From contig JAMOVR010000220.1 in assembly GCA_027061945.1 (NCBI GenBank), positions 1 to 33,206 of the forward strand: a stretch of DNA of 33,206 bases, in the 5' to 3' direction. A model generated the notes under the pieces. It was not told the origin of the DNA, made no database searches, and saw only the letters and a program-made list of their open reading frames with translations. The DNA comes from Candidatus Heimdallarchaeota archaeon (GTDB taxonomy: Archaea; Asgardarchaeota; Heimdallarchaeia; Heimdallarchaeales; JAJRWK01). Positions within the stretch are counted from its first letter, which is position 1, and every line of letters begins with the position of its first letter. Below are positions 1 to 33,206 of this stretch, piece after piece. A program made the position numbers and the translations under genes.

Positions 1-21
1 TAATACTTAAAGTGATTTTTT

Positions 22-345
22 TTATTGCATGTATTGATTTAGATTAGCAGTATAAGTAATATTTTTACGATATTTTAAATTGCCATTCTTTATTTTAAAC
101 TCATGCTTTTGTTTCATTATCATTGTACAGATTTTGTTATTAGAACATTCTCCAACATAATTATACTTTTTACTTGTAGGCTCAAAGAGAAGTTGACTTC
201 TTGTTTTTGTTTCTTTGTTATAACATTCACAAACAGGCAAGCTCTCTTCGATTATCCCCTCTTCTTTAGACGATTGTTCGTCATTTTCTTTATATGCAAG
301 TTTTCCTAAAACATCTTTCAATAATTCTGGCGCCGAAGACCTCAT
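22..345 (-). CDS. hypothetical small Cys-containing protein
   Basis: 107-aa ORF on minus strand with a CEC...C-x5-C pattern (VCECYNKET...GECSNNKIC); no recognised family. Confidence 0.45.
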   Translation of the reverse strand: MRSSAPELLKDVLGKLAYKENDEQSSKEEGIIEESLPVCECYNKETKTRSQLLFEPTSKKYNYVGECSNNKICTMIMKQKHEFKIKNGNLKYRKNITYTANLNQYMQ

Positions 346-458
346 TACTTACCCCTAATTTATCTCCGATTTTTTGTTCTTAAGAAATAATATTACTACA
401 GTATCATCTTAAGAAAAAAGAATTGTTAATTGTAAATAATGTGCATTTTTTCAATTAC

Positions 459-968
459 TTAATTTTGTTCAAAAGGTAAGCTTGCAAATTCATAAAACAC
501 ATCATGGACATTATCTCCAAGTTTTGCACTGGTCTCATAGTACTTTGCCCCAAGAGAATTAGCGAATTGTTCTGCTTCATTTTTACTTACTTCTCGTTCT
601 CCTAGATCTAATTTATTTCCAACAATTATTTTTTTGACTTCTCCTGCATACATTTTTACTTCGTTAACCCATCTCTTTAGATGGGTGAAGGTCTCTCTTC
701 TAGTTAAGTCAAAAACAATCACTGCTCCTGAAGCTCCTTTAAAATATCTCTGTCTTAAAGATGTAATAAATTCTTGGCCGGCAGTGTCAAAAACAAGGAT
801 CTTCACGATTCCTTTGCCTTTTACTTCTACTTTTTTAAGGAAGAAATCCACTCCTAATGATGGTTTATAGCTTGCTTGAAAACGATTTTGTGTAAATCTA
901 ATTGCTAGGCTAGTTTTCCCCACTTCGTAGTCCCCTACCATTATGATTTTCACTCTATACTCTCTCAC
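459..968 (-). CDS. Ras/Rab-superfamily small GTPase
   Basis: G1 GDYEVGKTS, switch I PSLGVDF, G3 DTAGQE, G4 NKLD, G5 ETSAK all present in order in 169 aa. Confidence 0.95.
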   Translation of the reverse strand: MREYRVKIIMVGDYEVGKTSLAIRFTQNRFQASYKPSLGVDFFLKKVEVKGKGIVKILVFDTAGQEFITSLRQRYFKGASGAVIVFDLTRRETFTHLKRWVNEVKMYAGEVKKIIVGNKLDLGEREVSKNEAEQFANSLGAKYYETSAKLGDNVHDVFYEFASLPFEQN

Positions 969-1412
969 TACACTATCACCAAATGCCTCGTTTTAAAATT
1001 GAAAATGCCCATGTATAATGAACCAAACAATGCTTAAAAATTTGACAGATGGGGTTAATAATTTAAGAATTTTGTCTGTCTCTTCTAAAAGATAGGCTTT
1101 TTAAAATAAAGGCTTATTTTTATACAATGTATTTTCTAAAACATTTATTTATATATACTCTTTAATCATATACAATATAATTTATTGTTTTATTTTTAAA
1201 TTATATGTTTTTTATCTAGTTTAAAATTAATTTAAATCAATATCTAATTATTTCTCTGTTTATGTATTGATTTTAAATAATCTTTTGTCTTTCTTTACTA
1301 TTCATTTGATTAGTAAATGAGTATTCCATTGGGTGAAAAATTCTTCTTTTATTGTTTTCTGGAATTTTAGAAAAAAAAACTAATAATAGGAAGCGCCAAT
1401 AATTTTATCGGT

Positions 1413-1688
1413 GTGTTAATGGGGTCTTATTCCAGCAATTTTACATACAGCCCAGAGGAAGAAGAAATGTCTATTGAATATATCGCGAAGATTAGCAGTG
1501 CAATATCAAGTGGGGTGTATATAAAGACAGAGGAAGTTCATAGAGCCGTATTATATGCTACAAAGCTTTTTATTGCTCACGAAAAAGGAAAAATAAAATT
1601 ATCACAACCTGAATATGATACTTTATTGAATTTTATTTATACTGTTAATTCAAGCAGTTTTGGAATTAATTTATTATCTTCTAGTTAA
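1413..1688 (+). CDS. hypothetical protein (91 aa)
   Basis: ORF with plausible acidic/helical composition; no recognised family; stop codon lies 3 bp before repeat copy A. Confidence 0.4.
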   Translation: MLMGSYSSNFTYSPEEEEMSIEYIAKISSAISSGVYIKTEEVHRAVLYATKLFIAHEKGKIKLSQPEYDTLLNFIYTVNSSSFGINLLSSS

Positions 1689-1690
1689 AA

Positions 1691-1866
1691 TTTAACTTTC
1701 TCGGCGGGAAATTCCCTTCCGAAAGGGAGGGGATGAAATCCGAAAACATCATATGTTTTTTTGTATATTTTTTTCTTGCAGGGCTGGGACGGCCCGTAGC
1801 GTCTGTGGAGAGAGTCTCCTCTGTGAAGCAGGAAGCCCCTCGCAAAAGAAAGGGGTAGTTCACATT
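1691..1866 (+). mobile_element. non-autonomous IS200/IS605-like element (MITE) carrying LE hairpin, tnpB 3' remnant and omegaRNA-like right end, copy A
   Basis: LE-like TTTAACTTTCTCGGCGGGAAATTCCC..GGGAGGGGATGAAA; right end CTGTGGA..GTGAAGCAGGAAGCCCCTCGC..GGGGTAGTTCAC; about 95% identical to the reverse complement of 12502-12679. Confidence 0.8.
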
Positions 1867-2041
1867 AAGTTAGTTTAATAATAACTCCCTTTTTAAAGTA
1901 TTTTTATAAATCTTCAATGCTTAGATTGTGTTTTTTTGCGTTAGAGCTAAATTTCGGTTTATAATGTTCATATGGCTAGAATAAAATAAATAGTTGTACC
2001 GATTAAGAGAATTTGTAGTAAAAATAACTTGGTGCGAGAGT

Positions 2042-2416
2042 ATGGAGAAAAAACAAAAAATATCTTTTAGTTGCCCAGACGATCTGAGAAAAAAAATTGA
2101 TGCGATAGCAAGGAGAGAAGGCGTTCCTCGTTCCAGGTTGATCGTTGAACTTTTAAAGTTAGGGCTTTCTGTTTATGATCCCCAAGCTATGCCATATAGG
2201 GATGTAGGGACGGAGAAAATAATTTTAATGTTTCAACAGCGACTTGAAGAGATTGAACGTTGGAGGGACGAATTAGAAAACTGGAAAAAAAGAATCATGG
2301 AAGAAATAAAAAACCATGAAGGCGTAATTATGGAATTATTGAATGAAGAAGTGATTCAACCACCTCCTGAAAAGAAGAAGAAAAAATATAATCGAATACC
2401 CAAACCTAAAGATTAA
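2042..2416 (+). CDS. ribbon-helix-helix (CopG/Arc-like) protein with C-terminal coiled coil
   Basis: QKISFSCPDDLRKKIDAIARREGVPRSRLIVELLKLGL matches the RHH beta-helix-helix pattern; ORF track starts at 1994 but ATG 2042 fits the domain better. Confidence 0.7.
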   Translation: MEKKQKISFSCPDDLRKKIDAIARREGVPRSRLIVELLKLGLSVYDPQAMPYRDVGTEKIILMFQQRLEEIERWRDELENWKKRIMEEIKNHEGVIMELLNEEVIQPPPEKKKKKYNRIPKPKD

Positions 2417-2448
2417 TCTAAAAAACTAAGAAAATAATTTTTATCTAA

Positions 2449-2566
2449 TTTGACTTTATTGGTGTTAAATTGGTGTTAAGTCTCTTTTTTTAAGGTGGGT
2501 TGGATGTAAACTATACTTTGCTTTTGCAATGGATTTAAATCCCTCAAGGGTGGGGCATGTTTACAT
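2449..2566 (+). mobile_element. degenerate IS200/IS605-like LE+RE remnant (about 115 bp)
   Basis: TTTGACTTTATTGGTG..TTAAGTCTCTTTTTTTAAGGTGGGTTGGATG resembles the LE at 4234; AATCCCTCAAGGGTGGGGCATGTTTACATT resembles the RE. Confidence 0.4.
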
Positions 2567-2692
2567 TATTTATGTTATGCATCCGGGTCATGAAAGGATT
2601 CCATTCTGGAAATCCTAAACCCTGTGAAAGCACGATCGGAGAAGTGACTTGTGTAAGTGAAGATTATTTTCCTTTATTTGTGTTAATGACAA

Positions 2693-3034
2693 TTATAATA
2701 TCTCTTCACCTAATACTTTCGGCTTCTTTTTTTTCTGGGCAACTGCTGCTTTATTTTGTGCTGTTTTTGTTTTAGCTGTAATATAACTATATTTCATTGT
2801 TCCATAAAAAGAAATAATCATTGCAGTAATTACTATTGCCCAACTTTGGATTGCACTACCAATAAATAAAACGATTAGTCCTACAACCATCATTAAGATA
2901 TAGGGCCATGTTGATTGCTTTTTTATTTCTTTTGTCGCCTGTTTTTCCAATATTTCTGGTTTTTTCTTAGCAATCCGTTTATATGCTAATTCTTTTATTT
3001 TTTCATTTTTAGGCTCTGATTTTCTACTTGGCAT
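2693..3034 (-). CDS. small two-TM membrane protein with Lys-rich termini
   Basis: TWPYILMMVVGLIVLFIGSAIQSWAIVITAMIISFYGTM hydrophobic pair flanked by basic tails. Confidence 0.65.
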   Translation of the reverse strand: MPSRKSEPKNEKIKELAYKRIAKKKPEILEKQATKEIKKQSTWPYILMMVVGLIVLFIGSAIQSWAIVITAMIISFYGTMKYSYITAKTKTAQNKAAVAQKKKKPKVLGEEIL

Positions 3035-3154
3035 ATCTTAAATTCACCAACATGTTATTGGCTTTTTATTTAGCATTAATTAACTCAAAATCGTCCTTGT
3101 TTTCCTATAATGAAGCCTTTATTAAATTGTTTTGGCATAGAATAAAAAGAATTT

Positions 3155-4150
3155 TTATTGTTTTGGGCTTAAAATTTTTATTGTCTCTATTGCTTTATCT
3201 ATATTTGTTCCGAAAGGTAGGCTTACTAATGGTGTAGTAGCTCCTGCTTCATAATAATCTTGTAATTTTTCTTTCATTTTTTTCTGTGTTCCCATTATGC
3301 ATGTATCTTCTAAAAGTTCTAATGGAATTGCTTCTGCAGCTTCTTTTCTATTTCCTTTAGCCCACAAAATTCTAATTTCATTTGCTATCTCTTCGTATCC
3401 CATTCTACTTAGCATGTTATTGTAAAAGTTTCCCATGCCTCCAAAATAATATGCTAAATGGTTTTTTAATAAAGTAATAGTTTTTTTATTATCGCCCTTC
3501 AAAGCAAGAACGAACGGAGTAATATCAAAATCATCTTTCTGTTTTCCATAATTCTTAAGATGCTTATGCATAGTGTCTACTTGTTGTCTGAAAGCTTCTA
3601 AAGGCATTAAAACTGGTATCCATCCATCAGCGATTTTTGCAGCTAATTTCATATTTTTTGGTCCTAATGCCGCAATGTGGATCTTTGTAGAATATTTATT
3701 TTTAAAAGAAAGTTTAAAGTCAATTAATTTCCCATAAGTTGAATCCGGAAAATGTAGTCTTTCGTTATTTAATAATGTTTTAACAATCTGTACAAATTCT
3801 TTAGTTCTTTTTAATGGTTTATCAAAGTTTTTCCCATGTAAGTTTTCTACTACTTTTGGTCCACTTAGACCAAGGCCTAAAATAAATCGACCTTCTGAAA
3901 GCTCCTGTAATGTAGCGGAAGTCATTGCTACTAATCCTGGAGATCTCGAGAACATGTTTATTATTCCAGAGCTAAAATGAATTTTTTTAGTTTTTAAAGC
4001 AATTATTGTAAGTTGAGTAACTATATCATGTCCCCACATTTCAGGAACACTTATTTGATTATATCCCTGTTTTTCTACAAGAGGTATTATGTCAATAATT
4101 TGTTTTAAAGGAAAATAATCTGCGCTTATCACTATTCCTAAGTTTCTCAT
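3155..4150 (-). CDS. LLM-class F420-dependent oxidoreductase (luciferase-like, Mer-like fold)
   Basis: IPLVEKQGYNQISVPEMWGHD, SGIINMFSRSPGLVAMTSATLQELSEGRFILGLGLSGP, AADGWIPVLMPLE typical of F420 LLM enzymes. Confidence 0.85.
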   Translation of the reverse strand: MRNLGIVISADYFPLKQIIDIIPLVEKQGYNQISVPEMWGHDIVTQLTIIALKTKKIHFSSGIINMFSRSPGLVAMTSATLQELSEGRFILGLGLSGPKVVENLHGKNFDKPLKRTKEFVQIVKTLLNNERLHFPDSTYGKLIDFKLSFKNKYSTKIHIAALGPKNMKLAAKIADGWIPVLMPLEAFRQQVDTMHKHLKNYGKQKDDFDITPFVLALKGDNKKTITLLKNHLAYYFGGMGNFYNNMLSRMGYEEIANEIRILWAKGNRKEAAEAIPLELLEDTCIMGTQKKMKEKLQDYYEAGATTPLVSLPFGTNIDKAIETIKILSPKQ

Positions 4151-4233
4151 TCTAATACCATTAAAGGACTGAAGATTAAAAAATTAAAAGGTAAAAAATG
4201 TCATGTTAAAATTCTAAATCTAATTAGTATCAG

Positions 4234-4440
4234 TTTAACTTTATTGGCGTGAAGCTCTCTTCCTTTTGTAAAGGTGAGGTGGGATATGAAAACCGATAAA
4301 ATCATGCTTTTATATCATTCCATGATTTTTTTATATACGCCTTTGGGTTAGATATCTGTGAAAAATTCGTATTTTGACCTCTCAAATAACGTGAAATTAC
4401 GGCCATAAAAACCACTCGCATAATCGAGGGAGTAGTTATC
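4234..4440 (+). mobile_element. degenerate IS200/IS605-like non-autonomous element
   Basis: LE-like TTTAACTTTATTGGCGTGAAGCTCTCTTCCTTTTGTAAAGGTGAGGTGGGATATGAAAACCG; RE-like AACCACTCGCATAATCGAGGGAGTAGTTATC. Confidence 0.5.
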
Positions 4441-4457
4441 TTAGATTGTAAGAGGAA

Positions 4458-4465
4458 TTTTATAA
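4458..4465 (+). promoter_or_regulatory. candidate archaeal TATA box for the 4490-4554 RNA
   Basis: TTTATAAG with purine-rich AGAGGAA upstream, centred about 28 nt before the stem-loop. Confidence 0.4.
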
Positions 4466-4489
4466 GTAACCGTTTATTATTTTTTAATG

Positions 4490-4554
4490 TTGCCCGGTAC
4501 GAGGACCTCCCGAGCCGATTATGCGAGGACAGGAGGGGCAAAACCGGGCAAACA
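4490..4554 (+). ncRNA. candidate H/ACA-type box RNA or other compact structured ncRNA
   Basis: 9-bp basal stem TTGCCCGGT/ACCGGGCAA directly followed by ACA; internal-loop pocket; upper stem CCTCC/GGAGG; GC-rich island in an AT-rich intergenic region; T-tract downstream at about 4566-4575. K-turn not convincingly identified. Confidence 0.45.
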
Positions 4555-4609
4555 TTATTCTCCTTAACTTTTTTTATTTAAGTTCAAAAAATAAAATAAT
4601 TAAGAATAC

Positions 4610-6502
4610 TTATGCTATTTTTGTATATATCAGTTCCATAAATGCATCTGAAGCATCTTCAAATTGATTAGCAGCTTTTTCGAAGTGTTCGACACATTCT
4701 TTTAAAACATAAAAAGTAATGAAGTTTTCATTTTTCCCCTCTGATATTAATAATGCCATGAATGAGTCGTATATTTGATCTAACTCTTCCTCTACTTCTT
4801 TCACGCCATGTTGTTTTACCTCGAATTCAGTAAGCTCCATTACAACGCTAGAAACCGCTTTATATAACCTATTAACAAGATGCTCTAGTAACGTTAACTG
4901 TTGTTCAATCTGTTTTAAGAAGTTTTTAGGGATTTGTGTTCCGGTAGATGATAACCACACTAACAGCCTTAACCCTCGGTAGATTTGCCCAATCGCTTTA
5001 TCTTGAAGTAATACGGTTTGCATAAAATATTTAGCATCTTCTCCAGGTCTAAAAGAACCCAATAGTGAATGTTTTAAGTGATTAACCACGTAATCTGCAT
5101 CTCTTTCATTTTGTTTTGCTTTTTTTAATAGTTGAGTAATGTTATCATTGCGATTTTTTTCTAATTCTTTTACCATACTCTTTCCAATTATGATTATATT
5201 TCTTGAGAACTCTAAGTGCTTTTGTATATCTTTAAGGCTGTCCCAAACAGGATTTGTTTCTGGTGCAAACATAGCGTAAAACAGTGCATAAACAATAATA
5301 ATGCCCGCAGTTCCAATAACTAAGTATGAAGCAATTAGAGGTGTAAATGCTTTTTCCATTACATATAGAATTACAAAAACAATACCTAGTACTATAATTC
5401 CTATAAGAGGTGTCATATCCGCAATGAAACGATATGATCCTAGTAGTCGTTTTCTTATATTGGGGGGAACCGTATCATTTGCAATAACTGCGATTGAAGA
5501 ATAATATAGCCCAATGCTTGCTCCTAAGGAGAGAGCAGAAATCATTTTGCCCATAGGTTCAGAGACAATTAAGTAATATAGACTTGTTCCTTGACCTAAC
5601 AATCCAATAACTACAATCCATTTTCTTCCATATTTGTCACCAATTCTTGCTCCTATAACAAGTAAAGATGCCCATGCAATTGTGAATAATCCTAATATTG
5701 TTGCCACGAGTCTATTTGTTCCTTCTTCTCCTTGTATGATAATAAAAGGAACAAGAGCAACAACTATAAATTCGGTGATCTTAGCCAAGTTTCCTACTAA
5801 AAACGCAAGAATTACTGGTTTAGTCTTTACTGGTGGTATAAAAATATCTTTTATCTTTAACGCAGTATTAATTGTTTTTTCTGATTCTGGCATTGATGTC
5901 CGCTTTAAAAACAAGAACACTAATATCATTGCAATAGTTCCTAATATGATTACTACTGCACTTGCTACCCAATAATCTCGTTGGTTAGAAATTAGACCAA
6001 TAAAAAACGCACCCAATGAAATTGAAACATAGGTTGAAACCTCAAAGATACCTAGTACAATTCCCCGGTATTTTGCAGTAAACTTTGATACACCAATACC
6101 CATATAACTTGTTAATGCTATCCCCAATCCCATCCCAACAACAAAGAGCCCTAAGGATAAAGTAAGAAGCACCTGCGTAAAGGTCATGACTCCACCGATT
6201 AGGATCATCAGAGAAGCAAGAAGTGACCACGTAAATTCATTTACTTTCTCAACATATTTTGATGTTATAAGTGCTCCAAATGCTTTACCAAAATTCAGTC
6301 CCGCAATTCCACTAGCAGCTAGTAAAATTCCTAATTCTACGGATCCTTCAACTTGAGTTAATGGGAGAAATAATGAGAGTATTGTTCGAATCGCTCCAGC
6401 AGAAAAAGAAGCAAAAATTACTGTAGTTACTCTTGGTACAAACCAACTTAATGATGGTTTATCTCTATTTATTTCTCCCTTGTCTCTTGATGTTTTCGTC
6501 AT
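4610..6502 (-). CDS. MFS transporter with about 200-aa C-terminal PhoU/DUF47-like helical domain
   Basis: About 12 hydrophobic TM segments, GARIGDKYGRKWIVV loop; C-terminus KQNERDADYVVNHLKHSLL...YVLKECVEHFEKAANQFEDASDAFMELI helical bundle-like. Confidence 0.8.
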   Translation of the reverse strand: MTKTSRDKGEINRDKPSLSWFVPRVTTVIFASFSAGAIRTILSLFLPLTQVEGSVELGILLAASGIAGLNFGKAFGALITSKYVEKVNEFTWSLLASLMILIGGVMTFTQVLLTLSLGLFVVGMGLGIALTSYMGIGVSKFTAKYRGIVLGIFEVSTYVSISLGAFFIGLISNQRDYWVASAVVIILGTIAMILVFLFLKRTSMPESEKTINTALKIKDIFIPPVKTKPVILAFLVGNLAKITEFIVVALVPFIIIQGEEGTNRLVATILGLFTIAWASLLVIGARIGDKYGRKWIVVIGLLGQGTSLYYLIVSEPMGKMISALSLGASIGLYYSSIAVIANDTVPPNIRKRLLGSYRFIADMTPLIGIIVLGIVFVILYVMEKAFTPLIASYLVIGTAGIIIVYALFYAMFAPETNPVWDSLKDIQKHLEFSRNIIIIGKSMVKELEKNRNDNITQLLKKAKQNERDADYVVNHLKHSLLGSFRPGEDAKYFMQTVLLQDKAIGQIYRGLRLLVWLSSTGTQIPKNFLKQIEQQLTLLEHLVNRLYKAVSSVVMELTEFEVKQHGVKEVEEELDQIYDSFMALLISEGKNENFITFYVLKECVEHFEKAANQFEDASDAFMELIYTKIA

Positions 6503-6782
6503 GGTCTTTCACTAATTCTTCGAAATGCTTTATTAGTTCGTCTATGTCTGCTTCTAAAGGTACATATCCTATCCATCCACAACTAGGGCAGTAATATTTA
6601 CTTGGTACAAGAATTCCAGTAACAGAAAACTCGCGTACTGCAGTAGTAACGCACTTAGGACAAAGCTTTATGTATCCTCTTCCAATGCGACTTTTAATTT
6701 GTACTAACCCTTCAATAATATTATCAAGTTCATCAGTATCAAATTCCTCTTTTTGATTTTCCTCAATATTTTCATCATTCAA
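6465..6782 (-). CDS. zinc-ribbon protein
   Basis: CPKC...CPSC Zn ribbon; overlaps the MFS start by 38 nt, suggesting co-transcription. Confidence 0.65.
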   Translation of the reverse strand: MNDENIEENQKEEFDTDELDNIIEGLVQIKSRIGRGYIKLCPKCVTTAVREFSVTGILVPSKYYCPSCGWIGYVPLEADIDELIKHFEELVKDHDENIKRQGRNK

Positions 6783-6800
6783 ATTTTTCTCACTCCTAGT

Positions 6801-7622
6801 TTATTCCTCAATATTTTGTCTTGGCGTGTATTCATCAGAAGGATATTTGCCAGTTAATACATCGTTAGCATACTCTGTCATTGCTTTTGAAATTATTTCG
6901 GATAAGTTTACATATGTTTTCACAAAGGAGGGTTTGAAATCTCCATATCCTAAAATATCATGATAAACAAGTACTTGCCCATCACATAATGGTCCTGCAC
7001 CGATTCCGATCGTAGGAATACTTATGGAATTTGTAATTTTCTCCGCTAGTTTTGCTGGTACCATTTCTAAAACAATACTAAAAACACCAACGTCTTCTAG
7101 TTCTTTTGCTTCTTTTAAAATTCTATCTGCTTCTTTCATGGTTTTTCCTTGAAGCTTATAGCCACCGAATTTATTAACAGATTGTGGTGTAAGTCCCAAA
7201 TGACCCATCACAGGTATTCCTGCATCTAATATTGCTTCTATTTTTTGTAGTGTTTTACCAGCACCTTCTAATTTTACTGCGTTAACTCCTCCTTCCTTTA
7301 CGAATCTTCCTGCATTTATAACTGCACTTTCGATGCTTGCTTGATAACTCATAAATGGCATGTCCCCTATTACTAACGCTCTTTTTGTAGCTCTACTTAC
7401 CATCTCAGAATGATAAATCATTTGTTCCATTGTTACCCGTAGGGTATCTGATCTTCCTTGTACTACCATTCCTAATGAATCACCTACTAAAATAATGTCT
7501 ATCTTTTTTGTGCTATCAATTATTTTTGCGGATATGTAATCATAAGCCGTTACCATTACAATTTTTTGTTTTCCCTTCATTGAGATTATTTGTTGGGGAA
7601 TAATTTTTTTCATCTTGACCAC
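6801..7622 (-). CDS. panB: 3-methyl-2-oxobutanoate (ketopantoate) hydroxymethyltransferase
   Basis: MVTAYDYISAKI, DIILVGDSLGMVVQG, VIGDMPFMSYQ, NAVKLEGAG, VMGHLGLTPQSVN, IGIGAGPLCDGQVLVYHDILG. Confidence 0.97.
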   Translation of the reverse strand: MVKMKKIIPQQIISMKGKQKIVMVTAYDYISAKIIDSTKKIDIILVGDSLGMVVQGRSDTLRVTMEQMIYHSEMVSRATKRALVIGDMPFMSYQASIESAVINAGRFVKEGGVNAVKLEGAGKTLQKIEAILDAGIPVMGHLGLTPQSVNKFGGYKLQGKTMKEADRILKEAKELEDVGVFSIVLEMVPAKLAEKITNSISIPTIGIGAGPLCDGQVLVYHDILGYGDFKPSFVKTYVNLSEIISKAMTEYANDVLTGKYPSDEYTPRQNIEE

Positions 7623-7948
7623 CTATCTATGACCTTGGTTAATATTTAGAGTATTGTTGCTTTAAGAATTATTATTAAAAATAAAACAAATGGACTCATT
7701 AGAGTTAAGAGGAATTGTTTATTTCAACCATAGAATAGAATAATAAGTGAAAATTATTAGAATATTTTTAATAAATACAATCAATATCTTTATGTTTTAT
7801 TTGGGCTGTTAGTGAAATAACTCAATTATTTATAGTGTTTTTCTTTTTCTAAAAAGTTTTTTTCTCTAATATGTAAATTATATTCGTATCCATTTTTTTC
7901 AAAACAATAAATGTTATTTTGTTTGTTTTTGATAATAAAGTGGTAGTA

Positions 7949-8929
7949 ATGAGGCGGAAAGTAGATTATAGTAAATATATTGAGCGTCCTCATCCAATTC
8001 TCAAGTTTAAAGATGTCAGTGAAGAGGAAAAAGAGGAAAAGCTCAGAAAAGCCGGAGATGTAGCTAAAAAAATTTTAGATACGCTACGGGAGAAAGCAAA
8101 ACCCGGCGTTAAAGCAATAGACTTATGCCTTTTAGCAGATAAAATAATTAAAGAATCAGGAATAAAACCTGGTTTCCCGTTAAACGTGTCTATTAATCAT
8201 GTAGCTGCCCATTATACTTCACCACCTGATGATGATCTTGTATTGAAAAAAGGAGATATTGTAAAGTTTGACATAGGTACTCAAGTAGATGGGTTTATCG
8301 CAGATACGGCTATTACTGTAGATCTGGGAAATAACCCTGATCTTATTAAAGCTTCTAAAGAAGCTACAGAAACAGCTATTGACCTAATTCGCCCTGGGAC
8401 AGATACTCGAAACTTAGGCGCTATTATTGAGGAGATAATTACAGGTTACGGATTTAAACCTGTAATAAATCTTTCAGGACATACTGTCGAAAGGTATGTT
8501 GTACATGGACAAAAAGCTGTACCTTTGACTTCTAAGAAAGGAGGTAGTATTGTTGAGGAAGGTGATGTTTTTGCAATTGAGACCTTTGCTTCAACAGGAG
8601 CTGGTGAAGTACGTGGGGATCCTACAAGAATCAATATTTTCAGGGCCTCTCCTGTCACTCCAAAATTAAGGTCACCAGCAGCTAGAAAAATTTACAAAAT
8701 TGCTTCTGAGACTTTTGAAGGATTGCCATTTGCTGAGCGATGGCTTTATGAATACTTGCCAAAAAGAGAGATTGTTTTGGGGATGAGAGAGCTAAAAAGA
8801 GTTGAGGGTATTATTGGGTATAATGTTTTAGTGGAATTAGATAAAAATGCATTAATTAGTCAACACGAGCATACTCTAATTGTTACTTCTGAAGGCCCTA
8901 AAATAACTACAAATGGAAAAAAAGAATGA
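7949..8929 (+). CDS. map: methionine aminopeptidase, type II
   Basis: NHVAAHYTSPPDD, FDIGTQVDGFIADTAITVDL, LSGHTVERYVVHGQKAVP, FAIETFASTGAGEV; ORF opens at 7919, ATG 7949 preferred. Confidence 0.95.
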   Translation: MRRKVDYSKYIERPHPILKFKDVSEEEKEEKLRKAGDVAKKILDTLREKAKPGVKAIDLCLLADKIIKESGIKPGFPLNVSINHVAAHYTSPPDDDLVLKKGDIVKFDIGTQVDGFIADTAITVDLGNNPDLIKASKEATETAIDLIRPGTDTRNLGAIIEEIITGYGFKPVINLSGHTVERYVVHGQKAVPLTSKKGGSIVEEGDVFAIETFASTGAGEVRGDPTRINIFRASPVTPKLRSPAARKIYKIASETFEGLPFAERWLYEYLPKREIVLGMRELKRVEGIIGYNVLVELDKNALISQHEHTLIVTSEGPKITTNGKKE

Positions 8930-8970
8930 AAATTTACTTTTTGATAATTTAGTATTATTCATTTTTAATT

Positions 8971-10911
8971 TTAATTTTTTGAAGCTTTTTTCTTTACTAT
9001 TTCAAATACTTCTGAATTTGAGAAGTCACTGGTATCTCCTAATTCTTCTCCTAAAAAGGCTTTTTTAAGTAGCCTCCTCAAGATTTTTCCAGAACGCGTC
9101 TTTGGTAATGCTGGTACAAAAATTATCCTTTCTGGTTTGAAGGGCTTACCGATCTTCTCTGCAACATATTCTCTTAATTGTTGTTCTAATTTCTCATTCT
9201 CTTCATATCCTTCTTTAAGTACAACACATGCTGCAATTGCTTGCCCTTTTATTTCATGAGGAATTCCAAATGCCGCAGCTTCTACTACTGCAGGATGAGC
9301 GATCAATTCAGCTTCCACTTCTGCAGGACCGAGTCTTTTACCAGCAATTTTTAGGGTATCATCAGATCTCCCAAATAACCACCAATAGTTTTCGTTATCT
9401 CTTAGTGCCAAATCTCCATGGAACCATACTCCTTTGAATCTTGACCAGTATGTTCTAATATATCTCTCATTATCATTCCAAAATCCTCGAGTCATGGATG
9501 GAAATGGTTGTCTACATATCAAATGGCCAATTTCATTAACTAGTGGTTTACCCTCATCATCTACAACGTCAATATCCATAGCAAGACCTTGATGAAAACA
9601 TTTTGGTTTTATTGGTGCCATTACTACTGAACTAAGAAAACATCCAAAGATTTCAGTTCCTCCACTAATATTAATAATAGGAACTTTCTCTTTACCAACT
9701 ACTTTAAATATCCACATCCAAGATTTATCGTCCCAGGGTTCTCCTGTGGAACCAATAATTCTAAGACTAGATAAGTCATGTTTATTAACTAACTCTTCTC
9801 CTTTGGGGATAAGAGATCTGATTGCTGTTGGAGAAATACCTAAAATTGAGATTTTATGTTTTTCAACTAAATTCCACAACTGATCTGGTTCTGGATAGTC
9901 AATTGCACCTTCATATAATAATGCAGTGCCTCCTTGTAGCATGGCTCCTATCACGTAAAAAGCCCCCATCATCCATCCAAAGTCTGATACCCATAAATAT
10001 GTATCAGCAGTTCTTACATCTAAATAATATGCATTATTCATTGCAGCTATTGCAAGAGCACCTCCGTGGGTATGTACAGTACCTTTAGGTTTTCCTGTAG
10101 TTCCTGAACTATAAAGAACCATTGCATAATCTTCAGAATCCATTTTCTCTGTGAGTATCTCTCTATCTTTTTCTTTAGTTATCTCATGATACCATAAATC
10201 TCGCTCCTCAACCATTTTTGTTTCGAGTTCAGCTCTTTTTACAACAATAACTTTTTTTATTGAAGAGGCATTTTCAACTGCTTTGTCGGCGTTTTCTTTC
10301 TGTGGATAAGCTTTTCCTCTCCGATAAGAATAGTTGCATGTCACCAGTATTTTGGCTCCCACATCGTTTATACGCACTTTTGCGGCATCAGGACCAAAAC
10401 CAGAGAAAATAGGCATGAATATTGCCCCTATCTTTAAAGTTGCTAGAAACGTGAATACTGCTTCTGGAATCATGGGCATATAAAGAGCAATTCGATCTCC
10501 CTTTTTTATATCCAAATCTTTAAACGCATTTGCTAATTTATTGACTTCTCTATTAACTTCTAAATAGGTATATGTCTTTTCTTCACCCGTTTCGCTTACC
10601 CACTTAATAGCAGTCTTATTTTTGGTTTCTGCATCTAAGTGCTTGTCCAATAGATTATGTACTATGTTTAGTTTTCCTCCGATAAACCATTTTGTCCATT
10701 CTATGCCTTGAGAATCGTCTTTAATTTTTTGATATGGCTCATAAAACTCTATTTGTAAGTCTTTAATGGTTTCTTCCCAGAACCAGTCAATATTATTTAT
10801 GCTTTTCTTAACTAGTTCTTGATAGTCTTTTATTCCATGTTTATCCATAAACCGTCTCAAATTACTGTTTTTTAGGTAGTCTCCATGGGGTTTCCATACT
10901 ATATCATACAT
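8971..10911 (-). CDS. acetyl-/acyl-CoA synthetase (AMP-forming)
   Basis: VLYSSGTTGKPKGTVHTHGG, GSTGEPWD, WWLFGRSDDTLKIAGKRLGPAEVE, LPKTRSGKILRR; ORF opens at 10941, ATG 10911 preferred. Confidence 0.93.
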   Translation of the reverse strand: MYDIVWKPHGDYLKNSNLRRFMDKHGIKDYQELVKKSINNIDWFWEETIKDLQIEFYEPYQKIKDDSQGIEWTKWFIGGKLNIVHNLLDKHLDAETKNKTAIKWVSETGEEKTYTYLEVNREVNKLANAFKDLDIKKGDRIALYMPMIPEAVFTFLATLKIGAIFMPIFSGFGPDAAKVRINDVGAKILVTCNYSYRRGKAYPQKENADKAVENASSIKKVIVVKRAELETKMVEERDLWYHEITKEKDREILTEKMDSEDYAMVLYSSGTTGKPKGTVHTHGGALAIAAMNNAYYLDVRTADTYLWVSDFGWMMGAFYVIGAMLQGGTALLYEGAIDYPEPDQLWNLVEKHKISILGISPTAIRSLIPKGEELVNKHDLSSLRIIGSTGEPWDDKSWMWIFKVVGKEKVPIINISGGTEIFGCFLSSVVMAPIKPKCFHQGLAMDIDVVDDEGKPLVNEIGHLICRQPFPSMTRGFWNDNERYIRTYWSRFKGVWFHGDLALRDNENYWWLFGRSDDTLKIAGKRLGPAEVEAELIAHPAVVEAAAFGIPHEIKGQAIAACVVLKEGYEENEKLEQQLREYVAEKIGKPFKPERIIFVPALPKTRSGKILRRLLKKAFLGEELGDTSDFSNSEVFEIVKKKASKN

Positions 10912-11084
10912 CTTCTTTTCAAAAATCAAAATAATCAACAAAATTAAAGAATATTTTCCCTTAAAATTTAATTATTTCAGCTGTTAAGCTTTTAATTTCT
11001 TAACCCATTGTTGGAATGATTTAGATTTTTAATTATTTTGATGGGGAATCGATTTTTAATAATTAAATTATTATTGTTACACAT

Positions 11085-12419
11085 ATGGACGTACTAAGCA
11101 GATATATTGAAGAACACCATGAAAAATTAGAGCTTGATAAGGAAACAATTAACCATGTTTTAAACTTAAGCAATACACTTGTTGAAAGAACAGAGCTAGT
11201 AGCAAAAGCTCCTGAGTTTGAAAAACATGGACCAAAATTAGAAAATGGAAAAGTGTCTTTGCCACCGGGGAACGAAGAGGTATACCGCGAATTCGGAAAA
11301 GCTGGGCTTTACTCTATTTTTGGTCCTGAAAAATATGGTGGTTTAAATTTACCTTATACTTTGTATTCTGCTTTTACTGAGATCGTATCTCGAGCTTGTG
11401 GGAGCACTGGTTTAGGCGTTGCAGTTCAAGGTTCTGTTATTGATATAATTATGCAATTTGGTACCGAAGAACAGAAAGCAAAGTATCTCCCTCCTCTATT
11501 AAAAGGGGAAAAATTTGGTTCCGTGTGTTTTACAGAACCATGGGCGGGTTCAGATCTTGCTGGTATTAGAACTACCGCCCGTTATGAAGATGGGTATTAT
11601 ATTGTAAATGGACAAAAGCAATGGATAACCAATGGTGGTTTTTCTGATATATATATTCTATTGGCGCGCACTGACCCCGAAAAGGGAAAGAAAGGTCTAA
11701 GCCAATTTATTTTAGAAAAAGGAATAGAGGGTTTTTCTGTTTTAAGATTAGAGAAAAAATATGGTTTAGAAGCCCAACCAACAGCAGTACTTAATTTTGA
11801 CAATGTTATGATTCCTGAAGAAAACTTGTTAGGTAATCGCGGAGAGGGGTTAAAACAAACAATTCTTGGTTTAAGTGGAGGGGAAAGAATCGGTGTAGCG
11901 GCATGGGCTACGGGTATTGCTTATTCAGCATATTTAGAAGCAGTTGAGTATTCTAACTTAAGGACAGCTTTCGGCCAAAAAATAATTGATTTTCCAATAA
12001 TTAATAGAAAAATAAAAACAATGGAAAAACAATTAGATATTGCTAGAAACGCGTATATAAGGGCCGCAGTAGTAAAAGATACAGGTGGACCATGGTCTAT
12101 TGAAGCATCTATCGCTAAATTATATGCCAGCGAAGCTGGAGTCAGTATTACTTACCAGAACCAACAAATTCATGGAGGAAATGGTATTTCGAAAGAGTAT
12201 CCTGCTGAAAGACATGTTCGAGATGTTAGAACTGCTACTATTGGCGGTGGTACTTCTGAAATCCAGACGATGATTATTACTAGACATATGAAAAAGAATT
12301 CCTGTAGCTATTTAGGTATAGAAAATGACTGGGAACTTTGGAGAGATCCCAACAATAATTACATCTTTAAAATACCTAAAGGCTTAATTGACTGGGAGTT
12401 CTGGGGAGTGAAAAAATAA
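11085..12419 (+). CDS. acyl-CoA dehydrogenase
   Basis: CFTEPWAGSDLAGIRTTA, GQKQWITNGG, GERIGVAAWATGIA, IHGGNGISKEYPAERHVRDVRTATIGGGTSEIQ. Confidence 0.96.
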   Translation: MDVLSRYIEEHHEKLELDKETINHVLNLSNTLVERTELVAKAPEFEKHGPKLENGKVSLPPGNEEVYREFGKAGLYSIFGPEKYGGLNLPYTLYSAFTEIVSRACGSTGLGVAVQGSVIDIIMQFGTEEQKAKYLPPLLKGEKFGSVCFTEPWAGSDLAGIRTTARYEDGYYIVNGQKQWITNGGFSDIYILLARTDPEKGKKGLSQFILEKGIEGFSVLRLEKKYGLEAQPTAVLNFDNVMIPEENLLGNRGEGLKQTILGLSGGERIGVAAWATGIAYSAYLEAVEYSNLRTAFGQKIIDFPIINRKIKTMEKQLDIARNAYIRAAVVKDTGGPWSIEASIAKLYASEAGVSITYQNQQIHGGNGISKEYPAERHVRDVRTATIGGGTSEIQTMIITRHMKKNSCSYLGIENDWELWRDPNNNYIFKIPKGLIDWEFWGVKK

Positions 12420-12501
12420 TTTTCTTATATAATTTCTTATACAATTAAGAAATAAGAATTTAATAAACCTCTTTTTTATTTATAATTAATATCATAATCT
12501 A

Positions 12502-12679
12502 AATGTGAACTACCCCCTGCTTTTGCTAGGGACTTCCTGTTTCACAGAGGAGACTCTCTCCACAGGCGCTACGGGCCGTCCCAGCCCTGCAAGAAAAAAA
12601 TATACAAAAAAACATAATGTTTTCGGCTTTCATCCCCTCCCTTCCGAAAGGGAGAGGATTTCCCGCCGAGAAAGTTAAA
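12502..12679 (-). mobile_element. non-autonomous IS200/IS605-like element (MITE) with omegaRNA-like right end, copy B
   Basis: Reverse complement is about 95% identical to 1691-1866, with one 4-bp indel in the LE hairpin and a handful of substitutions. Confidence 0.8.
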
Positions 12680-12820
12680 AAACTGGTTGCTAAATTATTT
12701 TTTAGAAAGAAAATCTTTCTGAGTTATCTAGTCTAGAACTGAGAACACTATTTAATACTAAGAAAAAACTTACTAAAAATTTAGAAATTTCAATTAAAAT
12801 AAAAAAAAAGATTATTTAAT

Positions 12821-13378
12821 CTAATCTTCTGCAGGTACAAAATATACATCTGTTGGATTTAACTGGGAAAGCTTACGGAATTTTGCTTTCATCTTCATGC
12901 CTATCCAATCTAATGATGGTTCATTAGGATCAAGACCAAGTATTCTTGTTAAAAGCAAGGTATCAACACCTTCTAATTCAATTAATCCCAATATGTAAGG
13001 AGTTTCGTCTAAGAATTTTTCTGCTCCAAAATAACAAACTGTAAACGAGTGTAGTTTACCTTCTTTGGGTAGTTTTACCCATTTGGTTTCTGCTCCGCAT
13101 TCTTGACACGCAAGCTTTGGATTTGCTGTGGTGAATCCGCATTCGGGACATTTAGTACCAATTAATTCACCATTCGCAATTGCTGCAAACCATGGGCTGT
13201 CCTGCCCATAACTATGATGGTAAGAAATGGAATAATCAAATCTAATTATAATCGGTTGCATTCCTTTTAAATCATCGTCTTCCCATTCTTTAGGGAAAGG
13301 CAAATTGAAAACAACTGTTCCTGGCATATTTCGCCAATCTTCAGGTAATTTCGCGTTTGGATCTTTTTTTATTGCCAT
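12821..13378 (-). CDS. DUF35 OB-fold/Zn-ribbon acyl-CoA-associated protein
   Basis: GTKCPECGFTTANPKLACQECGAE rubredoxin-like Zn ribbon followed by GKLHSFTVCYFG and ILGLIELEGVDTLLLTRI OB-fold pattern; adjacent to thiolase-fold gene. Confidence 0.9.
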   Translation of the reverse strand: MAIKKDPNAKLPEDWRNMPGTVVFNLPFPKEWEDDDLKGMQPIIIRFDYSISYHHSYGQDSPWFAAIANGELIGTKCPECGFTTANPKLACQECGAETKWVKLPKEGKLHSFTVCYFGAEKFLDETPYILGLIELEGVDTLLLTRILGLDPNEPSLDWIGMKMKAKFRKLSQLNPTDVYFVPAED

Positions 13379-13393
13379 GTTATATATTCCTCC

Positions 13394-14758
13394 TTATTGG
13401 TCTACTATCTCCACGTCTTTTGGACGTTCTAAAATTGATACTGTCACATACGTCCCAGTTCCCGCATGTGAATGAATTAATCCTCTCTTAGGGTTATTGA
13501 GTTGTAAAACACTTGCTTTCTCTTCTGACATTCCCGCCGCCACGAAATGTTTTTTTATTGTCCCTTGTAATTGCCAGAATGCAAATACTGCTTGCATTAG
13601 CCCAGTAGCACCTACAGGGTGACCGCAAGCAATTAATCCACCAGAGGGATTAACGGGGATAGTACCTTGTTTAGGTAAATCTAAGCCATAGTCAATTCCT
13701 GGCATGAATGTGTTTCCTTCTTCAGTAAATTTCCCAGATTCTCCATATTTACAAAAGCCTAAGTCTTCAATTGTTTGAAGCTCAGAAGAAGTATAAGCAT
13801 CATGTACTTCTGCAAAGTCGATTTGTTTAAGTGGATCGGTAATTTTGGCGTTTTTATAAGCTTCTATAGCAGCCATTCTTCCAGCTCTAAATGAATGAAT
13901 TCCGGGGTAATTTAATTTACCACCTACAAAACGTTCTCCTATATAATCTTCTGTTTTCTCATGTGGTAATAAAAGAACATCTTTGTGTGGTCTATCTGCC
14001 ATACGCATAGCATCTGTACCTGTACCCACTCCAGTGATTTCGATTGGTGTGTCTGTTAATTCAAAAGCAGTATCCTCGTCCGCGAGTAGCACTGCCGCTG
14101 CGCCATCACTCATTACACAAATATCGAGTCTGGTCAAGGGCCAAGCAACCATTTGAGCTTTTCGGACATCCTGAACAGTTAGACGCCCACTTTTTTGAGC
14201 ATAGGGGTTGAACATTGCATTTCTATGATTTTTGATTGATACGTAAGCTAGTTGTTCAACGGTAGTACCAAACTCGTACATGTGTCGTACACACATCTGA
14301 GCATAATATCCTGAATAAAACCCTCCCACAGGATAATCAAACGACACATCTGATGCTAATGCTATGAATTCGTTTCCTTTCCAAGTATTAACATGACTCA
14401 TTGTTTCAAAACCATATGCTAATACTAAACCAAATCTTTCAGAGGCAATTGATTCATAGGCGGTTTGGAAGTTAAGACCCCCTGTAGCGCCGCCTCCTTC
14501 TATTCTCTTACTTGGTTTTGGAATTAGGCCTAAGTAATCCTGAACCATGATTCCTGCCATTAGTTGGCGTGTGAAGTGGTCTGAAAAATAGCTGGCAGTG
14601 GTTGCTTCGATGCGTTGATGAATTTCTTTTCGTGGAATTTTCAAGTTAGAAACTGTGTAATCATATGCTTCTTTAACGATTGCCTGGAATGTCTTATCTT
14701 TTCTTGCTTTAGTGAATTTGGAGACTCCTCCAGAAACCATGTATACTTTTCTAACCAT
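13394..14758 (-). CDS. thiolase-superfamily (SCP-x/SCP2-thiolase-like) protein lacking canonical nucleophilic Cys
   Basis: RIEGGGATGG, FAEVHDAYTSSELQTIEDLGF, PVNPSGGLIACGHPVGATGLMQAVFAFWQL; ORF opens at 14767, ATG 14758 also plausible. Confidence 0.9.
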   Translation of the reverse strand: MVRKVYMVSGGVSKFTKARKDKTFQAIVKEAYDYTVSNLKIPRKEIHQRIEATTASYFSDHFTRQLMAGIMVQDYLGLIPKPSKRIEGGGATGGLNFQTAYESIASERFGLVLAYGFETMSHVNTWKGNEFIALASDVSFDYPVGGFYSGYYAQMCVRHMYEFGTTVEQLAYVSIKNHRNAMFNPYAQKSGRLTVQDVRKAQMVAWPLTRLDICVMSDGAAAVLLADEDTAFELTDTPIEITGVGTGTDAMRMADRPHKDVLLLPHEKTEDYIGERFVGGKLNYPGIHSFRAGRMAAIEAYKNAKITDPLKQIDFAEVHDAYTSSELQTIEDLGFCKYGESGKFTEEGNTFMPGIDYGLDLPKQGTIPVNPSGGLIACGHPVGATGLMQAVFAFWQLQGTIKKHFVAAGMSEEKASVLQLNNPKRGLIHSHAGTGTYVTVSILERPKDVEIVDQ

Positions 14759-15019
14759 GGTAATCAAATTATTTAGAACCTTAATAGTAAAAAGTTTTAC
14801 TCGATTTAGCGAAGGAAATTACTTTTAAATTATCAACTTTTAGATGCGAAGAAAGAACAATATATTATCCGTTTTTATCATGTTTTTTCTTTTTATAAGT
14901 GCAAATTTCCGAGAGGTTATTTTTGATTTGGGATTATTTCCTTTTGCAAAAATTCCTTGTTTTACCCATGTATAACACATTTTTTTTTGGCCAAAAACAT
15001 GAATTAATATTCTCAATCT

Positions 15020-15047
15020 CTTTAGATAAAAATGATATAATCTAAAG
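15020..15047. repeat. inverted repeat CTTTAGAT-N12-ATCTAAAG
   Basis: Perfect 8-bp arms, 33 bp upstream of the 567-aa ORF. Confidence 0.6.
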
Positions 15048-15079
15048 GAGAACAAAAAACATCGTCTAACTCTCGACAG

Positions 15080-16783
15080 GTGGGATTTTTGGAAAACGTT
15101 GACGATATGATTAAAAAAGAGCTTCAATCCGCCAAAAAAGTACAAGGCTTCTTATGTCCTATTCATAATGGTGATTCCACCTGTTCATGTAATCTTTTTC
15201 CCCCAGAAAACTATGAACAATTCTTGAAAAAACAAGTAAATAAAAAGGGAAAGGCTTTTTCTGACGTTCAGTACTTAGTAGAAAAATATTCTAAAGAGTT
15301 AAGCAATTTAGCACGATTATTACAAAAATTAGAAGACGTTTTTTTTGACTTTATGCCTATTAAAATTTTAGAACGTATAACTGACTTGTTACTTAGGTAT
15401 GACAATAGTGACAATGAATTATTTTCCTACGACAATGAAACACCAGAATATATTTCAAATCTTATAATCGCACTTGTTAGCTATCTTAAACAAGATTATT
15501 CACGGTCTATTCAAATATTGCTAAATATCAATGATCTTGAATTACCTAAAGAAGAAGATCTCAAAATACCTTGGCTGGCTTGGGAAACAATTCTTCGTTC
15601 GCGTCTCAAATTATTCGTAAACACAAATTCACTCACTGAAGCGATTAGAGCATTTGAAGAATATGGTGCTGATAGTGACGAGTTTCAAGTACTTTATCAT
15701 GCACTAATGGAATGGAGTTTTTCCCTTGATTGTAGATTCGTTGTTGAATATTTTCTTAAAAAAGCTGACGAAAAAGAATTTCCAATATTGTGTACTAATA
15801 CCATTGAAACATTACTCAACATTGCATCTGTATCAATGAAACCTTTAGGCAATCGTTTATATAACTCATTGATTGAACATGTTGGAAAACGTCTTTCATA
15901 TGGAAGAAATGTTTCTGAAGAGTGGAATCGATGCAGAGCGGCTTTCAAATTATTAAAATTCACTCAAGAGACCCTTACAACATCAATTTCTTGGGAAGAA
16001 TTCTTTAAATGGCATAATATTCTTCTTTCAACATTAGGAAGGTTAGATTTTCCAATTCAATTAGCATACCGAACATATTTTGCAGTTGTAACATGTCAAA
16101 TGGGTAATAAAATTCCCGCAAAGTACTTAGTTTCAGATCTTGAACGTTTATTTCTAAATTTAAATGACTTAGTTCCATATTATAACGAAACAAAACCGGC
16201 TTGGTTTACTAATCAGAAAATAAGAGGAGAACAATTACAGTTTACAAAGTCCCTTTATGGTTGGCATATCTGTGATTCAATAATACAAATAGCAAATGCG
16301 TGTCATGATAAAAGATTGCTCTCATCATTAGATGAAATGATCTTATGGTTGCCTAGTAAGATCCAATCTCGATTATTCAAAAAAATAGCAACAACTAAAA
16401 TAAGAATAGATGATGAAGATCTTGACTTAAAAGAAATTCTAAATATTACCGAAAGTGTTCTTTTAGCGAGAGGAGATATCAGCTTTACTTCTTTAGATGT
16501 CGCTGAGCTATTGTCTTCTGCGTTAGTTGCAGTTTTAGAAAAAGATATTACTCTCTCAAGGCAGAGAAATGGCAATAATGAAAAAATCAATGAAATGAGA
16601 GAATTTATTCCATTAGCCTTAGACCAAATTTTTTCAATATTAATAGAATTTATCCAAAAAGGAGATATTTCTCCTTCTCAAGTTCAGATTGTAATTGAAA
16701 GTATTCTTACAAAAATATTTCATATAATTTTTAGGGGGACTCCATTTTCTTCTTCTTTACCACCGTTTATTATTCCTTCATAA
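15080..16783 (+). CDS. hypothetical 567-aa mostly helical protein with N-terminal Cys/His cluster
   Basis: Long ORF; N-terminus FLCPIHNGDSTCSC (C-x2-H-x6-C-x-C); remainder helical/solenoid-like; GTG start. Confidence 0.8.
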   Translation: MGFLENVDDMIKKELQSAKKVQGFLCPIHNGDSTCSCNLFPPENYEQFLKKQVNKKGKAFSDVQYLVEKYSKELSNLARLLQKLEDVFFDFMPIKILERITDLLLRYDNSDNELFSYDNETPEYISNLIIALVSYLKQDYSRSIQILLNINDLELPKEEDLKIPWLAWETILRSRLKLFVNTNSLTEAIRAFEEYGADSDEFQVLYHALMEWSFSLDCRFVVEYFLKKADEKEFPILCTNTIETLLNIASVSMKPLGNRLYNSLIEHVGKRLSYGRNVSEEWNRCRAAFKLLKFTQETLTTSISWEEFFKWHNILLSTLGRLDFPIQLAYRTYFAVVTCQMGNKIPAKYLVSDLERLFLNLNDLVPYYNETKPAWFTNQKIRGEQLQFTKSLYGWHICDSIIQIANACHDKRLLSSLDEMILWLPSKIQSRLFKKIATTKIRIDDEDLDLKEILNITESVLLARGDISFTSLDVAELLSSALVAVLEKDITLSRQRNGNNEKINEMREFIPLALDQIFSILIEFIQKGDISPSQVQIVIESILTKIFHIIFRGTPFSSSLPPFIIPS

Positions 16784-16930
16784 AAAGATACTTAGATCTG
16801 GTTAATTGTTATAACTCTTAGTTTTTTAATTTTAAAATAAAAATTCAGTAATACATATAATAATCTTTCTATTTTTATTTTGAAAGAAAGGAAATTATTA
16901 TTGCTGTTAAGTTTGATAATATCTGTGTTG

Positions 16931-17368
16931 ATGAAAATGGAGACACAAAACATTCGAACACTTGAAGATGTTTTTGAAATAACAATCAAGGCTGGAATCA
17001 GCAAAGAACATTCTTTCGAAGAATACCAAGAAACCATTAACAAACTAAGAAAGTTCTTAGAAACTGATGCATATGAAAACAAGATATCTAAAATCATGTT
17101 ACTTGCTAAGGCTTTATCTAGTGAAGTGCGTCTGAAAATTTTGTCAATTTTATTAATACGTGAAAAAACTTGTTTATGTGAATTAAATGAGCTTTTAGGA
17201 ATTGATCCTAGTACTCTTACCTATCATGTCAATTTGTTAAAGCAGGCTAAATTAATTAAGGTTAAAAGAAAAGGAAAAACAAAACTTGTCTTACCCGAAA
17301 AAGGAATGGCAGATAATCTACCTAAAGATTTTGTAGAGTCTTTGGAGCTAAAGAAAAAGAAAGAGTGA
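16931..17368 (+). CDS. ArsR-family winged-helix transcriptional regulator
   Basis: LAKALSSEVRLKILSILLIREKTCLCELNELLGIDPSTLTYHVNLLKQAKLIKVKRKGKTKLV; ORF opens at 16880, ATG 16931/16937 preferred. Confidence 0.88.
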   Translation: MKMETQNIRTLEDVFEITIKAGISKEHSFEEYQETINKLRKFLETDAYENKISKIMLLAKALSSEVRLKILSILLIREKTCLCELNELLGIDPSTLTYHVNLLKQAKLIKVKRKGKTKLVLPEKGMADNLPKDFVESLELKKKKE

Positions 17369-17462
17369 GCTGTTAGGAGTGTCTTTTTTCTTTTCCATGA
17401 TCGATGTTTAACATACAAAACTCTTATTTTTAATAAATTACTTCGATCTTAGTGAATTAAAA

Positions 17463-18704
17463 ATGTCCGAGTTAATGTTTCCACAAGATTTCCTTATTGG
17501 TGCTGCTACCTCTTCATATCAAATTGAAGGAGAAATTTATAATACGGACTGGTATATATGGGAAAAACTTGGTCATATTGTAACTGGCGAACCATGCGGG
17601 AAGGCTTGTAATTCATGGGAGTTATATGAAAAAGATGTTCAGTTAGTAGAAGAGTTTGGCTTAAATGCGTATCGTATGAGTATTGAATGGGCTCGAGTTT
17701 TCCCCGAGGAAAACGTAATTGATTTTGATGCGTTAGCACATTACAAAGAATATTTAGCAACTTTTAAAGATAAAGGAATTAAAACTTTTGTTACTCTTCA
17801 TCACTTTACTACTCCCATATGGATGTATCAAAAAGGTTCTTGGGAAAATAAAGAAGTGATTAAAGAATTTTTAAAATATGCATATGTGGTCGGTAGGGAG
17901 TTAGGTGATAATGTTGATGCATGGATGACCATTAATGAACCTGGGGTTGTTTCTGTATTAGGATATTTTACTGGGATCTTTCCACCTGGAAAAAACAGTG
18001 TTTTATCAACCATAAGAGTGACAACGAATCAATTGATAGCTCATGCAGAAACTTATAAATTACTTAAAAAATTAACTCCAAACGTTCCAGTTGGAATTGT
18101 GAAAAACATAACATGGTTCTATTCTCTAAACTTATTTCCTCTTGATAAGTATCTGGCATGGTTTATTAATAAGTTATTTAATGATAATTATTTACGTGGC
18201 ATAAGAACTGGAAAACTACCTTTCTCACAAAAACGTTATCCTGGTCTTAAAGGATCAATTGATTTTTGGGGTTTAAATTATTATACTCATGTATGGATCT
18301 CTCAGAAGCTACCAAATATGGCTATAAATCATTTACCAAATGCTGAGAAAGTGACTCAGACAGGATGGGAATGGGATTCTGAAGGGCTTTTAAGAGCAAT
18401 TCAATTATTATGGGACACTCTTCAAAGACCTATTTATATAACTGAAAACGGAATTGCTACTTTGAAAGATGAGGAAAGAGTAGAATATATTAAAGAACAC
18501 TTGGCTCAAGTATTAGAAGCATTAAAATTAGGCATTCCTGTTAAGGGATATTTCTATTGGAGTCTTATTGATAATTTTGAATGGTTAGAAGGTTATATTC
18601 CAAAATTTGGATTAGCCGGTTTTGATCACAAAACATTTGAAAGGCAACCGCGTAAAAGTGGCTATTTTTTGGGCGAAATACTTAAAACAAAAAAATTGTT
18701 TTGA
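17463..18704 (+). CDS. glycoside hydrolase family 1 (beta-glucosidase/beta-galactosidase-like)
   Basis: FLIGAATSSYQIEG, YRMSIEWARVFPE, WMTINEPGV (acid/base), YITENGIA (nucleophile), YFYWSLIDNFEWLEGY. Confidence 0.96.
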   Translation: MSELMFPQDFLIGAATSSYQIEGEIYNTDWYIWEKLGHIVTGEPCGKACNSWELYEKDVQLVEEFGLNAYRMSIEWARVFPEENVIDFDALAHYKEYLATFKDKGIKTFVTLHHFTTPIWMYQKGSWENKEVIKEFLKYAYVVGRELGDNVDAWMTINEPGVVSVLGYFTGIFPPGKNSVLSTIRVTTNQLIAHAETYKLLKKLTPNVPVGIVKNITWFYSLNLFPLDKYLAWFINKLFNDNYLRGIRTGKLPFSQKRYPGLKGSIDFWGLNYYTHVWISQKLPNMAINHLPNAEKVTQTGWEWDSEGLLRAIQLLWDTLQRPIYITENGIATLKDEERVEYIKEHLAQVLEALKLGIPVKGYFYWSLIDNFEWLEGYIPKFGLAGFDHKTFERQPRKSGYFLGEILKTKKLF

Positions 18705-18798
18705 TTTCGTCTGGAAATAAGTGTTGGTTATTATTTGGATTTGGTATTTTTTCATAAACCCTTATGCTTAATTGTAATATGATCTGTTTGTTAAATAG

Positions 18799-20421
18799 AT
18801 GAAATGGAAATCGGTCGCAGATTTACCAGGAAAACCCGTTGTTTTAATGATTATTGACGGTATGGGCTTTTCTCTTAAAGATTATGACAATGCAGTTTTA
18901 CATGCAAAAACTCCTAACTTGGACTATCTCGGTGAGAATTACTCGTTTACTCTTCTCCAAGCAGCATGTGGTGGTGTGGGATTACCACCAGGTCAACAAG
19001 GAAATTCAGAAGTAGGTCATATGAATCTGGGTGCTGGAAGGATTGTATACCAAGATATTGTCAGAATTGATTTAGCAATTGAAGATGGTAGCTTTTTTGA
19101 AAATCCCGTTTTAAAAAATGCAATGCTAGAAGCAAAAAAACGCGGATCAAAGCTTCATTTAATTGGTTTAGTCTCGGATGGTGGTGTTCATAGCCACATT
19201 AATCATTTGAAAGCGTTACTTAGAATGGCTAACAAACTGGGTGTTGATAAGGTATATGTACATGCTTTTACCGATGGAAGAGATACTTCTCCAACTGCAG
19301 GTGCTGGATACATACATGATCTTATTAATTTCATGAAAACCTTAGGTACGGGTAAGCTCGCTACAATTGTGGGGCGTTATTATGCGATGGATAGAGACCA
19401 ACGATGGGATCGAACTGAAAAAGCATATGATTTACTAGTTTTAGGAAAAGGAAAGTATACCGATGATCCTGTTCGGGAAATGATGGAAAGATATGCTTCT
19501 GGAAAAGAAACTGATGAGTTCTTAACCCCTATTTTGGTTGACAAGAATGGTATTATCGAAGACAATGACGTAATTATTTTCTTTAATTTTCGCGCAGATC
19601 GAGCTAGGCAACTTACAAGGGCAATTGCACTGAAAGACGCTCCTTTCGACTTAAAAAAAGATCTTTCTAATATTTATTTTGTTACCATGACTGAATATGA
19701 TGCTGATTTTAATCTTCCCGTTGCATTTCCTCCGGAACAACCTGAAAATACTCTTCCGGATGTAGTTTCTAAAAATGGTTTTAAGCAGTTTCATACTGCT
19801 GAAACAGAGAAATATGCGCATGTAACTTTCTTTTTTAATGGAGGAAGAGAGGAACCTGTTCCAGGCGAAGATCGTTTAATGATACCCTCTCCCAAAGTAG
19901 CAACCTATGATTTAAAGCCAGAGATGAGCACTTTTGAGATTGCAGATGCTGTTGTTGAGGCTATAAATAAAAAACAATACGCCTTTATACTATGTAATAT
20001 TGCTGCACCAGATATGGTTGGGCATACTGGGAAGCTAAAAGAAACAGTTATCGCCGTAGAATCTGCGGACAAGGCAGTAGGGATGATGTATAATGCCGCT
20101 AAAAAAAATGGATATATCTTAATTGTTACTTCTGATCATGGTAATTCCGAACAATTAAAGACACCGGATGGAAAGCCTCATACTGCCCATACAACTAATC
20201 CCGTTCCATTTTTTATTACTATAAAGGATGCTAAACTAAAAAAAGGAATATTAGGTAATGTTGCCCCTACCGTGTTAGAAGTTATGGGATTAGAAAAGCC
20301 TAAAGAAATGATTGAGAGTTTATTTATTAATCCTAACGAAGATCTTTCTTCTTTAGAACTCCCTGAACATTCATGGCATGAAATAATCAAGTTAAAAAAA
20401 GTAATTAGTAACAATAAATAA
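18799..20421 (+). CDS. gpmI: 2,3-bisphosphoglycerate-independent phosphoglycerate mutase (bacterial-type GpmI)
   Basis: PVVLMIIDGMGFS, GQQGNSEVGHMNLGAGRIVYQD, GLVSDGGVHSHINHL, HAFTDGRDTSP, GRYYAMDRDQRWDR, TSDHGNSEQ, AHTTNPVPF. Confidence 0.97.
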   Translation: MKWKSVADLPGKPVVLMIIDGMGFSLKDYDNAVLHAKTPNLDYLGENYSFTLLQAACGGVGLPPGQQGNSEVGHMNLGAGRIVYQDIVRIDLAIEDGSFFENPVLKNAMLEAKKRGSKLHLIGLVSDGGVHSHINHLKALLRMANKLGVDKVYVHAFTDGRDTSPTAGAGYIHDLINFMKTLGTGKLATIVGRYYAMDRDQRWDRTEKAYDLLVLGKGKYTDDPVREMMERYASGKETDEFLTPILVDKNGIIEDNDVIIFFNFRADRARQLTRAIALKDAPFDLKKDLSNIYFVTMTEYDADFNLPVAFPPEQPENTLPDVVSKNGFKQFHTAETEKYAHVTFFFNGGREEPVPGEDRLMIPSPKVATYDLKPEMSTFEIADAVVEAINKKQYAFILCNIAAPDMVGHTGKLKETVIAVESADKAVGMMYNAAKKNGYILIVTSDHGNSEQLKTPDGKPHTAHTTNPVPFFITIKDAKLKKGILGNVAPTVLEVMGLEKPKEMIESLFINPNEDLSSLELPEHSWHEIIKLKKVISNNK

Positions 20422-20524
20422 ATAATAACTGGAGTACTTGACTACGCATTTAACTTAACATAATGTGAATTAAAGAAATTTCTTACTTTTATAAGAAAAA
20501 ACCAATTATAAGCATGTATGGAGC

Positions 20525-20812
20525 GTGAAAAAAATGCCAGTAGATAAACACTTGTTAAAACTAAATATCTTGGAGTTTTTTGATAGAGATGTTTATTTGA
20601 ATAAAAGAACCGAAACCCTAGCAAATATATTGCTACAAATTAGTGCATTATACAGAGTGTCCCCTGAAAAACCAACAAAAGAAGAAGTTAAAGAGGTCTT
20701 AGATGAATTTGTCTCTAAAGGATATCTGAAAGAGTTCAAAGTAGGTAGTGTTCCTGCTTGGGGTTTAACTGACGAAGGAAAAAAGTATATTGAAGAAATA
20801 AGGAATCAGTAG
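20525..20812 (+). CDS. small winged-helix-like protein
   Basis: 95 aa; EEVKEVLDEFVSKGYLKEFKVGSVPAWGLTDEGKKYIEE wing-like pattern; GTG start (ATG at 20534 alternative). Confidence 0.6.
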   Translation: MKKMPVDKHLLKLNILEFFDRDVYLNKRTETLANILLQISALYRVSPEKPTKEEVKEVLDEFVSKGYLKEFKVGSVPAWGLTDEGKKYIEEIRNQ

Positions 20813-20894
20813 GGTTTATTATTCTTTCAAAATATTTTTTTTATTTAATGAACTTGAATTAGGAAAAGTTGTAACATCATTAAATGTTTTTCAC

Positions 20895-20940
20895 GTGAAC
20901 GCCCCCTCGCTTTAGCAAGAGTTCTTGTCTCATGACATTA
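20895..20940 (-). mobile_element. solo IS200/IS605-like right-end remnant
   Basis: Minus strand: GTCATGAGACAAGAACTCTTGCTAAAGCGAGGGGGCGTTCAC, matching the TGArrCArGAA..CTCGC..GGGG..GTTCAC pattern of copies A/B. Confidence 0.5.
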
Positions 20941-21010
20941 TTTTTTTCTCTTCTGACCTTGGTTGCATCAACAAGTAAGGTATTACCGTAAACATAGCAT
21001 ATGGAGTGCA

Positions 21011-21028
21011 ATGACTTACCTAAGTCAT
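21011..21028. repeat. dyad symmetry ATGACTTA-CC-TAAGTCAT
   Basis: Perfect 8-bp arms with 2-nt centre in intergenic region. Confidence 0.6.
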
Positions 21029-21124
21029 GTTTCATAGTTTGTTTAATAATTAATTGCATATATAAATAAAACAGATATCTATAATATAATTATTATATTA
21101 TAAAATATAACTGTTATAATTCTG

Positions 21125-21172
21125 TCGGTAAGAAGTCCTCTTCTTTCTGGAAAGGTTGGGTAAGTAATGAGT
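21125..21172 (+). mobile_element. solo IS200/IS605-like left-end remnant
   Basis: TCGGTAAGAAGTCCTCTTCTTTCTGGAAAGGTTGGGTAAGTAATG parallels TCGGCGGGAAATTCCCTTCCGAAAGGGAGGGGATGAAATC. Confidence 0.35.
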
Positions 21173-21262
21173 TAAAAGCTGATAGCATAAAAAATTTAGA
21201 AATAATCTGTTTTTTAAGAGATCAAAACATTTGTTATTAAAGTTTATTAAGTAGTATTTGGT

Positions 21263-22177
21263 ATGCGATATATTATTACTGGAGGTACAGGTTTAATAGG
21301 ATCTGCTTTAACTCAAGAGCTTTTAAAGGCAGACCATGAAATTATTGTTTTATCCCGAAATCCCAAGAAATACCAGAAAAAAATTGATCCTCGTATAAAA
21401 TTGATTCAATGGAATGGTAAGAATGGAGAAGGATGGTTTGAACTAATAACTTCTGGTACTGTTATTATTAATTTAGCTGGAGCAAACATTGCAAGCAAAA
21501 GATGGAGCAAAAAAAGAAAGAAGTTAATTCTGGAAAGCCGTGTTAATGCTGGAAAAGCAGTTGTTGATGCAATTGAAAAAGCTAATGAAAAGCCTTCTGT
21601 CCTTGTACAAGCATCTGCTATTGGTTATTATGATTACCATAACTCAAAAGAATTCACTGAGGATGATGGGCCTGGCTCTGGTTATTTGTCTGAAGTAGTT
21701 CAAGCATGGGAAGCAAGTACTGATGGCGTCGAAGCGCTAGGAGTTAGAAGAATTGTTACACGTATTGGTCTAGTTTTGAGCTCTGAAGGTGGAGCATTAA
21801 AAAAAATGATGCCTATGTTTAAATTTTATGTTGCTGGTCCTTTCGGTTCAGGTGAACAATGGTATTCATGGATCCATATTAAAGATCTTGTTTCTGCGTT
21901 CTTATTTTTAATTTCTTGTGAAAGCTGTAAAGGGCCGTATAATATTACATCTCCAGAACCAGTTAAAAACAAAGATTTCGTAAAACTGATTGGTAAAGTA
22001 ATGGGCAAACCAGTTTGGATGAAATATCCTACATTTCTGTTAAAGATCATGCTTGGTGAGATGGCTTCAACACTAGTTAATGGACAAAAGGTTTTACCCA
22101 AAAGACTTTTAGAACTGGGTTTTAGGTTCCAATTCCCAAAATTAATCGATGCATTAAATGACTTACTTAGTCAGTAA
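21263..22177 (+). CDS. NAD(P)-dependent epimerase, TIGR01777 (YfcH/SDR39U1) family
   Basis: IITGGTGLIGSALTQELLKADHEIIVLSRNPKK, VIINLAGANIASKRWSKKRKKLILESRVN, ASAIGYYD, RIGLVLSSEGGALKKMMPMFKFYVAGPFGSGEQWYSWIHIKDLV. Confidence 0.95.
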   Translation: MRYIITGGTGLIGSALTQELLKADHEIIVLSRNPKKYQKKIDPRIKLIQWNGKNGEGWFELITSGTVIINLAGANIASKRWSKKRKKLILESRVNAGKAVVDAIEKANEKPSVLVQASAIGYYDYHNSKEFTEDDGPGSGYLSEVVQAWEASTDGVEALGVRRIVTRIGLVLSSEGGALKKMMPMFKFYVAGPFGSGEQWYSWIHIKDLVSAFLFLISCESCKGPYNITSPEPVKNKDFVKLIGKVMGKPVWMKYPTFLLKIMLGEMASTLVNGQKVLPKRLLELGFRFQFPKLIDALNDLLSQ

Positions 22178-22290
22178 TATTTCTCTAAATAATTGCATTC
22201 TACGATCAAGTTTTAATTTTTGTTTTCCTAATCGATATTGGGTAACACGGTATAGTTTATTGACAAAAAAGTTACGTTGAACCCATATAG

Positions 22291-22299
22291 CTTATAAAT
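22291..22299 (+). promoter_or_regulatory. candidate TATA box upstream of the che cluster
   Basis: CTTATAAAT about 85 bp upstream of cheY in a noncoding leader. Confidence 0.4.
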
Positions 22300-22382
22300 G
22301 TGAATTCAAGAACATTTACAGCGGGAAAAAAACCGTCGAAAACCATCTGTAGTCAATAAGGAAAAAATAAAGGTGTGATTAA

Positions 22383-22742
22383 ATGGGCACCGTGTTAATC
22401 GTTGATGATGCGAAATTCATGCGAATGGTCTTGCGTCGTATTCTAACTAGCCAAGGACACAAAGTTGTAGGAGAGGCTACCAACGGTGAAGAAGCTGTTG
22501 AAATGTATGCCAAATTAAGACCAGATATTGTTACTATGGACATAGTAATGCCCAAACTAAATGGTATTGAGGCGGTTCGGCGAATAATGCAATTCGACCC
22601 TAACGCCAAAATAATAATGGTTACTGCTTTAGGTCAAGAGTCATTTGTTTTAGACGCTATTAAAGCCGGAGCCAGGGAATTCATTATTAAGCCATTCCGT
22701 AACGAGGAGATTATTAAAGTAGTTGCAAAGACGATCCAATAG
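22383..22742 (+). CDS. cheY: chemotaxis response regulator CheY
   Basis: VLIVDDAKFMR, DIVTMDIVMPKLNG, IIMVTALGQE, FIIKPF; first gene of che cluster; upstream AAGGTGTGATTAAATG. Confidence 0.93.
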   Translation: MGTVLIVDDAKFMRMVLRRILTSQGHKVVGEATNGEEAVEMYAKLRPDIVTMDIVMPKLNGIEAVRRIMQFDPNAKIIMVTALGQESFVLDAIKAGAREFIIKPFRNEEIIKVVAKTIQ

Positions 22743-22840
22743 ACCCCTATGTGTTTTCTTAGAGCCTAATGAATAGTGTTGCGTTACGAGGTTTAAACAT
22801 TAACTATCTAAGTTGCAGAATTAGTTACTGAGGGAAAGAA

Positions 22841-23920
22841 GTGTTAGTTCCTAAGACTGTCCGGGTAGGGGTCGTAGATGATTCTTCCCTAATTCGAACC
22901 GTTCTCCGAGACTCTTTAGATCAACATCCAAAGATCAAAGTCGTTGGTGTTGGTAAATCAATAATGGAAGCGGAGTATATGGCGTTTAAAAAAGACTTAG
23001 ATGTACTAGTCTTAGACGTGATTCTCCCTGATGGTAATGGTGCGGAACTAACTAAAAAAATCCAGAAAAAGCGTAAACTACCAATTATTCTAATGAGCTC
23101 CTTAGATAAACATGAACTTGACGAAGTCTTAAGTCTGGCATTTTCCAATCCTTTAATAGAATTTGTCTCTAAAACTCCTCAAGGTAAGGGTTTCAAAAAA
23201 GTTATCCAAGACATTCGTACTAAGATCTTAGCTTTTGCTGCTTTCCAATCAATAAACAAAACAAAAGCAATAACCAAACAAATGTTTTCTCAAAAAAGTA
23301 GTGATCTAAAATCTTTACCTCCGTTACAACCTACTAATTCTTTAATTGTTATTGGTGCTTCTACTGGTGGACCTAAGGCCTTGTATAAAATTCTTCCAAA
23401 ACTGCCAAGCAATATTCCGCCAGTTATTGTTGTTCAACATATGCCTAGAGGATTTACTAAAAACTTTGCAGAACGACTTAATGAGAAAGCTTCTGTTCGT
23501 GTAAAGGAAGCGGAGGATGGTGAAATCATAAGACCAGGGATTGTTTATATAGCTCCTGCTGGGAGGCACCTTAAAGTAGTTAGGGCTACGGAATATGGCT
23601 TGGGTAACTATAAGTTTGAGTTAAGCGATGGTCCTCCTAAGAATTTTGTTAAACCTTCAGTTGATGTGACCTTGGAAAGCATTTATCATAACTATAATGG
23701 AAATGTGCTAGTTACTATTTTAACTGGTATGGGTAAGGATGGTGCGGAAGGGTGTAAACTAATAAAGTCCAAAGGTGGAAAAATAATAGCAGAAGATCAA
23801 AGCACTGCGGTTATATATGGCATGCCGAAAGCAGTAATTGAAAATAACTTAGCTGATCTGGTCATACCATTATATGATATCCCAAAGGCAATTAACCAAC
23901 TTATGAGAAACAATAATTAA
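22841..23920 (+). CDS. cheB: protein-glutamate methylesterase CheB
   Basis: Receiver VGVVDDSSLIRTVL..VLVLDVILPDGNG plus VIGASTGGPKALYKIL, VVQHMPRGFTKNFAERLN, TGMGKDGAEGCKLIKSKGG; GTG start. Confidence 0.95.
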   Translation: MLVPKTVRVGVVDDSSLIRTVLRDSLDQHPKIKVVGVGKSIMEAEYMAFKKDLDVLVLDVILPDGNGAELTKKIQKKRKLPIILMSSLDKHELDEVLSLAFSNPLIEFVSKTPQGKGFKKVIQDIRTKILAFAAFQSINKTKAITKQMFSQKSSDLKSLPPLQPTNSLIVIGASTGGPKALYKILPKLPSNIPPVIVVQHMPRGFTKNFAERLNEKASVRVKEAEDGEIIRPGIVYIAPAGRHLKVVRATEYGLGNYKFELSDGPPKNFVKPSVDVTLESIYHNYNGNVLVTILTGMGKDGAEGCKLIKSKGGKIIAEDQSTAVIYGMPKAVIENNLADLVIPLYDIPKAINQLMRNNN

Positions 23921-23952
23921 AAAATGAAAATCAATTGTTAAATGGTGATCTT

Positions 23953-25968
23953 GTGAGTGAGTTCGATGAATATAAAGACTTGTTCCTTTCCGAATTAGAT
24001 GAAATAGTGTCCTCACTAAATCAATTGTTATTAGACCTTGAGAAGAATCCAAAGGACAAGGATAAACTACATGAAGTGATGAGAGCAGCACATACTATCA
24101 AAGGCATGGCTTCTACTATGGGTTACGATCAATTGGCGACGCTCACTCACAAGGTAGAAGATTCTCTGTTAAAGATTCTTAAAGATCCAAGTTTTGATCC
24201 TGGACTTATCGATGCATTATTTGAGTTCAGCGACAAACTTAACGAGTTCAGGGACGCAATTCAAGAGAATAAACCTTTGGATAAAATTGAGACTAAGGAT
24301 TTAATAGAAAAAATCACTGCTTATGCTGAAGGAAGAAAACCTCCTGTAAAGGAAGCTCCTAAAACAACACCGGCTGGTGTTGTTCCGCCTCCTAGTAAGA
24401 AAGTTGAAGAGAAACGATATACCAGTGAAGACGAGATTCCTGACTTGAAGTTGGCTAAGAAATACCAAGTTATTATTGAACTTAAGCCAGATGCTCCATT
24501 AAAGTCTGCAAGGGCTTTAGTTGCAGTTAAACAATTGGAAAATTATGCTCAAATCATAAGTAGTAATCCTTCAATTGATGACATTGAAGAAGGAAAAGTC
24601 TTTGATAAGGTAGAATTAGAAATCGTTTCTAACGAAGACGAAACAACCCTACAAGAAGCTCTAAGTGGGATCCAAGATATAAAACGAGTTGTACTTATCC
24701 CATTATTTGAAGAATTAGAGGAAGAAGAAGAGACCGTTGTAGAGACCCCTACAATTTCATTTAAAGAAAAAAGAAAAACCATTAAGACAGTAAGAGTAAA
24801 TTTAGACTTATTGGACTATGTTCTTGACTTATTAGGGGAAATAGTTCTTTCTACTAGCAAAATCTCTAAGGAATTAAGAACTGACTTTAACCCAGTAATT
24901 AATCAGCAAGTAGCCAATATCGAAGCTTCAGTTGTTAACATTCAAGAAGTAATTATGCGAATGAGAATGGTCTCTTTGACCCATATTTATGACAGATTCC
25001 CAAGAATGGTAAGAGATCTGGCAAAACAACAGAAAAAGAAAGTTGAACTTATTATTAGAGGAAGTCATTTAGAGCTAGACCGTTCAGTAATAGACCAAGT
25101 TAACCAAGCGTTATTACATTTGGTAAGGAATGCTGTTACTCATGGTATCGAAAAGCCAGCTGAAAGAAAACGCGCAGGCAAAAAAGAGACAGGTACTATT
25201 ATTATAGACACTAAACAAGAACGAGGAGAAATAATTATCTCTGTCCAAGACGATGGGCGAGGAATTGATTTCGAAAAAATCAAGAAAAAAGGCATAGAAT
25301 TAGGATTACTCGAGAAAGGAAAAGAATATTCAAAGACCGAATTACTTAATCTAATCTTTGCTCCTAACTTTTCAACAGCATCAAAGACAACAGAGGCTGC
25401 TGGTAGAGGTGTAGGTTTAGACATAGTTAAACAGGTTATTGAAGACATTGGTGGTAATATCCAAGTAGAAACTACCCCTGGAAAAGGAACAACGTTTATT
25501 TTAAGAGTACCACAAACTGTTGCTATCGTGAACGCGGTAATTATTGAGGAACAAGGCTATCAGTTCGCTTTACCCATGACTAATGTTGAAGCTTTCTTAA
25601 CTCCGCAAGAAGTAATTGTCTTTGAACAAGGAAATAGAGAATATATTAGCTATCAAGAACAACTTATTCCTTTAATCGATATTTCAAAAATAATTCCAAA
25701 GAAATCTCTTTATTTCAAGAATACAGAATTTACGCCACTGAAAGGAAGAACCAAAAAACAAAGAGAAAAAATAATTCTTTGGAGTAAGGGTGGTTCCAGA
25801 GTGGCTCTAAAAATTAGGAATTTACTAGGGCAAACAGACATAGTAACGAAATCGATTAGTACTATTGGAGATTACTTGCCTGGGATTTCAGGAGCAACAT
25901 TGATCGGCGAAGAACAAGTAGTGTTGATTCTTGATCCATTAGGTTTTGTAGACACAGTGGCAGCCTGA
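23953..25968 (+). CDS. cheA: chemotaxis histidine kinase CheA
   Basis: Hpt AAHTIKGMASTMGY, dimerisation/HATPase LLHLVRNAVTHGIE, VQDDGRGIDFEKI, GRGVGLDIVKQVIEDIGG, C-terminal CheW-like domain; GTG 23953 preceded by GGTGATC (ORF opens 23935). Confidence 0.95.
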   Translation: MSEFDEYKDLFLSELDEIVSSLNQLLLDLEKNPKDKDKLHEVMRAAHTIKGMASTMGYDQLATLTHKVEDSLLKILKDPSFDPGLIDALFEFSDKLNEFRDAIQENKPLDKIETKDLIEKITAYAEGRKPPVKEAPKTTPAGVVPPPSKKVEEKRYTSEDEIPDLKLAKKYQVIIELKPDAPLKSARALVAVKQLENYAQIISSNPSIDDIEEGKVFDKVELEIVSNEDETTLQEALSGIQDIKRVVLIPLFEELEEEEETVVETPTISFKEKRKTIKTVRVNLDLLDYVLDLLGEIVLSTSKISKELRTDFNPVINQQVANIEASVVNIQEVIMRMRMVSLTHIYDRFPRMVRDLAKQQKKKVELIIRGSHLELDRSVIDQVNQALLHLVRNAVTHGIEKPAERKRAGKKETGTIIIDTKQERGEIIISVQDDGRGIDFEKIKKKGIELGLLEKGKEYSKTELLNLIFAPNFSTASKTTEAAGRGVGLDIVKQVIEDIGGNIQVETTPGKGTTFILRVPQTVAIVNAVIIEEQGYQFALPMTNVEAFLTPQEVIVFEQGNREYISYQEQLIPLIDISKIIPKKSLYFKNTEFTPLKGRTKKQREKIILWSKGGSRVALKIRNLLGQTDIVTKSISTIGDYLPGISGATLIGEEQVVLILDPLGFVDTVAA

Positions 25969-25983
25969 TAGGTGATCTTAAGA

Positions 25984-26631
25984 ATGGATTTTAATCAATA
26001 CATTGAGGATGAACGCCTAAACATCATGCTAAGGGACGCTTTACAAGAGCTTGGAAATATAGGGGTAGCCCACAGTGCTACTGCCCTTTCTCAGATCTTA
26101 AATCGTAAAGTAGACATGAGTGTTCCGAGAGTAGCATTAGTCCCAATCGAAGAGATGTATAAGCGCATAAGTGAGGTGCCAGATGAGTTAGTTACTGCTA
26201 TTGCAACGGAGACTGTGGGCGGGGGAAAGATGGATATTTTAATGGTAATGGATGAAGACAGTACTCGAGCTTTGTTATCAGTGCTTCGCTCTGGCGAAAT
26301 TCCAGATCTTGCTAATCTTACAGAATTAGATAAAGAAATATTGGTTGAAGTAGGAAATATCATTATTCTACATTGTGTTTCCGCTGTAAATACATTTACA
26401 GGACTAAAACTTTATCCTTTACCTCCATCCATAGCAGTCGATATGGTAAATGCTATTTTAGAACACATGCTACTTAAAGATGGTGTGTATAAAACCCATG
26501 TCCTAAGCGTTGAAGTAGATATTTTCACAGAGAGCTCCAATATTAAAGGTATCGTTTTTATGTTCCCCGATCACAGAGAATTAGATAACTTAATGAACCA
26601 ACTTTACGGCGAAGGTTGGGATGAAATTTGA
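25984..26631 (+). CDS. cheC: CheC-family protein
   Basis: LQELGNIGVAHSATALSQILNRKVDMSVPRV and LTELDKEILVEVGNIIILHCVSAVNTFTGL (two CheC motifs); ATG 25984 preceded by GGTGATC (ORF opens 25972). Confidence 0.92.
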   Translation: MDFNQYIEDERLNIMLRDALQELGNIGVAHSATALSQILNRKVDMSVPRVALVPIEEMYKRISEVPDELVTAIATETVGGGKMDILMVMDEDSTRALLSVLRSGEIPDLANLTELDKEILVEVGNIIILHCVSAVNTFTGLKLYPLPPSIAVDMVNAILEHMLLKDGVYKTHVLSVEVDIFTESSNIKGIVFMFPDHRELDNLMNQLYGEGWDEI

Positions 26632-27125
26632 GTGAAGAGATCGTATCAGTTGGCATCGGTGAAATAAAGATAGGACGCCCCCCTTTAGTGCTTCAAGCAG
26701 TAGCTTTAGGGTCCTGTGTAGGTATCGCTATTTATGATAGTGCTGTAAAAGTAGGGGGCCTTGCACACATCATGCTTCCAAATAGTCCAAAAAATCCTCC
26801 GATGGATAGCAATTCACAAGGAAAATTCGCAGACATTGCGATTCCGTTCTTAGTCGAAGAATTGGTTAAGAATGGTGCTAGCAGATCCCGTTTAATCGCA
26901 AAAATAGTTGGTGGATCAAAAATGTTTGAGTTTAATAATTCTACAGCTGTTTCAGATATCGGCTCTCGCAATGTTCAAGCAATAAAAAATATATTGCAAG
27001 AATTAAGCATACCTATTGTTGGCGAAGAAACTGGCGGGAATTATGGACGGACAATGGTATTTGACTTAAAAACGGGAAGCGTAGAAGTAATATCCTTGAC
27101 ACAAAAAATCAGAAAGATTATATAA
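26628..27125 (+). CDS. cheD: chemoreceptor glutamine deamidase CheD
   Basis: LGSCVGIAIYDSAVKVGGLAHIMLP, KIVGGSKMF, IGSRNVQAIKNIL, GGNYGRTMVFDLKTG; TTG start overlaps cheC stop. Confidence 0.95.
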   Translation: MSEEIVSVGIGEIKIGRPPLVLQAVALGSCVGIAIYDSAVKVGGLAHIMLPNSPKNPPMDSNSQGKFADIAIPFLVEELVKNGASRSRLIAKIVGGSKMFEFNNSTAVSDIGSRNVQAIKNILQELSIPIVGEETGGNYGRTMVFDLKTGSVEVISLTQKIRKII

Positions 27126-27181
27126 TTGGATTACTGATTTTTCTTTAAATACTGATTTGTTCACTGCCCTTATAGGGATTG

Positions 27182-27760
27182 CTTATGGAAGCTTATTTTG
27201 AAGTAAAGGGATATCGTAAAAGAGTAGTTGATGGGGTGTATGTACTAAGAGAAGATGGAGTACCCTTGTACGGCCGTCTTTATTCGGGAAACATGAGTGT
27301 AGATCCAATAATGTTTTCTAGTTTTATTAGTGCACTGCGTGTATTTTCCTTTACTTCAATGAAAAAAGAATTAGTTGACATCGGGTTAAGGGGTGAAAGA
27401 TTATTTTTCAGGCAAGAACGGGGACTTATATTCTTAGTTATAATAAAAGCCCCAACAGATAAGGAACAGTTTCATGTGCCAAAAGAGTTATCAGAAACTA
27501 TTAATGAATTATTGTCTCGGATCGCATCAGTATACCAGATAATAGAAGAAACAACGGATGGATTTATGAGAGAAAAAGACTTTGACTTTTTCCTTGCAAC
27601 ATTTGGTCTTGCTGTAGATCAAATCTTAGATGAACTTTTTCTTGGTGCACACCAAATTGATGATTATTTATCTCTTATTGAAAAAAGTGCGTTTAACAAG
27701 GACTTCTCCTCTCCTAAAGAACACTTCCATTTTTCAGATTTATATCCTGAAACCGGTTAG
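27182..27760 (+). CDS. putative longin/roadblock-like protein downstream of cheD
   Basis: DGVPLYGRLYSGNMSVDPIMFSSFISALRVFSFTSMKKELVDIGLRGERLFFRQERGLIFLVIIKA matches the alternating 'G-lPLy ... d..l.s.fisAi..f..' pattern of archaeal longin-like domains. Confidence 0.55.
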   Translation, partial: LMEAYFEVKGYRKRVVDGVYVLREDGVPLYGRLYSGNMSVDPIMFSSFISALRVFSFTSMKKELVDIGLRGERLFFRQERGLIFLVIIKAPTDKEQFHVPKELSETINELLSRIASVYQIIEETTDGFMREKDFDFFLATFGLAVDQILDELFLGAHQIDDYLSLIEKSAFNKDFSSPKEHFHFSDLYPETG

Positions 27761-27997
27761 AAATTTCTTTTTATTTTTTTATACTATTTTTGAATCCTAA
27801 CTGCAAGAAATCCCCTTTTAAAAGTGGGAATTAAGATTCTTTTTAATGTTATTAGGTTGAATTGGAATAAAAAGTTAGGAGATAGATCAAATAAATAAAA
27901 AGAAAAATAGGACTAGAACACCCTATTCTGTAATATTTATAAAGAGAAAAACAATAAAAAACAATTTCCTCTCGTTCTTTATAATAAAATGGTTCTG

Positions 27998-28029
27998 AGC
28001 GAGTCTTCTTGATGAGACAAGAAGTCGCT
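27998..28029. terminator. hairpin in convergent intergenic region (terminator or decayed IS605 right end)
   Basis: AGCGA-gt-CTTCTTG-ATGAGA-CAAGAAG-TCGCT followed by TTTTAAAAAATAATA; lies between convergent CDSs. Confidence 0.4.
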
Positions 28030-28050
28030 TTTAAAAAATAATAGGCCCGT

Positions 28051-29592
28051 TTACCCGTTTTCTTCTCTTTCTATTTCTTCTAATCTTCCTCTAGTAATAG
28101 AAACTATGTCCGGATCTATTGAGATTATTCCTCTCATTGCCCCATCGGGTACATTGTAAAGTATTAAAGCTAATCCTTTGTTATTTTCACTTCCAACTGG
28201 AACTAATAAGTTGAAAAAGAATAATTCTATTCCTATCTCTTTTGGGATAAATACTGTATGTATTCCTTCTTGCATAGCCTTCTTTTTTATTTCAGAATCA
28301 GAAGTAAATAAATGCACAAAAATACCTGAAGTAGTTAGGTTTCTTATTCTTGGGAGATGAATTCTTGGATTAGTAAGTGGTTCAATACCAATGTATAGTT
28401 CTAACGGGATTTCATTTGTAAATTGTTCCGCAATCCATTCAATAGTACTCATCATGTAACGAGTTCCTGCTTCATCAAGACTTATATTTGCTGTTTCAAA
28501 TTCTATTCTGTTTAATTTGATTTTCTTGTTTTCCTTGAGTGCATTTAATATTTTTATTGGTAATTCTCTCAAAGTAAAAATTATTTTTTCTGTTTCTGTA
28601 ACTAACTCGTAAGTAAGTGGTTTGCCAATTGTTTCTTTCGTCTCTAAGGTCGTAAGTTGAAACTTTTTATTTATCCTTATTTTCTTCCGAGTTTTCGCAG
28701 GTTGAATTGTAGGTGCTTTTCCTTTTTCAAGACTAACTAATTTTATTGGTTCACTAAGTATTCCTTTCATTCCCCAATATTTTCTTGCCTCTTTAACCAT
28801 TTCTTTTATTACTTTTTCTCCCGGATTAAAAATTAGGGTCTCTACATTTTCAAAAAAAGTATACAATTCGGAGATAAAGGGCATTGTTTCTATTTTGTTG
28901 TTCATTTTTCCTTGGGCAATTAGAACCCACCATTCCTCTTCTTCGTCTAAAATAATTTTTTTTAAAATAAAAATACTGTTCTTTTCTAATCGGATATCAA
29001 TCTTACAGTCCTCTTCTAAAGAGTTATAAATATTCTCTACAGCATTTCTCCAAACTTCTTGGTTTAATTTGGGAGGATTTGAAACATCCTTGTAAAGTAC
29101 ATATATCGGCCATGATTCATTAGTTATTAAAATAATAGATACTAAGGACTTAATATTCTTCATTGCAGAATCAGAGATACTATCTAATTCCATTAATCCC
29201 TGGGGCGTTGATAAAACAGATTCTCCTAATGTAAGATCTATTAGTCTTTCAATATGTCTTAATGATTTTAATGAGCCTAATTTTCTTTTTATTATTTTCT
29301 TATTTTTAATTACTATTCTTTTTACTTTGTTTAGGATTTTTTTAGCTCCTTGTGGAGAAATTGTTTTTCTAGCTCTAAGTGCTATTAAAAAGTCATCAAA
29401 TTCATCATAAACAATATAGCTATCTGACAGTATTTCCATCTGAATTTCTTCGCCTGTTGCTTCTCTACCTAGTATTGCTTGAATTGAGATTCTCCCAGCT
29501 TTTAGGACCTCATCAACTAACGATGGTTTTCCGTATATAAACACAGGTACTGATTGGTATATAACAAAGAATTCTAGTATGTCAGAGTGCAT
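28051..29592 (-). CDS. hypothetical 513-aa protein with putative tandem longin/roadblock-like N-terminal modules
   Basis: FFVIYQSVPVFIYGKPSLVDEV...YIVYDEFDDFLIALRARK and SIILITNESWPIYVLYKD...KNSIFILKKIILDEEEEWWVLIAQGK resemble repeated sensory/longin alpha-beta modules; C-terminal alpha/beta region of unknown family. Confidence 0.7.
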   Translation of the reverse strand: MHSDILEFFVIYQSVPVFIYGKPSLVDEVLKAGRISIQAILGREATGEEIQMEILSDSYIVYDEFDDFLIALRARKTISPQGAKKILNKVKRIVIKNKKIIKRKLGSLKSLRHIERLIDLTLGESVLSTPQGLMELDSISDSAMKNIKSLVSIILITNESWPIYVLYKDVSNPPKLNQEVWRNAVENIYNSLEEDCKIDIRLEKNSIFILKKIILDEEEEWWVLIAQGKMNNKIETMPFISELYTFFENVETLIFNPGEKVIKEMVKEARKYWGMKGILSEPIKLVSLEKGKAPTIQPAKTRKKIRINKKFQLTTLETKETIGKPLTYELVTETEKIIFTLRELPIKILNALKENKKIKLNRIEFETANISLDEAGTRYMMSTIEWIAEQFTNEIPLELYIGIEPLTNPRIHLPRIRNLTTSGIFVHLFTSDSEIKKKAMQEGIHTVFIPKEIGIELFFFNLLVPVGSENNKGLALILYNVPDGAMRGIISIDPDIVSITRGRLEEIEREENG

Positions 29593-29774
29593 TTTAATAC
29601 AATAAGAATTATTTCTATATACAATATTAAGCCTATGGAGACGTAATGTTTAGACTATTAGCAGGTATAAAAAGTCTTTTTAGTATTGATTTAATGCTTA
29701 AAACATAAAAAGTGAAAAATATAATCTGCTAAAAATTAGACAATATATTTTCTATTAAAAGAAAAACAATTATT

Positions 29775-30536
29775 TTACGTTTTATTCAACGAAGAGACAA
29801 TTAATGGAAGGATTTCTTCTGCTTTTTCTAATATGGCCCATTTAGCGATTTCCGAGACAGGAGTTATTATTGGATTAATATCTATAACTGTAGCACCAAA
29901 TGCTGCGGCAATACCTGGAAATCTGGCAGCGGGCATAACTAATCCCGAAGTTCCAACAACAATTAGTACTTTTGCGTTCCTTATTAATTCATGACTTTTT
30001 TTAATGGCCTCTTCAGGTAGTACTTCTCCATACCATACTACATCGGGTCGTAGTATGTTGTTACAATTAGGGCAGCGAGGCGGGATCTTACTGATAGGCT
30101 CATTAATTTGTGTTTTATAGTCACAATTAACACATTTCATTCTCCAAATAGAGCCATGGATCTCTATAACATTCTTATTACCTGCTTTTTGATGTAGTCC
30201 GTCAACATTTTGTGTGATAACGGCGTTTAATAACCCTTTGTTTTCTAATTCGGCTAGCGCCAAATGAGCTGGATTTGGTTTTGCTTTATGAATAATCTCC
30301 ATTCTATATTTGTACCATTCCCATACTAGTTTCGGATTTTGTGAAAAAGTGTAGGGATTGGCTAATTCTGTGGAATCTTTCCCTTTAAATTTTCCTTCTG
30401 GCCCCCTAAAAGTTGGTATGCCTGAGGCTTTTGATATTCCTGCGCCGGTAAGCGCTACAACGTTTCCATTTGCGTTTAATATTTCTTCTTGGATACTTGG
30501 GAGCACTTCTCCGAGTTCTTCCTTCTTAATAATCAC
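29775..30536 (-). CDS. Sir2-family NAD-dependent protein deacylase (class III-like)
   Basis: ALTGAGISKASGIPTFRGPEG, TQNVDGLHQKAG, EIHGS, CVNC..CPNC Zn site, VVGTSGLVMPAARFP; YKYR motif. Confidence 0.97.
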   Translation of the reverse strand: MIIKKEELGEVLPSIQEEILNANGNVVALTGAGISKASGIPTFRGPEGKFKGKDSTELANPYTFSQNPKLVWEWYKYRMEIIHKAKPNPAHLALAELENKGLLNAVITQNVDGLHQKAGNKNVIEIHGSIWRMKCVNCDYKTQINEPISKIPPRCPNCNNILRPDVVWYGEVLPEEAIKKSHELIRNAKVLIVVGTSGLVMPAARFPGIAAAFGATVIDINPIITPVSEIAKWAILEKAEEILPLIVSSLNKT

Positions 30537-30727
30537 GTTTTGTATTTTCTCAATAAGTATTATATTAGTTGAGATATCACTTGGGCTTTAGAAGCACGTA
30601 AAGAATATTAGAATCTTTTTAAAAATAAGATACCTTTGTTTTGTATATGATTGAAACTCTTATAAACTATTACTATCATGGTGGTAAATGCCTAAGAACT
30701 TATTATGCTTTGCCACTGTGATTGCCC

Positions 30728-33206
30728 ATGAGCATCAAGCCAGAAGATATAGCTGATATCAGTTTTCATAGTATCTCAAAATATAAAGCACTTGAAATTT
30801 TAAAGTCATCCCCTAAAGGATTAACTGAAGAAGAAGCACAAAGAAGATTAGAGATCTTTGGTCCTAATATCTTAAAAGAAGGGAAAAAGACCACTATCTT
30901 AGAGTTATTTATTGAACAGTTTAAAGATATTCTGGTTCTAATACTACTTGGTGCGTCAATTTTCTCAGCTGTAGAGGGCCAATGGAATGAATCTATTCTA
31001 ATTGGAGTAATTCTTATTCTTAATGCTATCGTGGGAGTATATCAAGAGTGGAAAGCAGATCGGGCAATTGAAGCATTAAAAGCAATGACTGCTCCGACTT
31101 GTACCGTCATAAGAGACGGTATAGAAAAAGAAATACCATCTGAGTTATTAGTTCCTGGAGATGTATATGTCGTAGAGGCTGGTTCAAGAATTCCAGCTGA
31201 CGGAAGGATAATAGAAGCGTTTAATCTGAAAGTTGAAGAAGGTAGTCTTACAGGGGAAAGCACAGAAGTAAATAAATCAAGTGAAATGATTCTTCCTGAA
31301 AAAACGGCTCTTCCAGATCGAATTAATTTGTTATTCATGGGGACTCATGTTACTTTTGGGAGAGGCAAAGCAGTAGTTTATGCAACCGGTATGGAAACAG
31401 AAATGGGCAAAATTGCAGAGGCAGTTCAAACAATTGAAGAAGAGCCAGCACCATTCCAGGTGAAACTAGAGGATTTCGGCAAAAAACTTGGTTACATTAT
31501 TTTAGGTATCTCCGCGATTGTTGTCCTTGCTGGCGTCTTAATTCAAAAACAACCTCTTCTTTTCATGGTTGAAATAGGTGTGTCCTTAGCAGTGGCAGCT
31601 ATTCCAGAAGGCCTACCTATAGTTATAACACTTGCTCTTGCATTAGGCGTTCAAAGAATGGCTCGGCAAAATGCTATAGTAAAAAAACTTCCTGCAGTGG
31701 AGAGCCTTGGTTCCGCAACTGTTATTTGTACAGACAAAACAGGCACGTTGACAATGCATAAAATGACGGTAACAGACATTCTTTATTTCAAAGATGGAGA
31801 ACCAGTAACCATAAAAAATGACACACCTCTTCCTTCAGAACTTCCAAGAAACTTAAAAAGAATGTATGAAGGAGCGGCATTATGTAATAATGCAACAATC
31901 TTCAATGGAGAAGAACGTGGAGATCCTACCGAATTAGCATTATTAAGAGAAGCAATAAACAAAGGCTTTGATCCTAATAAAATTGAACATACTCGTTTAG
32001 ATGAGATTCCTTTTGATTCTGAGAGAAAAAGAATGAGTGTTGTTGTAGAGTTTAAGGATGGAAAGAGAATCGCTTATATGAAAGGAGCACCAGAAGTACT
32101 GCTTGAGCTATGCAAATATTTTGATAATGGCAAGGAGATTGTTCCTTTAACAGAAGACTTGAAAAAGAAACTGTTAGAACAAGTAGGTAAAATGGCTGAT
32201 AAGGCCCTAAGAGTACTTGCTTTTTCCTATCTTGAGTTAGAACAACAAGCATACAATATTTACGAATTTGAAAACAAAATGGTTCTCGCAGGTTTTATGG
32301 GAATGATTGATCCGCCTAAACCCGGAGTAAAAGAAGCCATTGCTGCTTGTAACACTGCGGGGATTAGGGTAATAATGGTAACTGGTGATCATAAGAAAAC
32401 AGCGATTGCAATTGCTAAAGAGATTGGTATTCATGCAAGTGAAGAAAGTGTCCTGACTGGAAATGATCTTGACCGCATGACTGAAGAAGAGCTCACAGAA
32501 AAAATCAAACATATTAACATTTTTGCAAGGATATCTCCATTACACAAATTGGATATTGTTAAAGCACTTAAAAACAACGATGAAATAGTTGCTATGACTG
32601 GTGATGGGGTAAATGACGCCCCTGCCTTAAAAGGTGCTGATATAGGAATAGCTATGGGCATAACTGGAACGGACGTTACAAAAGAAACGGCAGCGATTGT
32701 TCTTGCAGATGATAACTTTGCGACAATTGTTTCTGCTATTAAAGAAGGAAGAACAATTTTTGATAACATGTATAAATTTATTCGTTACATGTTTTCCAGT
32801 AATTTTGCCGAAGTAATGGTAGTATTTTTATCAATAATGTTTGGTTGGCCTGCACCTTTGGTTGCAGTGCAAATCTTATGGATTAATCTAATTACTGATG
32901 GGGCTCCGGCACTAGCAATGAGTAATGAGCCCCCTGAAGAAGACATAATGCTAAGACCACCTAGAGATCCTAAAGCTCCTCTCATGGGTGTAGAAATGAT
33001 TCTTTATATTCTTAGAATTGGGACGTTTATAACAATTGGAACTCTTGCATTATATTACTTTGCCGATTTCAATAACAATTATGTTAAAGCTTCAACCTTA
33101 GCTTTTGCTTCTCTAAGTATCATGCAGTTATTCAATGCATTCAATGTAAGGCACGTAAAAAGAAGTGTTTTAAACATGAGTGTGTTTGATAATAGACCAT
33201 TAGTTA
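30728..33206 (+). CDS. P2-type (Ca2+-transporting-like) ATPase, 3'-truncated by window end
   Basis: Open frame from ATG 30728 not in the supplied ORF track; EEGSLTGEST, AAIPEGLPIVITLALALGVQRMARQNAIVKKLPAVESLGSATVICTDKTGTLT, MVTGDHKKTAIAIAKEIG, AMTGDGVNDAPALKGADIGIAMG. Confidence 0.97.
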   Translation, partial: MSIKPEDIADISFHSISKYKALEILKSSPKGLTEEEAQRRLEIFGPNILKEGKKTTILELFIEQFKDILVLILLGASIFSAVEGQWNESILIGVILILNAIVGVYQEWKADRAIEALKAMTAPTCTVIRDGIEKEIPSELLVPGDVYVVEAGSRIPADGRIIEAFNLKVEEGSLTGESTEVNKSSEMILPEKTALPDRINLLFMGTHVTFGRGKAVVYATGMETEMGKIAEAVQTIEEEPAPFQVKLEDFGKKLGYIILGISAIVVLAGVLIQKQPLLFMVEIGVSLAVAAIPEGLPIVITLALALGVQRMARQNAIVKKLPAVESLGSATVICTDKTGTLTMHKMTVTDILYFKDGEPVTIKNDTPLPSELPRNLKRMYEGAALCNNATIFNGEERGDPTELALLREAINKGFDPNKIEHTRLDEIPFDSERKRMSVVVEFKDGKRIAYMKGAPEVLLELCKYFDNGKEIVPLTEDLKKKLLEQVGKMADKALRVLAFSYLELEQQAYNIYEFENKMVLAGFMGMIDPPKPGVKEAIAACNTAGIRVIMVTGDHKKTAIAIAKEIGIHASEESVLTGNDLDRMTEEELTEKIKHINIFARISPLHKLDIVKALKNNDEIVAMTGDGVNDAPALKGADIGIAMGITGTDVTKETAAIVLADDNFATIVSAIKEGRTIFDNMYKFIRYMFSSNFAEVMVVFLSIMFGWPAPLVAVQILWINLITDGAPALAMSNEPPEEDIMLRPPRDPKAPLMGVEMILYILRIGTFITIGTLALYYFADFNNNYVKASTLAFASLSIMQLFNAFNVRHVKRSVLNMSVFDNRPLV

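Follow-up and report, generated by a model that had tools for sequence, protein, structure and literature searches.

The window analysed here, a stretch of 33,206 nucleotides, contains two copies (A and B) of a short repeat. The repeat very probably represents a PATE-type MITE family, derived from an IS200/IS605 element by deletion of its core and moved by TnpA in trans, which could in principle supply guides to TnpB. There is good support for calling it an IS605 MITE that bears an omegaRNA: the copies share an LE and an RE with hairpins and are bounded by constant TTTAA and TTCAC motifs, and the right half is, judged by its sequence, a genuine TnpB omegaRNA scaffold. PATEs as such have been described before; what is new here is an omegaRNA that is complete yet naturally trimmed.

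Two copies within a dispersed family

Both copies lie where a preliminary description of this DNA had placed them (Table 1), and the unit contains neither tnpA nor tnpB, as had been stated there. The close likeness of the two copies was also borne out, at slightly less than the 95% first given: BLASTN identity is 91.7% over 180 columns, and 93.0% of ungapped columns agree, i.e. about 92-93%. Copy A was correctly located, with an end (1866) set 3 nt too far. The alignment of 47 genomic copies puts the boundary at the TTCAC that ends at 1863, so the 'ATT' common to both copies beyond TTCAC (1863 and 12505) is flank.

Table 1. Features of the two MITE copies in the window
Feature	Position	Strand	Basis
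TTTAA, putative target and presumed TAM, adjoining left end of copy A	1691..1695	+	Most of the 47 copies have a 5' boundary of the TTTAA type
Copy A, PATE-type MITE, 168 bp	1696..1863	+	Alignment of 47 genomic copies
Left-end hairpin, copy A (outer UCGG/CCGA, inner 10-bp stem)	1701..1743	+	Fold, -21.1 kcal/mol
T-rich spacer, copy A, with TATA-like CATATG at 1750-1755	1744..1777	+	Sequence
Short-form TnpB omegaRNA scaffold, copy A	1778..1863	+	80.9 bits, E 1.3e-16, model built without MITE copies
Stem 1, copy A	1781-1785/1791-1795	+	Base assignment from sequence
Stem 2, copy A	1802-1806/1828-1832	+	Base assignment from sequence
Short stem 3, copy A	1807-1811/1815-1819	+	Base assignment from sequence
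Stem 4, copy A	1835-1840/1851-1856	+	Base assignment from sequence
Pseudoknot strands, copy A	1787-1789 and 1859-1861	+	Base assignment from sequence
3' flank of copy A, putative guide position	1864..1883	+	Follows TTCAC; by analogy with ISDra2 (PMC8612924)
TTTAA, putative target and presumed TAM, copy B	12675..12679	-	Sequence
Copy B, MITE, 170 bp	12505..12674	-	Alignment of genomic copies
Short-form TnpB omegaRNA scaffold, copy B	12505..12590	-	77.1 bits, E 8.9e-16
3' flank of copy B, ATTTAGATTATGATATTAATTATA, putative guide position	12481..12504	-	Same in MITE at C111

The window belongs to a genome assembly of 2.95 Mb in 377 contigs that is 87% complete. Comparison of the unit with the rest of this genome, the check that the preliminary description had proposed, revealed a dispersed family at a level well beyond chance: 41 matches reach E <= 0.001, and 40 of these cover almost the entire unit (best value apart from self, 3.4e-81). 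A 41-nt core pattern was found at 46 sites, 21 forward and 25 reverse, against 0 for a reversed control. In all, 47 distinct copies were aligned, with a mean pairwise identity of 93%; the true number is probably higher, since some matches to the LE fall where contigs end. The left boundary is TTTAAC or TTTAAT in most of these copies, and the right boundary is AGTTCAC in 43 of the 47. The family thus has what is expected of MITEs, i.e. many dispersed copies with constant ends, no transposase gene in the unit, subterminal LE and RE hairpins without terminal inverted repeats, and a position 3' of a short target.

Insertion junctions were read from the ends of occupied copies, there being no empty site to compare; same-genus DNA has diverged (72%) too far for such a comparison, and the spacer does not align. 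By analogy with ISDra2/IS608, TTTAA would be the target site. The full-length unit is absent from both congeners searched (G001 and G002), which suggests that the family expanded recently or in this species alone.

In a genome with at least 47 copies in 2.9 Mb, finding two within 33 kb is unremarkable, and the 'inverted pair' singled out in the preliminary description consists simply of two members of the dispersed family. It is extremely improbable that copies A and B form a composite transposon or paired device: they are inverted and about 10.6 kb apart, as such a structure would be, but the family comprises at least 47 single dispersed copies and the interval between these two holds ordinary genes. 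We therefore rejected the composite-transposon reading.

Several minor observations concern the surroundings of the copies. A gene for a small ribbon-helix-helix (CopG-like) protein lies downstream of copy A, at 1994-2416 (+) of the window. Two further stretches of the window match the model weakly, 27800-28054 (+) at 21.5 bits, with an LE-like remnant at about 27803-27837, and 2506-2609 (-) at 18.2 bits; both resemble ancient, degraded remains of this type of element. Elsewhere in the genome, the copies at C31:2635-2810 (L006) and C309:11239-11416 (L072) occupy an identical site, in antisense orientation, within two decayed tnpB paralogues.

The omegaRNA scaffold and its flanks

The claim that the RE half is a TnpB omegaRNA scaffold is upheld by a covariance model and by the architecture of stems and pseudoknot. 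The model was built from long forms alone, an alignment of 16 right ends of larger IS605-type elements, all but three from the same genome as the window. Their consensus has stems 1, 2, 3a, 3b and 4; with the pseudoknot included, 89% of cells are standard pairs, and two-sided changes affect 13 pairs, compared with 5.2 for the shuffles (0/500). This model recognizes both window copies (Table 1). They retain the two strands of the pseudoknot along with stems 1, 2 and 4; their stem 3 is short, and they have no stem 3b. Folded alone, the MITE consensus RNA forms stem 1, stem 2 around the short stem 3, and stem 4. Its stability is nothing unusual (z about -1 against shuffles), so the case for an omegaRNA rests on homology.

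The same layout is known from ISDra2, whose omegaRNA consists of stems 1, 2, 3a, 3b and 4, with a near-end UUC that forms a pseudoknot with the stem-1 loop (PMC10097598). Stems 1 to 4, the pseudoknot and a GUUCAC end, with stem 3b absent, mark the MITE RNA as a TnpB omegaRNA, and the guide would likewise come from the 3' flank (PMC8612924, PMC10097598). Location at the 3' end of a tnpB gene, also typical of omegaRNAs, is seen in the related larger elements and not in the MITE. Unlike ISDra2, the MITE has a different sequence, a naturally short form, no adjoining TnpB and TTTAA instead of TTGAT. Stem 3b is dispensable for ISDra2 TnpB, and its removal (Trim2) improves editing (PMC10097598); the short form, which lacks stem 3b as the engineered Trim2 RNA does, may therefore well be functional. 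With stem 3b lost naturally, the MITE RNA is an evolved counterpart to an engineered compact omegaRNA.

No Rfam family matched at gathering score in the whole window, or at a permissive threshold in window positions 1500-2100. The exact short stem-3 pattern gave nothing in the GTDB and viral collections, which may omit records of the genome itself or ones very near to it. Haloarchaeal sotRNAs (Rfam RF02656/RF02657, PMC12558985) are also archaeal TnpB-associated omegaRNAs; in contrast to the MITE RNAs they overlap a tnpB gene, and their models have no match in the window.

Upstream of the scaffold, the CATATG of copy A lies about 30 nt before stem 1, and TTTATATA is found at the corresponding place in related LEs. 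This TATA-like box in the LE spacer could start the omegaRNA and is a candidate promoter.

Each 3' flank directly follows TTCAC and so stands in guide position, as first suggested. The flanks differ between MITE copies, with the exception of one pair: the 24-nt 3' flank of copy B is identical at C111:6298-6321 (+) of the same genome (G000, L053) and is found nowhere else in it. These two copies are not close sisters; their 5' flanks are unrelated, and the common 24-mer is of guide length. A flank-to-target search over the loci compared, looking for an empty site with TAM plus guide, returned none that was convincing.

Larger elements with the same ends

The genome of the window contains the tnpA and tnpB elements with matching ends that the preliminary description had called for. 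The LE and RE of the MITE, the left-end hairpin included, are common to LE-tnpB-RE elements, LE-tnpA fragment-RE elements and an intermediate. C192 is an LE-tnpB-RE element of 1,369 bp; in C263 the tnpB is internally deleted and the omegaRNA has the short form of the MITE; and C92, C98, C199 and C241 have the order LE-tnpA fragment-omegaRNA-RE. All three kinds of deletion derivative (the MITE, C263 and the tnpA-fragment type) retain the scaffold all the way from stem 1 through TTCAC. The genome holds more than 50 long-form and at least 46 short-form scaffolds; elsewhere we counted five in G024, a same-order genome whose TnpB copies include intact ones, and a single one in G001.

Within the 87%-complete assembly, every tnpA with MITE ends is broken, and none of about 30 TnpB zinc-ribbon loci encodes an intact TnpB of the MITE group. 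The longest and best frame, that of C192, has a 33-aa in-frame deletion, including the conserved NQRKDFLHK stretch, relative to the 406-aa TnpB of G024. The latter is 100% identical to a TnpB of Candidatus Heimdallarchaeota archaeon 8H_bin2 and matches ISDra2 TnpB over nearly its whole length (E 5e-43). From this identity we infer that the window derives from an Asgard archaeon related closely to Heimdallarchaeia. The earlier suggestion of a working TnpB acting in trans thus finds no intact cognate gene in the assembly. Since all cognate tnpA and tnpB found are broken, the MITE copies are probably idle remnants, or else they rely on a gene within the ~13% that the assembly lacks.

An intact 121-aa Y1 transposase gene (2403-2768, -) and a split TnpB lie on C71 (L069), just downstream of a MITE copy. 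We judged this TnpA/TnpB to belong to another IS group and rejected it as cognate; the TnpB side does not match the MITE ends.

The genome is, in short, a graveyard of this IS605-type family, much as Haloquadratum is for PATEs, whose occurrence there alongside broken transposases is established (PMC3119063). The PATEs of Haloquadratum walsbyi are likewise archaeal and transposase-free, have near-terminal palindromes and ends in common with IS605-type elements, arose by core deletion, occur in multiple copies of >90% identity, and share their genome with tnpA and tnpB genes that are nearly all pseudogenes. The MITE differs in that its right end is a complete TnpB omegaRNA scaffold without stem 3b. 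OmegaRNA was not yet known when the PATE paper appeared, and the scaffold question is untouched there (PMC3119063).

Functional readings and comparable systems

We propose that an IS200/IS605 element lost tnpA and almost the whole of tnpB, so that the LE, a short T-rich spacer and the RE remained as a non-autonomous element. A Y1 TnpA supplied in trans would recognize the LE and RE hairpins and excise the element as single-stranded DNA. As in ISDra2/IS608 (PMC8612924), it would cut at TTTAA and TTCAC, and the ends and targets suggest that insertion would follow 3' of another TTTAA. Because the RE piece is the whole omegaRNA scaffold to within 2-3 nt, each copy could yield an omegaRNA guided by its own 3' flank. 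A cognate TnpB, while active, could load such MITE RNAs and cleave the TTTAA-flank site that had become empty, and the MITE would then be restored from a sister copy, which would presumably select for retention of the scaffold. The family suggests that IS605 deletion derivatives can keep the full TnpB guide-RNA scaffold, and a MITE that does so could exploit TnpB retention in trans.

Two functional readings fall within this explanation and are not rivals to the anatomy. That the elements are plain PATEs or MITEs, which kept the RE only because TnpA needs a right end and in which the short omegaRNA is a passenger that never worked, has in our view somewhat less than an even chance. Transposition requires the RE hairpins anyway, the omega part is under no significant constraint, and an intact TnpB is missing from the assembly. 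However, the start of the kept piece nearly coincides with stem 1 and lies well upstream of the endmost RE hairpin; an RNA identical in form occurs within the tnpB element C263; and shared variants among the MITE copies are fewest in the omega 5' part. The other reading, which we hold tentatively and consider rather doubtful, is that the MITEs are solo omegaRNAs that guide TnpB made elsewhere and are protected from loss, a selfish retention in trans. It accords with the complete scaffold architecture, with the resemblance of the short form to an engineered active form, and with the excess of scaffolds (about 100) over tnpB remnants (about 30) in the genome; the lack of an intact cognate TnpB in the assembly counts against it. 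We regard as unlikely the far-reaching picture of ~50 naturally trimmed, dispersed TnpB guide RNAs that parasitize or cooperate with TnpB encoded elsewhere, each recording its insertion site and protecting the MITE in trans.

Selection was assessed from private substitutions in the 40 copies that the search with the whole unit had returned. Per thousand cells, the omega 5' part has 5.1 of these and the RE 6.7, compared with 8.6 for the spacer and 9.2 for the LE; the differences between regions are not significant (p = 0.10 and 0.17). With seven further copies (n = 47), LE versus omega gives p = 0.018, a value biased towards omega since the added copies were found by an omega-part pattern. In dead tnpB elements (18 loci, a few of which overlap), conservation is 84.9% for omega and 84.0% for tnpB (p = 0.5). 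As the omega part is neither significantly less mutated than the LE or spacer nor better conserved than tnpB, retention of the scaffold may be passive; selection during amplification may also be compatible with the data, in that several derivative types end their deletions just short of stem 1.

The absence of significant excess conservation leaves the earlier idea of domesticated guide RNAs unsupported. Recruitment by the host as guide or regulatory RNAs would suit the intergenic placement of the copies, which is slightly more often near gene 3' ends, but appears very unlikely given that purifying selection is not significant, that each flank is different and that the two congeners have no full-length unit.

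Trans-encoded solo omegaRNAs were reportedly described for IscB, in Ktedonobacter, by Altae-Tran et al. in 2021. Those loci, too, have no adjacent nuclease gene; the MITE RNAs differ from them in being TnpB-type and in lying between transposon ends.

Genomes of the same phylum contain multi-copy elements of ~396 nt whose LE is related and whose right end is of the TnpB type (L133 1409-1804, L132 from 1384 onward, and many in G074 and G081). They include ~180 nt of extra sequence that is not found in TnpB elements and has no Rfam match. We considered a HEARO (IscB-type) RNA for the solo elements of G074 and G081 and rejected it: Rfam gave no support, and their 3' ends match full TnpB elements. 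Full-length TnpB elements whose ends match the ~396-nt elements occur in the genomes that carry the latter, and one ~396-nt copy, in L133, is adjoined by an IscB-like gene (RRXRR and HNH).
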